From NCBI GenBank assembly GCA_020845955.1, contig JADLEU010000162.1:1-51792 (forward strand): a DNA stretch of 51,792 nucleotides, read 5' to 3'. Below are positions 1-51,792 of this stretch, piece by piece (positions within the stretch are counted from its first letter, which is position 1; the number at the start of each line of letters is the position of its first letter). Both the position numbers and the translations under genes were made by a program. The notes beneath the pieces were generated by a model. The model made no database searches, was not told the origin of the DNA, and saw nothing but the letters and a program-made list of their open reading frames with translations. The stretch comes from Anaerolineales bacterium. GTDB taxonomy: Bacteria > Chloroflexota > Anaerolineae > Anaerolineales > UBA6663.

Positions 1-443
1 GCGCGGCCGCCCGGCACGTAGCGCGAGCCGATCACGAGATCGGCCGTCGCCAGCCTGGCTGCCAGCTCCGGAATATGGCTGGGGTGGTGCGAGAAATCGG
101 CATCCATCGTGAGGATCGCCTCGGCGCTTGCCGCCAGGGCGGTGCGAAATCCAGCCAGATAGGCAGTGCCCAGTCCGAGTTTGGCGCTGCGATGCATGAC
201 CTCCACCCGCCCGGGATCCGCCGCGGCCAGTTTATCGGCGAGGGCGCCAGTGCCGTCCGGCGAGTTATCGTCCACGATGATGACGTGCAGCCGATCAGGC
301 AGGGCCAGCAGCTGTGGCACCAGTTTCTCAATGTTTTCGACTTCGTTAAAGGTGGGTAAGACGACGTAGGTCGATAACGCCGTGGGCAAAACGCGGACTT
401 CCGAGGCGGCCTGGGCAGGCGGCTGGGCAGGCTCAGTCAGCAT
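1..443 (-). CDS. Family 2 glycosyltransferase, polyprenol-phosphate mannose synthase type (3' end outside window)
   Basis: The visible part is the first 147 residues of a GT-A fold transferase of the DPM1 type. These enzymes move mannose, or another sugar, from a nucleotide sugar to a polyprenyl phosphate at the cytoplasmic face. Starting at the ATG at 443, I read [20 protein letters not shown], then [12 protein letters not shown] (first Asp motif) and [11 protein letters not shown] (metal-binding DXD-like motif), ending in [10 protein letters not shown], all typical of the family. The gene runs off the window edge and is the last visible member of the minus-strand cluster. The stop of the upstream YfhO-like gene is 10 nt away. 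Polyprenyl-phosphate sugars are the donors used by GT-C enzymes, so the neighbours may consume its product (inference). Sugar identity cannot be read from the sequence. Confidence 0.9.
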
Positions 444-453
444 GGAGCGGTCT

Positions 454-2853
454 TCAGCCTACGCAGGCCTTCGGTCGCGACGTCTGGCCGCGCCGGGAGA
501 GCCACAGCATCAGACAGCCCGCTACGCTCCACAGGGCACCGGCCAGGGCGGTGAGCCAGGCGCCGATGGCCACGCTGCGCGGCCGGTAGTCGAATACGAC
601 CGTATGCGAACCGGCCGGCACCGCTACGGCCTGCAAGGCATAATTGGCGCGCCTGAGTGGCACGGGTTTGCCGTCGACCGCGGCGCCCCAGCCGGGATAG
701 TGGGTATCAGATAGCACGACCCAGCCTGCCTGATCCAATGCGACCGAGATTGTAATCGCGTTAGAAGTGGGTGTCAAAGCAGACCGCGTGTCCAGCAGTC
801 CAGCATCGTCCGCCTCCAGGACGATGGTTGCCGCCGGGTCGAAGCTGGGCGCGGCCAGTGCGGCTAGAGCCGCCGCAGCGTCCGGCACTGTCTCGGCCGC
901 AGTCACCGTCCATACCCGGCTGGGCTCCCCTGGCACGCGGTAGAAGCCGACCTCACCCTCAGGTGTGACAGCAACCCGCTCCCAACCCGGCAGCGGCCTG
1001 GGGCTGGCGACGACGGCCACGTCAATCAGCCTTAGGAGATTGATTGAGCGGGTCGCGCTAATGACGTCGATTAGGCCGGCATAGCGCGCGCTGACAAGGG
1101 GATCGAAATTGTTGGCCGACGACAGCCCGTCGAGCACGCCAACATTGGGGAGCTGCGCCGCCCGCTGACCAAAGGCCAGATCCGGCGGTCCGAAGGTCCG
1201 GAATGACAAGAAGGGCCCGAACTTGACGGCGTATTCATCGTCGGGAAAGTAGAACAGGCGGTGCCCATCCAGCGCCTGGGCGAGCGCAGCCGACGTGGCA
1301 GCAGGCTGGCGATACACGGCCGGATCCGCGCCTGGGTTGAGGCCATAGCCAGCCACGACGAGGTCCGCCGCGACGATGCCGGTCACCAGCTTGGCCCACC
1401 TCTCCCGGGGCAGCCGTGGCTGCGCCAACGCCAGAACCGCCGCGCCGAGCAGCCACAGACCGGCTGACGCCAGGGCGCGCGCCACGGTTTGCAGCTGCGC
1501 ACCCAAGGCCGTAAAGGGCGGCACCAAGGCTACACTCACTACGCCGACCGCCAGCAGTGTTCCCGCGCCCATCGCGCCCAGGCGAGTCCAGTACAGGGCG
1601 CGGCCGGCTGGCGCCTGCCACCGATCGGCGCCCAGGCCGGCCAGCAGAGCCAGGGCAAAGATCATCCAGATCATCATACGCGTTGGCGCCTGGAACAAGT
1701 TGAAGGTGGGCACGTAGGCGTAGAAGAAGGGAAAAATCGGGGCGTTGCGCCCGAGCGCCAACAGCAGGGCGATGCCGGCCAGGGCCGCCAGGAAGGCCGG
1801 CAGGCCGCTTATGACAGGTGTAGGGTCATCTGTAGCGGCGCCCGTCCGGCAGCGCAGTGCAAAGGCCCTCAGCGCGGCCAACAGGGTGCCCAGGGCCAAC
1901 AACAGCGGCAGGACCCCGGCGTAGACCGCGTCTTCCCAGTAGTTGCCGTATCCGTAGAACACACCGTGGGCTGGGTTGCCGAGCAGATCGGGCGCGATCA
2001 GCGTCAGCAGGCGCCAGGGCGAAAACGAGTACGTCATGACGAAATTGTGCTCGGCCGAGGTCGCGCGCGGCGACTCGCGCATCAATTCCGCCGTTGGCAG
2101 CAGTTGGATGGCCGCCAGGAGCGTTCCCAACGCCACGGGCGCGAACAGCCAGGCCCCAGTGCTAAGGCGCTGGCGCGCGGACAGCTGGCGGGTGCTTAGC
2201 AGGCGCCACAGGCTCCAGGCGCCGGTCAGCAGCAGCGCATACCACGTCGTCTGCGCATGACCTGCCAGCATGGCCAGGGCCACGAACAAGGCCAGGCGCA
2301 AGGCTGCCCGCAGTCGCGCATAGCCCGCCGCCCCCACCTGGCCGATCTGCTGCTCAGCCGCCCAAACCAGCCAGGGCAGCCAGGCCGCCGCGGCGTTGAT
2401 GCTGAAGAACCCGATCCGAGCCACCTGATACTGCGAGAGACCGAAGGCCAGCCCGGCCAGCGCCTGCCCAAAGGGGCGTAGTCCCACCGCGCGCGCCAGG
2501 ACCACCATGCCGAGGCCGGCCCAGGCCAGGTGAAGGGCGGCCAGCCAGCCCAGCGACAAGTCGAGCCGCCACACCAGCGCGAGCCAGTTGGGCGGGTAGA
2601 AGACGGCCGTCTGGTAATTCGCCAGGAGCGGAGCACCGTTGCCCACGTAGCGGTTCCACAACGGTAATTCGCCGGCCCGCGCGGCCTGCAGCGCCAGTGC
2701 CCGCCACGGGTAGAACTGGAGGAGCGGCGTGCCCCAATACATGCTGCGCAGGCCCAGCACAAACGGCGCCAGGAGCACGAACGGCGCCGCTACCACGGTG
2801 GCGTGCGGCCAGCGGGGCGTCCGCGGCGCGGCGCTCGGCGCTGCCACCGTCAC
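454..2853 (-). CDS. YfhO-like polytopic membrane protein, long form, copy 1
   Basis: This 799-residue protein has about a dozen hydrophobic segments after a short N-terminus, a loop with [14 protein letters not shown] early on, and a soluble C-terminal domain ending in a final membrane segment. The C-terminal pattern [20 protein letters not shown] followed by [14 protein letters not shown] is characteristic of YfhO-like proteins (PF09586-type), which are GT-C-fold relatives linked to glycosylation of lipid or wall polymers. Its start overlaps the stop of the preceding gene by 4 nt, so the two are translationally coupled. It is a paralog of the 667-residue protein at 4403-6406, with the same domain order and the same PGW...DG C-terminal motif. 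The substrate is unknown. Confidence 0.8.
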
Positions 2854-4406
2854 GGCGTCACCGCGTAAATTGAGTACTGGCCGCTCTCAAACCGCCAGGC
2901 CAAATAGTCCGCGGCGGAGGCATCGAACTCTCCAAGCGCGCGCTCCGCCGGCCCGAAGAGCACGTAGGCGATCCGGCCGTCTTCCAGCAGTTGCCGCCGC
3001 GCGGCGTCTGGCGTGCCAGCGGCGTAAAAGGCCGCCACGCGCGGGGCCTTCTCGGCCAGGTGGAGCGTTTCAGTGCCGAGGCCGATGTAAGCCCGCAAGG
3101 GGGTGTAAGCGGGCAAGACGTTGCCGGTCAAGTAGGCGCTCAACGCAACCTGCCCACTCCGGCTGTTCTGCCGCAGCCAGGCAAAGGCGGCCAGCTTGTC
3201 GGGCGGCTGGAAAATGGGCTCGGCCACGCTGCCGGCCGCGCTAAGCGCGCCTAACCAGAGCAGCAGCGCCGTGGGCAACGCGGCCAGCAAAACCGTGGCC
3301 GTCGCCGGGCGCTGCCAACGGGCGGCAAGCTGGCCGAGGCCCAGCACGGCCAATGCCACCAATGGAAGCTGCAGACCCTCGGCCAGGCGTCTCTGCGTGG
3401 GGATGGGCACATAGACCAGGATGGGCGCCAGCGCCAGCCAGCCGCCCACGAACACGGCCAGGCGCGGCGCCTGGCGCCACAGCGCGCGCCAGCCCAATGC
3501 TGCCGGCGCTAGCAGCGCGCCATAAGCCAACAGGTAGTGCACAGGATGCGGCGACGGCAGCTGGTTTTGCGCCATCCATTGGCTTAAGAGCGGGTCAAAA
3601 CGAAACAGGTAGACCGTGTAAGCGACGAAGGGGGCCGGCAGCGCCGCCGCCCACAGCGCAGCGCGCCAATCCTGCTGCCAGCCGCGTCCAGCCTGGTTCT
3701 GGCGCAAGATCCAGGCCAGCACGACATGCAGGCCGATCACGGACCAGGCCACAATGACTACTAGCGGCTGCACCAGGCCGGCCGCCAGCAGCGCCAGCCC
3801 GGCCCACACGCCACGACCGGCCAGGTAGGCCAGCAGCGCCACCAGGAACAATGCTCGGGCAAGGGCCAGGTGCACGTAGGCGAACAGGATCAGGTAACTG
3901 AACGCTTCCGGCAAAATGAAATCGACTGGCAGCGAGCCGAGCCACGGGCCAGGCCGCATCAATGCCAACAACCATCCCAGGCCGCCGCCCAACGCTACCA
4001 GCAGTAGGCCCAGGCGCCGAAGTGAGATGGTCGGCAGCAACCGGGCCAGAAACGCGTAACTGACCGCGAGCATAATGCTGCTAAACAGAACACGGGCCGC
4101 GTGATACACCACCACCTGGGTCGTGTGCGCTGTCCCGGCCAGGCGGCCCAACAGGTGCAGTAGCGCATAGACTAGCGCGCCCGCGTAGGCCTCGGATGAG
4201 TAGGCCGGGACGTAGAGCCATTCACCGCGAGCGCCCTGCCCCATCTGCGCGATATAGGCGTTGGCATCCTCGACGGCCAGAAGAAAACCGCCAAACTCCC
4301 ATCCCTCGGTCTGAGCAGTGACGCCGCGCAAATAGGGAATGGACGTCAGCAGCATGACCACGCCGGCAAAGGCTGTCACCCAGCGCCATTCGGCCCGCGT
4401 GATCAT
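2850..4406 (-). CDS. GT-C-like polytopic membrane protein, short form, copy 1
   Basis: A 518-residue protein with roughly eleven to twelve hydrophobic segments. After the first membrane segment there is a long extracytoplasmic loop (FLLAVEDANAYIAQMGQGA), the position where GT-C enzymes carry acidic catalytic residues. The C-terminus is a small soluble domain reading DGRIAYVLFGPAERAL and QYSIYAVTP. It is a paralog of the gene at 6396-7973, which ends HDVAYVFFGPRERAL and SLYAP. Both the upstream and downstream neighbours overlap it by 4 nt. I infer a glycosyltransferase or a related lipid-linked sugar handling role; no exact family is recognised. Confidence 0.7.
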   Translation of the reverse strand: MITRAEWRWVTAFAGVVMLLTSIPYLRGVTAQTEGWEFGGFLLAVEDANAYIAQMGQGARGEWLYVPAYSSEAYAGALVYALLHLLGRLAGTAHTTQVVVYHAARVLFSSIMLAVSYAFLARLLPTISLRRLGLLLVALGGGLGWLLALMRPGPWLGSLPVDFILPEAFSYLILFAYVHLALARALFLVALLAYLAGRGVWAGLALLAAGLVQPLVVIVAWSVIGLHVVLAWILRQNQAGRGWQQDWRAALWAAALPAPFVAYTVYLFRFDPLLSQWMAQNQLPSPHPVHYLLAYGALLAPAALGWRALWRQAPRLAVFVGGWLALAPILVYVPIPTQRRLAEGLQLPLVALAVLGLGQLAARWQRPATATVLLAALPTALLLWLGALSAAGSVAEPIFQPPDKLAAFAWLRQNSRSGQVALSAYLTGNVLPAYTPLRAYIGLGTETLHLAEKAPRVAAFYAAGTPDAARRQLLEDGRIAYVLFGPAERALGEFDASAADYLAWRFESGQYSIYAVTP

Positions 4407-6406
4407 CCCGACTGCCTACCCGGGCGCCAGACGCTAAGGACCACGCCCACTAAACCGGCCACGCCCAACAGCAGACCGGCTTCCACCGAAGCCGGACGAA
4501 ACACAAACACCACCTCGTGCCGCCCCGGTGGAAGTACGGCCGCCTGCCACACACCGTCGGCCACCTGCAGCGCCGCCGCTTGGCCGTCAATTGTTACGCG
4601 CCAGCCGGGGTAAGCTACCTCACTCAGAACCAAAGTGCCGGGGCCTTCGGCGGCGACGACGATCCGGTTTGGCGTCCATGCGGCGATGCTGGGCGCCGTG
4701 CCGCCTTCGGCCCAGGCACGCGCTGCCCACTGCGTGTTGGCGTAGATCCGCGTTGCGCCAAAGGTTTCGACCAGCTCGAAGCCCGGCGCCGCTATCGGAA
4801 ACTCGGCGGCCACAAAGCGCACGTCGAGCCGGCCCAGGCGATGGGCGTCGAGTTGGGCTGACGCGTGTTCGCGCGCCAGGTCGGACGTCGCGAAAGCAGG
4901 GATGGTGACGCTGTAGCCGGATGCCCTGACCCCAATCGCTTGTTCGATGATGGTGGCGGAAGCCGCTAAGTAGAGCGGATCGACCCCGTCGAGATGCTGC
5001 AGGCCGTCGCCTGGAGCCAGGCTGTACGATGGCGAGTACACGCGAAAGAGACCTGGCTGGCGCCGCAGCCAGGCAGCCGCCGGCGCGATGGCCGGCATCG
5101 GCCGCGCCTCGAGCAGCGTGGCGCCGACGCGAAGCAGGTCGAGCACGGTGACGGCGAACAGCGCCAGAATTAAGGTGCGCGCCGAGGGCAGGCGGAGTCC
5201 GCGGGCCGCATAGCGCTCGGCCAGCCGCGGCAGCCAATCAGTGGTCAGCCGGTGTGCGCCATGTCCGGCCAGCACACACAGGCTGAGCGCGACGACAAAC
5301 CAGGCCCGAGGTGGAACGCGCAATAGGCCAACGCCCGGCACGACCCGGTAGAGCCAGGGGTACAGGACGAAATTCGTGCCGAGGGCAAAGGCGGCGGCAA
5401 ACAGGACCGCCCCACCCCAGAACCACGCGCCGCGCCGCAGCCCGGCCAGCGCCAGGAGCAGAGGGGCCACACCAACGTAGGTCATCCACTCCTGAAAGCC
5501 ACCCAAATCGGGGATCAGTAGTCCCGCCAGATAGACGGGCGGCAACGACATCGCGCTGGCTTCCGCCAGAGTCAGGGCAGCGCGGCGCGACAGGGTCACG
5601 AACTCCATCAGGGGCACGGCCAGGGGTGCGGCCAAGAGGCCAGCCGTGCCAATGAAGGCTGCCAATGCGGAGAGATGTGCCTTCACGGCGGCACGCGATG
5701 TCCGTATATCCGCAACGGGGGTCCCCGTGCCTGGTTCAAAGCTGGCCGAACGCACCAGGCAAGCGAGCGCAAAGGCAACCGCCAGGCCCCCCGCATAGAA
5801 TGCCCACCGCACGTCGGCCAGGAAGATGACCGCTAGGACGGCGCCAGCCCGCGCGCCTCGCCGCCAGCCGCCCTGCCTGGCAGCGGCACGGACTGCCAGC
5901 AGGAGCCAGGGTGTCCACGACACGGCGTAGACCAGCGATACGTGACCCGCGCCAATGTGCGCCAGTAACTTGGGCGTGCCCACAAACGCCGCAGCCGCCA
6001 CCAGGGCCGACGGGCCACCCACCGCCTCGGCACGGAGCAGCGCATATAGGCCTAGGCCGGCCCAAGCCAGGTGCAGGGCCCAGAGCAGATTGAAGGCCAG
6101 CGCCAACGGCAGCACGAGCAGGAGAAGATTTGGCGGATACCATGTTCCCGAGAGCGGGTCGGCCACAAACGGCTGGCCGGCGAACAGTTGGACGTTCCAC
6201 AACGGCCATTGTCCATACGTCGCCAGGCTGTCGCGCACGTAAGCGGCGTTCGGCCAGTGGCTAATCAACAGATCGGTGAAATCGGAGCGCGGATGAAAAG
6301 CCACCCCGGCTGGATTCAGGGCCAGCGGCCACAGGTAGACGATGGCCAGGCCCAGCAGCGCGAAGCCCGGCAGCCAGCGCTGACCGCTGACCGCGTCAGG
6401 GCGCAT
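4403..6406 (-). CDS. YfhO-like polytopic membrane protein, long form, copy 2
   Basis: The start chosen is the ATG at 6406, giving 667 residues. The longer open frame to 6598 adds an arginine-rich stretch lying antisense inside the upstream gene and is not believable as protein. The N-terminus MRPDAVSGQRWLPGFALLGL leads into the first membrane segment, followed by FHPRSDFTDLLISHWPNAAY. The C-terminal domain has VLSEVAYPGWRVTIDGQAAA and GRHEVVFVFRPASV, then one last hydrophobic helix, as in copy 1. It overlaps the end of the upstream gene by 11 nt and the start of the next by 4 nt. Same inferred role as copy 1, with the substrate unknown. Confidence 0.8.
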   Translation of the reverse strand: MRPDAVSGQRWLPGFALLGLAIVYLWPLALNPAGVAFHPRSDFTDLLISHWPNAAYVRDSLATYGQWPLWNVQLFAGQPFVADPLSGTWYPPNLLLLVLPLALAFNLLWALHLAWAGLGLYALLRAEAVGGPSALVAAAAFVGTPKLLAHIGAGHVSLVYAVSWTPWLLLAVRAAARQGGWRRGARAGAVLAVIFLADVRWAFYAGGLAVAFALACLVRSASFEPGTGTPVADIRTSRAAVKAHLSALAAFIGTAGLLAAPLAVPLMEFVTLSRRAALTLAEASAMSLPPVYLAGLLIPDLGGFQEWMTYVGVAPLLLALAGLRRGAWFWGGAVLFAAAFALGTNFVLYPWLYRVVPGVGLLRVPPRAWFVVALSLCVLAGHGAHRLTTDWLPRLAERYAARGLRLPSARTLILALFAVTVLDLLRVGATLLEARPMPAIAPAAAWLRRQPGLFRVYSPSYSLAPGDGLQHLDGVDPLYLAASATIIEQAIGVRASGYSVTIPAFATSDLAREHASAQLDAHRLGRLDVRFVAAEFPIAAPGFELVETFGATRIYANTQWAARAWAEGGTAPSIAAWTPNRIVVAAEGPGTLVLSEVAYPGWRVTIDGQAAALQVADGVWQAAVLPPGRHEVVFVFRPASVEAGLLLGVAGLVGVVLSVWRPGRQSG

Positions 6407-7973
6407 AGAGGCTGACGTCACCACTCGTGAAGACCACGGGCCATTGAGCCGGCGGCCCAGCGGGCGCAAGAGCACGCTCGCGCGGGCCAAAGAACACGTA
6501 GGCCACGTCGTGCTGACGGAGGAATTCCGCAGCTGGCGTTTGGCCCGTAAGGAACGCCTCGACGGCCCGGCGCATGGCCTCGGCCGAAGCGGTCTCAAAA
6601 GGATGGCCGTAGATCACGCGGGCGCTGGTACGCGCGGGAATGAATAGACCGGTGCCAGGCGCGGCCGCGACGACGCGGCCCGGCTCAGCCTCCACCGCCA
6701 GCCAGCGCAGCGCGGCGGCTTCGTCCGCGGTCCAGAAGATAGCGGGGTCGCGGTGGCCGATCGCGTTGAGGGTGGCGGCGTAAACCAGCAGGTTGCTGGG
6801 CAGGACGGCGAGCACAATCGCGGCAGCGAGAAGCGGACGCCAACGTCGCGCCAGCCGCGGCGCAAGCGTGTCGCGGACGGCCATGACCGCCAGCGCGCAG
6901 ATGGGCATCCACAACCCCAGCGACAGCCGGCGCTGAAGCGCAAAGGGCGTATACAGCGCAAGCGCGTTGAGCGCGAGCCAGGCGATGAGCACGATGTCGG
7001 TGGGCGCGCGGCGGCGGACCGCCTGGACCAACCCGATCGTGGCCAGCAGCAGTGGCACACCGCCCGCCAGCCACGCGTCCCACAGCGGCGGCGACGGGGT
7101 CAGGTTCTGGGAATTCCAGCCAGCAAGCACCGGATGGCGCAGGGGCAGCAGGAAGTCATAGATCAGCCAGGGAACTGCGCACAGGCCGAAGACCACCAGC
7201 GGCGCGGCGAAGAGCGGCCGCACCGAGCGCCGCGCCAACGCTTGCCAACCCGTAACGCCGGCCAGAATCAGGCCGGCGTTGAGTAGTGCCATCGGCTGCG
7301 CCTGGGCCAGCACGGAGGTGACGACCGCCAATCCCGCCAGATGTCGAGGCGCCGGCGGGTCGGGTGCCAGGCCAGGCACCGACCAGTGCAGAATCCACAA
7401 CAGCAGCGCCGTGGCCAGACTAAAGTGCGCGTTGGAGAAGACGGCCAGGAAAGGAAAGGCCTCCGCCACCCACAGATCAGACGGAAAGGCGCCAAACGGA
7501 ACCGCCAGCCAGCCGAGCCCCGAGCCGAGGGCGAACAGCAGCCAGCCGGCAATCCGCGCCCGGGCCTCCGGTAGGAAGTGGCCCAGGAAGGCGTAGGCGC
7601 TGAGAAGCAGCGCCAGGCCCCCGCCTGCTCGGGCCAGGGCGTACACGAGGTCCAGGCTGGCGCCCGTCCAACGAGCCAGGTGGCCCAAGAAGAGATACCA
7701 GGTGAAGATAAAGACGCCAGGCCCCGGCTCGGCCGTATACGGCAGCGTGAAGCGCCAGCTGCCGCTCCAGCCTTGGAGCATTTTTGCGAAGTATGAGTTG
7801 CCGTCGGCTGGGTTGATTAGGATACCCGTAAAGACATAATCGCCCGATACGCGATATGCGAGCCAGTAGGGCCAACTCGCGGCGAAGAGGATCGCCAGGC
7901 TGACAGCGGTCACCAGGGTCCAGGCACGCCGGGGGTGCTTAAGATTGTGAGCCAAATTGATGGCAGAGGGCAT
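6396..7973 (-). CDS. GT-C-like polytopic membrane protein, short form, copy 2; first gene of the operon
   Basis: With the ATG at 7973 the protein has 525 residues. The open frame continues to 8051, but that part crosses the promoter. After a basic N-terminus and the first membrane helix comes SGDYVFTGILINPADGNSYF, equivalent to the acidic loop of copy 1 (EDANAYIAQM). The C-terminus HDVAYVFFGPRERALAP matches copy 1. The -10 box TACAAT ends only 9 nt before the ATG, so the transcript should be almost leaderless. Genes follow in the order short, long, short, long, glycosyltransferase. No catalytic assignment can be made from sequence alone. Confidence 0.72.
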   Translation of the reverse strand: MPSAINLAHNLKHPRRAWTLVTAVSLAILFAASWPYWLAYRVSGDYVFTGILINPADGNSYFAKMLQGWSGSWRFTLPYTAEPGPGVFIFTWYLFLGHLARWTGASLDLVYALARAGGGLALLLSAYAFLGHFLPEARARIAGWLLFALGSGLGWLAVPFGAFPSDLWVAEAFPFLAVFSNAHFSLATALLLWILHWSVPGLAPDPPAPRHLAGLAVVTSVLAQAQPMALLNAGLILAGVTGWQALARRSVRPLFAAPLVVFGLCAVPWLIYDFLLPLRHPVLAGWNSQNLTPSPPLWDAWLAGGVPLLLATIGLVQAVRRRAPTDIVLIAWLALNALALYTPFALQRRLSLGLWMPICALAVMAVRDTLAPRLARRWRPLLAAAIVLAVLPSNLLVYAATLNAIGHRDPAIFWTADEAAALRWLAVEAEPGRVVAAAPGTGLFIPARTSARVIYGHPFETASAEAMRRAVEAFLTGQTPAAEFLRQHDVAYVFFGPRERALAPAGPPAQWPVVFTSGDVSLYAP

Positions 7974-7982
7974 TGGCGCTGT

Positions 7983-7988
7983 ATTGTA
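7983..7988 (-). promoter_or_regulatory. -10 box of the membrane-protein/glycosyltransferase operon
   Basis: On the minus strand this reads TACAAT, with 9 nt between its last base and the ATG at 7973. No convincing -35 was found. The expected start of transcription is at or a few bases before the ATG, and no Shine-Dalgarno sequence is present, so the mRNA is probably leaderless. Confidence 0.6.
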
Positions 7989-8013
7989 GTCCAAGCTGCC
8001 AGGATTGCTCAGC

Positions 8014-8041
8014 TTGCCGAATACGGCGCATAGCCTATAAT
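8014..8041 (+). promoter_or_regulatory. Promoter of the zinc-ribbon/NACHT/amine-oxidase run
   Basis: TTGCCG at 8014-8019, a 16-nt spacer, and TATAAT at 8036-8041. The ATG at 8051 follows after 9 nt, so the message is predicted to be leaderless. It is divergent from the promoter at 7983-7988. Confidence 0.7.
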
Positions 8042-8050
8042 CCGCAGCCA

Positions 8051-8752
8051 ATGAGCCGATCGGCCACGCTGCTCCAGTTGCAAAGCCTTGACCTCGAACT
8101 GGATGGCATCCGCATCCGGCTCGACGCGATTGAGGCTTCGTTGGGCGATGACCCCGCCGTGCGCGATGTCCAGCGTGCCCTGCTGGAGGCGCACCGCGAA
8201 CTCCAAACGGCCAGGGGGACCGTCAAGGCGCTCGAGTTCGATAGCCAGGCACTTGGCGAGAAGATCACCGAGGTCGACCGGCGCATGTATAGCGGAGGCG
8301 TCACCAGCCCAAAGGAGCTCCAGGACCTGCAAAAGGAAACTGAATCGCTCCGGCGGCGCCGCGCCACGCTGGAGGAGCGCCAGTTTGAAGCCCTGGTAGA
8401 GGTCGAGGCCAAAGAGACAGAGGCTGCGGCGCTAGAACGGCAGCTGCAGGCGGCCGAAGGGGCGGCCGCCCAGCTGCACGGCGCCCTACTGGATGAACGC
8501 GGCCGCCTGCGGGCCAGCGCCGAGCGCCTGCAAACCGGTCGCGAGGCCCTCTTCGTGCGTATCGCCGTCCCGGATCGGGAGCTTTACGAGCGGCTGCGCC
8601 CGGCTAAGCGCGGTCGAGCCGTCTCAACCCTGGAGGAGGGGGCCTGCACGGCATGTGGCGTCGCGCCCTCCTCGTCGCGCATCCAGAGCGCGCGGCAGGG
8701 TAATGACCTGATCCTGTGCGGCAACTGCGGCCGCATCTTGTGCGCCGATTAG
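8051..8752 (+). CDS. Coiled-coil C4 zinc-ribbon protein (PF02591/DUF164 type)
   Basis: This 233-residue protein has a long central coiled coil (residues about 10-170, rich in Glu, Arg, Leu and Ala) and a C-terminal zinc ribbon with two cysteine pairs, CTACG near residue 199 and CGNCG near residue 226. Between them lies the SRIQSAR segment common in the family. The family was long known as DUF164 and has been called CdsZ/FlgZ-like in some lineages; its role is not settled. I take the ATG at 8051, which begins MSRSATLLQLQSLD, the usual family N-terminus, rather than a start upstream of the promoter. The NACHT gene follows after 12 nt. Confidence 0.85.
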   Translation: MSRSATLLQLQSLDLELDGIRIRLDAIEASLGDDPAVRDVQRALLEAHRELQTARGTVKALEFDSQALGEKITEVDRRMYSGGVTSPKELQDLQKETESLRRRRATLEERQFEALVEVEAKETEAAALERQLQAAEGAAAQLHGALLDERGRLRASAERLQTGREALFVRIAVPDRELYERLRPAKRGRAVSTLEEGACTACGVAPSSSRIQSARQGNDLILCGNCGRILCAD

Positions 8753-8764
8753 GCTGGCACCCGC

Positions 8765-11191
8765 ATGCGTCTCCCGCGCTTGCCTGAGATTGACGCCCTA
8801 TCGTTCTGGCTGGGATTCGGCCTGGCCGCCTTGTTGGCCTACGCGCTCTATCGTCTCCGGCAGCAGTTGGCCGACCTGCGCCAGACAATCTCCCACCGCT
8901 TCCACCGCGCTCGCGAGCTTTTGACCGCCGGCGCGGAACGGCGGCTGCGCGAAGACGTGCAGCGCTTTGCCCAGACAGCACACCTGGCAGGTGCCCTGTT
9001 CGCGCTCGACGACGTGCTGGTACCGCCGCGCCTCCTGCTGCCCGAGCCGCCCTTCGACCCTACGGCGCCACCCACTGATCCCGACCTGACGAGCGTCATT
9101 CCCAGGCTGCCTGATTGGCCTGAACTGGCGGCGGTTTACCGGGCACCCACGATCGACCCTGCAGAAGCCCTGGCGGGCGCCGCGGCTGGCCTGCTGGTGC
9201 TTGGCGCGCCAGGCTCTGGAAAGACCACTTTGCTGGCGCACTTGGCCACGCGATTGGCCCGCGACGAGCTTGAGGTTCTGTCCGAGCCTCACACGACGAT
9301 CTTCGTCCACGCGGCGGATCTGGTCCTGCCCCTGGCACCCGGCGTCGACAGCCTTGAACCGCTCATCGCGGCGGCGCAGGCGCGCGCTTCGGCCTTGACC
9401 GCGGCCCGCCTGCCCCGCCACTTGCGCACCCGGCTTCGGGAATACAAGTGCGCCGTCCTCCTGGACGGGCTTGATGAACTGCCGCCGCCGGTCGTCGCCG
9501 ACGTAGCCCAGTGGCTGGGCCAATTCCGGCAGGCCTATCCTCGCCACTTGCTCATCGCAGCGGCTAGCCTGTGGGGTTACGGGCCGTTGATGCGCCTCGG
9601 TCTGGCGCCGGTGTTGATCGCGCCGTGGAACGCGGCTGACTACCGGGCTTTGATCGAAAAGTGGGGTGCGGCCTGGGACAAGCTGATCCGCAGCCGAAAG
9701 CGCCGTGCCCCCCAAGACACTGACCCGCACCTCATCCTGGGTTGGCTGGGAAGCGGCAATGGCGGCCGCAGCGTGTTCGAGGTGACGCTCAAGACGTGGG
9801 CCGCGCTGGCCGGCGACGCGCGCGGCAAACGACCGGTTGATTGGATGGAGGCCTACGTGCTGCGGCACGGCGTCAAGCCCATAGGCCAGCGCGGCCTCGG
9901 GCGGCTGGCAGCGGCTATGCTGGAGCGTGAGCTGAGCGTGGGCCTGACGCGCGACGAAGCCGCAACGCTCGTGGCGCAGGTTTTCGCCGGGCACCCAGGG
10001 TTGGATCCGGGTGACTTCCTGGACGACTTGATCGCCCGCCGCCTGTTGGCCCGGCACCGTGACCGGCTGACCTTTCAACACGGCCTGGTAAGCGCGTATT
10101 GCGCGGCCGTGCACATGGCCGCTGAGCCGGAGGCGGCTGTCCCTGGGCAAACGCCCACCTGGACGCGGGCGCTGTACTTCTATGCCGCCCTGGGCGAACT
10201 AACGCCAGTGGTGGCGCGTCGGCTCAACCAGGCGCCGGATTTTCTGCACAGCGACGTGTTGGACTGCGCCGCCTGGCTGCGCGATTCTCCCGCCCAGGCG
10301 CGCTGGCGGTCTGAAGTAATGCGGCGGTTGAGCCGGCTGCTAATGGACAGCAACCAGCCGGAAGGCCTGCGCAGCCGCGCGTTGGCTGCCTTTGTGGCCG
10401 CTGGCGATGCCTCGGTGGCGGCCTTATTCAAACAGGGCAGCACCAGTCCCGACGCCCAGCTGCGCCGCTTGTCACTATTGGGGCTGGGGGCCGTAGGCGA
10501 AATCAGCGCTGTGCTGCAGATCGCCTCGCACTTCACCGATCCTGACCTGGAAGTGCGCTGGGCGGCGGCGCTGGCCTTGGGCGTCTTGGAACACCAATCG
10601 GCCATCGAGGCGTTGGCCAAAGGCTTGCTGGTGGGTGACGATCACTTGCGGCGCGCCTGCGCTGAGGGGCTGGCCCGGCATCCAGAAGAGGGACACCCAG
10701 TGCTGCAGGAGGCGAGCGCGCATGCTGACGTGTCCGTGCGTCGGGCCGCCGTATTCGGCGCGGCGGCGGCGCGATCCGACTGGGCCATGCCCTTGATAGA
10801 AGAACTGCTCCGCCACGAACAGCAGTGGCTGGTGCGCAGCGCCGCGTCCGACGCCCTGGCCCGCCTGCGTGAGCCGGCCAGCCGCGCACTCCGGCCGGCA
10901 CTGCCGCCTGATAGCCAGGGGTGGTTGGTCGCCTGGGCGGCCGAGCAGGGTCTGGGCGTGCCTCCGGGGCGCGGCGCCTTGGAGGTGCTCAAACGCGCCG
11001 CGCGCGATGGCCACGAAGCTACCCGGCGCGCGGCAGCCGGCGCGCTGGGGGCGCTTGCCGATCCCGACCATTCGCGCGAACTGTACCCCCTGCTGCGCGA
11101 TGCGAGCCCGATGGTCCGTGCGGCTGCCTGGGAGGCCTTGGGCCTCATCTCGGCCGCCGCGGGCCAGCGCCTGGCAGCGCCCGCTGCCTGA
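8765..11191 (+). CDS. Membrane-anchored NACHT-type NTPase with HEAT-like repeats
   Basis: This 808-residue protein starts with one membrane helix (residues about 11-30) and a basic, coiled-coil-prone linker. The NTPase domain follows, with Walker A GAPGSGKTTLLAHL at about 147-160 and Walker B CAVLLDGLDELP at about 229-240. The double acidic D-x-L-D-E pattern is typical of NACHT/STAND proteins. From about residue 530 to 800, repeated helical units such as LRRLSLLGLGAVGEISAV and VRRAAVFGAAAA look like HEAT or PBS-lyase-type repeats. STAND NTPases usually sense a ligand through the repeat domain and oligomerise. No effector domain is recognised, so the N-terminal helix may act at the membrane. 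A defence role is possible, but no other defence gene is nearby. Confidence 0.8.
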   Translation: MRLPRLPEIDALSFWLGFGLAALLAYALYRLRQQLADLRQTISHRFHRARELLTAGAERRLREDVQRFAQTAHLAGALFALDDVLVPPRLLLPEPPFDPTAPPTDPDLTSVIPRLPDWPELAAVYRAPTIDPAEALAGAAAGLLVLGAPGSGKTTLLAHLATRLARDELEVLSEPHTTIFVHAADLVLPLAPGVDSLEPLIAAAQARASALTAARLPRHLRTRLREYKCAVLLDGLDELPPPVVADVAQWLGQFRQAYPRHLLIAAASLWGYGPLMRLGLAPVLIAPWNAADYRALIEKWGAAWDKLIRSRKRRAPQDTDPHLILGWLGSGNGGRSVFEVTLKTWAALAGDARGKRPVDWMEAYVLRHGVKPIGQRGLGRLAAAMLERELSVGLTRDEAATLVAQVFAGHPGLDPGDFLDDLIARRLLARHRDRLTFQHGLVSAYCAAVHMAAEPEAAVPGQTPTWTRALYFYAALGELTPVVARRLNQAPDFLHSDVLDCAAWLRDSPAQARWRSEVMRRLSRLLMDSNQPEGLRSRALAAFVAAGDASVAALFKQGSTSPDAQLRRLSLLGLGAVGEISAVLQIASHFTDPDLEVRWAAALALGVLEHQSAIEALAKGLLVGDDHLRRACAEGLARHPEEGHPVLQEASAHADVSVRRAAVFGAAAARSDWAMPLIEELLRHEQQWLVRSAASDALARLREPASRALRPALPPDSQGWLVAWAAEQGLGVPPGRGALEVLKRAARDGHEATRRAAAGALGALADPDHSRELYPLLRDASPMVRAAAWEALGLISAAAGQRLAAPAA

Positions 11192-11219
11192 CCTGGCCCC
11201 ATTTGGCAAACTTCGGCCG

Positions 11220-12644
11220 ATGGCCCTTTTGACGCCAGATTACGCGCGGCTGATCCGTGATGGCCTCCCGCCGGCCCAGACGCCCCGAAGGGTGCTCGTG
11301 CTGGGCGCCGGCCTGGCCGGCCTGGCCGCGGCCCATGCCCTGGTGCGTGCCGGCCATACTCCCCTTGTGCTGGAGGCCCAAAACCGGGTTGGCGGGCGGG
11401 TCTGCACGCTGCGCGAGCCGTTCAGCGATGGCCTGTACGCCGAGGCTGGCGCAATGCGGATTCCGCGCGCTCACACGCTGACGATGGCCTACGTCGAGCA
11501 TTTCCGCTTGCCGACTCTGCCATTCACCATGGGCAATCGGCAATGCTACTACTACCTGCACGGCCGGCGGTATCGGATCGCGGAGGCGACGGCCAATCCC
11601 GATGTGCTGGGCTTTGACTGCCACCCGCACGAACGCGGGCAAACGCACGACCAGCTGTGGCAAGCGGCCCTTGCGCCGCTGTTCGAACGGCTGCGTGTGG
11701 GCGGCGAGGCGGCCTGGGACGAGTTGCTGGCCGAATACGACCAGTATTCGACGCGCGAGTTCCTGGAGAAGTGCGGCTGGTCTGAAGGGGCGATCGAGAT
11801 GTTCGGACTGCTGGCCGACCAGGAAGCGCTGATGAACTCATCCTTCCTAGAGCTCTTCCGCGAAGAAGCCGGCCGCAACTATGTTGACCTGGTGCAAATC
11901 GAAGGCGGCATGGACCACTTGCCGCGCGCCTTTCTGCCTGCTCTGCGCCAGCACATCCGCTTCGGCGCCCGGGTCGTAGCGCTGGAGCAGACCGCCACCG
12001 GGGTGACGGCTCACTACACCACGCCCGCCGGGCGCTTCCGGGCCACCGGCGACTATGCCATCGTCGCCCTGCCGTTTCCGGCCCTGCGGCATGTTGAAAT
12101 CCTGCAGCCCTTCTCGCGCGGCAAGCAGCGGGCCATTCGCCAGCTGCACTACGACGCATCGGCCAAAATCTGGTTTCAATGCCGGCGGCGCTTTTGGGAA
12201 GAAGACGAGGGGATCTTTGGCGGCGGCACGACCACCGACCTGCCGATCCGGGTGGTGTACTACCCTGACCACGGGCGCGAGACCGGCCGAGGCGTGATCC
12301 TGGCCAGCTACACCTGGTCAGAGGATGCTCAGCGCTGGGGGTCGCTTGGCCCCGAGGCCCGCCTCGTCGAGGCGCTCGATGACCTGACGGAAATCCATCC
12401 CCAGGTGCGCGCGGAGTTCGAGTGTGGGGCGTCGAAGATGTGGCACGACGACGAGTTTGCCGGCGGCGCCTTCGCGCTATTTGATCCGGGTCAGCAGACT
12501 CTGCTTTACCGCGACATCATCGCGCCCGAAGGCCGCATCTTTTTTGCGGGCGAACACGCTTCGCTCCATCATGCCTGGATCCAGGGCGCCATCGAATCGG
12601 GGCTGCGCGAAGCCGCCACCATCCATGCCCTGAGCCAGGCCTGA
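11220..12644 (+). CDS. Flavin-containing amine oxidase
   Basis: A 474-residue FAD enzyme of the monoamine oxidase/L-amino-acid oxidase family (PF01593). The FAD-binding motif VLVLGAGLAGLAAAHALVRA is followed by VLEAQNRVGGRVCT, the usual Rossmann fold plus GG-R-x-x-T motif. Near the C-terminus, RIFFAGEHAS and HAWIQGAIESGLREA form the second FAD contact region. The enzyme oxidises an amine to an imine with release of hydrogen peroxide; the substrate cannot be read. The start is the ATG at 11220, which places the Rossmann motif close to the N-terminus as in the family. It is 28 nt after the NACHT gene and may be co-transcribed with it. Confidence 0.88.
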   Translation: MALLTPDYARLIRDGLPPAQTPRRVLVLGAGLAGLAAAHALVRAGHTPLVLEAQNRVGGRVCTLREPFSDGLYAEAGAMRIPRAHTLTMAYVEHFRLPTLPFTMGNRQCYYYLHGRRYRIAEATANPDVLGFDCHPHERGQTHDQLWQAALAPLFERLRVGGEAAWDELLAEYDQYSTREFLEKCGWSEGAIEMFGLLADQEALMNSSFLELFREEAGRNYVDLVQIEGGMDHLPRAFLPALRQHIRFGARVVALEQTATGVTAHYTTPAGRFRATGDYAIVALPFPALRHVEILQPFSRGKQRAIRQLHYDASAKIWFQCRRRFWEEDEGIFGGGTTTDLPIRVVYYPDHGRETGRGVILASYTWSEDAQRWGSLGPEARLVEALDDLTEIHPQVRAEFECGASKMWHDDEFAGGAFALFDPGQQTLLYRDIIAPEGRIFFAGEHASLHHAWIQGAIESGLREAATIHALSQA

Positions 12645-12647
12645 CGC

Positions 12648-13709
12648 CTACACGAGCCGCAACTCGCCTCCGCCAGCCTCGGCTCGACCGATGACGTGCG
12701 CGGCCTCGCCCGCCCCGTGCAGCCTGCCGATCAGGGCTGGCAGCTCAGCCTCCGCCACGGCAATCAGCAGCCCACCAGAAGTTTGCGGGTCGTGCAGCAG
12801 GCGCTGCTGCCAATCGGCCAGGCCAAGCTCAGCCGCCCCCATAACCCACCGGCCAAAGTACGCCTCATTCCGTTCCGAGCCACCCGGAAAGACCCACTGC
12901 TCAGCCAGGGCCTGTGCGCCAGGCAGCCAGGGCAGCGCGCCATAATCAATCCGGAAGGCCGCGTCTGCCAGGTGGGCCATCTCGTGGGCGTGGCCAAGCA
13001 GCCCAAATCCCGTGATATCTGTCACTGCGTGCACCCCCAGCGTTGCCTGGGCCGCCTCGCTGGCCGGCCGGTTGAGATGCAGCATGCTGGCAATGGCAGC
13101 GGCCAGATCCGCGGCAGCTGCCCGCCCCTGCTTGTGGGCGGTCGTGACCACGCCGGTGCCCAGCGCTTTGGTCAGCACCAGCCGGTCACCGGGCCGGGCG
13201 CCGCCTTTGGTAAAAATGCGCCCGGGATCTACCAAACCAGTGACCGCCAGGCCGTACTTGGGCTCCCGATCGGTGACGGTGTGGCCCCCGGCCAGAGCAG
13301 CGCCCGCTTCGCGCAGTTTCTCGGCGCCGCCCCGCAGTATATCGCCGACGATGTCCGGCGGCAGGTCATCGGGGAACGCAGCCAGGTTGATGGCGAAGAG
13401 CGGCCGGCCGCCCATGGCGTAGATGTCGGACAGGGCATTGGCCGCCGCGATGGCGCCGAAGGTATGGGCGTCGTCGACGACCGGGGGGAAGAAATCAGCC
13501 GTAGCGATGATGGCCTGTTCAGCATTTAAGCGATACACGGCCGCGTCGTCGGGCAGCCCGAGACCCACCAAGAGATTTGGATAATCTTGAGCCGGGAACA
13601 TGCCGGCCAGAGGGCGCAGAACCTGCGCCAGGGCCTCTGGGCCCATTTTGCTGGCTCAGCCCGCGCACGTTGCGAGGCTGGTCAAGCGCAGTCGCTGACC
13701 GGTGCTCAT
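12648..13709 (-). CDS. selD: Selenide, water dikinase (selenophosphate synthetase), itself a selenoprotein
   Basis: SelD makes selenophosphate from selenide and ATP, the selenium donor for selenocysteine and selenouridine. Starting at the ATG at 13709, the reading is LRLTSLATCAG, then an in-frame TGA at 13656-13658, then ASKMGPEALAQVLRPL. The TGA falls where SelD carries its catalytic Cys or Sec, three residues before the essential Lys (Sec18 and Lys21 here, compared with Cys17 and Lys20 in E. coli). A gene model starting at the ATG at 13646 would lose both. Later motifs are intact: TADFFPPVVDD, AANALSDIYAMGG, LAGGHTVTD and DITGFGLLGHAHEM. With Sec the length is 353 residues, normal for the family. 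AAAGGA lies 8 nt before the ATG. Convergent with the amine oxidase gene (3 nt apart). Confidence 0.93.
13605..13655 (-). other. Putative bacterial SECIS hairpin for the selD UGA
   Basis: Directly after the UGA, the minus strand folds into a perfect 7-bp inner stem (GGCGCAG at 13629-13623 with CTGCGCC at 13619-13613) closed by the loop GTT. A lower stem AGAG/CTCT plus CC/GG and GG/CC forms across 13644-13634 and 13612-13605, with a single bulged C and a five-base bulge on the 5' side. The apical loop starts 33 nt after the UGA and begins with G. Bacterial SECIS elements are described as having the loop about 16-37 nt downstream with a G in its first two positions, so both conditions are met. 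SelB binding is not shown. Confidence 0.75.
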
Positions 13710-13758
13710 ACCGCCATTCCTTTCAGACCCCCTGCCTGGGGAACAACACAGGTTGCAT

Positions 13759-13764
13759 TATAAT
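13759..13764 (+). promoter_or_regulatory. -10 box of the FHA-protein pair
   Basis: TATAAT with 7 nt to the ATG at 13772, which would put transcription initiation at or next to the start codon. No -35 box stands out and no Shine-Dalgarno fits between. The message is predicted to be leaderless. Confidence 0.65.
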
Positions 13765-13771
13765 CGCAACC

Positions 13772-14590
13772 ATGCCGAATCGACTCTCGCGGCTGGAAGC
13801 GCGTATGGAGGCGCTGGTAGAGGGCACGTTCGCCCGGCTATTCGCGGGCCGAGTCCACCCACGCGATGTAGCGCTGCAGCTGGCGCGGGCCCTGGAAGAC
13901 AGCGCCGCGGCGGGAGAGCCAGCCACACGCTACATCGTGCGCTTGAACCCGGAGGACGCTCGCTCGCTGCTGAACGCGCATCCCGATCTCGCTCGCCTGC
14001 TGGCGAGCGAACTGCTGAACCTGGCGCGCGCCGAACAGATGACGCTGCCGCAGCCGCCTGAGGTGAGCCTCCAACCGGAGCCGAGCCAACGGCCTCACAG
14101 CCTTGTGATCGCGGCCGAGCGAGCGCCGGCAGCCGTCAGCGAAACACAGAGCATGACGCCCGTGTCCCCCGCCAGACCGCAGGCGGTGCCGCGGGCTTTT
14201 GTCATCTTGGACGGCGAGCGCACCGTGGCGCTGACGCAGCCCGTGATCAGCCTGGGACGCCGCTTTGATAACAGTATCATCATCGACGATGCGCGCGTCT
14301 CGCGCAGCCACGCGCAGCTGCGATTGCGTTTCGGGCGCTACGTGATCTATGACTTGAGCTCGACGGGCGGGACGTTTGTCAACGGCCGCCGCGTAGAGGA
14401 GTGCGTCCTGCGGCCCGGCGACGTCATTTCTTTGGGCGGTGTGCCCATCATCTACGGCGAAGACAGCGCCGCCGGCTCTCGCTTTGGCCCGACGCGGCAT
14501 GACACCCAAGGCACCCGCCCAATAACGAGGCCGCTGCCTCCCAACCCGAAGAGCGAACCAGACGATTCCACTGATACTGATAAGGTATGA
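13772..14590 (+). CDS. FHA-domain protein with DUF3662 N-terminus (FhaA-like)
   Basis: A 272-residue protein. Residues about 1-110 (MPNRLSRLEARMEALVEGTF onward, including GRVHPRDVALQLARAL) match the DUF3662/FhaA_N domain. A proline-rich linker follows, then an FHA domain at about 150-235 with ISLGRRFDNSIIIDDARVSR, SHAQL and STGGTFVNGRRV, carrying the Gly-Arg, Ser-x-x-His and Asn residues that bind phosphothreonine. In Actinobacteria FhaA works with Ser/Thr kinases in cell-wall control; no kinase gene is visible here. It overlaps the next FHA gene by 4 nt, so the two proteins are probably made together. Confidence 0.85.
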   Translation: MPNRLSRLEARMEALVEGTFARLFAGRVHPRDVALQLARALEDSAAAGEPATRYIVRLNPEDARSLLNAHPDLARLLASELLNLARAEQMTLPQPPEVSLQPEPSQRPHSLVIAAERAPAAVSETQSMTPVSPARPQAVPRAFVILDGERTVALTQPVISLGRRFDNSIIIDDARVSRSHAQLRLRFGRYVIYDLSSTGGTFVNGRRVEECVLRPGDVISLGGVPIIYGEDSAAGSRFGPTRHDTQGTRPITRPLPPNPKSEPDDSTDTDKV

Positions 14591-15024
14591 CCCCCGGCCT
14601 GGTGTTCTTCCTGCTGCGGCTGCTCCTAGCCTTGCTGTTGTATGCCTTCCTGGGAGCGCTGCTATGGATGCTGTGGCAGGACGTGCGCGTGGCCGCCGCC
14701 CAAGCCGCCACGCGCGGCCGCCGCTTGGGCCGGCTGGTCGTTCTGCAATCGAGCCTGCCACAGCTGCCGGTGGGCAGCGAGTTTCCGTTGATGCCGATTA
14801 CGTCGCTGGGGCGAGCGCCGACGAACTCGGCCACCCTGCCGGATGACACTGCCTCGCTCGAGCACGCCCTGCTGCACGTGCGTGACGGCCAGTGGTGGCT
14901 GGAAGACCTCGGTTCGCGCAACGGCACACGCCTGAATGAGACCTTCATCCACCAGGCTTCGCCGGTGATGGCCGGCGACCTCATCGGAATTGGCCGCGTG
15001 GAGCTCAAGATCGAGCTTGAGTAG
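14587..15024 (+). CDS. Membrane-anchored FHA-domain protein (FhaB-like)
   Basis: A 145-residue protein with one N-terminal membrane helix (residues about 5-30, FFLLRLLLALLLYAFLGALL) and a short basic cytoplasmic stretch. An FHA domain follows: ITSLGRAPTNSATLPDDTAS, then LEHALLHV and EDLGSRNGTRLN. The position normally filled by Ser in the S-x-x-H motif is occupied by LEHALL, so His is kept while the preceding Ser is shifted to SLEH. This matches the layout of FhaB/FipA-like proteins. It is coupled to the FhaA-like gene by a 4-nt overlap. Its 3' end overlaps the convergent yqeK remnant by 20 nt. Confidence 0.83.
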   Translation: MTPGLVFFLLRLLLALLLYAFLGALLWMLWQDVRVAAAQAATRGRRLGRLVVLQSSLPQLPVGSEFPLMPITSLGRAPTNSATLPDDTASLEHALLHVRDGQWWLEDLGSRNGTRLNETFIHQASPVMAGDLIGIGRVELKIELE

Positions 15025-15665
15025 CCCAGCCCTGCGCCGCCAGCTCGGCGTGGGCCGCGTACAAGTGGGGGTGCAGGCGCCAACCCAGTCGGGAGCCTTC
15101 CCACACGGCCCACTCAACATAGATCCAGCACAGAGCCCGCAGGGGCGCCGCCCGGCGCGCGGCCCACAAAGCGGCAGGGTAACCCGTGACCACCGTCGCG
15201 AGATGGTAAGCCAGCTTGTCGGCCACAAATACCAAGGCTTCCAGATCGGAGGCGCCAGCGCGCAGCGTGCTGTGATACCGGACCGCGTTGAGCACGTCGC
15301 TGTCGGTCACCCCCCAAGGCCGTCCGCAGCACCTCAGCCGCGACCGGGCCGTGGACGACCGGCACGGTCGCTCGATCGGCGGCGGACGGCGGCACGCCGA
15401 GCGCGCCGGCAGCCGCGACGATCTGGCGCGGTGGGACCACGGCGGCAAGATCGTGAGCACAGCAAGCCAGGTCGCTGGAGTGCAGCGGAATGCCAAATCA
15501 GCGCGACAGGAGCCGGCCGGCGGGGGCGACGCGGCTGACGTGGCGCAGCGTGTCGGCCCGGCCGGCTGCGGATAGGAACTGGAGCACATCACCAGTCGGA
15601 TCGCCGGTATCCTGCAGCGCGGTCAACCAGCGCCACGGCTCGCCTACTCGCCCAGCGGGAGCCAT
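15005..15665 (-). pseudogene. Broken yqeK-like HD-domain diadenosine tetraphosphatase gene
   Basis: Three pieces of one HD-domain protein are readable. From 15665, in one frame: EPWRWLTALQDTGDPTGDVL, QFLSAAGRADTLRHVSRVA and GRLLSR, then TGA, then FGIPLHSSDLACCAHDLAA and VHGPVAAEVLRTALG. A single extra G in a run of six (C run at 15310-15315 on the plus strand) moves the frame, and the rest continues as GVTDSDVLNAVRYHSTLRAG and VFVADKLAYHLATVV. YqeK relatives have Arg where the TGA stands, so CGA to TGA is the simplest explanation. Removing one G would restore the second frame. With two separate lesions the gene looks inactive, although the HD residues remain. Its first codons overlap the end of the histidine kinase gene. 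Intact YqeK cleaves Ap4A. Confidence 0.85.
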
Positions 15666-18600
15666 ACCGTGAAAAGTGTGCCGGTCGCCGGCGTGCTGGT
15701 CACGGAGATCTCCCCACCATGCTGTTCGACGATCTCACGGCAAATGGCCAAGCCAAGCCCCGTGCCGGCTTCGCCGGACTCGACGCCCGTTCGGCCGCGA
15801 AAAAAGCGCTCGAACAGGTGCGGCAGATCGTCCGCGGGGATCGGCCCGCCGCTATTGTAGAAGCGGGCCTCCAAGCCCGGTTGGCCATTGCGCGCGGCCG
15901 GCCGCGCGCCCACCCGCACGCGGCCGCCCGGGGGCGTGTAGGCCACGGCGTTGGCCAGCAGGTTGGTGAAGACCTGAAGCATCTGCGCTCGATCCGCGTG
16001 GAATTCCAGCGAAGGGCCGTAGATGTCGTGGGCGAGCGCCAGGCCGCGGGCCTCCGCCCGGGTCGTGTGCAGCGCAATCACCTCCGCGATCAGGGCATCG
16101 GCCAGGTGTCGTCCGCGGCGCGGGGGCGCGATCTGCGCCTGCAAGCGCGAGAGGTCGAGCAGGTCATCAATCAGCCGCCGCAGGCGTTCGGTCTCGCGCT
16201 GCAGCGTGGGCAGGTAGCGCGGCAGCACCTCGGCACCGCGTTTGTCCAGCAGGCTCAGGTGCAGCTTGATATTCGTAAGCGGGGTGCGCAGCTCGTGCGA
16301 CACGTTCGAGATAAACTGGTCCTTAAGGCGGTCAAGCTCCTGCAGGCGCGCGTTGGCGCTGGCTAGCTCTCGCGTGCGCGCTTCCACCCGCTGTTCGAGC
16401 GTTTCGAGCAGATTGGCGCGCTGTAGGGCGTTGCCGGCCACCTCGGCTACCGTCGTCACGAGATGCCGCTCGGTGGCACTGAAGCTGCGCGGGCGGTCTA
16501 CGCCCACGTGCATGACGCCGATGATGCCCTCCTGGGTGTGCAGCGGCAAAGCCATCGCGCTGCGCACCGCCTGAAGAAACTCCCGCTCGCTGGCCGTCTC
16601 GATCACGGCGAGCGGATCGGCGTTGATGTCAACCGAGAAGTATGGTTCGCCACTGGCGGCGACCCGGCCCGTAATGCCCTCGCCCGGCTTGTGGCGCAGC
16701 CCGACTAGCCGCGGATTGGGCGGATGGCTGGCGCGCAGCACCAGGTCGCCGGTGCCGCCTTCGATCAGGAAGATGGCGCTGCCCACGGCCCCGGTGATGT
16801 CGCACGCCTTGCGCAGGAAGATGGGCAGCATATCGGCGGTAGTGCGCGCCGCCCGCAGGGCGCCCGTGACTTCGACCAAGATGGCCAACTCTTCCGCTCG
16901 GCGCCGGGCGTCGTCGAACAGCTGAGCGCGGGCTAGGCCCAGCGCCATCTGGCGCGCAGCTTGCTCGGCATATGCGATATCTTGGGCCGAGCAGCTGTGC
17001 TCGCCCCGAAACGCCACGACGGCCGCGCCCAGTTTCCGCTCGCTCAGCGTCAAGGGCAGCGCCAGACCCGAGTGCAGGCCGCAGGCGGCCAGGTGCAGAT
17101 CCCGATAAGCCGGCGCGGCGCCATTGGTCACAACCAGGGCCTGGTTGGCGCGCAGCACAGTCTCGGTCAGCGTAGGATCGCCAGGTTGGATATCCGCAGC
17201 GAGGCCGATAGCCTGCCGCACTCCGAAGGCGGCCGCCGGGATCGGCACCGCGCGCGTCTCATCCCACAACATCAAGTAGGCGGCGTCGGCAGCCAGCATG
17301 GACGCCAGGTGCTCGGCCATCGTCTCAAGCAGGCGCCGGAAATCAAGCGCGCTGACGGCCGCGTGCGTTATGGCATTCAGGCATTCCAGATAGTGCGCCC
17401 GGCGAGCCTCGGCCGCGAACAGCTGAGCGTTCTGCAGGGCTAACGCCATCGGCGCGGCGACGGAAAGCAGATGCGGGCGCAGGGCAGCAGCGCCCATGTC
17501 AGCGCGCCGGCTCAGCAGCACACACACGCCCACCAGCGTGTCGCCCAGGAGCAGCGGTAGCGCTGCCACAGACAAGGCCGCTTCATCCGCGCTGCCGGCC
17601 GCGCGCCACCCGGCCAATTGGCGCGTCTCGGCGGCTTCGCGCGCCAGCCTGCCTGCCATGCCCCGAGCTGAACTCATCGGCACGCCAGAAGCGGCCGATA
17701 GGGAGATTAGCCCCGGCGCCGTGGCCGGCAGGTACAACTCAGCCCGCTCAGCCTGCAAGGTCGAGCACAACAACTCAAGTGCCCGGCCGGCTACCTCGTC
17801 TAGATCGAGGCTGGCGGTGAGACGCTGGCTGAGATGAAAGAGCAGCTCCAGCCTGCGCTTCTCATCGTCGAGCGTCGCGAACAGGCGCGCATTGACAATC
17901 GCCACGGCGGCCTGGTCGGCAAACAACCTCACCAACTCGATATCGCCAATGCCAAAGCGATGCGGCCGCCCATCCGAGATGGCCAGTACGCCGGTGGTGC
18001 GCTGCTGCCAGCGAATGGGCGCGGCTATGACAGATTGCACGCCTTCAGGCGCGAACTCGGCTGACGGCCAATTCAGGTGAACGTAGTCGCCTGTCAGCGC
18101 TGGTTGCCCGGTTAGCATTACCTGGCCAGCAATGCCCTCCCCTGGCTGCAGGTGCTGGCCGGCCATGTCACGCTGGTAGCCCACGCTGACGGCGCATTCG
18201 AGCGTATTGTCATCCAGCGCCAGATAGAGACCGCCTGCACCAGCCTCCAGCAGCGCCCTGGCGCGCTCGACGATGGTGCGCAGGAGTATCTTGATCTCAA
18301 GCTGCCGGCTCAGGTCGAGGCCAGTATCATGCAGGGCCGTCAGCGCGGCCACCCGCTTGCGCTCGCGATCGAAGAGCTGCGCGTTCTTCACCGCCAAAGC
18401 GGCCTGGCCGGCAAAAGTCGCCAAATGGCGCGCATGGCGAGAGTGATAGAAGTTCGGCTCGCGCTTGTCCAAGGCAAAGATCGCGATGATCTCTCCTTGC
18501 GCGATCAGGGGCGCCCCAATCCAAGAGCGAATGTGCGCGGCGGCTCTGACCGCGACCCAGCCGGGAAAATCGCGGGTGTCAGAGACGATCATCGGGGCGC

Positions 18601-20449
18601 CAGTGGCCAGGATTTGCCTGAGGTTGGCTGTTTCAGACACTGGAAGGCGCAGACCCTGGATCTCATCTTCGGAGCCGGGCCGCAGGCCGGCGTAGCCTTG
18701 CCAGCGCGCCGCGCGAAAGGCGTCGCCATCGCGCAGCAATATCGCCGCGGTGTCATAAGGCACCACGCGCGCTACCTGTTCCAGCAATTGGTCGAGCACC
18801 GTCTCGATCTCCAGGCTGGCACTCAGGCTCGCCCCGCTCTCGCGCAGCACCTCGGCCAACTGGCGCTGTTCGCGCTCGGCAGTGAAGAGCCGGGCATGCT
18901 CGATCGCAACGGCCGCCTGGTTGGCGAGCAGGCCGAGGGTTTGCTCATCCTCTGGCGTGAAGGCCGACGGCTGGTAGCTTTGCGCCGAAAGCATGCCAAA
19001 CACCTTGGCGCCCGATCGTAGGGGGGCCGCCACCAACGACTGAACGTGATCGGCGCCGCCGACCTCCTGCGCCGCCAGAGCGGACAGCTGCGAGAGGCGC
19101 TCCACCCGCAGTGGGTTCCCCGCCTGGATCACATGGGCGCTGAGGGAGGCCGCGAACTGCTCGCGGCCGGACCCAGTCCGGCGGCCACGATCGACCACGT
19201 AGGCAAGCTCGACCTCCTGGCCGGCCTCATCCACCAGTGCGATCAAGAACACCTCGCACACCATCAACTCGGCTACGGCGCGATGCGTGGCGGCATAGAC
19301 CTCGTCGGGGTCCAGGCTGCCCGCGATCTCCTGGCTGGCGCGGTACAAGACAGCGCGGCTCTCAGCCGCCCGCAGCGTGGCGCGCCGTTCAGCTGCCTCG
19401 GCCCGCAGGCGGTCAAGGGCGGTCGCCAGTTGCCCGGCCAGAGTCAGCAGCAGGCGCTCGTGGGTCTCGGAGAATGCGCCCGCAGTGGCGCTTTCGGCAT
19501 TGACGACGCCCAGCACACGTTCGCCGGCGCGAAGCGGCACGCACAATTCGGATAGCATCGGCCGGCCGTAGCGCCGGTAGGCCGGTTCGAGGGCGGTATT
19601 GGGGACGTTCCAGGGCTGGCCGGTGGCGGCCACCTGCCCGGTCACCCCCTGCCCGATTGGAATCGCCGCGAGGGTCCCCGGTTCCAGGCCTTGATAGGAG
19701 GCGTGCAGCCACAGCATGCCGGCCTGCTCGTCCAGCAGCAGCACGCCAAAAGCGTCGGGAAAGAGTTGGTGGCCGATGATGGTTGTGGCGCGTGCAATCA
19801 GCGCGTCCTCGTCGGTCGCTTCGGCGCCGGCCATGGCCACCTGGTGAAGCACGGTCAACTCGCGCACCTGGCGCCGGGTGGCCTCGAACAGCCAGGCGTT
19901 CTCGATGGCCGCCGCGGCCTGGTCCCCCAGCAAATCCAGCAAGTGCAGCTCGGCCTCGGCGAAAACGCGCGGCGCCGGGTAGCTGATGTTCATCACGCCC
20001 ACCACCCGTCCCTTGGCTCGCAGCGGCAGGCCGATGATGGCGGCCATCGGCACTTCCGGCAGGCCGCGGAAGAGGACATGCTCGCGCATGTTGCTGATGG
20101 CCAGCCGTTGCCCGCTGCGCGCCACGGTGTAGGTCAGGCCGCTGGGTCGCGGCGGGTTGGGCGCCGGGCCGCGCCGTCCACCGGGTTGGTGAGAAGCATT
20201 GTGGGTCAGGCGGCCGCCCTGGTAGATGAAGACATCCGCGCGGCCTGCCTGCGGCAGCAGCCGCAAGGCGCTTTCCAGCAAGGTATCGAGGAGCGCCCCA
20301 AGCTCAAGGCCCGCGCTCAGGCTCAAGCTCACCTGGCGCAGCGCTTCCAGCTCGACGGCGCGCTGCTCAGCCGAGACGCTGGGCAGCGCGCCAGCCGGGC
20401 CGGCAGGCTGAGTCGAGGCTGGCGCTGGGGTTAGGCCCTCCGGGGCCAT
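15644..20449 (-). CDS. Cytoplasmic sensor histidine kinase with eight tandem GAF domains
   Basis: The start at 20449 (MAPEGLTPAPASTQPAG) is preceded by AGGAG six bases upstream and gives 1601 residues; the open frame upstream of it crosses the promoter. I count eight GAF units of about 165 residues between residues 20 and 1350. Each ends in a variant of ADQAAVAIVNARLF, and they are joined by short helices. A HisKA domain follows with SNVSHELRTPL (His at about 1385), then an HATPase_c domain with NLLANAVAYTP and GTGLGLAICREIVEQHGG. The usual Asp of the G1 box is Asn (YNSGGPIP), a variant seen in some active kinases. No membrane helix and no receiver domain were found, so the partner regulator is elsewhere. 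GAF ligands cannot be predicted; no conserved chromophore Cys was recognised. Confidence 0.93.
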   Translation of the reverse strand: MAPEGLTPAPASTQPAGPAGALPSVSAEQRAVELEALRQVSLSLSAGLELGALLDTLLESALRLLPQAGRADVFIYQGGRLTHNASHQPGGRRGPAPNPPRPSGLTYTVARSGQRLAISNMREHVLFRGLPEVPMAAIIGLPLRAKGRVVGVMNISYPAPRVFAEAELHLLDLLGDQAAAAIENAWLFEATRRQVRELTVLHQVAMAGAEATDEDALIARATTIIGHQLFPDAFGVLLLDEQAGMLWLHASYQGLEPGTLAAIPIGQGVTGQVAATGQPWNVPNTALEPAYRRYGRPMLSELCVPLRAGERVLGVVNAESATAGAFSETHERLLLTLAGQLATALDRLRAEAAERRATLRAAESRAVLYRASQEIAGSLDPDEVYAATHRAVAELMVCEVFLIALVDEAGQEVELAYVVDRGRRTGSGREQFAASLSAHVIQAGNPLRVERLSQLSALAAQEVGGADHVQSLVAAPLRSGAKVFGMLSAQSYQPSAFTPEDEQTLGLLANQAAVAIEHARLFTAEREQRQLAEVLRESGASLSASLEIETVLDQLLEQVARVVPYDTAAILLRDGDAFRAARWQGYAGLRPGSEDEIQGLRLPVSETANLRQILATGAPMIVSDTRDFPGWVAVRAAAHIRSWIGAPLIAQGEIIAIFALDKREPNFYHSRHARHLATFAGQAALAVKNAQLFDRERKRVAALTALHDTGLDLSRQLEIKILLRTIVERARALLEAGAGGLYLALDDNTLECAVSVGYQRDMAGQHLQPGEGIAGQVMLTGQPALTGDYVHLNWPSAEFAPEGVQSVIAAPIRWQQRTTGVLAISDGRPHRFGIGDIELVRLFADQAAVAIVNARLFATLDDEKRRLELLFHLSQRLTASLDLDEVAGRALELLCSTLQAERAELYLPATAPGLISLSAASGVPMSSARGMAGRLAREAAETRQLAGWRAAGSADEAALSVAALPLLLGDTLVGVCVLLSRRADMGAAALRPHLLSVAAPMALALQNAQLFAAEARRAHYLECLNAITHAAVSALDFRRLLETMAEHLASMLAADAAYLMLWDETRAVPIPAAAFGVRQAIGLAADIQPGDPTLTETVLRANQALVVTNGAAPAYRDLHLAACGLHSGLALPLTLSERKLGAAVVAFRGEHSCSAQDIAYAEQAARQMALGLARAQLFDDARRRAEELAILVEVTGALRAARTTADMLPIFLRKACDITGAVGSAIFLIEGGTGDLVLRASHPPNPRLVGLRHKPGEGITGRVAASGEPYFSVDINADPLAVIETASEREFLQAVRSAMALPLHTQEGIIGVMHVGVDRPRSFSATERHLVTTVAEVAGNALQRANLLETLEQRVEARTRELASANARLQELDRLKDQFISNVSHELRTPLTNIKLHLSLLDKRGAEVLPRYLPTLQRETERLRRLIDDLLDLSRLQAQIAPPRRGRHLADALIAEVIALHTTRAEARGLALAHDIYGPSLEFHADRAQMLQVFTNLLANAVAYTPPGGRVRVGARPAARNGQPGLEARFYNSGGPIPADDLPHLFERFFRGRTGVESGEAGTGLGLAICREIVEQHGGEISVTSTPATGTLFTVWLPLGE

Positions 20450-20468
20450 GGTGGTCTCCTGACCGTGA

Positions 20469-20498
20469 AGTATAGCCGCGAGATCGGCGGTGCGGCAA
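20469..20498 (-). promoter_or_regulatory. Promoter of the multi-GAF kinase gene
   Basis: On the minus strand TTGCCG, an 18-nt spacer and TATACT, then 19 nt to the ATG at 20449 with AGGAG in between. This is a leadered promoter, unlike several neighbours. Confidence 0.65.
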
Positions 20499-20523
20499 GT
20501 CGAGCGGCCCCACCGTTTCCGCG

Positions 20524-20529
20524 TATAAT
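20524..20529 (+). promoter_or_regulatory. -10 box for the GAF-HD-GYP gene
   Basis: TATAAT, 36 nt before the ATG at 20566, with GAGGT close to the start codon. The -35 is not evident. It is divergent from the kinase promoter, about 25 nt from that promoter's -35. Confidence 0.5.
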
Positions 20530-20565
20530 GGAGCGGCATCGGCATCCATCCAACAGCTGAGGTCA

Positions 20566-22263
20566 ATGTTGTCTCCAGCGGCAGCCACCAGCCCGCTCGC
20601 TCTTCTCCTGAAGCTTGGCCAGGCGTTCCACTCCACGTTGGAATTTGACCCGCTGCTGGTTTCCATTCTCAAGCAGGTGCAGAGCGCGGTAAGCAGCGAG
20701 GGCGCCTCGATTTGGCTGCTGGATGCTGACGGGCAACGCCTCAAGTGCACCCACGCCGTCGGTCCCGAGGCGGGTGTCGTGATCGGGGCTCAACTGCCGG
20801 CGGCCGAGCTACGCTCCAGTTGCCCCCGCATCGTTGGCGAGACGCTGCGCATCGACGCCGCCGAGGGCGATGAGGCGGCTCAGCGCTGCCTGCCCACGGC
20901 CCTTCGCCAACGCGCGCGGAATGCTATTCTCGCCCCCCTCGGCGCCCGGGGCGACTGGCTGGGCGTCATCGCGTTCACGAACAAGCTCGAACAGCCAGCC
21001 TTCTCGGAAGATGATCGCGTTCTGGTGGCAGCGCTCGCTGGTCACGCGGCGCTGGCCATTCAGAATGCGCAGCTTTACGAGCGCCAGCGGCGCAGCAATG
21101 AGCGCCAGCAGCTCTTGGAACAAATCAGCCGGCATATGCAGCAGACGCTGCACATCGACAGCCTGATCCCCCTCGTGCTGCGCGAGGTCAACAAGGCGCT
21201 CGACGCCGAAGCTCAATCGCTGTGGCTCCTGAATCCGCAGACCAATATGCTGGCCTGCCGTTTTGCGACCGGCCTCGGCGCGGAGGCTATCAAGCGGGTA
21301 CAGGTGCCGCTTGGCCAGGGGATTGTCGGTCGGTCGGTGGCCCGCCACGAGTCCATCATCAGCGAGGACGGGCAACGTGACACCCGCATCTTTCGGGCAG
21401 CCGACGCGCAAACCGGCTTCGTCACCCGTTCGCTGCTGTGCGTGCCGCTGGTCCGCCAGGGCCAGGCCGTTGGCGCAATCGAGGCGGTCAACAAGCACGG
21501 GGGACAGTCGTTCAGCGCTGACGATCTCGAACTGCTGCGCAGCATCGCCGACAGCGCTGCCCTCGCCATTGAGAATGCCCGCCTGTTCGCCGAGCTGGCC
21601 GCCAGCTACGACAGCACGCTGGAGGCCCTCGCCGCGGCCATCGATCTGCGGGATCGGGAGACCGAGGGGCATTCACGCCGGGTGGTGGCCTATACGGCCC
21701 GCCTGGCGCGCCAGCGCGGCCTGTCTGAGGCCGAGATCGCGGAGATCTGCCGTGGGGCCCTCATCCATGATATCGGCAAGATCGGCGTGCCCGATGCGAT
21801 CCTGCTTAAGCCGAGCGCCCTGGATCCTCAGGAGCGCCGCATCATTCAGCAGCATCCCCAGGCCGGCTTTGAGATGCTGCTGGGTGTGCCCTACCTCAAA
21901 GACGAGATCCAAATCGTTCTGGCCCACCAGGAGCGCTGGGACGGCAGCGGCTACCCCTTTGGGCTGAAAGGTGAAGCCATCCCGCTGGGCGCGCGGCTGT
22001 TCGCGGTGGCCGACACCTTCGACGCCCTGACGTCTGACCGGCCGTACCGGCGCGGCCAGCCCATGGCGCGTGCGCGAGAGATCATTGCCGTCGAAGCCGG
22101 CGTCAAGTTCGACCCCGATGTCGCGGCGGCCTTCCTGGCCGTGCCCCTGAGCGAGTGGGAGCAGATCCGCGCGCAGGTGGAAGCCGAAGTCGCCCAGCGC
22201 CGGTCAGGACAGAGGGAACGCATCCGGCAAAGCCTGACGGCGGTGCTGCCGCTGAGTTCTTGA
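20566..22263 (+). CDS. GAF-GAF-HD-GYP protein, probable cyclic-di-GMP phosphodiesterase
   Basis: This 565-residue protein has two N-terminal GAF domains (about 15-165 and 175-340; the second ends ALAIENARLF) and a C-terminal HD-GYP domain (about 345-530). HD-GYP signatures are present: EGHSRRVVAYTARLAR, LIHDIGKIGVPDAIL (HD plus DIGK), HQERWDGSGYPFGLKGE (GYP) and ADTFDALTSDRPYR. All metal-binding His/Asp positions I can recognise are kept, so hydrolysis of c-di-GMP to GMP, controlled by the GAF sensors, is the likely activity. No GGDEF partner is in the window. It is divergent from the eight-GAF kinase, and their GAF units resemble each other. The -35 box of the next gene overlaps its stop codon. 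Confidence 0.92.
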   Translation: MLSPAAATSPLALLLKLGQAFHSTLEFDPLLVSILKQVQSAVSSEGASIWLLDADGQRLKCTHAVGPEAGVVIGAQLPAAELRSSCPRIVGETLRIDAAEGDEAAQRCLPTALRQRARNAILAPLGARGDWLGVIAFTNKLEQPAFSEDDRVLVAALAGHAALAIQNAQLYERQRRSNERQQLLEQISRHMQQTLHIDSLIPLVLREVNKALDAEAQSLWLLNPQTNMLACRFATGLGAEAIKRVQVPLGQGIVGRSVARHESIISEDGQRDTRIFRAADAQTGFVTRSLLCVPLVRQGQAVGAIEAVNKHGGQSFSADDLELLRSIADSAALAIENARLFAELAASYDSTLEALAAAIDLRDRETEGHSRRVVAYTARLARQRGLSEAEIAEICRGALIHDIGKIGVPDAILLKPSALDPQERRIIQQHPQAGFEMLLGVPYLKDEIQIVLAHQERWDGSGYPFGLKGEAIPLGARLFAVADTFDALTSDRPYRRGQPMARAREIIAVEAGVKFDPDVAAAFLAVPLSEWEQIRAQVEAEVAQRRSGQRERIRQSLTAVLPLSS

Positions 22264-22289
22264 CGCCCGGCGCGGGCGGCCAGTACAAT
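22260..22289 (+). promoter_or_regulatory. Promoter of the DUF1385 gene
   Basis: TTGACG at 22260-22265 (overlapping the upstream TGA), an 18-nt spacer and TACAAT at 22284-22289. The ATG at 22298 comes after 8 nt, so the mRNA should be leaderless or nearly so. Confidence 0.7.
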
Positions 22290-22297
22290 AGCGCCTG

Positions 22298-23182
22298 ATG
22301 CCAAATAGACAACTGCTGCCCTATGGCGGCCAGGCCGTGATCGAGGGCGTCATGATGCGCGGTGCGCACGGCATGGCCGTCGCCGTGCGGACGCCTGACG
22401 CGCAGGTCGTCATCCACACCCAGCCCCTCAGCCCGCTCTACCGCAACCGCTTCAGCCGCGTGCCGTTCTTGCGCGGACTGCTCGGCCTGTGGGATGCGCT
22501 CGGCCTGGGCTACAAGAGCCTGACCTTCTCGGCCAACGTCGCCGCCGACGGCGCAGCCAAGTTCGAGGGCCCGATGGCCTGGGGCACGCTGGCGGTCTCG
22601 CTGGCCTTGGGTCTGGGCCTGTTCTTCCTGGCGCCAGCGGGCGTGGCCCAATGGGGCGAACGGGCCTTCGGCATTCCTGCGGGATGGGGCAGCCTCATTG
22701 AGGGGATCCTGCGGCTCGGCCTGATTGTGGGCTACCTCTGGGCGATTGGCTTTATGCCCGACATCCAAAGGCTGTTTGGGTATCACGGCGCCGAGCACAA
22801 GACCATTCATGCCTTTGAGGCCGGCGCTGAGCTGACCCCGGCGTCGGTCGCTCGCTTTCCACTCGAGCATCCGCGCTGCGGCACGGCCTTTCTGCTGACC
22901 GTCGTCATCTTTTCGGTGCTCGTATTTGCGCTGCTTGGCCCCTTGTCGCTCTGGGCCCGACTGCTGTCGCGCCTGCTGCTGATCCCCATTGTCGCCGGCC
23001 TGGCCTACGAGTACATCCGCTTTACTGCCCGTCACCTCAGCCATCCGCTGGTCCGGCTGCTCGTCATCCCCAACCTGGCACTGCAGCGCCTGACCACACG
23101 CGAACCCGACGAGCGCATGCTCGAAGTGGCCATCGCCGCCTTTCGAGCCATGCGCGTCCAAGAAGAAATGCCTGTCTCGTAG
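22298..23182 (+). CDS. DUF1385 family integral membrane protein (YqhQ-like)
   Basis: A 294-residue protein with the family's conserved blocks: YGGQAVIEGVMMRGAHGMAV at the N-terminus, RVPFLRGLLGLWDALGLG, GYHGAEHKTIHAFEAG and LEHPRCGTAFLL. There are about four membrane segments between residues 95 and 245. The family (Pfam DUF1385, B. subtilis YqhQ) has no established biochemical function; the His/Glu-rich GAEHKTIHAFE motif suggests metal binding, which is inference. Length and start agree with the family. It has its own leaderless-type promoter and an intrinsic terminator just after the stop, so it is probably a single-gene unit. Confidence 0.9.
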   Translation: MPNRQLLPYGGQAVIEGVMMRGAHGMAVAVRTPDAQVVIHTQPLSPLYRNRFSRVPFLRGLLGLWDALGLGYKSLTFSANVAADGAAKFEGPMAWGTLAVSLALGLGLFFLAPAGVAQWGERAFGIPAGWGSLIEGILRLGLIVGYLWAIGFMPDIQRLFGYHGAEHKTIHAFEAGAELTPASVARFPLEHPRCGTAFLLTVVIFSVLVFALLGPLSLWARLLSRLLLIPIVAGLAYEYIRFTARHLSHPLVRLLVIPNLALQRLTTREPDERMLEVAIAAFRAMRVQEEMPVS

Positions 23183-23188
23183 CGTCCG

Positions 23189-23217
23189 CCGGGCGCTCGC
23201 TCTGCCCGGTTGATTTG
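23189..23217 (+). terminator. Intrinsic terminator after the DUF1385 gene
   Basis: CCGGGC at 23189-23194 pairs with GCCCGG at 23204-23209 across a 9-nt loop, followed by TTGATTTG. The stem is short but fully GC, and it lies 6 nt after the stop codon. Confidence 0.6.
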
Positions 23218-23255
23218 TGGCTGCTGCCGGTCCGGGCGCCCAGCCGGAACGAATG

Positions 23256-23264
23256 TGATAGAAT
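23256..23264 (+). promoter_or_regulatory. Extended -10 promoter of mdh-pckA
   Basis: TGA-TAGAAT forms an extended -10 (TGN before the hexamer) with no good -35. It would give a leader of about 78 nt before the mdh ATG. Confidence 0.45.
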
Positions 23265-23348
23265 TCGCTAGTCGAGCGGCGCGGGCACGCGCCGACCCGG
23301 CAATCCGTGTCCCAACAGACCCTCACACCCATTAGTGCGGAGACTCCC

Positions 23349-24284
23349 ATGCGAAGTAAAATCACCATCGTCGGCGTCGGCAACGTAGGCGCGTCCTGCG
23401 CGCTGTGGCTGGCGAAGCGCGGCATTGCCGATCTCATGCTGGTCGATATTCCGGCGGCGAAAACTATGCCGGTCGGTAAGGGGCTGGATCTGCTCCAGGC
23501 CGGGCCGATTGAGGGGTACAACGCCCGTGTCCGCGGCAACGCCGACGGCTCCTACGACGGCGCCGAGAACTCGGATATCGTGATCATCACCGGCGGCCTT
23601 CCGCGCAAACCCGGCATGAGCCGCGAAGACCTGGTCGGCGCCAATCAGCAGGTGATCGTCGACGTGCTGGACAAGGTCCTGCCGCGCTCGCCGAATGCCG
23701 TTTACATCGTGGTGACAAACCCGCTCGATACCATGACTTATCTGGCCGTGAAACACTCCGGTCTGCCCAAGCAGCGCGTCATTGGCCAGGCCGGCATCCT
23801 CGACTCGGCCCGGATGGCGGCGTTTGTCGCTCAGGAACTGGAGGTAGCGGTGGAGAACGTGCAGACGGTCGTGCTCGGCGGCCACGGCGACGAAATGGTG
23901 CCGCTCACCCGCTACTCGACCGTTTTCGGCCGCCCGCTGACCGAGTGGCTGGCGCCGGAGAAGCTCAACGCCATTGTCGAACGTACCCGTAAGGGCGGCG
24001 GCGAGATCGTCAACCTCTTGGGCACGTCTGCCTACTACGCGCCGGGCGCCGCCCTGGCGAAAATGGCTGAAGCGGTGCTGCTCGACTCGCGGCTGATCGT
24101 ACCGGCCTCGACCTACCTGGAGGGCGAGTACGGGTTGAGCGATATTTGCTTTGGCGTGCCGGTCAAACTGGGCGCCAACGGTGTCGAGCAGATCATCGAG
24201 TATGACCTGACGGGCGAGGAGAAGGCCATGGCCGACAAGTCCGTCAAGATCATCCGCGAAACCATGAGCGCCCTGAAGATGTAG
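23349..24284 (+). CDS. mdh: Malate dehydrogenase, NAD-dependent
   Basis: A 311-residue LDH-like malate dehydrogenase that interconverts malate and oxaloacetate. MRSKITIVGVGNVGASCALW is the NAD-binding Rossmann motif (GxGxxG), and the acidic residue VDIPAAKTM ends beta-2. ITGGLPRKPGMSREDL carries the mobile-loop arginine pattern (R-K-P-G-M-S-R) diagnostic of malate specificity. VTNPLDTMTYLAVK and VLGGHGDEMVPL contain the substrate Arg/His region. The ATG at 23349 is preceded by GGAG at 6 nt; the open frame to 23307 lacks such a site. pckA follows, so together they form the malate, oxaloacetate, PEP route. Confidence 0.95.
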   Translation: MRSKITIVGVGNVGASCALWLAKRGIADLMLVDIPAAKTMPVGKGLDLLQAGPIEGYNARVRGNADGSYDGAENSDIVIITGGLPRKPGMSREDLVGANQQVIVDVLDKVLPRSPNAVYIVVTNPLDTMTYLAVKHSGLPKQRVIGQAGILDSARMAAFVAQELEVAVENVQTVVLGGHGDEMVPLTRYSTVFGRPLTEWLAPEKLNAIVERTRKGGGEIVNLLGTSAYYAPGAALAKMAEAVLLDSRLIVPASTYLEGEYGLSDICFGVPVKLGANGVEQIIEYDLTGEEKAMADKSVKIIRETMSALKM

Positions 24285-24298
24285 TGATCCAACTAGCA

Positions 24299-24322
24299 GC
24301 GGGCCGGCCACCGTTGGCCCGC
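24299..24322 (+). other. GC-rich hairpin between mdh and pckA
   Basis: GCGGGCC at 24299-24305 and GGCCCGC at 24316-24322 form a perfect 7-bp stem with a 10-nt loop, immediately before the pckA Shine-Dalgarno GGAGG (24326-24330). No T-run follows, so it is more likely an mRNA processing or stability element than a terminator (inference). Confidence 0.4.
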
Positions 24323-24337
24323 GTTGGAGGAACCCGC

Positions 24338-25939
24338 ATGACTGTCCAGACCCACGCCCTGGAAGCTCTCAACCTGAGCGGGACGCAGCAGCACTGGAAT
24401 GTCTCTCCCCCGATCACGATCGAGCTTGCCCTGGCCCGGGGCGAAGGCGCGCTGTCGGCCGGCGGCAATTTCGTGGCGATCACCTCGCCCTTCACCGGCC
24501 GCTCGCCCGATGACAAATGGACCGTCAAGGAGCCAGGCAGCGAGGGCAAGGTCTGGTGGGGCAAGGCCAATCGGCCGATTGACCCTGAGCACTATCAGGC
24601 GCTGCTGCAAGACGTCAAAGCGTATCTCGACACGAAAGACCTGATCGTGCGAGACTTGTATGCCTGCGCCGACCCCGCCCACCGCCTGCGCGTGCGCCTG
24701 GTGTCGGAGAGCGCCTGGCACACTCTGTTTGCCAACAACCTCTTCATTCGCCCGACGCGTGAGGAATTGGCTACGTTCGAGCCCAACTTCACCATCCTGC
24801 ACGCGCCGGAGTTCAACCCCGACCCTGACCGGCATGGGATCCGCCGGCCGGCTTCCGGCCCAACGGCCGCCGTGGTCTTGGATTATGCCAGCAACACCAT
24901 CCTAATTGCCGGCACGCGCTACGCCGGCGAGATCAAGAAGTCGATCTTCACCGCGCTCAACTATCTGCTGCCCAACGCTGGCGTGTTCCCGATGCATTGC
25001 TCGGCCAACATCGGTCCTGCCGGCGACACGGCGCTATTCTTCGGTTTGTCGGGCACCGGCAAGACGACCCTGTCGGCTGACCCCACGCGCAGGCTGATCG
25101 GCGACGACGAGCACGGTTGGAGTGATGATGGGGTCTTCAACTTCGAGGGCGGCTGCTATGCCAAGGTGATCCGTCTCTCGGCCGAGGCCGAACCCGAAAT
25201 CTATGCGACGCTCAGCCGGTTTGGCACCGTGCTCGAAAACGTCGTCATGGATCCTGAGACGCGCGAGCTGGACCTGGCCAGCGATGCCATCACCGAGAAC
25301 ACGCGGGCGGCCTACCCCATCGACTTTATCGCCAACCATGAACCCACCGGCCGCGGCGGGCATCCAGAGAACGTCGTTTTCCTCACCGCCGATGCCTTCG
25401 GCGTGCTGCCGCCGATCGGGCGGCTGACCCCTGAGCAGGCCATGTATCACTTTCTCTCGGGATACACGGCCAAGCTGGCCGGCACCGAGCGTGGCGTGAC
25501 CACGCCGCAGGCGACTTTTTCAGCTTGCTTTGGGGCCGTGTTCCTGGCCCACCACCCGAGTGTCTACGCGGAACTGCTGCGCGAGCGCATTAACCGCCAC
25601 CAATCGACGGTCTGGCTAGTCAACACGGGCTGGAGCGGCGGCCCGGCAGGCATCGGGCAGCGCATGAAGATCGCCCATACGCGCGCCATGGTCCGCGCCC
25701 TCCTCAACGGCAGCCTGCGCGACGTGCCAACCGAACCCGACCCGGTCTTCGGCGTGCACGTGCCGGTGTCCTGCCCAGGCGTGCCGCCAGATGTGCTCAA
25801 GCCGCGCAACACTTGGGCCAACCAAGACGCCTATGACCGCCAGGCCCGCGACCTGGCGCAGCGCTTGAGCGCGAACTTTCAGCAGTTTGCCGGCACCGTC
25901 GATCCGAAGGTCGTCTCCGCCGGCCCGGCCACCTCCTAA
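24338..25939 (+). CDS. pckA: Phosphoenolpyruvate carboxykinase (ATP)
   Basis: A 533-residue enzyme converting oxaloacetate and ATP to PEP, CO2 and ADP, the first committed step of gluconeogenesis. Visible signatures are SPFTGRSPDDKWTV, the P-loop GLSGTGKTTLSADP, the metal and kinase-2 motif DDEHGWSDDGVFNFEGGCYA, and YTAKLAGTERGVT. The ATG at 24338 has GGAGG seven bases upstream, which decides it over the GTG at 24284. It lies 53 nt after mdh on the same strand and is probably co-transcribed. A GC hairpin without a T-tract follows the stop at 25948-25964. Confidence 0.96.
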   Translation: MTVQTHALEALNLSGTQQHWNVSPPITIELALARGEGALSAGGNFVAITSPFTGRSPDDKWTVKEPGSEGKVWWGKANRPIDPEHYQALLQDVKAYLDTKDLIVRDLYACADPAHRLRVRLVSESAWHTLFANNLFIRPTREELATFEPNFTILHAPEFNPDPDRHGIRRPASGPTAAVVLDYASNTILIAGTRYAGEIKKSIFTALNYLLPNAGVFPMHCSANIGPAGDTALFFGLSGTGKTTLSADPTRRLIGDDEHGWSDDGVFNFEGGCYAKVIRLSAEAEPEIYATLSRFGTVLENVVMDPETRELDLASDAITENTRAAYPIDFIANHEPTGRGGHPENVVFLTADAFGVLPPIGRLTPEQAMYHFLSGYTAKLAGTERGVTTPQATFSACFGAVFLAHHPSVYAELLRERINRHQSTVWLVNTGWSGGPAGIGQRMKIAHTRAMVRALLNGSLRDVPTEPDPVFGVHVPVSCPGVPPDVLKPRNTWANQDAYDRQARDLAQRLSANFQQFAGTVDPKVVSAGPATS

Positions 25940-26245
25940 CCAGCGGGGCCGCCTCCGCGGCGGCAGGGTCTGTCATCCCGCCCACGGCCCGGCGGTGACG
26001 GTCTTTGCCGGCCTCGTGCTCCTCCTCGGCCGTCTCGCGCTTCGGCAGCAGGCCAATAGCGCCGGATTCGGCGCGCTGACCGCCGATACCTTTGGGGGCG
26101 TAATCCTGGTAGAGGGTGAGCGAGACCCAGGCGAACTTGCCAAGAGCCCTGCCGCCTGTCGCCTGCTAGAACCAGCACCGAGCCGGCCGCCTGCGGCGCC
26201 AAGCCCATTGCCGGCCGGCACTGGCGATTGACACCAACGTAGATT
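25940..26245. other. Intergenic region without a convincing gene
   Basis: After the pckA stop there is a small hairpin (GCCGCC at 25948-25953, GGCGGC at 25959-25964, loop TCCGC) without a T-run. On the minus strand a frame through 26140-25930 reads ALYQDYAPKG-like and Glu/Lys-rich sequence in a coding-like manner but has no start, no recognised family and apparent frame breaks. It may be a decayed fragment. I see no promoter or structured RNA here. Confidence 0.35.
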
Positions 26246-26833
26246 ATGCCCATCTCCTTCTGTGGTCAGGTCGTTGCCTTCATGAATTCCCATGTCCTGG
26301 TCTATGGTCCTGACGCCGATGCCTTTGGCGAGCCGCTATTCGGCCCACCGGCCTACCTTCGCCCGGCCTATCGCTTGTGGGCTGGCGGGGCGCACCTGCT
26401 GCCAAGCGAAGCCATCGACGATATCGGCCAGCACTTTCGAGACCGCGCGGCCTATGATTGGCTCGAAGAACGCGGCGACGCCTTCCCGCGCGCCGATGTG
26501 TTGGGCAGGCGCGCGGACGGGCGGCCCCAGAGCGTGTTCGTCAAGGAGTTGGACCTGGCTGACCTGACGCTCTACGCGGCTGGCCAGCCGTCCGGCTCGG
26601 TCGTCAGGCTCGACCTGGCCCTGGAAGCGCTCGCCATGCCCGACAGCCAGGCCCTCGCTCCGGTTGCGCCTCCCGCCGAGCTGGCGCTGTTTGAGCGCGC
26701 TCTGCCCTGGTACCGATTAGCGCCCGGCGCCTTCGGCGCGCTAGGCGCCGCCCTGGTGCAAATGGTGCTGGCTAGCGGCCGGCGCGACTTGTCGATCAGC
26801 TTTGACAGCCTCGACGACTTAATGGAGCGTTGA
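26246..26833 (+). CDS. Hypothetical protein, 195 residues
   Basis: No family is recognised. The protein is soluble, acidic and Ala/Leu-rich, without a signal peptide or membrane helix. The N-terminal part has HVLVYGPDADAFGEPLFGPP and YRLWAGGAHLLPSEAIDDI; the middle has VKELDLADLTLYAAGQPS; the C-terminus ends SISFDSLDDLMER. The frame stays open with codon use like the neighbours, so it is probably a real gene. The start is uncertain: the ATG at 26246 lacks a Shine-Dalgarno, and the ATG at 26282 (MNSHVLVYGPDA) is an alternative. It stands alone between pckA and the promoter of the ttuB run. Confidence 0.6.
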   Translation: MPISFCGQVVAFMNSHVLVYGPDADAFGEPLFGPPAYLRPAYRLWAGGAHLLPSEAIDDIGQHFRDRAAYDWLEERGDAFPRADVLGRRADGRPQSVFVKELDLADLTLYAAGQPSGSVVRLDLALEALAMPDSQALAPVAPPAELALFERALPWYRLAPGAFGALGAALVQMVLASGRRDLSISFDSLDDLMER

Positions 26834-26840
26834 TTCCGGC

Positions 26841-26859
26841 AAGAATTTCCGAATTTCTT
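26841..26859. promoter_or_regulatory. AT-rich inverted repeat touching the -35 of the ttuB operon
   Basis: AAGAATTTCCGAATTTCTT is an inverted repeat with one mismatch over 19 bases in an otherwise very GC-rich region. Its last two bases are the first two of the TTGACC -35 box. It could be an operator or a weak terminator hairpin for the upstream gene; no T-run follows. Confidence 0.45.
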
Positions 26860-26886
26860 GACCCTCCCACTCTAAGCGGGTAGAAT
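26858..26886 (+). promoter_or_regulatory. Promoter of the tRNA-modification/era run
   Basis: TTGACC, a 17-nt spacer and TAGAAT, one of the best promoters in the window. Transcription should start near 26893, giving a leader of about 13 nt that contains GAGGG just before the ATG at 26906. Confidence 0.72.
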
Positions 26887-26905
26887 CCCGCCACGGGAGC
26901 GAGGG

Positions 26906-27106
26906 ATGCCAGTCAAGTTGGTTTATCGGGGCAAGGAATATGAAGCGAACGCCGGCTCGACCGTCCGCGATGCGGTTCGAAAAATCGGGCTGCAGCCCGA
27001 GACCGTGCTGGCCGTTCTGGATGGAAAGCTGATTACCGATGATACGGTGCTGCGGGAAGGGATGCAGATCCGGCTGGTAGCAGTGATCTCGGGAGGCGCC
27101 GGATGA
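26906..27106 (+). CDS. TtuB/MoaD/ThiS-like sulfur carrier protein with a non-standard C-terminus
   Basis: A 66-residue beta-grasp protein: MPVKLVYRGKEYEAN, STVRDAVRKIGLQPETVLAV, then DGKLITDDTVL and GMQIRLVAVISGGAG. Ubiquitin-like sulfur carriers such as TtuB accept sulfur as a C-terminal thiocarboxylate on a Gly-Gly end. Here the Gly-Gly is followed by Ala-Gly before the stop, so either trimming is needed or GGAG itself serves. The stop overlaps the ATG of the ttuA gene (ATGA), a strong functional link. MoaD and ThiS are less likely because the partner is a TtuA-type enzyme. Confidence 0.8.
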   Translation: MPVKLVYRGKEYEANAGSTVRDAVRKIGLQPETVLAVLDGKLITDDTVLREGMQIRLVAVISGGAG

Positions 27107-28089
27107 AGTGTCGCAAGTGCGGCGGGGCGGCCGTTATCAACATGCGCCAGCACAAACTGGCGCTGTGCGCTGAGGATTATCTGGCCTGGCTGCCCGAACA
27201 GGTGCAGCGCTCTATTGAAAAGTACGAAATGTTTTCGCCAGCCGACAAGGTGCTGGTGGCCGTGTCGGGCGGCAAGGATTCTCTGGGCCTCTGGGACATC
27301 CTGGCCCGATTGGGTTACCAGGCGGATGGGCTGTACATCGGCCTGGGCATCCATGGCGGCTTCGGGTACTCAGACCAATCGCGCGCGCTGTCACAGGCGT
27401 TCGCCGGCGCGCGCGGCCTAAAGCTGCATATCGTCGAGGTCGAAGCGGCGTACGGCGCCACGATCCCCGAATTGGCCGTGATCAGCAACCGTGGGCATGG
27501 CCGGCCCTGCTCGGTGTGCGGGCTGAACAAACGATATATCATGAACCGGGTGGCTCACGACGGCGGCTACACCGCCCTGGTCACGGGCCACAACCTCGAC
27601 GATGAAGTGGCCGTGCTGATGCAGAATACGCTCAATTGGGCCGGGGGCTACCTGGCGCGGCAGGCGCCGGTGCTGGCTGCCACGCGCCCTGGCCTGGCGC
27701 GCAAGGCCAAGCCGTTGTGCCGCATCTACGAGCGCGAGATGGCCGCTTATGCCATTGTGCGCGGCATCGATTATATCTACGACGAGTGCCCGCACGCCGT
27801 CGGCTCGACCACCCTCTACTACAAGGAGCTGCTCAACCAGCTCGAAGAGAAGCGCCCCGGCGCCAAGCTGCAGTTCTACTTGAGCTTTCTCCAGGCCAAG
27901 GAGGCCGGTCTCTTCTCGGCGGCGGCTTCCGAACCCGATCTGCACGCGTGCCAACGCTGCGGCCAGCCCACCACAGCCCCGGGCGAGTGCTCATTCTGCC
28001 GGCTGTGGGACAAGGTGCGGGCCGTGAAAGGCCTGCCAACGCGTCTCCCCGCCAGCATGTTGCAACCACACGTGGAAACCGAACCTTAG
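27103..28089 (+). CDS. ttuA: tRNA 2-thiouridine synthetase of the TtuA/TtcA family
   Basis: A 328-residue PP-loop ATP pyrophosphatase that replaces the 2-oxygen of a tRNA uridine by sulfur; TtuA modifies T54 in thermophiles. There is an N-terminal zinc ribbon (CRKCGG, LCAEDYLAWLP), a PP-loop LVAVSGGKDSLGL at about 51-63, and the Fe-S cysteines CSVCG plus a third Cys in DECPHA. TGHNLDDEVAVLMQN follows, and a second zinc ribbon sits at the C-terminus (CQRCGQPTT, CSFC). The two zinc ribbons and spacing fit TtuA better than TtcA. It is coupled by a 4-nt overlap to the sulfur-carrier gene, and queF begins 8 nt later. Confidence 0.87.
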   Translation: MKCRKCGGAAVINMRQHKLALCAEDYLAWLPEQVQRSIEKYEMFSPADKVLVAVSGGKDSLGLWDILARLGYQADGLYIGLGIHGGFGYSDQSRALSQAFAGARGLKLHIVEVEAAYGATIPELAVISNRGHGRPCSVCGLNKRYIMNRVAHDGGYTALVTGHNLDDEVAVLMQNTLNWAGGYLARQAPVLAATRPGLARKAKPLCRIYEREMAAYAIVRGIDYIYDECPHAVGSTTLYYKELLNQLEEKRPGAKLQFYLSFLQAKEAGLFSAAASEPDLHACQRCGQPTTAPGECSFCRLWDKVRAVKGLPTRLPASMLQPHVETEP

Positions 28090-28096
28090 AACCAAA

Positions 28097-28507
28097 ATGC
28101 CAACCGAGCCCCAAGACCTGGCCGGGCTAACCTTGCTCGGGCGCGCCGCTCAGCCCAGCAAGAAGCTCGAGACCTTTCCCAACCGCAACCCCGACCGCCG
28201 CTATACCGTGACCCTGGTAACCGACGAATTCACATGTGTGTGTCCCGCCACTGGCCAACCCGACTTTGCCACACTCACGATCCAATATGTGCCCGATCAG
28301 CGCATCGTCGAATCGAAATCGCTGAAGCATTACCTGTGGTCGTACCGCGAGGAAGGCGTCTTTCACGAGCACGTCGTCAACACCATCCTCGATGACTTGG
28401 TGGCGGCGCTTGATCCGCGCTCGATCGAAGTGACTGGCGCCTTCAAGGTGCGGGGAGGGATCGGCATTACGGTTGTCGCCGCTCACACCAAGCCAGAGAA
28501 ACCGTAG
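28097..28507 (+). CDS. queF: NADPH-dependent 7-cyano-7-deazaguanine reductase
   Basis: A 136-residue type-I QueF that reduces preQ0 to preQ1 in queuosine synthesis. The catalytic Cys lies in FTCVCPATGQPDFA, the substrate-binding ESKSLKHYLWSYRE motif is intact, and FHEHVVNTI supplies the conserved His-Glu pair. The length matches the short, unimodular B. subtilis type. The last base of its stop codon is the first base of the GTG start of the transporter gene. No preQ1 riboswitch was seen upstream. Confidence 0.95.
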   Translation: MPTEPQDLAGLTLLGRAAQPSKKLETFPNRNPDRRYTVTLVTDEFTCVCPATGQPDFATLTIQYVPDQRIVESKSLKHYLWSYREEGVFHEHVVNTILDDLVAALDPRSIEVTGAFKVRGGIGITVVAAHTKPEKP

Positions 28508-29229
28508 TGCGCGCCTACCGCTACTTTCCGTTTGTTACCGCGATTTTCGTCACCGCGCTGCTTGTTTCGAACATTATCGCCGTCAAGCTGGCCGCCTTCG
28601 GCGCCCTGCCCGTCGGCGAAGGCGTGGTGTTGTTCTTGCCGGCGGCCGTCATCGTCTTTCCAATCTCTTATATCTTCGGGGACGTGCTCACCGAAGTGTA
28701 TGGGTATGCCCGGGCGCGGCAGGTCATCTGGATTGGGTTTGCGTGCAATCTTCTGGCGGTAGCGGCAATCGCCGTCGCCGGTCTGCTGCCGCCCGCGCCG
28801 TTCTGGAACGCGGGCATCTATGCCACGCCGGGCGAAGCCCAGCAAGCCTACCAGGCCATTCTGGGCTTTACCCCTCGACTTCTGCTGGCCTCGTTCGTAG
28901 CCTACCTGTTTGGTGAGTTCCTCAACTCATTTGTGCTGGCCAAGCTTAAGGTGGCCACTCGCGGCCGGCACTTGTGGGCGCGCACCATCGGTTCCACCGT
29001 CGTGGGGCAGATGGCGGACTCGGGCATCTTCATTGCGCTGGCCTTTGCGGGCACACTGCCAGCTGCCGCGCTGACCCAACTCGCCGTCACACAGTGGCTG
29101 TTCAAGTCGGCCTACGAAGCTTTGGCCACACCCTTTACCTACCTCGTGGTCAACTTCCTAAAGAAGGCCGAAAACGAAGATCATTTCGATCAAGACACAA
29201 ACTTCAATCCCTGGATGGTGGTGGAGTAA
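28507..29229 (+). CDS. yhhQ: Queuosine precursor transporter (YhhQ/DUF165)
   Basis: A 240-residue protein with about six membrane helices, starting with GTG: RYFPFVTAIFVTALLVSNII, VIVFPISYIFGDVLTEVYGY (the hallmark F-P-x-x-Y-x-x-x-D-x-x-T-E-V-Y motif), and RTIGSTVVGQMADSGIFI. The family imports queuosine precursors such as preQ0 or preQ1. The 1-nt overlap with queF supports this: preQ0 taken up here would be the QueF substrate. The GTG start is chosen because the queF overlap and the first helix fit. The rest of preQ0 synthesis is not in the window. Confidence 0.92.
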   Translation: MRAYRYFPFVTAIFVTALLVSNIIAVKLAAFGALPVGEGVVLFLPAAVIVFPISYIFGDVLTEVYGYARARQVIWIGFACNLLAVAAIAVAGLLPPAPFWNAGIYATPGEAQQAYQAILGFTPRLLLASFVAYLFGEFLNSFVLAKLKVATRGRHLWARTIGSTVVGQMADSGIFIALAFAGTLPAAALTQLAVTQWLFKSAYEALATPFTYLVVNFLKKAENEDHFDQDTNFNPWMVVE

Positions 29230-29232
29230 GGC

Positions 29233-30237
29233 ATGAGCGCAACCAGCCCCCCCGACCCGATGCCGCCCCAACGCCGCCCGCTCGACCAGCCGGAAGGGGC
29301 GCTAGAGGCCGAACTCAACGCCGGAACGCCCTCCGGCGCGGCCCACCGTTCCGGCTTTGTGGCCGTGGTGGGGCGGCCAAATGTGGGCAAGTCGACGCTC
29401 ATGAACGCCTTCCTGGGCCAGAAAATCGCCATCACCTCGAGCAAGCCCCAGACGACGCGGCGCACCCAGCTCGGAATCCTGACCCAGCCCGAGGCCCAGA
29501 TCGTGTTTGTCGATACGCCCGGCATGCACGAACCGCGCAACCCCTTGGGCGAATACATGATTGAAGCCGCCAAACGGGCCCTCAATGACGCCGACGTGGT
29601 GCTCTTCATCGTCGACGTCTCGGCGCCGCCGGGGCCGGGCGACGAGCGCCTGGCCAGCCTGATCGCCGGCCGTCGCGAGCCGGGACCGGTCGTGCTGGCG
29701 CTGAACAAGAGCGACCGGCTGAAACCGGAAGACGTGATCGCCTTTACCACAGCTTATCAGGCGCTGGCGCCCGGCGCCGAATGGATGCTGGTTTCGGCCA
29801 CTCGCGGCGACAACCTGGAGGAACTCCTCGGGCAGGTCGTAGCCGCCTTGCCCGAGGGCCCGCAGCTCTATTCGCAAGACGAAATCACCCAGACGCATTT
29901 GCGCGACCTGGCCGCCGAGTTAATTCGCGAGGCGGCCCTCAACTTGCTGGAGGAAGAAGTCCCGCACGGCGTCGCCGTGGAGATCGGCGAATTCCAGGAG
30001 CGCAGCGAGGGCAGCGCCCATATCAGCGCCACGCTCTACGTTGAGCGCGAGGCACACAAGGGAATCGTCATCGGGCGCGGGGGCAACATGCTCAAGCAGA
30101 TCGGCACGGCAGCGCGCCAGGAAATCGAGGCCCTGTTGGGCGGGAAGGTCTTTCTCGAGCTCTATGTCAAAGCGCGGCCGAATTGGCGCAAGCAAGAAAG
30201 CGAAGTCCGGCGCCTGGGCTACCGCCCGCGCGAGTAG
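29233..30237 (+). CDS. era: Ribosome-assembly GTPase Era
   Basis: A 334-residue GTPase that binds the 3' end of 16S rRNA during 30S maturation. A disordered N-terminal extension of about 38 residues precedes G1 GRPNVGKSTLMNAFLGQKIA, then SSKPQTTRRTQLGIL (G2 region), VDTPGMHEPRNPLGEYM (G3) and NKSDRL (G4). The C-terminal KH domain reads GIVIGRGGNMLKQIGTAARQ. The extension makes it longer than the usual 300 residues; an internal start at Met9 is possible. It lies 3 nt after the transporter gene and ends the packed tRNA-modification run. Confidence 0.95.
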   Translation: MSATSPPDPMPPQRRPLDQPEGALEAELNAGTPSGAAHRSGFVAVVGRPNVGKSTLMNAFLGQKIAITSSKPQTTRRTQLGILTQPEAQIVFVDTPGMHEPRNPLGEYMIEAAKRALNDADVVLFIVDVSAPPGPGDERLASLIAGRREPGPVVLALNKSDRLKPEDVIAFTTAYQALAPGAEWMLVSATRGDNLEELLGQVVAALPEGPQLYSQDEITQTHLRDLAAELIREAALNLLEEEVPHGVAVEIGEFQERSEGSAHISATLYVEREAHKGIVIGRGGNMLKQIGTAARQEIEALLGGKVFLELYVKARPNWRKQESEVRRLGYRPRE

Positions 30238-30291
30238 GCTCAGCCTGGCGCCACGCGGGCCGCGTTTGGCGCCGCCCACTTGAGGCCACCA

Positions 30292-31707
30292 ATGCCTGAG
30301 GATTCGACTCTGGATTCCCCGTTTGCCTCGCGCTACGGCTCGCCCGAAATGCGCGCCATCTGGTCTGATGCGCACAAACGTGCCTTGTGGCGCCGGTTGT
30401 GGGTGGCGCTGGCCGAGGCGCAGTCGCGGGCGGGCGTGGTCAGCGCGGCCCAGGTTGCCGACCTTCGCTCTCACGCCGGCCAGCCAAATACAGCGCGCGC
30501 CTTGGAGCTCGAGCGGGAAATCGGCCACGATGTGATGGCCGAGGTGCGCGCTTTTGCCGAGCAGTGCGCCATCGGCGGCGGCATCGTACACTGGGGCGCG
30601 ACCAGCGCTGACATCACCGACAACGCCGATGTGCTCCGCCAACGTGACGCGCTGCAGTTGCTGCGGCAGCGCCTGACCGAATTGCTGGAAGCCTTCGCCG
30701 GCCAAATCGAGGCGCACGCCGCGCTGGCCGGCATGGCCTACACCCACATCCAGCCCGCCGAACCCACCACGCTTGGCTACCGCCTGGCGCTGTACGCCCA
30801 GGACCTGCTTGAGCACTGGCACGCCCTTCACCGGCTTGGCGCCGCCTTGCGCGGCAAGGGCCTGAAAGGCGCGGTTGGCACGGCGGCCTCGTATCAAGAG
30901 GTGCTGGCGGGCACGGCAGTCACCCCGGCCGAGTTGGAGGCCGGCTTCCTGCGCGCGCTCGCGCTGCCGGCTTTTGAAATCGCCACGCAGACTTACCCCC
31001 GCGGGCAGGACTACTTGCTCCTGGCCACGCTGGCCGGCCTGGCGGCATCGCTCCACAAGTTTGCCTTTGATCTGCGGATGCTGCAGTCGCAGGGCATGGG
31101 CGAGCTGGCGGAGCCGTTTGGCGAGAAACAAGTCGGTTCCAGCGCCATGCCGTTCAAGCGCAACCCTGTCAACGCCGAGAAAATCTGCTCCCTGGCGCGC
31201 TACGTCAGCGCTCTGCCGGCCGTCGCCTGGGATAATGCCGCGCAGGCCCTCTTGGAGCGCACCCTGGATGACTCAGCCAATCGCCGGGCTGCGCTGCCGG
31301 AGGCGTTTCTGGCGCTGGACGAATGTCTGCGAACAGCGAGGCGGCTGGTGCGCGGCCTGGTCGTGGACCCCGCGGCCATGGCCGCCAACCTGGACAAGTA
31401 TGGGCCGTTCGCGGCCACCGAGCGTGTGCTCATGGCGCTGGTGCGGGCCGGGGCCGACCGCCAGCGCGCTCACGAGCGGCTGCGCGAGCAAAGCCTGAAA
31501 GCCTGGGCGGCGGTCAAGGCGGGCCGCTCCAACCCGCTGGCGGACCTTTTGGCCGCCGACCCCGAATTGCTGATCTACCTCCAGCCCGTCCGCCTGCAGG
31601 AATTGATGGACGCCCGCAGCTATGTGGGCACGGCGCCCGAACGCGCGCGGGCCCTGGCCGCACGCATTCGCCGCGACCTGGCTCAAGCAGAGGCTGCCCC
31701 AGCGTAA
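30292..31707 (+). CDS. purB: Adenylosuccinate lyase
   Basis: A 471-residue fumarase/aspartase superfamily enzyme of purine synthesis, acting on SAICAR and adenylosuccinate. Visible signatures are GHDVMAEVRAFAEQC, VHWGATSADITDNAD (first catalytic region), YTHIQPAEPTTLGYR, and the superfamily loop GSSAMPFKRNPVNAEKICSL. The ATG at 30292 is chosen over an upstream TTG. It lies 54 nt after era and may be read from the same promoter. A GC-rich hairpin shared with the convergent gene lies at 31835-31853. Confidence 0.94.
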   Translation: MPEDSTLDSPFASRYGSPEMRAIWSDAHKRALWRRLWVALAEAQSRAGVVSAAQVADLRSHAGQPNTARALELEREIGHDVMAEVRAFAEQCAIGGGIVHWGATSADITDNADVLRQRDALQLLRQRLTELLEAFAGQIEAHAALAGMAYTHIQPAEPTTLGYRLALYAQDLLEHWHALHRLGAALRGKGLKGAVGTAASYQEVLAGTAVTPAELEAGFLRALALPAFEIATQTYPRGQDYLLLATLAGLAASLHKFAFDLRMLQSQGMGELAEPFGEKQVGSSAMPFKRNPVNAEKICSLARYVSALPAVAWDNAAQALLERTLDDSANRRAALPEAFLALDECLRTARRLVRGLVVDPAAMAANLDKYGPFAATERVLMALVRAGADRQRAHERLREQSLKAWAAVKAGRSNPLADLLAADPELLIYLQPVRLQELMDARSYVGTAPERARALAARIRRDLAQAEAAPA

Positions 31708-31834
31708 GCGTGCACATCTTTCATCTGGAGCAATTTCACACTACGCTGGGTCCACACGTGCCCGTTCTGACCGTCGCCGACGGAGACACGGCCAACACGA
31801 GCAGGCACGGCAGCTCGCCAGCACGGAAATGGCG

Positions 31835-31853
31835 CGCCGGCCGCGGGCCGGCG
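31835..31853. terminator. GC hairpin between convergent purB and thyX-like genes
   Basis: CGCCGGCC at 31835-31842 pairs with GGCCGGCG at 31846-31853 across a 3-nt loop. It starts 7 nt after the minus-strand gene's stop. Neither strand has a proper T-run, so this could be a Rho-assisted or bidirectional stop (inference). Confidence 0.4.
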
Positions 31854-31859
31854 GCGGCT

Positions 31860-33287
31860 TCAGCCGACCGCCGCAAAATACTCCGCCTCGATTTCCGGCC
31901 AGGCCGGGTTGTCGCGGCAGCGCATATAGCGCGCCAGCGCCGGATGTGCCTCAGCGATCAAAGCATAGATCTGGCCTGCCGTGCGCCGCACGGAGAAGTG
32001 CGCCGTGGAGGCGCCGCGCAGCTCACACAGGTGAAATGCTTCGCGCAGGTTGAGGGTCAGCAGTACGCGCCGGTTGAATCCATTTGGCACAACGTAGCTG
32101 GCTTCGTCGGGCCAATCCGCCTGGAGGCGCTGGTAAGCCTCGGCGGCGGCGTGCATGGCTGCTTCGTAGTCCGCGCGCCAGCCGGCTAATTCAAGGGAGC
32201 GCGGCACCGCGAAACCCAGGTCACACGTCAGGCGCTGCGGGCTCTGCGTCATCATACGGTGGCGCTTGATCTCGAAGTATCCTCCCTGATCCATCACCGC
32301 ATCAAACGTATAGGTGATATGTTCCAGCTCGCGCAGGGGCACGTCGTACTGGCCCAGCCCGCCCAAGGCGCTGTCCAGCAGAGCCTGTTTGTCGCCGGGT
32401 GTCATTTCCACCACGGCCGCGCGGCATTGCTCTAATGAGCGGCTGCCATACCGGTAAAGGCAGGCCGCCAGGAAGTTGACCTCGGCGGCAGGGTCATAAT
32501 CGATCAGCGTCACGGGCGCGCTAGGCGCGCCGGCGCTCGGCAGGCGCTCGGCAGCGGCGGTCAATTCGCGTGCCATCAGGGCCTGGTAGGGCGCCGCCTC
32601 GGCATACTTTACCAGCGTCGGCGCCTCCGCCTGAGCCACTCGTTTGACTTCTGCCCCAATCTCACGGACCTCGTCGAGCGGATGAGACAGCAACTTGCGG
32701 ATAGCGCTCTCGAGCACGCGCGCGTTGGCCGTCATGCCGACATTGGCAAGCGCGGCGGCCGGCAAGAAGAAACGGCAGTTATCGACATACTTGGAGCGGA
32801 TGCGGCCGTCCCAGCGCGCCTCGCTTTCGCCCTGGCGGCGCGGATGCTGCCGCTGCATCAGCTCGCGCACGGGCGCCAGCGAGCGGCGATAGCCCTCGAA
32901 GAGCTGGACCATCACCTGCCGGTAGCGCTCGGCCTGCGGGCTGGCCGCGATCACGCGCGGCGTATAATAATGCGAGAGATCCCACAATTGATAGCGCGTG
33001 GACTTCTCGGTGTAGGATGCCAGGCGGTTCGACTCCAGGCACTCGATGGCCAGTCTCGAGACGTTTTCGACCGCAATGTGCAGAACGGCATGCTCGGCCA
33101 CCGAGGCGTGACCGTAGCCGACCACCCACCTCTCGTGAAATTGCGCCGACTTCTCGTCGCTCAGCGCGGCGGCAATGTCGCGAAACGAATCGGGGCTGCG
33201 CGAGGTCTTGGCAAAGGCCACCGCGATGGTCTCGGGGCTTAGGGCCTTGGGGCTGAGCAGGTAGATGTCGCGTTGAGGCTCAGGCAT
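31860..33287 (-). CDS. Double-domain ThyX-like (flavin-dependent thymidylate synthase family) protein
   Basis: At 475 residues this is about twice a normal ThyX subunit and appears to be two ThyX folds joined. Near residue 90 it reads SNRLASYTEKSTRYQ, which keeps the second part of the ThyX motif (S..E.S.RY) but not the leading RHR. Near residue 320 it reads EIKRHRMMTQSPQRL, which keeps RHR but not the rest. Later NLREAFHLCELRGASTAHFS resembles the ThyX C-terminal helix. Each half therefore holds a different part of the FAD/dUMP signature. It may still make dTMP or may have a new activity. Start at ATG 33287. It follows the FAD-synthesis gene ribF after 10 nt, in keeping with a flavin cofactor. 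Confidence 0.78.
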   Translation of the reverse strand: MPEPQRDIYLLSPKALSPETIAVAFAKTSRSPDSFRDIAAALSDEKSAQFHERWVVGYGHASVAEHAVLHIAVENVSRLAIECLESNRLASYTEKSTRYQLWDLSHYYTPRVIAASPQAERYRQVMVQLFEGYRRSLAPVRELMQRQHPRRQGESEARWDGRIRSKYVDNCRFFLPAAALANVGMTANARVLESAIRKLLSHPLDEVREIGAEVKRVAQAEAPTLVKYAEAAPYQALMARELTAAAERLPSAGAPSAPVTLIDYDPAAEVNFLAACLYRYGSRSLEQCRAAVVEMTPGDKQALLDSALGGLGQYDVPLRELEHITYTFDAVMDQGGYFEIKRHRMMTQSPQRLTCDLGFAVPRSLELAGWRADYEAAMHAAAEAYQRLQADWPDEASYVVPNGFNRRVLLTLNLREAFHLCELRGASTAHFSVRRTAGQIYALIAEAHPALARYMRCRDNPAWPEIEAEYFAAVG

Positions 33288-33297
33288 TGGGATCGCT

Positions 33298-34236
33298 CTA
33301 AGCCGCCGGGGGATTGCCCAGGATCTGGCGGGCCAGGCCAATGTCCTGGCGCATTTGCGCCAGCAGCGTATCGACTCCCGGAAACTTCATTTCGGCCCGC
33401 AGCCGGGTGACAAAGTCCAGGCGCACGCTCTGGCCGTACAGGTCACCCGAGAAGTCCAGCAGGTGGGCCTCGACGACCGGCAGCGTTTCCGCGCCGCCAA
33501 ACGTGGGCCGGAACCCGATGTTCACCACCGCCTGGCCCTGCCAATCACCGGCAGCGGCCCGGCAGGCATAGACGCCAACCGCCGGGACGGCGTGCTCCTC
33601 CCAGACCGCCAGATTGGCCGTGGGGATGCCCAGCTGGCGCCCGCGTTTGTCGCCTTCGACGACCTCGCCTGCCAGGCGGAACGGCCGGCCCAAGTACCGC
33701 GCCGCCTGTTCGACGGCCCCGTCCCGCAACGTCTGGCGGATGCGCGTGCTGGAGATGACCTCGCCGTCGATCAGGACCGGCGGTGCGATGATGACCGTGA
33801 AGCCCAGCCGCTGCCCCTCGGCCCGCAGGAACTCGACGTTGCCCTCGCGATTGTGGCCGAGCGCGAAGTCTTCGCCGCACCACAGCTCGCTCAGGCGCGC
33901 CTGGGCCACCAGCCGCCCGACAAAATCGGCCGCGCGGATGGCGGCTACCGCGAGGTTGAAGGGGTGCGTCACCAGGTAATCGATATCGAGCCCCTTCAGC
34001 GCTTCGGTCTTTTCTTCAGGAGTGGTAATGTAGAACGACGGCCGCCGGCCGCGCACGACGACGGACGGATGCGGAAAGAACGTTAGCAGCACGGCCGCCC
34101 GCCCCGTGGCTCGCGCGCTGGCGACCATGTTGCCGATCAGGGCTTGGTGCCCGCGATGGACCCCATCAAACGCGCCAATCGTCAGACAAGCGGGTCGATC
34201 GAGCTTCAGATTGTCCAGGCTGGTGACAAGTTCCAT
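33298..34236 (-). CDS. ribF: Bifunctional riboflavin kinase/FMN adenylyltransferase
   Basis: A 312-residue enzyme converting riboflavin to FMN and FAD. The N-terminal nucleotidyltransferase has LTIGAFDGVHRGHQALIGNM (the H-x-G-H of the superfamily) and VISSTRIRQTLRDG. The C-terminal kinase begins RLAGEVVEGDKRGRQLGIPT with the PTAN motif. A good RBS is not obvious. It sits between truB and the ThyX-like gene in the minus-strand run, the standard truB-ribF order of many bacteria. Confidence 0.95.
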   Translation of the reverse strand: MELVTSLDNLKLDRPACLTIGAFDGVHRGHQALIGNMVASARATGRAAVLLTFFPHPSVVVRGRRPSFYITTPEEKTEALKGLDIDYLVTHPFNLAVAAIRAADFVGRLVAQARLSELWCGEDFALGHNREGNVEFLRAEGQRLGFTVIIAPPVLIDGEVISSTRIRQTLRDGAVEQAARYLGRPFRLAGEVVEGDKRGRQLGIPTANLAVWEEHAVPAVGVYACRAAAGDWQGQAVVNIGFRPTFGGAETLPVVEAHLLDFSGDLYGQSVRLDFVTRLRAEMKFPGVDTLLAQMRQDIGLARQILGNPPAA

Positions 34237-34261
34237 GGTAGAGGCGAATTCCTGGTTTAGG

Positions 34262-35149
34262 TTATCGTTCGACGAAGACCTTTTCCGGGCGCCATTGGGC
34301 GGCGGCCGGATCGGCGCTGAGAACGGCGATGAACTCGCCGGCCGGGTCGTACGCGCGCCCGTAGCCGGCGGCGCCCGGCGCCGTTGGCACCGCCTGCCCG
34401 CGCATCACCCGCGCGGCCTCTTCGGCCGACAGCCGCACGGCGGGCCAGTCGGCCACGGCCGAGTCGGCCGGACGCAGGTAGCGCTTCCAATCGCCGGCGC
34501 CGAAGGCCGCCTGCAAAACCGGCAGCGGCACGGCCTCCGCCAGCGTAGCCTGGCCCGACGCCGTGCGGCGCAGGGCAGTCAGATGCGCGCCGCAGCCCAG
34601 CCGCTGTCCCAGGTCGTGCGCCAGCGACCGGATATAGGTTCCGGCCGAGCAGTGCACTGCGAGCACGCACTCCGGCGGCTCCCAGGCGGTCAGCTCGAGG
34701 GCGTAGAATTCGACGGGGCGCGCCTCCAGCGTCACCGGCTGGCCCCGGCGCGCCAGCTCGTAGGCCTTTTGACCGCCAAGCTTGATGGCTGAATAGGCGG
34801 GCGGCACCTGGTAGCCCGGGCCGCGCAGCGCTGCCAGTTCCGCCTCCACGGCCGCTCGGCCAGGCAGCGCCAGACTTTCGGCCACGACCTTCCCCTGCGC
34901 ATCGTAAGTGGTCGTCGTCTGCCCTAGCCGCAGCCTCGCAACGTAGCGCTTGTCTTTGGCTGCCAGATACTCGCTCAGGCGCGTGGCCGAGCCGAGACAG
35001 ATGATCAACAGGCCGGTCGCCAATGGATCCAGCGTGCCCGCGTGACCCACGCGGCGCTGGCCCGTGCCCCGGCGCACGGCGTAGATCATGTCGTGCGAGG
35101 TCGGGCCGGTCGGCTTGTCGAGCAGCAGAATGCCGCGCAAGTCTGGCAT
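34262..35149 (-). CDS. truB: tRNA pseudouridine-55 synthase
   Basis: A 295-residue TruB that forms pseudouridine 55 in the T-loop of tRNAs. It opens with GILLLDKPTGPTSHDMIYAV and has the catalytic Asp in VGHAGTLDPLATGLL, followed by GSATRLSEYLAAKDKRY. Near the C-terminus a PUA-like extension reads GQAVPTAPGAAGYGRAYD. TtuA (27103-28089) also acts on the T-arm, at position 54, but in a separate transcription unit. Gap to nrnA upstream is 19 nt. Confidence 0.95.
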   Translation of the reverse strand: MPDLRGILLLDKPTGPTSHDMIYAVRRGTGQRRVGHAGTLDPLATGLLIICLGSATRLSEYLAAKDKRYVARLRLGQTTTTYDAQGKVVAESLALPGRAAVEAELAALRGPGYQVPPAYSAIKLGGQKAYELARRGQPVTLEARPVEFYALELTAWEPPECVLAVHCSAGTYIRSLAHDLGQRLGCGAHLTALRRTASGQATLAEAVPLPVLQAAFGAGDWKRYLRPADSAVADWPAVRLSAEEAARVMRGQAVPTAPGAAGYGRAYDPAGEFIAVLSADPAAAQWRPEKVFVER

Positions 35150-35168
35150 GGCTGAGAGCAGGCGCTGC

Positions 35169-36149
35169 TCAAGTCTCGGCCGGGACTCCGTTGGCCTTGA
35201 GCCGGGCCCGGGTCACCGCCAGGACGCGTTTCTCGACTTCCTCCAGGGTACCGGCCACCTCGGCGCCCGCCGCGGGCGCGTGGCCTCCGCCGCCGAACTC
35301 AATGGCGATGGCGGCCACATTCAAGCCCGGTCCGCAGCGCCAGCTGATCTTGACCTTGCCGTCGGCCTGCTCGACAAAGACGATCGCCACCTCAGCTTCG
35401 CGGATGGAGGCCACCACGTTGATGAGGTCGGCGTCGCCGATCCCCTGGAAGCCAGACGCCTTGCGAGCCTCCAGCGGTAGCAAAGCCCAGGCGATGCCGT
35501 GCTTGAGGTGCAGCCGGGCCAATCCCTGGGCCCACAGCCGCACGGCGCTATAAGACCGCTTGAAGAGCGCCAGGTCGTAGATCGTGTTCAGCTTGGCGCC
35601 GGCCGCCATGAGCTGCTGGGCAATCCCCAACGTCTTGATCGTCGTGCCGGACGTCCGAAACCCAAGCGTGTCTGTCACCAGGCCCGTCAGCAAGCACTCG
35701 GCCACTGGCTGGCTGAGCGCTAGGCCCAGATCCGGCAGCAGCTCGGCCACCAACTCGGCGGTCGAAGCCGCGGCGACCTCGATGATATTTAGCGCGCCGA
35801 AGCCAGGGTTGGTGACATGGTGGTCAAAGACCAGATCGGGCTGGCGGTCTAGGGCCGCGCCCAGGGCGCCCATCCGAGCGAACTCCGACACATCCAGCAC
35901 GACGACACAGTCAAAAGCGCCGGCGGGCTTGGCCGTGATCTCGCCGGCCGAGGGCAGGTAGCGAAACAGATCCGGCACCGGATCGGCGCAGGCCATCACT
36001 ACAGCCTTGCCGGCCGCACGGAGCGCCAGGCCGAAGCCCAGCAGCGAGCCGATGGCGTCGCCATCAGGATTGACGTGCGTAATCAGCAGCACGCGGCTGG
36101 CCGCCGCGAGCAGCGCGCGAGCAGCGGTCAAATCAGCGGGGGTCGTCAT
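35169..36149 (-). CDS. nrnA: DHH-family oligoribonuclease/pAp phosphatase (NrnA)
   Basis: A 326-residue DHH-DHHA1 phosphoesterase that degrades nanoRNAs and 3'-phosphoadenosine 5'-phosphate. Metal motifs are THVNPDGDAIGSLLG, VVLDVSEFARMG and LVFDHHVTNPGFG (the DHH). The C-terminal DHHA1 substrate motif is EFGGGGHAPAAGAEVAG. The ATG at 36149 gives the canonical short N-terminus and overlaps the end of rbfA by 17 nt; the longer open frame to 36212 lies inside rbfA. Position between rbfA and truB is the common bacterial order. Confidence 0.93.
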   Translation of the reverse strand: MTTPADLTAARALLAAASRVLLITHVNPDGDAIGSLLGFGLALRAAGKAVVMACADPVPDLFRYLPSAGEITAKPAGAFDCVVVLDVSEFARMGALGAALDRQPDLVFDHHVTNPGFGALNIIEVAAASTAELVAELLPDLGLALSQPVAECLLTGLVTDTLGFRTSGTTIKTLGIAQQLMAAGAKLNTIYDLALFKRSYSAVRLWAQGLARLHLKHGIAWALLPLEARKASGFQGIGDADLINVVASIREAEVAIVFVEQADGKVKISWRCGPGLNVAAIAIEFGGGGHAPAAGAEVAGTLEEVEKRVLAVTRARLKANGVPAET

Positions 36150-36540
36150 CAGGCGGTTTTGCCTCCGGCGGCGCAGGTGATGCGGCGGTGCGGCTGGCGG
36201 CCTTGAGGTCATCCAGGAGCTGCGCGATGTGCTCGGCCTTTTCGGGCGACGGGTCCCAATGGAAGATCAGCTCCGGCGCCCGGCGCAGCTGCACCCGGCG
36301 TGCGACTTCGCGCCGGATGAAGCCCTTGGCGTTGTTGAGCACCTGCATGACTTCCCTGCGGCGGGCCGCATCGCCCACGGTGGAGACGAAGATATTCGCA
36401 TATTCCAGCTCGCGGTCGACGTTGACCACCGTGACCGTAACCAGCGCTAGGCGCGGGTCATTCATCTCCTGCTGGATCAGATGGGAGACTTCGCGCTGCA
36501 GGCGGTCGGCCACTCGTTTCTGGCGGAGTTGAGACGGCAT
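36133..36540 (-). CDS. rbfA: Ribosome-binding factor A
   Basis: A 135-residue single KH-like domain protein needed for 30S maturation and cold adaptation. MPSQLRQKRVADRLQREVSH, then EMNDPRLALVTVTVVNVDRE and AKGFIRREVARRVQLRRAPE are family blocks. The C-terminal 20 residues are a proline-rich tail. It lies 17 nt after infB, whose product acts on the same subunit. Confidence 0.95.
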   Translation of the reverse strand: MPSQLRQKRVADRLQREVSHLIQQEMNDPRLALVTVTVVNVDRELEYANIFVSTVGDAARRREVMQVLNNAKGFIRREVARRVQLRRAPELIFHWDPSPEKAEHIAQLLDDLKAASRTAASPAPPEAKPPDDDPR

Positions 36541-36557
36541 GCCTCAAGCGCCGCGCG

Positions 36558-38351
36558 CTAGTTAACGCGCTCCACAACGTAGCATTCCAGGATGTCGCCC
36601 ACCTTGAAGGCGTCGAAATCCTTCAGCGCCACGCCGCATTCGTGGCCCTTCTGGACGTCGCGCACATCTTCCTTTTCGTGCTTGAGCGACGCGATCTCAC
36701 CGTCGAACTCGACTTTGTTCTGCCGCAGCACCCGCAGCTTGGCGTTGCGGCGCAGCTCGCCTTCGCGCACGCTGCAACCGGCCACGTTGCCCAGCTTGCC
36801 GATTTTGAAGACCGCGCGCACCTCCGCCCGGCCCAGGATCACGGACTTGTATTCAGGGCCAAGCAGGCCCTTAAGCGCCTTTTCGATATCTTCGGTCACA
36901 CGATAGATGACGTCGTACTGCCGGATCGAGACCCCCTTGGCCTCAGCCAGGCGCTGGGCAGAGCCGTCGATGCCCACCGAGAACCCGATGATGATCGCGT
37001 TGGAGGCCGCCGCCAGCATCACATCGTTTTCCGTGACGTTGCCGGTCTCGGCATACAGCACGTTCACCCGGGGTCCATCGCCGGTCGACAGCTTCTCCAA
37101 CTGCGTTACGATCGGTTCCAGCGAGCCCTGCACGTCGGCCTTCACGATCAAAGGCAACTCCTTGGCCAGCCCAGCCTGGAAGCGCGCGAAAACCTGGTCC
37201 AGGCTTAGGGTCTCGCCCGGCTTCGCCTCGGCCGACTTCTGGTCCAGTTTGCGCTGGGCGACGATCATGCGCGCCTCGCGGTCGCTGCCGACCACGCGGA
37301 AGAGATCGCCCGGTGCCGGCAGGCCTGACAATCCCAGCACCGCCACTGGCAGCGACGGCGGCGCCTCGCGAATGGCCTGGCCGCGATCGTTGAACATGGC
37401 CCGGATCTTGCCGCTGGTCGTGCCGGCCACGATGGTATCGCCGGCGCGCAGTGTGCCGTTCTGCACCAGCAGCGTGGCCACCACGCCCTTGGCCTTGTCT
37501 AATTCGGCCTCGATGACGGTGCCAGCCGCTACGCCTTCCGGGTTGGCCTTGATGTCGGTGTCGTCGGCGATCAGCAGAATGGCCTCCAACAGGTCTTCGA
37601 TGCCAATTTTCTGCCGGGCCGAGACCGGCACCACGATGGTCTTGCCGCCCCACTCGTCGGGCGCCAGGCCAATCTCGGCCAACTGCTGCTTGACTAGGTC
37701 GGGGTTAGCATTGGGCTTGTCGATCTTGTTGAGGGCCACGATGATGGGAACCCTGGCGGCTTTGGCGTGGGCATAGGCCTCGCGCGTCTGCGGCATCACG
37801 CCGTCGTCCGCCGCCACTACCAGGATCGCGATGTCGGTCGCCTGCGCGCCGCGCATGCGCATGGCCGTAAAGGCCTCGTGGCCAGGGGTATCCAGGAACG
37901 TGATCTTGCGGCCGTTGTGCTCCACCTGGTAGGCCGCCACGTGCTGCGTGATGCCGCCCGCCTCGCCGGCAGCCACGTTCGCCTTGCGGATCACGTCCAG
38001 CAGCGAAGTCTTGCCGTGGTCGACGTGGCCCAGGATGGTCACGACCGGCGGACGCACGGCCAGGCTCTCGGCGGCTTCAGCCTCAATCACGCGCCGCCAC
38101 TCTGGCGACTGGACGGCTTCTTCTTGTTCTTCTTCGGGGACGGGGACTGCTTCGGGCTTGGCTTCGTAGCCAAGTTCCTGGATCACGATCGCAGCCGTGT
38201 CGTAGTCCAGCTGTTGATTGATGTTGGCCATGACCCCATTGCTCATCAAGTGCTTGATGATGTCGATGGGGCTGGCCTTGACCAGTTCGGCCAACTGCCG
38301 CACGGTTATGACGCTCGGCACTTCCACAACTTTGCGCCCGTTCTCGCTCAT
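36558..38351 (-). CDS. infB: Translation initiation factor IF-2, short form
   Basis: A 597-residue IF-2 without the long variable N-terminus. A single IF2_N-like module ([20 protein letters not shown]) is followed by an acidic linker and the G domain from about residue 100, with G1 [21 protein letters not shown]3 [16 protein letters not shown] and G4 NKIDK. Domain 3 and the fMet-tRNA-binding C2 domain end in [18 protein letters not shown] strong Shine-Dalgarno (AGGAGGTG) precedes the ATG, sufficient for high expression despite the 143-nt gap to rnpM. That gap shows no other feature. Confidence 0.97.
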
Positions 38352-38494
38352 TCACACCTCCTATGCGCTGCACCAGGAGCGCAGCCGCCTGCGAGGCGAG
38401 CGAGCCCGGACCGGAAGGCCGCGCGAGCGCTAGATTAGCTGCGCCGGGTTTGGCACCCTCGCCTCATCGTGCTGGGCGGCGGTCGTAGCCGCCG

Positions 38495-38824
38495 TCAATC
38501 GTCGTCATCGCTGTACTGTTCGGCCTGAGCCCACAGCCGAGCTCGATCAGCCTCGGTTAAGCCCGCCTTCAACGCCTGTTCAAGCGCCCGGCCCCCTAAA
38601 GCCACCTGCCAGCAGCCGAGCCGGTTGTGCAAATAAGCGCCGCGCCCAGCCGCCTTGCCCGTCGGGTCAACCTCCACACTGCCGTCGGCCCGGCGCACCA
38701 GGCGCACCAGCTCGCGCTTGGGCTGGACGGTTCGGCACCCCACGCACGTGCGCTGGGGGGCGTGTCGCGGCGTCGGCGTCCGCTTGGGCCGACGGCGAGC
38801 CGGCGGGGGTTGCGAGCCGCTCAC
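38495..38824 (-). CDS. rnpM: YlxR/RnpM (DUF448) RNA-binding protein
   Basis: A 109-residue protein with a basic N-terminus and the family core RTCVGCRTVQPKRELVRLVR, then GKAAGRGAYLHNRLGCWQVA. DUF448/YlxR proteins sit between nusA and infB in many bacteria; in B. subtilis the protein was renamed RnpM after it was shown to modulate RNase P. The L7Ae-like gene often found next to it is absent. It is 33 nt downstream of nusA. Confidence 0.9.
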   Translation of the reverse strand: MSGSQPPPARRRPKRTPTPRHAPQRTCVGCRTVQPKRELVRLVRRADGSVEVDPTGKAAGRGAYLHNRLGCWQVALGGRALEQALKAGLTEADRARLWAQAEQYSDDDD

Positions 38825-38857
38825 GCGGGACGCCCCGAGGCGCCTGCAAGCCAGGCC

Positions 38858-40774
38858 TTACTCCTCATCCAGAACGCCGAAAATGTCATCCTTGGCGCGG
38901 CCCGGCTTGCGCTTCTTGCGCGTAATGAACATGCCCAGGTCTTCGTCGTACGTAATCTCAACCGCCCCCTTCTTCTTGCCCTTCTTCTTGCCCTTCTTCT
39001 TGCCGTCGTCGCTGTCTTCGTCGGCGTCTTTGTCTTCAGCGTCTTCGTCGAGTTCTTCCTCGATCGCGATGCTTGCCGGCTCAACTTCCACTGCCGCCTC
39101 GGGTGCGGCTTCGACGACCGCGGCCTCGGCTTCCGCCGCCGCGGGTTCGGCCGCCACTTCGGCTGCGGCCGCGCTGGGCTCGCCGGCGGCTTCCACTACG
39201 GCCGGCGCAGGCGCTTCAGCCGCAGCCGGCTCGGCTTCGGCCACAGCCGACTCAGCTGGCGGGGCTTCGACCTCAGCTTCCGGCAGCTGCACCGCGGCCA
39301 AGGCAGCCTTGAGATCCTCCATCATCTTGGGCCCGAAACCCTCCAGGCCCAGAATGCGATCTTCGTCGAGCGCCAGCTGCTCCATGACTTGCCCCACCGT
39401 CTGGAAGTCGGCCTCCGCCAAGACGCGCTGCGCGCGCTCCGAGAGGCTTGCTTCGGTCAAGGGCACCTGGTAGGCGACAGCCGGGATGGTGGCCTTGATC
39501 TCGGCGACCTTCTCCTCCTTGGCCGCGCGCTCTTCCTGGCGGCCCTTGGCCACCCGCTTCTCGACCAACTCGACCAGCTTGGCCAGCTGCTGATATTCCT
39601 CGGGCGTGATGGGCTTGCCCTCGGCCTTCTTGGCCAGGGCAGCGCCGGCCGACGCCACTAATTCAGGGCTGGAAGCCGCCGTCTCGGCGAAGGCGGGCTC
39701 TTCCAGCAACTTGCGGTTGGCGTCGGTGGCCGATTCGGTCAAGCTCTTGATGTCTATGCGCCAGCCGGTCAGCTTGGCAGCCAGCCGCGCGTTCTGGCCC
39801 TCGCGGCCAATCGCCAGGCTGAGCTGGTCGTCGGGCACCACCACCATGGCCGTACGGCCGGAGAGCGGGTCATCGTTGAGGTAGACCGCCGTCACGCGGG
39901 CCGGGCTCAGCGCCTTGGCGATGAACATGGCCTGGTCGGGGTTCCACTCGATGACGTCGATCTTTTCGTCGCTCAGCTCGCGGACGATCGATTGAATGCG
40001 CACGCCGCGCATGCCGACGCAGGCGCCGACCGGGTCCACCCCTTCCTGCACGGCCGCCACCGCCACCTTGGAGCGCTGACCCGGCTCGCGCGCGATGGAC
40101 TTGATCTCGACGGCGCCGTTGTAGATTTCTGGCACCTCGTATTCCAGCAGCCGGCGCAGCATGCCCTTGTGCGAACGCGAGACGATGATCTGCGGCCCGC
40201 GCGTAGTCTTACGCACTTCCAGCACGTAGGCCCGCACCTTTTCGTGCGCGTGGTAGCGCTCGCCAGGCACCATCTGATTGCGCGGAAGCGTAGCCTCCGT
40301 GCGGCCCAGCCCCAGCGTCACCCCCTGCGCCGTGACCGATTGCACCGTGCCGTTGACGATGTCGCCTTCCCGCTGGATGTACTCCTGGTACTGGCTCTCG
40401 CGCTCGGCCTCGCGGATGCGCTGCAGGATAACCTGCTTGGCGGCCTGGGCCGCAATCCGGCCGAAGTTGCGCGGCGTGGCCTCCACCGTCACCATGTCGC
40501 CCAACTGTGCTCCTGGGTCGACCAGCCGCGCCTCCTCCAGCGCCACCTCGGTGTTGGCCTCCAGCACATCTTCGACGACTTCCTTCTCGGCGTAGACCTT
40601 GATCCCGCCGGTCGCCGGGTCGACCTTAACGACAACGTGCTGCGCCGCAGAGGCGTTGACTGCCTTCCGATAGGCCGTCACCATCGCGTTCTCGAGCGCA
40701 TCAAGAATGACTTCTCGCTTGAGCTTGCTGTGCTCGGCAATTTCATTGAACGCTAAGGCAAATTCGCTTTTCAT
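38858..40774 (-). CDS. nusA: Transcription elongation factor NusA with a long charged C-terminal extension
   Basis: This 638-residue protein has the RNAP-binding N-domain (about 1-125), an S1 domain with [20 protein letters not shown] (about 135-200), and two KH domains ([38 protein letters not shown]). A helix-hairpin-helix-like segment [19 protein letters not shown] follows. From about residue 500 comes a low-complexity Ala/Glu/Pro tail, an Asp/Glu-rich patch, three copies of Lys-Lys-Lys-Gly (about 591-602), and a short ordered-looking end with [17 protein letters not shown]. The extension is far beyond the usual 350-500 residues. A promoter and hairpin-bearing leader lie upstream. The usual upstream partner rimP is missing. 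Confidence 0.96.
38967..39002 (-). repeat. Three perfect 12-bp tandem repeats inside nusA
   Basis: CCCTTCTTCTTG occurs three times in a row on the plus strand at 38967-38978, 38979-38990 and 38991-39002, encoding Lys-Lys-Lys-Gly units. Copy number could change by slippage without changing the frame. Confidence 0.9.
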
Positions 40775-40865
40775 GAGCTAGGTGCTTCTCCCCACTGCAG
40801 AGCCGGCGCCATTTTCAGCAAAGCCGCCAGACCAATACCGGCCGAGCCACCGCCATATATACGCA

Positions 40866-40890
40866 GAAACGTGGGGGCTGCCCACGTTTC
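40866..40890 (-). promoter_or_regulatory. Perfect hairpin in the nusA leader
   Basis: On the minus strand GAAACGTGGG and CCCACGTTTC form a perfect 10-bp stem with a 5-nt loop, about 25 nt into a leader of roughly 140 nt. No T-run follows. In several bacteria nusA expression is autoregulated through its leader, so this is a candidate site (inference). Confidence 0.55.
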
Positions 40891-40922
40891 CCATCCACCC
40901 TTATCGACATCTAACAGTGATG

Positions 40923-40951
40923 ATTTTAGCATTACGCGCAGTTTTAATCAA
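40923..40951 (-). promoter_or_regulatory. Promoter of the nusA operon
   Basis: Minus strand TTGATT, a 17-nt spacer and TAAAAT. It is the only good promoter upstream of nusA, and the next seven genes can be read from it. Confidence 0.75.
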
Positions 40952-41098
40952 GTCCGGCCCCGCATGCCCGCATGGCCGTGGACCGGGCCAGGCCTGGCCC
41001 CTGTCGCCCGACCCACCGGCAGCGGCGCGTGTCCCAAATGCACCCGCTGTGCTATCATGGCCGGACGCGCGCCCCCGACTGCTGATCAGGAGACTGCC

Positions 41099-41440
41099 AT
41101 GACGATCCCGCCGGTTGTCTTTGGCCTGGGTGGCTTGATCCTGGGTCTGCTGCTGACCTTCGGCTTTCCCATTCAGCGCGGCCGTTACCGCAACCAGATT
41201 TGGGATTTACTGACCCTGGCGCTGTTTGTTGTAGCTGGGTGGGGTCTGGCGATCTGGGATCCGCTGAGCAATCTGGCCGCAGGATTGATCGTCGGGTTGG
41301 CCGCCGTCGTGATCCGCGACTTCCGGCTCTGGCTGGCGCGCTTCCACAGCCAGTCCTACCGGCGCAGCCACCGCTATTATTGGTATGGTCGGGCGCGCAA
41401 TTGGTACGGCGGGCGGCGCCGCCGGCGCTCCTATCGCTAG
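41099..41440 (+). CDS. Small membrane protein with an Arg/Tyr-rich tail
   Basis: A 113-residue protein with three hydrophobic segments (about 4-26, 36-55 and 59-78) and a strongly basic C-terminus rich in Arg and Tyr (HRYYWYGRARNWYGG, then RRRRRSYR). No family is recognised. The ATG at 41099 has AGGAG six bases upstream; TATCAT at 41053-41058 may be its -10. The tail should stay in the cytoplasm by the positive-inside rule and could touch nucleic acid or acidic lipids. It is divergent from nusA, in the place where rimP might be expected. Confidence 0.7.
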   Translation: MTIPPVVFGLGGLILGLLLTFGFPIQRGRYRNQIWDLLTLALFVVAGWGLAIWDPLSNLAAGLIVGLAAVVIRDFRLWLARFHSQSYRRSHRYYWYGRARNWYGGRRRRRSYR

Positions 41441-41451
41441 GCAGCCCCACA

Positions 41452-41487
41452 AAAAGCGTGAGAGCCGCCGATTCGCTGGCGGCTCTC
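41452..41487 (-). terminator. Intrinsic terminator of the 6S-like RNA
   Basis: On the minus strand GAGAGCCGCC (41487-41478) pairs perfectly with GGCGGCTCTC (41469-41460) over an 8-nt loop, followed by ACGCTTTTTG. The T-run identifies the minus strand as the direction of termination. The plus-strand gene ending at 41440 may use the hairpin from the other side. Confidence 0.82.
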
Positions 41488-41669
41488 GGGATCAGCGCGC
41501 CCCGCCATGCCGTGTGCTGCCAAGTTTTGAACCTGCTTTCGCAGGGTGGGGACCGCCCGGCCGGGTCTGCCTTGGCCGAAGCCTAACGCATTCCTGGTCT
41601 GAGATTAGTCCCCAAAGTAACGGTGTTGGCTCAAAACGGCACGACAGCATCACGCTCACAGCAGGGACG
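41452..41669 (-). ncRNA. Structured RNA with 6S-like architecture, own promoter and terminator
   Basis: Reading the minus strand from about 41669: a closing stem GTG/GCTG with CAGC/CAC and GTTTTGA (41637-41631) with TCAAAAC (41530-41524). Next is a bubble whose 5' side is 16 unpaired nt and whose 3' side is a 14-nt hairpin CCTGC-GAAA-GCAGG (41545-41532). An apical stem TGGGGAC/GTCCCCA (41614-41608, 41553-41547) follows, with an inner hairpin GGC-TTCG-GCC at 41583-41574. GNRA and C(UUCG)G loops appear only in the minus-strand reading. Closing stem, central bubble with a 3'-side hairpin, and apical arm are the plan of 6S RNA, the RNA-polymerase decoy. A different RNA class cannot be excluded; primary sequence was not matched to a known 6S. 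Confidence 0.65.
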
Positions 41670-41675
41670 ACCTTA

Positions 41676-41704
41676 CATATACCATGACTTGAACGAAACC
41701 GCAA
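41676..41704 (-). promoter_or_regulatory. Promoter for the 6S-like RNA
   Basis: Minus strand TTGCGG, a 17-nt spacer and TATATG, placing the RNA start near 41669. It lies between the aspS stop codon and the RNA. Confidence 0.55.
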
Positions 41705-41739
41705 CGCGGGGCGGCCGGCACTGTTCACCATGGACGCGG

Positions 41740-43518
41740 TCAGGCTGGTTCCGTCTCGGTTACCGCGATGTGCAGCTCGGCGAGCTGCTGCGGGTCAACC
41801 GGCGAGGGCGCCCCAGCCATCACGTCCATCGCTGCCTGGTTCTTCGGGAAGGCAATCACTTCGCGGATGTTCGGCTCGCCGGCTAGAATCATCGTCAGAC
41901 GGTCAATGCCTGGCGCAATGCCCCCATGCGGGGGCACGCCGTACTCAAACGCTTCCAACAGGTGCCCGAAACGCTCGCGCGCGACCTCCACATCGAGGCC
42001 GATCAGCCGAAAAACCTTTTCCTGCAGATCGCGGCGGTGGATCCGGATCGAGCCTCCGCCGACCTCGAAGTTGTTCAGCACCAGGTCGTACTGCTGGCCG
42101 CGCGCTCGCCCCGGATCGGTATCGAGCCAGTGCTCGTCCGCCTCCATCGGCGCGGTGAATAGGTGATGGCTGGGATCCCAGCGCTGCTCGGCCTCGCTCC
42201 AGTTGAGATACGGGAAATCGACCACCCAGCAGAAAGCCAGCAGGCTGTCGTCGCGCAGCTGCAGCCGGTCGGCCACTTCCACGCGCAGCCGCGCCAGCGC
42301 TTCGTACACCACGGCTGGTTGGTCGGCGACGAACAGCAGCAGGTCACCCGGCTCGGCCTCCAGCCGACGAACGAGCTCGGCTAGCAGGTCGGGCGACAGG
42401 AACTTCGCAAACGTCGACCGGTGTCCGCCGGGGGCCTCCACCGCAAGATAGGCCAGTCCTTTGGCGCCGAAGCTCTTCACGAACTCAGTCAGCTCGTCGA
42501 TCTGCTTGCGCGTGTACCCGCCCAGTCCCTTGGCGTTAATCCCGCGCACGTGCCCGCCGCGCGCGACCGCGTCGGCGAAGACTTTGAAGCCGCTTTGCGG
42601 CGCCAGGTCCGTGATGTCCTTGAGCTCCAGCCCAAAGCGGATATCGGGGCTGTCTTTGCCGAAGCGGTCCATCACTGCCTGGTAGCTGAAGCGCGGCCAG
42701 GGCTTGGCGAAGAGCCGCTTCTCAGGCACGAGCTGCTCGACCATAGCCGTAAATACGTTCTCGATCAAATCCATCACATCTTCGCGCGTGACGAACGACA
42801 TCTCCAGGTCTAGCTGGGTAAACTCCGGCTGGCGGTCGACCCGCTGATCCTCGTCGCGGAAGCAGCGCGCAATCTGGAAGTAGCGCTCCACGCCAGCTAC
42901 CATCAGCAGCTGTTTCAATTGCTGCGGCGACTGCGGCAGCGCGTAGAAGCTGCCCGGATGCACCCGCGAGGGTACCAGATAGTCGCGGGCGCCCTCGGGC
43001 GTGGTTTTGAACAGAATCGGCGTCTCCACCTCAATGAAGCGCTGAGCGTGCAGGCTGTCGCGGATGAACTTGACCACGTCGGCCCGCAGCTGCAGGTTGC
43101 GCCGCATGCGCTCGCGGCGCAGATCGAGGTAGCGGTACTTCAGGCGCAGGTTCTCGTCCACCGTCTGCTCCTCGTTGATCAGGAAGGGCGGCGCCTTGGC
43201 GGCGTTGAGGAGGTCGAGCTGCTGCACCTCCAGTTCGACGTGGCCGGTCGCCAGCTTGGGGTTCTCCTTGCCGGGCAGACGGGCGCGCACCACTCCCGTG
43301 ACGCGCAGTACGTACTCGTTGCGCACCCGAGCGGCGCTGGCATGCGCCTCGGGCGACAGCTCGGGGTTGGCCACGACCTGCGTCAGCCCCCAGCGATCGC
43401 GCAGATCGAGGAAGATCAGGCCGCCGTGGTCACGGCGCGCATTGACCCAGCCGGCCAGTGTGACTGTCTGGCCGATATGGTCGGAACGAAGCTCGCCGCA
43501 GGTATGCGTTTTGTACAT
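41740..43518 (-). CDS. aspS: Aspartyl-tRNA synthetase
   Basis: A 592-residue bacterial-type class II synthetase. The OB-fold anticodon-binding domain reads TVTLAGWVNARRDHGGLIFL. Class II motif 2 follows in FQIARCFRDEDQRVDRQPEF, with TQLDLEMSF after it. A GAD insertion domain sits in the middle, and motif 3 is GIAPGIDRLTMILAGEPNIR. The full-length GAD-containing form is bacterial; whether it also charges Asn-tRNA (non-discriminating) cannot be told here. The ATG at 43518 has a perfect AGGAGGT five bases upstream, so the open frame to 43614, which crosses the leader terminator, is not used. Confidence 0.97.
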   Translation of the reverse strand: MYKTHTCGELRSDHIGQTVTLAGWVNARRDHGGLIFLDLRDRWGLTQVVANPELSPEAHASAARVRNEYVLRVTGVVRARLPGKENPKLATGHVELEVQQLDLLNAAKAPPFLINEEQTVDENLRLKYRYLDLRRERMRRNLQLRADVVKFIRDSLHAQRFIEVETPILFKTTPEGARDYLVPSRVHPGSFYALPQSPQQLKQLLMVAGVERYFQIARCFRDEDQRVDRQPEFTQLDLEMSFVTREDVMDLIENVFTAMVEQLVPEKRLFAKPWPRFSYQAVMDRFGKDSPDIRFGLELKDITDLAPQSGFKVFADAVARGGHVRGINAKGLGGYTRKQIDELTEFVKSFGAKGLAYLAVEAPGGHRSTFAKFLSPDLLAELVRRLEAEPGDLLLFVADQPAVVYEALARLRVEVADRLQLRDDSLLAFCWVVDFPYLNWSEAEQRWDPSHHLFTAPMEADEHWLDTDPGRARGQQYDLVLNNFEVGGGSIRIHRRDLQEKVFRLIGLDVEVARERFGHLLEAFEYGVPPHGGIAPGIDRLTMILAGEPNIREVIAFPKNQAAMDVMAGAPSPVDPQQLAELHIAVTETEPA

Positions 43519-43564
43519 GATAGACCTCCTCGCAGCAAGTCGGTGGACCGGCGTGCATGGCGGC

Positions 43565-43598
43565 AAAATGAAACCGCCCGGCACATCGGCCCGGGCGG
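43565..43598 (-). terminator. Attenuator-type terminator in the aspS leader
   Basis: Minus strand CCGCCCGG (43598-43591) pairs with CCGGGCGG (43581-43574) over a 9-nt loop, followed by TTTCATTTT. It lies between the aspS promoter and the aspS ribosome-binding site, so it must be bypassed for expression. Confidence 0.72.
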
Positions 43599-43624
43599 CT
43601 ATCGGCATCGGCAATCTGCGCGGA

Positions 43625-43717
43625 TCAGCAGGCGTGTCGGCGCACCCGGCGGAACTGCAAGGGATCGTCGGTGTGCTTAGGGTTCGCGCCGGTCAAACCC
43701 ATGAACCTGGCTGACAT
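43625..43717 (-). CDS. Candidate leader peptide of aspS, 30 residues
   Basis: An ATG lies 9 nt after the -10 box of the aspS promoter, the same spacing as the other leaderless genes here. The frame reads MSARFMGLTGANPKHTDDPL, then QFRRVRRHAC and stop. Two adjacent aspartate codons (GAC GAT) occur at about codons 18-19, and the terminator follows 27 nt after the stop. Stalling at Asp codons when Asp-tRNA is short could prevent the terminator from forming, in the classical ribosome-mediated way. No alternative antiterminator pairing was worked out, so this stays a hypothesis. Confidence 0.4.
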   Translation of the reverse strand: MSARFMGLTGANPKHTDDPLQFRRVRRHAC

Positions 43718-43726
43718 CGTGGCGCG

Positions 43727-43756
43727 AGTATAGCACGGCTGCGGCCCCAGGGTCAA
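43727..43756 (-). promoter_or_regulatory. Promoter of the aspS leader transcript
   Basis: Minus strand TTGACC, an 18-nt spacer and TATACT. The -35 overlaps the end of the upstream membrane-protein gene. The leader up to the aspS ATG is about 200 nt. Confidence 0.75.
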
Positions 43757-45432
43757 TACTCGGCCAGCGCATAGATGCGGTACCCCGAGTTTTCGTACAC
43801 CAGCGGCAGGGCATAGTCGTGAGGCTGCTCGACGACCAGGTAGTCGGCGCCAAAGGTTTCACCCAGCCGGGCAAAGTCGCCCGCCGACAGACTATAAAAC
43901 GCGGCTGCGGTGAGCCGTTTGTTCTCGAAAAAGTCGCCTCGGAACTGCCCGAGCGCGCCCGGCGCCAGCGCCTCGAACCGCGGCTGCCAATAGGGCAGAT
44001 AGTCTGGCGCAAAGGCCGCCTCCAGCAGCTCGGACAGCGTAGCCACGGTCGAGCGCTCGGAAAAGACACGCCAGTCCGACTGATACAGCCACCAGATGTG
44101 CGGCGGCGTAATGAAGCGGGCCTCCAGCGGCGTGTGATCGCGCGCCCAGACTTGGGCGTCTTCCCAGGCCGTGTCCGGTCCGTACAGGTGCAATCCAGGT
44201 GACCACACCTGGTAGGCAGCAGCGATGACGATGGTGCCCGCGACGGACAGCAGCAGCGTGATCCAGGCCGCTGCCTGGCGCCAGGCCGGGCTGCGCACCA
44301 GCCGCTGCAGCGCCCAGACCAACAGGGGCACAACGGGCAGCGCCGAGAACACCAGCGCGCCGGCCAGGACGGCCAGATCAGCCCGTGACTGCGCCCGGCG
44401 GCGGTATTGCTCTGTGACGTACCAGGCGAAGTACAACAGCCCGAAAATCAGGACAAACAGCCCGGCACGGATGATCTGCGACTGGATGACGATGGTGATC
44501 GGCAGCCATTGGGCCGTCACCACCTGGACGGCCAGGATGATCAGCCCCGCGACGACAAAGATCGTTACGGTCTGGTCGCGCGGCGTCGCCCGCCTAGCCC
44601 GGCGCGCCACAGCAAAGAGCGCCAGAGCCGCCAGCCCGCTGACGGAGATCAACAGGATGTGCGGATAGGGGGGAAACAGGTAGAACAGGTTATATAGTGT
44701 GCCACGCGCGATGATGGCGAACCACTCGGGCCGCACGCTGAAGTCTACCGGCGAGCCAGCGAGCTTCCAGATCAGCACCGGCGCGGCGGCGATCACGAAC
44801 AGCAGCAAGCTCAGCGCCAGGCTGCGCCACCCGATCTGGCGCAACTGGACTACGGCCGCCAACAGGAACATGGCCAGCACGAACTGGGCCGAAATGACGT
44901 GCAGGTTGTACATCACGCCCAGCAGGGCAAACGCCCCCACCCAACGCCGCCGGAGAAACAGGTCGATGGCCACAAGCAGCCAGGGCAGCACGAAGGTGCG
45001 GTTGAGCAGGCTGAACTCGATCACGGGAAAGCCCGCAAAGCCAATGTGGGGCCAGACGAACACCACCACGGTCAGGAGCGCTGCCAGCGGGCTCTCGAAC
45101 AGGGTCAGGCTCAGCGCCCAGAGCGCCCAGAAGGTGCCGTAGGTGGCGGCCAGATGGACGCCGAAGAGCGCGATCTCGAGCACGCCCGCCCGGTAGAACG
45201 GTTGAAAGAAGAACCAGAAGTAGGAGTAGTGCTGCGTGCGCAGCTCTAGAAATGGGTCGTTGGGGAAGAGCTCTGGCTGAGCGTATTTCTTCAGGAAAGG
45301 GATGTGGATTGTCTGATCGAAGGTGCCAAAGTGATAGCCGACAAGGACGACGGTTGCGAGGGTGGCCACGAGAAAGAGCGCGTGCCGCTGCCAGGGGGTG
45401 CTCGCGATGCGGTTGGCAAACGCTTCTAGCAT
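43753..45432 (-). CDS. Polytopic membrane protein of unknown function, 559 residues
   Basis: It has about eleven hydrophobic segments, an early extracytoplasmic loop with FGTFDQTIHIPFLKKYAQPE and FPNDPFLELRTQHYSYFW, and a C-terminal soluble domain ending GADYLVVEQPHDYALPLVYE and NSGYRIYALAEY. The layout resembles GT-C fold proteins and is reminiscent of the short membrane proteins at 2850-4406 and 6396-7973, whose C-termini also end in a -YVFFGP-/-YSIYA-type strand pair. I do not recognise a named family with certainty (a DUF6798-like protein is possible). GAGGAG lies 5 nt before the ATG, and a promoter is found at 45484-45511. Confidence 0.7.
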   Translation of the reverse strand: MLEAFANRIASTPWQRHALFLVATLATVVLVGYHFGTFDQTIHIPFLKKYAQPELFPNDPFLELRTQHYSYFWFFFQPFYRAGVLEIALFGVHLAATYGTFWALWALSLTLFESPLAALLTVVVFVWPHIGFAGFPVIEFSLLNRTFVLPWLLVAIDLFLRRRWVGAFALLGVMYNLHVISAQFVLAMFLLAAVVQLRQIGWRSLALSLLLFVIAAAPVLIWKLAGSPVDFSVRPEWFAIIARGTLYNLFYLFPPYPHILLISVSGLAALALFAVARRARRATPRDQTVTIFVVAGLIILAVQVVTAQWLPITIVIQSQIIRAGLFVLIFGLLYFAWYVTEQYRRRAQSRADLAVLAGALVFSALPVVPLLVWALQRLVRSPAWRQAAAWITLLLSVAGTIVIAAAYQVWSPGLHLYGPDTAWEDAQVWARDHTPLEARFITPPHIWWLYQSDWRVFSERSTVATLSELLEAAFAPDYLPYWQPRFEALAPGALGQFRGDFFENKRLTAAAFYSLSAGDFARLGETFGADYLVVEQPHDYALPLVYENSGYRIYALAEY

Positions 45433-45483
45433 TGACGCTCCTCAAGCCCGCGCCGGGACGCCGCGCGAGCGCCAAACCTGCGC

Positions 45484-45511
45484 ATTGTAACTGCTCCGGC
45501 TCAGCCTGCAA
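45484..45511 (-). promoter_or_regulatory. Promoter of the 559-residue membrane protein gene
   Basis: Minus strand TTGCAG, a 16-nt spacer and TACAAT, followed by a leader of about 45 nt. It is back-to-back with the nrtR-like promoter. Confidence 0.6.
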
Positions 45512-45545
45512 GACGGGTTGCCGCTGAAACCGGCGCCCGAGCCAA

Positions 45546-45573
45546 TTGACTTTCCTGGCATCCTCCCTATACT
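45546..45573 (+). promoter_or_regulatory. Promoter of the nrtR-like/nicotinamidase-like operon
   Basis: TTGACT, a 16-nt spacer and TATACT. Transcription should begin near 45580, directly before the inverted repeat at 45583-45597. Confidence 0.65.
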
Positions 45574-45582
45574 CGCGACTTC

Positions 45583-45597
45583 GTGTAGCGTTGACAC
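45583..45597. promoter_or_regulatory. Candidate NrtR operator
   Basis: GTGTAGCGTTGACAC has GTGT/ACAC arms around a 7-nt centre and lies at the predicted transcription start. Known NrtR sites are inverted repeats with GTGTC/GACAC-like arms, so the position and shape suit autoregulation. Confidence 0.5.
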
Positions 45598-45613
45598 CAA
45601 CCGGAGTGGAACG

Positions 45614-46354
45614 ATGAGTGAAGCGGAGTTGCCCGCCCTGGCGGACCGGCTGGCAGTGAGCGTAGATCTGGCTGTATTCAGCGTCCGCGCCCACGACCTG
45701 CAGGTGCTGCTCGCCCGCCGCGGGGCCGCGCCGTTCCGCGGCCGCTGGGCCCTGCCGGGTGGTTTTGTGCGGCCGCCCGAAACGCTCGATGACGCGGCCC
45801 GGCGCAGGCTCCCCGAAGTAACGGATGTCCCAGGCGCTTATCTGGAGCAGCTTTATACTTTCGGCGCGCCGCGCCGCGATCCGCGCGGCCGCGTGATCAG
45901 TGTTGCTTACTTCGCCCTGCTGGCCGGCGCGGCCCCGCCGCGCGGCACCGAGGACGCCGAAGTGCGCTGGCACTCAGTGAATAACCTGCCCGAGCTGGCC
46001 TTCGACCATGCCGAAATCCTGCGTTACGCGCTGCGCCGGCTGCGCTATAAGCTCGAATACACGGCGGTGGGTTTCGAGCTGTTGCCAAACGAGTTTACGC
46101 TGACCGAGCTGCAGACCGCCTACGAGATCGTCCTGGGCGAGAAGCTCGACAAGCGTAATTTCCGTCGCCGGATTCTGGAAGCCGACATCTTAGCTGAGAC
46201 CCCACGCTACCGCGAGAGCGAGGGCCAGGGCCGCCCGGCGCGGCTTTATCGCTATAAGCGCAACGCCGTTATGGAGGTCAAAGCGCGCCGCCTATTTCCG
46301 TGGGGGGTGAAGGAGGCATCTGATGAACGCCAACGACATGATTCGCCAGAGTGA
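45614..46354 (+). CDS. nrtR: NrtR-like regulator: degenerate Nudix domain plus winged helix
   Basis: A 246-residue protein. The Nudix fold (about 15-145) keeps WALPGGFVRPPETLDDAARR, but the catalytic R-E-x-x-E-E core is RRLPEVTDV, so hydrolase activity is probably lost. The C-terminal winged helix reads LPNEFTLTELQTAYEIVLGE and KLDKRNFRRRILEADILAET, typical of NrtR repressors of NAD metabolism that sense ADP-ribose through a Nudix domain. It overlaps the next gene, a nicotinamidase-like hydrolase, by 32 nt, and a palindrome lies at its own promoter. Together these make NrtR the most likely call over an active Nudix hydrolase. Confidence 0.84.
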   Translation: MSEAELPALADRLAVSVDLAVFSVRAHDLQVLLARRGAAPFRGRWALPGGFVRPPETLDDAARRRLPEVTDVPGAYLEQLYTFGAPRRDPRGRVISVAYFALLAGAAPPRGTEDAEVRWHSVNNLPELAFDHAEILRYALRRLRYKLEYTAVGFELLPNEFTLTELQTAYEIVLGEKLDKRNFRRRILEADILAETPRYRESEGQGRPARLYRYKRNAVMEVKARRLFPWGVKEASDERQRHDSPE

Positions 46355-47033
46355 GCCTTTCCTGCGCTATGTCGCCGAGTGGGAAGACAAACTCCCCGTG
46401 CTGTCGCTCGCCGAGCTCTGCGCCGAGCCTGGCCGCGTGGCCATTGTCTCAGTCGACGTCATCAACGGGTTCTGCATTTCCGGCCCGCTTGCGTCGCCCC
46501 GCATCCAGGGCATCATCGCACCGGTTGTTGACGTTTTCCAGCGCGCGCACGCGGCCGGCGTGCGCCGGCTGGTGCTGATTCAGGATACGCATGAGCCTGA
46601 CGCGGTCGAGTTCGGGCAATTCCCGCACCATGCCGTGCGCGGCACGCCCGAGGCCGAGGCGGTGCCGGAGATCCAGGCTTTGCCCTTCTACCGGGCTATG
46701 ACCACCATCACCAAGAACTCAATCCATCCAGCGCAAAACACCCGCTTCGGCGAGTGGCTGCAGACCCACCCCGAGGTCGAAACCTTCATCTGCGTGGGCG
46801 ACTGCACCGATCTGTGCACCTATCAGCTGGCGATGCATCTGCGCCTGCGCGCCAATGCCCATCAGCTGCGCCAGCGCATCATCGTGCCGGCCAACTGCGC
46901 CCAGACGTTTGACCTGCCGGTGCCGGCCGCCCAGCAGTTGGGCGCCGTGCCGCACGCCGGAGATTTGCTGCACTTGATCTTCTTGTATAGCTTGAAGCTG
47001 AACGGCGTGGAGGTGGTGCGTGCCTTAGAATAG
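46323..47033 (+). CDS. Cysteine hydrolase of the isochorismatase/nicotinamidase family
   Basis: A 236-residue enzyme with the Asp-Lys-Cys triad of the family: Asp45 in VSVDVINGF, Lys131 in TKNSIHPAQNT, Cys165 in GDCTDLCTYQLAMHLRLRAN. Coupling to an NrtR-type regulator of NAD metabolism makes nicotinamidase (nicotinamide to nicotinate) the likely activity, although the sequence is not a close PncA. AAGGAGG six bases before the ATG is one of the strongest ribosome-binding sites here and fixes the start inside the end of nrtR. A GC hairpin follows the stop. Confidence 0.8.
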   Translation: MNANDMIRQSEPFLRYVAEWEDKLPVLSLAELCAEPGRVAIVSVDVINGFCISGPLASPRIQGIIAPVVDVFQRAHAAGVRRLVLIQDTHEPDAVEFGQFPHHAVRGTPEAEAVPEIQALPFYRAMTTITKNSIHPAQNTRFGEWLQTHPEVETFICVGDCTDLCTYQLAMHLRLRANAHQLRQRIIVPANCAQTFDLPVPAAQQLGAVPHAGDLLHLIFLYSLKLNGVEVVRALE

Positions 47034-47050
47034 CGGCCAGGCGTCTCTAA

Positions 47051-47083
47051 GGCGCCGCCCCGGCCCAGCCAGGGGCGGGCGCC
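47051..47083. terminator. GC-rich hairpin between convergent genes
   Basis: GGCGCCGCCCC at 47051-47061 pairs with GGGGCGGGCGCC at 47072-47083 with one small bulge. There is no T-run. It lies between the stops of the nicotinamidase-like and SCP2 genes. Confidence 0.4.
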
Positions 47084-47097
47084 GGCAGGTCAAACGG

Positions 47098-47430
47098 TCA
47101 CTTGAACGAGAACAGATTCTGCATCTTCATGACCAAGGGCAAATCACCGCGCACCTTAATCCGACCCTGCATGAAGGCGTGCATTGGGTGGAGTTCGCCG
47201 TTGATCATGGCCACATAATCCTGGGCGGCGGCGCTAAACGTCACACTGGGGTTTGGCGCCACGCCCGGGTTGACCGTTAACTGCCGGTCGGCAATGACCG
47301 CATTCCACTGCCCGCCCCCATGGCCGCTCAAGTCAAACTGGATCGTGGCCCGCAGATCGCCGGCCTGCTCAGGCAAGAAGCGGCCGGGCATGGCGTCGAA
47401 GACTTCTTGTGGTGAACTGACTCGTGCCAT
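47098..47430 (-). CDS. SCP2 sterol-carrier-domain protein
   Basis: A 110-residue single-domain protein of the SCP2 family: MARVSSPQEVFDAMPGRFLP, ATIQFDLSGHGGGQWNAVIA, VTFSAAAQDYVAMINGELHP, MHAFMQGRIKVRGDLPLVMK. The domain binds hydrophobic ligands such as fatty acids; free-standing bacterial copies have no fixed role. The ATG at 47430 is the natural start. It is a single gene, convergent with the nicotinamidase-like gene, with no partner on its strand. Confidence 0.87.
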   Translation of the reverse strand: MARVSSPQEVFDAMPGRFLPEQAGDLRATIQFDLSGHGGGQWNAVIADRQLTVNPGVAPNPSVTFSAAAQDYVAMINGELHPMHAFMQGRIKVRGDLPLVMKMQNLFSFK

Positions 47431-47546
47431 TCTCGATCTCCCAAGTTCGCGCAATCGATTCTAGCGGGGGAGCCTGAGGCTGTCAAAGCTCGCTCATGGC
47501 GATTTCGACCGGCAGCCGGCATCGGCCAGAAGGCGTCTAGCCTACG

Positions 47547-47913
47547 GCTGACCTGATCGTCGTCAACGCCCGAGTCTTTACCGCCGAACCCGGCTCCAAT
47601 GCGCCGTCGGCCGAAGCGCTGGCCGTGCGCGGCCGGCAGTTGGCCTGCCTCAGCACTGCGGCCGCAGCGGCGGCCTGGCCAGCGGCAAGTTGGGTGGGCC
47701 CGCCGATTACCGGGCGCTGAGCTTCGCCTGGCAGGCGCTGCGCGGCGCGTGTATACCGAGTTCCAGGAGCATATCAAAGGCCAGCTGCGGCCCGGCTACC
47801 TGGCCGACTTTGTGCTCCTCTCGGCAGACGTTTTCAGCCTGCCGCCCGAGGCCCTTCTGGAGGTCAGACCGCTGCTGACCATCTGTGACGGCGAAATCGT
47901 CTTTGAAGCCTGA
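47547..47913 (+). pseudogene. Remnant of a YtcJ-like amidohydrolase with the catalytic core deleted
   Basis: The first part reads ADLIVVNARVFTAEPGS and AEALAVRGRQLACLS, the usual N-terminus of YtcJ-type metal-dependent amidohydrolases. After a stop and a frame change, the end reads YTEFQEHIKGQLRPGYLADF, VLLSADVFSLPPEAL and VRPLLTICDGEIVFEA, the usual C-terminus. About 400 residues that should lie between, with all metal ligands, are missing. The two ends are in different frames, so this is a decayed deletion product and not a short enzyme. Confidence 0.82.
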
Positions 47914-47922
47914 CCCTTATGG

Positions 47923-47928
47923 TATAAT
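47923..47928 (+). promoter_or_regulatory. -10 box of the valS T-box transcript
   Basis: TATAAT with CTTTGA or TTTGAA 15-16 nt upstream. Transcription should start near 47935, just before the T-box leader. Confidence 0.6.
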
Positions 47929-47935
47929 CCTGCTA

Positions 47936-48211
47936 CTTAAATACTGGCCTTGATCGAGAGGAGTAGGCGGCCCGGCACTGATAGAGACGGCGGGCCACCG
48001 GCTGGAAGCCCCCCCAGACTGCCGCCGCCGAAGGTCGCTCGTGAGCTCGCCGTGCAACAGCCCGCCCAAGTTGGACGCGGACTCAGTAAAACGGCGCGGG
48101 TGCGCCCGATAGCGCGCGCAGAGTGTCCCGCCCGCGGGTGGGAAACTGAGGTGGTACCACGGAAGCGGCCGGCGCCCTTTCGCCCTCAACGGCGAAAGGG
48201 CGGTTGTGTTT
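47936..48211 (+). promoter_or_regulatory. T-box riboswitch, valine specifier
   Basis: The conserved T-box sequence AGGTGGTACCACGG lies at 48149-48162; its bulge TGGT would pair with the ACCA end of an uncharged tRNA whose discriminator is A, as in tRNA-Val. Upstream, a Stem I candidate has GAGGAGTAG at its 5' side and GGCGG/CCGCC pairing. On its 3' side is GAAGGTCGC, in which GTC at 48034-48036 is a valine codon in the specifier position. A terminator follows at 48174-48201. Uncharged tRNA-Val is expected to favour the antiterminator and allow transcription of valS about 0.9 kb downstream. The fold of Stem I was judged by eye. Confidence 0.88.
48174..48211 (+). terminator. T-box terminator
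   Basis: GCCCTTTCGCC (48174-48184) and GGCGAAAGGGC (48191-48201) form a perfect 11-bp stem over a 6-nt loop, followed by GGTTGTGTTT. It overlaps the region expected to compete with the antiterminator. Confidence 0.85.
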
Positions 48212-48231
48212 AAGGGCGCTCGGAGAGGCAT

Positions 48232-48384
48232 ATGTCACCGTTGCAAGCACTGCCGGGACTTGCCCATATCCTGGCCACTGACTCCGGCAAGGGCGGCGTG
48301 GGTAAGGCAACCGTCACGGTCAACCGCTTCGAGCCATCGGCCAGCCCACGAGGTCCGGCAACGACAACGGATGGAGGTCAATAA
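48232..48384 (+). pseudogene. 50-codon fragment resembling the start of an Mrp/ApbC ATPase
   Basis: The reading GLAHILATDSGKGGVGKATV resembles the deviant Walker A region of Mrp/NBP35 Fe-S carrier ATPases (…SGKGGVGKST…), but the Ser/Thr after Lys is Ala. After TVNRF the sequence loses similarity, and a TAA follows 20 codons later. GGAGAGG precedes the ATG. It is probably the remains of an mrp gene that once followed the T-box, or debris inserted there. The lipoprotein ATG starts 3 nt after its stop, so it might still serve as a translated leader. Confidence 0.6.
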
Positions 48385-48387
48385 CGC

Positions 48388-49098
48388 ATGCCGTCTCTTC
48401 CACTGCCTACAGCCCGCCGCTCGGCCTGGTTCGCAGGGGCCGCACTCGCGGCCCTGGCGCTGCTTGCTGTCGCTTGCGACCGGTCCACACCACTTACGGC
48501 GCTGCCCGGCCAGTCCCCGGCGGCCGTAGGAGAGACTGAGCCGGCATCGACCGCTCCGCCGGACCCGACGGGCGCGCCGTCGGCCAATGCCGGCTCTGCC
48601 GTGGGCAACTGGGCGGTCGAGATCGTACAGGGCGGCGCCGCCCTGCCCGAAGTCAACGCTGCGGTCGGATTGGCGCGCGCGCCGTTTACGCTGCGCGTCC
48701 ACATGCCGGCGCCTGCGCCGCTGAAGCTCAACGTCTTCAACACCGACCAGAACTTTCAGGCGCTGCAGCCCGGGTTCAGGTTTACTGACGACTGCCTGTT
48801 GGCCCTGTGCACCGGCATGGACGTGGCCGAGGAGCGGCTCAACCCTGGAGCCGAGGTGTTCGTGGACGTCGAGTTGACTCACTACCTGTATTACCAGGCG
48901 CACGACGATCACCGCTGGAGCCGGGTTGACCTGGCGGGCGGTGATGCGGTGCTGGAGCGCGATGTGGCCGTCTTGAGCGGGATCCCCGTCGAACAGACGA
49001 CTGATCCCGCACTCTACTTGTTGTTCTACCTGGACCAGGGCAGCCCGCAGCAGATCGACCCTGGCGAGCTGAAAAAGCTCGTGCTGCTATTCGAGTGA
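48388..49098 (+). CDS. Secreted lipoprotein of unknown function in the valS operon
   Basis: A 236-residue protein with a type II signal peptide: basic N-terminus, hydrophobic segment AGAALAALALLAVAC (lipobox LAVA-C, Cys at about 30), then a Pro/Ser/Thr-rich linker. The mature part shows a beta-rich domain (FTLRVHMPAPAPLKLNVFNT, DVELTHYLYYQAHDDHRWSR) with a likely disulfide in DDCLLALCTG. No family is recognised. It stands between the T-box and valS, 13 nt before valS, so it should be induced with the synthetase; why is unclear. Confidence 0.75.
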   Translation: MPSLPLPTARRSAWFAGAALAALALLAVACDRSTPLTALPGQSPAAVGETEPASTAPPDPTGAPSANAGSAVGNWAVEIVQGGAALPEVNAAVGLARAPFTLRVHMPAPAPLKLNVFNTDQNFQALQPGFRFTDDCLLALCTGMDVAEERLNPGAEVFVDVELTHYLYYQAHDDHRWSRVDLAGGDAVLERDVAVLSGIPVEQTTDPALYLLFYLDQGSPQQIDPGELKKLVLLFE

Positions 49099-49111
49099 GG
49101 ACTCGGCCACC

Positions 49112-51792
49112 ATGTCTGACGCGACCCTGCCCAAGACCTACGACTTCCGCGCCACCGAACAACGGCTTTATGCCTGGTGGGAAGAGAACGGCTGGTTCAA
49201 GCCCTCCAACGATCCCGCCCAGGCGGGCTTCGATCCAAGTCGCAAGCCTTTCGTGATCCCCATTCCGCCGCCCAACATCACCGGCGAGCTGCATCTGGGC
49301 CACGCCATGTTTGTCGCGGTCGAAGACCTGATGATCCGCTATCATCGCATGCGCGGCGAGCCCACCCTGTGGGTGCCCGGCTCGGACCACGCCGGCATTG
49401 CGACCCAACTGGTGGTCGAACAAGAACTGCTGCGCTCCGAGGAAGTCACGCGCGAGGAGTTGGGCCGCGACGCCTTCGTGGCGCGCGCCTGGGAATGGAA
49501 GCGCAAGTACGGCAGCATCATTTACGATCAACTCCGGCGGCTGGGCGCTTCTTGTGACTGGAGCCGCGAGCGTTTCACCCTCGACGCCGGCCTGAGCCTG
49601 GCCGTGCGCGAGGCCTTCGTGCGCCTGTACGAGAAGGGCCTGATCTACCGCGGCCCGCGCCTGATCAATTGGAGCCCCGGCCTAAAGACCGCCGTATCGG
49701 ACCTGGAAGTGGAGTATAGCGAGGAGCCCGGCCAGCTCTACTATTTCAAGTACCGCCTGAAGGGCTCCGACGCGTATATCCCGGTCGCCACTACCCGGCC
49801 AGAGACGATCCTGGCCGATACCGGCCTGGCCGTGCACCCGGCCGACGAGCGCTTTCAGCGCTTCATCGGGCAAACCGCGCTGGTGCCAATCCTCGACCGC
49901 GAAGTGCCCGTCATCGCCGACGAAGCCGTCAGTCGTGATTTTGGCACGGGTGCACTCAAGATCACACCGGGCCATGACCCCACCGACTACGAGATTGGGG
50001 CCCGGCACGGCCTGCCGATCATTTCCATGTTCGACCGCGAGGCGCGTGTGACCGAGGCGGGCGGGCCTTATCAAGGCCTGGACCGCTTCGAGGCGCGCCA
50101 GCGCTTGTGGGCCGATATGCAGCGGGCTGGACTGACGATCAAGAGCGAGCCGTATACTCTCAACGTGCCTCGCTCCCAACGCGGCGGCGAGATCGTCGAG
50201 CCGATGATCTCCACGCAGTGGTTCGTGACCATCCAGCCCCTGGCCGAGGCCGCCCTGGCAGCCGTGCGCGACGGCCGGATCCACATCGTGCCGGAGCACT
50301 TCGAAAAGGTGTACTTCAACTGGCTCGAGAACATCCGCGATTGGTGCATCAGCCGGCAGCTTTGGTGGGGCCACCGCATCCCCGTGTGGTATTGCCCCAA
50401 GGGCCACATGACCACCGGCCGCACCGATCCCACCGCCTGCGGCACCTGCGGCAGCACCGAATTGACGCAGGACCCGGACGTGCTCGACACCTGGTTCTCC
50501 TCGGGCCTGTGGCCCTTCTCGACGCTGGGTTGGCCCGCCCCCACCCCTGACCTGGCCTACTTCTACCCCACCTCAGTACTCGAAACCGGCTACGACATCC
50601 TGTTCTTCTGGGTGGCGCGCATGATCATGTTTGGGTTGGAGTTCACGGGCCAGCCGCCCTTCCACACCGTCTATCTGCACGGTATCATTCGCGACGGCGA
50701 AGGCCGCAAGATGTCGAAGACCCTCGGCAATGTGGTCGACCCGCGCGTGTTGATGGACGACTTTGGCACCGACGCGCTGCGCTTTACGCTGCTGACAGCC
50801 GGGACGCCGGGAAACGATCTCAACCTCAGCCTGCAGCGTGTGGAGTCCAACCGCAACTTCGCCAACAAGCTCTGGAACATGGCCAGGTTCGTGACCGGCA
50901 ACCTGCCGGCCGGCTTCTCGCCCGCGGCCCCCCGCGGCGCGGCCGCCGGGCTGAGCCTGGCCGATCGGTGGGTCCTAGCCCGGCTCCACCAGACGATTGC
51001 CGATGCGAACCGGCTGATGGAGGCCTACGAGTTTGGGCAGGCCGGCACACTGGTCAGCGAATTCCTGTGGGGCGATTACGCGGATTGGTACATCGAGAGC
51101 GCCAAGGTCGTGCTGGCGGGCGCTGGCGAGGCCGACAAGGATCACACCCGGCAGGTGCTGGTCCACGTGCTCGACCAGGGCCTGCGCCTGCTCCACCCCT
51201 TCGTGCCCTTTGTGACCGAAGCGATCTGGCAGCATCTTCCCAGGCCCGCCGGTGAGGTCCCGGCGCTGATCGTTGCGGCCTGGCCCGCAGCCGGCGCCAT
51301 CGATGCCGAGGCCCTGGCGCGCTTTGGCCACCTGCAGGAAGTAGTGCGCGCTATCCGCAACGCGCGCTCAGAAAACAAGGTCGAACAGGCGCGCCGCATC
51401 GGCGCAACCCTGGTGGCCGGCGATCAGGTCGATTGGCTCACCGAGCAGCGCCCGTTCCTGATCGCCCTGGCCCGGCTGGACGCGGCGCGCCTCCGCATTG
51501 TGGCCCAACTGCCGCAGGCGCTGCGCGACCGGCAGTCCATCGCGCTGGTCATCGGCGCCACCGAGGTCTACTTACCCCTGGAAGGCCTGGTCGATCTGGC
51601 GGCCGAGCGCCAGCGCCTGGCCAGCGAACTGGAGACTTTGGATCGGCAGATCGCCAAGAGCGCCGGTCTGCTTGGCTCGGACTTTGCCGCCAAGGCGCCC
51701 CCGGTCGTGGTCGCGAAGGAGCGCGCCAAGCTCGAAAGCCTGCAGGGCTCGCGCCAGAAGGTGGCTGAGCGGCTGGAGGCCGTCAAGGCCTA
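49112..51792 (+). CDS. valS: Valyl-tRNA synthetase (stop codon cut by the window edge)
   Basis: 893 sense codons are visible, followed by TA, the first two bases of a probable stop. This is a class Ia synthetase: HIGH motif in PPPNITGELHLGHAMF, zinc-ribbon-like cysteines in WYCPKGHMTT and CGTCGS, and KMSKT LGN in place of KMSKS at the signature loop. The CP1 editing domain has VATTRPETILADTGLAVHPA and TPGHDPTDYEIG. The C-terminal coiled-coil arm ends KERAKLESLQGSRQKVAERL. Length fits full-length ValS. The start codon follows a GAGG about 12 nt upstream. It is controlled by the T-box at 47936-48211. Confidence 0.97.
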   Translation, partial: MSDATLPKTYDFRATEQRLYAWWEENGWFKPSNDPAQAGFDPSRKPFVIPIPPPNITGELHLGHAMFVAVEDLMIRYHRMRGEPTLWVPGSDHAGIATQLVVEQELLRSEEVTREELGRDAFVARAWEWKRKYGSIIYDQLRRLGASCDWSRERFTLDAGLSLAVREAFVRLYEKGLIYRGPRLINWSPGLKTAVSDLEVEYSEEPGQLYYFKYRLKGSDAYIPVATTRPETILADTGLAVHPADERFQRFIGQTALVPILDREVPVIADEAVSRDFGTGALKITPGHDPTDYEIGARHGLPIISMFDREARVTEAGGPYQGLDRFEARQRLWADMQRAGLTIKSEPYTLNVPRSQRGGEIVEPMISTQWFVTIQPLAEAALAAVRDGRIHIVPEHFEKVYFNWLENIRDWCISRQLWWGHRIPVWYCPKGHMTTGRTDPTACGTCGSTELTQDPDVLDTWFSSGLWPFSTLGWPAPTPDLAYFYPTSVLETGYDILFFWVARMIMFGLEFTGQPPFHTVYLHGIIRDGEGRKMSKTLGNVVDPRVLMDDFGTDALRFTLLTAGTPGNDLNLSLQRVESNRNFANKLWNMARFVTGNLPAGFSPAAPRGAAAGLSLADRWVLARLHQTIADANRLMEAYEFGQAGTLVSEFLWGDYADWYIESAKVVLAGAGEADKDHTRQVLVHVLDQGLRLLHPFVPFVTEAIWQHLPRPAGEVPALIVAAWPAAGAIDAEALARFGHLQEVVRAIRNARSENKVEQARRIGATLVAGDQVDWLTEQRPFLIALARLDAARLRIVAQLPQALRDRQSIALVIGATEVYLPLEGLVDLAAERQRLASELETLDRQIAKSAGLLGSDFAAKAPPVVVAKERAKLESLQGSRQKVAERLEAVKA

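Follow-up and report, generated by a model that had tools for sequence, protein, structure and literature searches.

Selenide, water dikinases that contain selenocysteine (Sec) (TIGR00476, COG0709) are a widespread selenoprotein family (PMC1794560, PMC13188914). Among prokaryotic selenoprotein families, SelD with Sec ranks second in breadth of distribution; SECIS elements of the bacterial type (bSECIS) have been predicted in it before, and the gene described here is an ordinary member. The published bSECIS model calls for a loop of 3-9 nt with a G in its first two positions, on a stem of 4-16 bp, placed 16-37 nt from the UGA and with an energy of at most -7.5 kcal/mol (PMC13188914). Among open-licence papers, no study of SelD from Chloroflexi or Anaerolineae was found by title or abstract.

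The gene lies on the minus strand of a stretch of 51,792 nucleotides (the window), which is contig C162 of a source genome of 6.06 Mb in 431 contigs. It consists of one frame interrupted by a single internal TGA (Table 1), and lies between a convergent amine oxidase-type gene, whose end is at 12644, and a divergent FHA-domain gene. When the TGA is read through, the translation starts MSTGQRLRLTSLATCAG-U-ASKMGPEALAQVL, placing Sec at residue 18 and Lys at residue 21, the three-residue interval from the essential Lys described in an earlier note on this DNA. The read-through product was matched by TIGR00476 over residues 8-321 (376 bits, cut-off 125) and by NF002098 (348.7 bits, cut-off 299), and it contains the Pfam domains AIRS and AIRS_C. 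With translation begun at the next in-frame ATG, the TIGR00476 score dropped to 353.2 bits; because it rises to 376 bits when they are added, the 21 extra N-terminal residues carry SelD family signal, in keeping with the proposal that read-through restores the conserved N-terminus. Solved selenide, water dikinases also match the product, for example 3u0o (E 2.2e-70), which has Cys at the Sec column; U18 and K21 align to the Cys and Lys of both 3u0o and 2yye, and a Lys three residues past this column is conserved among the solved enzymes. We conclude from these matches that the frame encodes a selenide, water dikinase (SelD), with catalysis as a predicted property. The sole further SelD-like match in the source genome is weak (E 1.5e-7, 32% identity over residues 17-251), and selD is therefore the only SelD found there.

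Table 1. Positions of the selD features in the window
Feature	Position	Strand	Evidence
selD CDS, 353 aa counting the UGA as Sec18 (ATG at 13709, stop ending at 12648)	12648..13709	minus	TIGR00476, Pfam AIRS and AIRS_C, solved-structure matches
In-frame TGA (13658-13656), putative Sec codon in the catalytic Cys/Sec column	13656..13658	minus	same column TGA/TGC in relatives
Next in-frame ATG (13646), naive gene-caller start (332 aa, without Sec18 and Lys21)	13644..13646	minus	332-aa ORF
bSECIS-type hairpin GGCGCAG-GUU-CUGCGCC, 7 bp (arms 13629-13623 and 13619-13613, loop GUU 13622-13620)	13613..13629	minus	published model, direct scan; synonymous covariation

SelD matches were found in 52 of 61 genomes, and nearly all of the strong full-length ones hold exactly one TGA. 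Of the 30 loci read first (the one in the window and those of 29 relatives), 29 have the TGA at the same codon, within the motif C(A/S)G-U-A-(A/S/G)-K, and the remaining locus, L020 of genome G001, has TGC. The set was enlarged to 99 distinct motif-bearing sequences, drawn from the first loci and named genome contigs, mostly of Chloroflexota, Anaerolineae MAGs. The catalytic column is TGA in 95 and TGC in four, a count of Sec versus Cys only, since the selection motif admitted nothing at this position other than Cys or a stop codon. A TGA common to 95 distinct sequences at the catalytic column is not chance. The unrelated N-terminus that the earlier note named as evidence against its reading was not encountered: relatives have this N-terminus in common, with Sec or Cys at the column. 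If the TGA were a true stop, selD would be a pseudogene, carry a sequencing error (TGC to TGA) or start at the downstream ATG and yield an N-terminally short enzyme. An ORF of 332 aa from that ATG exists, as do closely related Cys forms with TGC (L020), but 94 further distinct sequences, taken from independent assemblies, have TGA at the same codon, the short form would be without the catalytic residue and the Lys, and no second good SelD was found in this genome, which retains selA, selB and selC; we consider a true stop very improbable. The point has a bearing on annotation: as had been anticipated, the downstream ATG comes after both Sec18 and Lys21, and a standard gene caller starting at it deletes the catalytic residue, so that a key selenium enzyme would look dead.

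The expectation that the genome would carry selA, selB and selC was borne out. Matches were obtained for selA (539.5 bits, cut-off 267.9), for selB (349.7 bits with the neighbouring frames included; cut-off 242.25) and for one tRNA-Sec (72.8 bits, gathering threshold 47), which ARAGORN also called as tRNA-SeC with anticodon tca (UCA). No match to selenouridine synthase (SelU, TIGR03167) was found in the source genome. The presence of tRNA-Sec (UCA), SelA and SelB also speaks against a reading of the TGA as another amino acid, whether by general TGA recoding or by read-through without Sec as in insect SPS1-UGA. Such non-Sec read-through of SPS-UGA has been proposed in Hymenoptera (PMC4561486); here, however, the column is TGA or Cys in the compared loci (the only two states that the search motif allowed), and the few plausible TGA-crossing frames in a 1.72-Mb scan make general recoding unlikely. 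Of the explanations considered, we give this one the least credence.

Together, these observations argue that selD very probably encodes a SelD with Sec in its N-terminal catalytic loop, SelB reading the UGA as Sec under the direction of a downstream hairpin. SelB carrying Sec-tRNA-Sec would decode the UGA, directed by the hairpin that lies just past it in the same mRNA. The enzyme would make selenophosphate from selenide and ATP, and SelA would use the selenophosphate to make Sec-tRNA-Sec; as the supplier of selenophosphate for Sec-tRNA-Sec, SelD would therefore help to provide the residue that SelD itself needs. For this protein, the insertion of Sec, the binding of SelB and the enzyme activity are predictions.

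The distribution of the machinery among relatives was also examined. The TGC-bearing SelD of G001 (L020/L049, Anaerolineales MAG SJ819) is 71% identical to the window SelD and its sister on the tree. In G001, selA, selB, tRNA-Sec and SelU were all without a match over the cut-off, and by these searches its SelD is an orphan. Likewise, G042, in which the best SelD match is free of stops, gave no selA, selB or tRNA-Sec over the cut-off. These two genomes follow the coupling that is expected between Sec and the genes for its insertion. Several TGA-bearing relatives, among them G018, G019 and G032, gave no tRNA-Sec over the cut-off, in what are mostly draft assemblies searched with stricter filters. 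The tRNA-like matches close to selD in G019 and G056 proved to be tRNA-Met and were rejected as tRNA-Sec. A degenerate DNA pattern for Cys-SelD found no match in 400 genomes of the phylum, the pattern being too strict for this to mean absence.

The hairpin described in the earlier note, with 7 bp and a 3-nt loop starting with G within the bSECIS range, was recovered by direct scan. Its loop (GUU) begins 33 nt past the UGA and its energy is -11.3 kcal/mol, in agreement with the published model. At gathering thresholds, Rfam detected no SECIS family in the window; its only hit was a 6S RNA (RF00013) at 41496-41670 on the minus strand (50 bits, gathering threshold 46.4). When selD was recoded synonymously, 5.4% of the recodings yielded an equal or better hairpin (p about 0.05), and the fold of the 60-nt segment was not unusual relative to shuffles (z = -1.23). 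Taken singly, then, the window hairpin is not exceptional for a GC-rich gene and could be a coding chance; to be convincing it needs comparative evidence.

Across the 95 Sec genes, the mean best model energy was -8.1, versus -3.5 (sd 0.39) in synonymous recodings. Moreover, the Gln codon of the 5' arm co-varies among the relatives with the Leu codon of the 3' arm, both changing synonymously, with CAG/CTG in 33 sequences and CAA/TTG in 26 as against CAG/TTG in four and CAA/CTG in one. The log odds of this pairing were 4.88 in the hairpin versus a mean of 0.56 for Gln and Leu codons at other places in these genes, none of 2000 draws was as high, and the pattern is present in every GC3 quarter. 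When corrected for the tree, the comparison retains six independent contrasts on starred branches, 4.2 in the same direction and 0.0 in the opposite one (median p 0.125), which is consistent with pairing and, alone, short of significance. Paired synonymous changes across relatives thus support a role for the hairpin, as judged from sequence comparison. Among the Cys homologues, L066, one of the four, also has a hairpin at the site, and L020 has no model hairpin.

Possibly, Sec is inserted and what SelB reads is another hairpin, GGGCC-CAGA-GGCCC, which lies closer to the UGA, or else the junction as a whole. The minimum-energy fold of selD contains both hairpins, and in some related lineages the sole scoring hairpin has its loop about 20-21 nt past the UGA. 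The CAGA loop, however, is without a G in its first two positions and so misses the published model, and the paired synonymous changes belong to the hairpin of Table 1, not to the proximal one; we regard this alternative as unlikely, and the hairpin of Table 1 as the preferred candidate for directing SelB.

The position of the hairpin varies among the relatives. The winning model-like hairpin has its loop at 31-35 nt in 58 sequences and at 18-25 nt (mostly 20-21) in 21, with 20 undecided, under classes set by our own energy rule and with bulged variants of the +33 hairpin included in the undecided group. The class with the loop at 18-25 nt involves at least three changes on starred branches of the SelD tree. 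In many of the relatives' selD genes (L022-L030, L032, L089-L126) the hairpin was seen about 12 nt nearer the UGA, at three or more separate places in the tree. The two positions, their classes being dependent on the rule, are a lead and not a result. We give an even chance to the idea that the SECIS shifted by about 12 nt (loop 32-33 or 20-21 nt past the UGA) several times in Chloroflexota selD, the apical CAG-GUN-CUG having arisen anew four codons farther upstream in certain lineages. If so, SelB in these organisms would tolerate two distances between UGA and hairpin within one gene. With about 95 Sec genes, close relatives that have switched to Cys and two hairpin positions, the collection makes a good set for testing the limits of the SECIS-UGA distance.

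The source genome was also searched for other Sec-containing proteins. Two full-length matches to the formate dehydrogenase alpha subunit (L130, 1465-3633, and L129; contigs C33 and C379) are open without a TGA. L130 has Cys (RLCHAGS) at what we take to be the position of Sec in E. coli FdhF. A scan for TGA read-through over 1.72 Mb of the genome returned 93 candidates, of which one, a rhodanese, was credible by eye; the scan passes over SelD, with only 17 codons before its TGA, and would likewise miss any other selenoprotein whose N-terminus is short. This second likely selenoprotein gene encodes a membrane-anchored rhodanese (L197, 1770-2291, contig C52) with the sequence IITYCT-U-PAEESSARAAL. 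PF00581 scored 69.5 bits across the TGA and 47.2 bits before it, and a hairpin of -9.5 kcal/mol has its loop 21 nt past the TGA. A second copy on contig C343 is 91% identical, and homologues with one TGA, at whatever column, occur in several relatives, including G024, G052, G015, G054, G030 and G002. Rhodanese-related selenoproteins are on record (PMC1088965). This uncultured Anaerolineales-like bacterium thus appears to decode Sec even though its full-length formate dehydrogenases are free of TGA, and SelD and the rhodanese, in place of formate dehydrogenase, are therefore candidates for what keeps the Sec trait.

Compared with known Sec-containing SelD, the window enzyme shows no difference of substance, the host being an uncultured, Anaerolineales-like member of the Chloroflexota. 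As in the known cases, the predicted Sec lies in the N-terminal catalytic loop with Lys at +3, a hairpin lies just past the UGA, and the genome has selA, selB and selC. The motif is CAG-U-ASK, where the solved 3u0o has AGCGCK. With respect to the bSECIS consensus, the 33-nt spacing comes close to the upper limit of the range, whereas related lineages have about 20-21 nt. The Cys-containing SelD of G001 has the same N-terminus at 71% overall identity; unlike it, the window gene has TGA in place of TGC, a model hairpin, and selA, selB and selC in its genome.

Follow-up and report, generated by a model that had tools for sequence, protein, structure and literature searches.

A very probable 6S RNA gene beside aspS in a bacterium of the Anaerolineales

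6S RNA is a well-known small RNA, from a widespread family, that mimics an open promoter and holds the main RNA polymerase in reserve. Members of the family bind the housekeeping sigma-RNA polymerase holoenzyme, build up in stationary phase and are copied into short product RNAs (pRNAs) on outgrowth. In Bacillus subtilis the gene for 6S-1 RNA is named bsrA; in E. coli the genomic neighbours of 6S RNA presumably differ from those of the locus described here. The partner of Ms1 RNA is core polymerase lacking sigma, and its gene has a HAD-hydrolase neighbour in Actinobacteria. According to the parts of PMC8876501 drawn on here, E. coli 6S RNA has a bubble, a pRNA template and a 3'-side release hairpin, and its -35-like region sits in the apical arm. 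The B. subtilis 6S-1 gene lies in the aspS-yrvM intergenic region (so a reference title in PMC12005410), and its pRNA is 5'-GUUCGGUCAAAACUA (same paper, in excerpt). The presence of 6S RNA in Chloroflexi has already been stated, with Wehner 2014 cited, in the consulted part of PMC7726162. In the open papers searched we found no dedicated 6S RNA study of the Anaerolineales or Chloroflexi lineage.

The window, that is the whole stretch of DNA analysed (51,792 nucleotides of an Anaerolineales genome), holds a region at 41452-41704 in which a sequence-only reading had seen a minus-strand structured RNA with the plan of 6S RNA. A covariance search bore this out. The Rfam 6S model (RF00013) matches positions 41496-41670 of the minus strand (175 nt, 5' end near 41670 and 3' end near 41496) from end to end, covering model positions 1-187 of 187, with 50.0 bits and an E-value of 4.2e-7; the score exceeds the curated gathering cut-off of 46.4 bits by 3.6 bits. 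At gathering thresholds this is the sole Rfam match across the window. A better match to some other RNA family was also sought: when all families were listed for 306 bases up to an E-value of 10, only PyrR204 (RF02802) appeared besides RF00013, far below its cut-off (21.4 bits against 71). It overlaps the terminator hairpin, with 12.7 bits on the other strand, and was rejected as a chance hit. We are nearly certain that 41496-41670 is the canonical 6S RNA gene of this bacterium. Within its well-known family the RNA is unremarkable; the host genome is little studied.

The minus strand of the region folds at -82.5 kcal/mol (z -3.78), a value matched by none of 200 shuffled sequences, and the plus strand gives a z of only -1.18, with 25 of 200 shuffles as good. 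Fold and alignment confirm a rod-like layout of closing stem, central bubble and apical stem, and every part that the sequence-only reading had named is present. The closing stem runs from 41642-41669 (5' strand) to 41496-41522 (3' strand, bearing the conserved CACACGGCA). It is followed by a P2-like inner helix between GUUUUGAGCC at 41628-41637 and GGUUCAAAAC at 41524-41533. The 5' side of the central bubble occupies 41615-41627, and its 3' side forms the hairpin CCUGC-GAAA-GCAGG (41532-41545). The apical arm (41547-41614) contains a conserved internal loop and is capped by the hairpin GGC-UUCG-GCC (41574-41583); it is backed by both fold and covariation. The span 41452-41704 itself fits well, since its ends correspond to the T-run of a terminator and to a -35 hexamer, with the RNA core inside.

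One argument of the sequence-only reading held only in part. Both stable tetraloops do lie on the minus strand, but the loop types vary: a GNRA loop closes the 3'-bubble hairpin of the window and of many relatives, and GAAC, GAAG, GAAU, UUAC or UUCG takes its place in others. The tetraloop argument is therefore weaker than that from covariation. A GNRA tetraloop-receptor contact was rejected for the same reason, the tetraloop being too variable among relatives.

Compensatory changes were looked for in a MAFFT alignment of 30 loci, which represent 30 of the 32 genomes matching RF00013 in the set made up of the host and its relatives (G027 and G021 were left out); three of the 30 score under the RF00013 gathering cut-off. 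The structure comprised 50 pairs, from an RNAalifold prediction plus the inner helix taken from the fold of the window RNA. Changes on both sides with pairing kept were found in 26 of the 50 pairs, and 94.0% of cells are paired. In slid controls, with the 3' partners moved by 1-3 columns, these values drop to 7-13 pairs and 31.0-44.8% of cells, and none of 500 shuffles attains the observed values. Because the structure, the inner helix excepted, was derived from the same alignment, some of the contrast in paired cells is expected by construction, and the both-side changes carry more weight. The inner helix, which lies outside the RNAalifold prediction, has both-side changes in five of its seven counted pairs, three more being left uncounted where they overlap the 3'-bubble hairpin. 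In the closing stem (helix 1) 95.0% of cells are paired, with both-side changes in 7 of 22 pairs, and in the 3'-bubble hairpin (helix 7) 96.7% of cells are paired. Two small ORFs overlap the RNA (41385-41687 on the plus strand and 41492-41731 on the minus strand). They were set aside because the 30 aligned RNAs are 172-198 nt long, with lengths that do not go in steps of three, and because the covariation argues for an RNA.

A minus-strand promoter had also been proposed. Upstream of the RNA are a -35-like hexamer TTGCGG (41699-41704) and, 17 nt further on, an extended -10 element TGGTATATG (41676-41684), which predicts a start near 41669, adjoining the first model position at 41670. A strict sigma-70 consensus scan of 41000-42200 gave no promoter, so that the support for this one comes from conservation. 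Of the 30 loci, 29 have an extended -10 of the form TG[GT]TA[TAC] no more than 25 nt upstream, compared with 141 of 8596 random windows (1.6%), and 15 of these 29 anchored loci have TTG at the -35 position (17-nt spacing, ±1; control 4.7%). A second -35 type, [TC]TACC, takes the place of TTG at a similar distance from the extended -10 in seven of the 29 (L006, L012, L015, L017, L018, L019 and L022; control 1.2%), and the remaining seven have neither type. At the other end, an intrinsic terminator spans 41451-41487 on the minus strand (hairpin 41460-41487, T-run 41451-41455). Similar hairpins with a T-run lie within 90 nt downstream in 19 of the 30 loci, and in 50 of 520 controls. Judged from the sequence, the 6S RNA would thus be a discrete RNA gene with its own promoter. 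A decayed, unexpressed copy would agree with an RF00013 score so near the cut-off, but we find this scarcely credible: the match is the only one in the whole genome (a draft of 6.06 Mb in 431 contigs) even at E-values up to 10, stems, promoter and terminator are intact, and at the invariant alignment columns the RNA agrees with its relatives.

Is the RNA free, or is it a cis-acting part of aspS? It begins about 70 bases downstream of aspS (41740-43614, minus strand; NF001750, 824.8 bits against a cut-off of 443) and runs in the same direction, and aspS precedes the 6S gene on the same strand in 17 of the 30 loci. Such an arrangement could be expected of a 3' UTR structure, an attenuator or a large terminator. 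Against this, the conserved promoter lies between aspS and the RNA (29 of 30 loci), the whole 6S model is matched, and at other loci the upstream gene is asnS or an unrelated gene, all of which makes a cis-element very improbable and argues for the 6S RNA as a gene in its own right. The aspS count omits L011, L014 and L021, where the hits (24-28%) are to other class II synthetases; a family library, run for L006 and L011, identified asnS upstream in both. In L014 and L021 the upstream gene resembles asnS, another class II synthetase, by eye. The nearest relatives of the window's aspS in named genomes are those of Anaerolineales MAGs (79% for isolate SJ819). Since B. subtilis 6S-1 also sits next to aspS, the gene order may be old; convergence or chance could also account for the shared neighbourhood. 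Other genes nearby include one for a small membrane-like protein with an Arg/Tyr-rich tail (41099-41440, plus strand), convergent with the 6S gene, and one upstream of aspS for a predicted membrane-like protein of 559 amino acids (43753-45432, minus strand), neither with an NCBIfam match. The NusA encoded at 38858-40774 (minus strand) has a long Ala/Glu-rich C-terminal extension with Lys-rich runs at its end.

By homology, the predicted pRNA template, GUUUUGAGCCAAC, is at 41625-41637 on the minus strand; the start site is likewise deduced, and transcription of the pRNA would begin near GUUGGCUC. The predicted pRNA, 5'-GUUGGCUCAAAAC, and that of B. subtilis 6S-1 have 11 of 13 positions in common. 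The putative template on the 5' side of the bubble is conserved: 26 of the 30 loci carry GUUUUGAGCC or a close variant of it. The other four loci (L024, L027, L029 and L030), of the same family (f1) as the window, have a template like GACCACGUUU instead of GUUUUGAGCCAACAC, so that they should yield a pRNA unlike the one predicted for the window and for L025. These features bear on whether the RNA might have a different partner, as Ms1 has in core RNA polymerase. Ms1 is a structural relative of 6S RNA (PMC9130861, in the part consulted), but RF00013 was matched here with only RF02802 beside it, far below cut-off, at E-values up to 10, and the predicted template and the 3'-bubble sequence both resemble those that serve pRNA synthesis. 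We accordingly give an Ms1-like partner very little credence and keep to a 6S RNA proper.

The most likely mechanism, in our view, would be trapping of the housekeeping RNA polymerase and release by pRNA synthesis. Judging from the family, the RNA would imitate an open promoter and sequester the housekeeping sigma-RNA polymerase when nutrients are low. On the return of NTPs the polymerase would transcribe a short pRNA, beginning about GUUGGCUCAAAAC, from the 5' side of the bubble; the pRNA hybrid would unzip the inner helix, the freed GCAGG would complete the 3'-bubble hairpin, and the 6S RNA would drop off the polymerase. When pairing was blocked over the 13-nt template, the predicted fold, which models neither polymerase nor hybrid, had the inner helix open and the full CCUGC/GCAGG hairpin formed, with the closing and apical stems remaining. 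This suggests, for the modelled RNA, the hairpin release route described in the available part of PMC8876501. No collapse helix of the central bubble like that of B. subtilis appeared in these template-blocked constrained folds.

What is least ordinary about the locus is an internal loop of the apical arm that hardly varies within the order. It reads GUUAG / CAAG in the window and GAUAG / CAAG in most relatives. The pattern G[ATG]TAG[AG] ... [CT]CAAG, present in all 30 first loci, was written after these had been seen, so that only a second set is a test of it. This comprised 26 new loci drawn from 77 RF00013-matching Chloroflexota genomes: the pattern occurs in all 18 further loci of the order, in none of three from other orders of the class and in none of five from other classes of the phylum, the genomes being related and the counts hence not independent. 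L072, a class member, fails the pattern because its closing pairs are swapped, although GATAG and CAAG are both present. Since E. coli 6S RNA has its -35-like region in the apical arm, the loop is a candidate contact site. That the G[A/U/G]UAG / CAAG loop is a lineage-specific recognition module of Anaerolineales 6S RNAs, which may bind a clade-specific sigma surface or other partner, is a speculative proposal that we think rather unlikely.

How widespread is the RNA in this lineage? Among the 41 genomes of the host and its relatives RF00013 matches 32, 27 of them above the cut-off, and gives no match in nine. In the wider phylum at least 77 of 300 Chloroflexota genomes have a match and at least 63 one above the cut-off; few candidates were scored per genome and the filters were strict, making these counts lower bounds. 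A model built from the 30 loci matched 9 of 15 genomes searched at E-values up to 0.1. Of the nine relatives negative for RF00013, this model gave strong matches (E below 1e-8) in four (G013, G014, G024 and G039), a weak one in G038 (E 0.035) and none in the other four. At least some of the absences therefore reflect divergence. A genome of the same class (G116) has two RF00013 matches (C4:337188-337363 and C5:648395-648571, with E-values of 2.7e-9 and 5.8e-5) and perhaps two 6S genes. What these comparisons of DNA demonstrate is a conserved putative promoter of its own, a predicted rod with a central bubble, covarying stems, a putative terminator, and conservation in the order and phylum. They extend a firmly known global transcription regulator to a lineage for which the open papers searched yielded no dedicated study, and provide predictions open to test: the pRNA sequence, its start site and the clade-specific loop.

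Compared with known systems, the RNA of the window has the E. coli plan of bubble, predicted template and 3'-side hairpin, the latter of 5 bp here and 9 bp in E. coli (PMC8876501, as far as consulted). With B. subtilis 6S-1 it shares the position beside aspS, a closely similar sequence of the predicted pRNA, and a small 3'-bubble hairpin, which in that RNA exists already in the free state (same source, in part). In the fold predicted for the free window RNA, in contrast, two G residues of this hairpin belong to the inner helix; no collapse helix is predicted, and the phylum differs. As to Ms1, the upstream neighbour here is aspS and not a HAD hydrolase. With 6S RNA (SsrS, RF00013) as a family, it has in common the layout, a full-length match above the cut-off and covarying stems, and its length is within the family's 153-237 (PMC7726162, in the part consulted). 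Nothing in it goes beyond the family range, and the near-invariant apical loop is the order's own.
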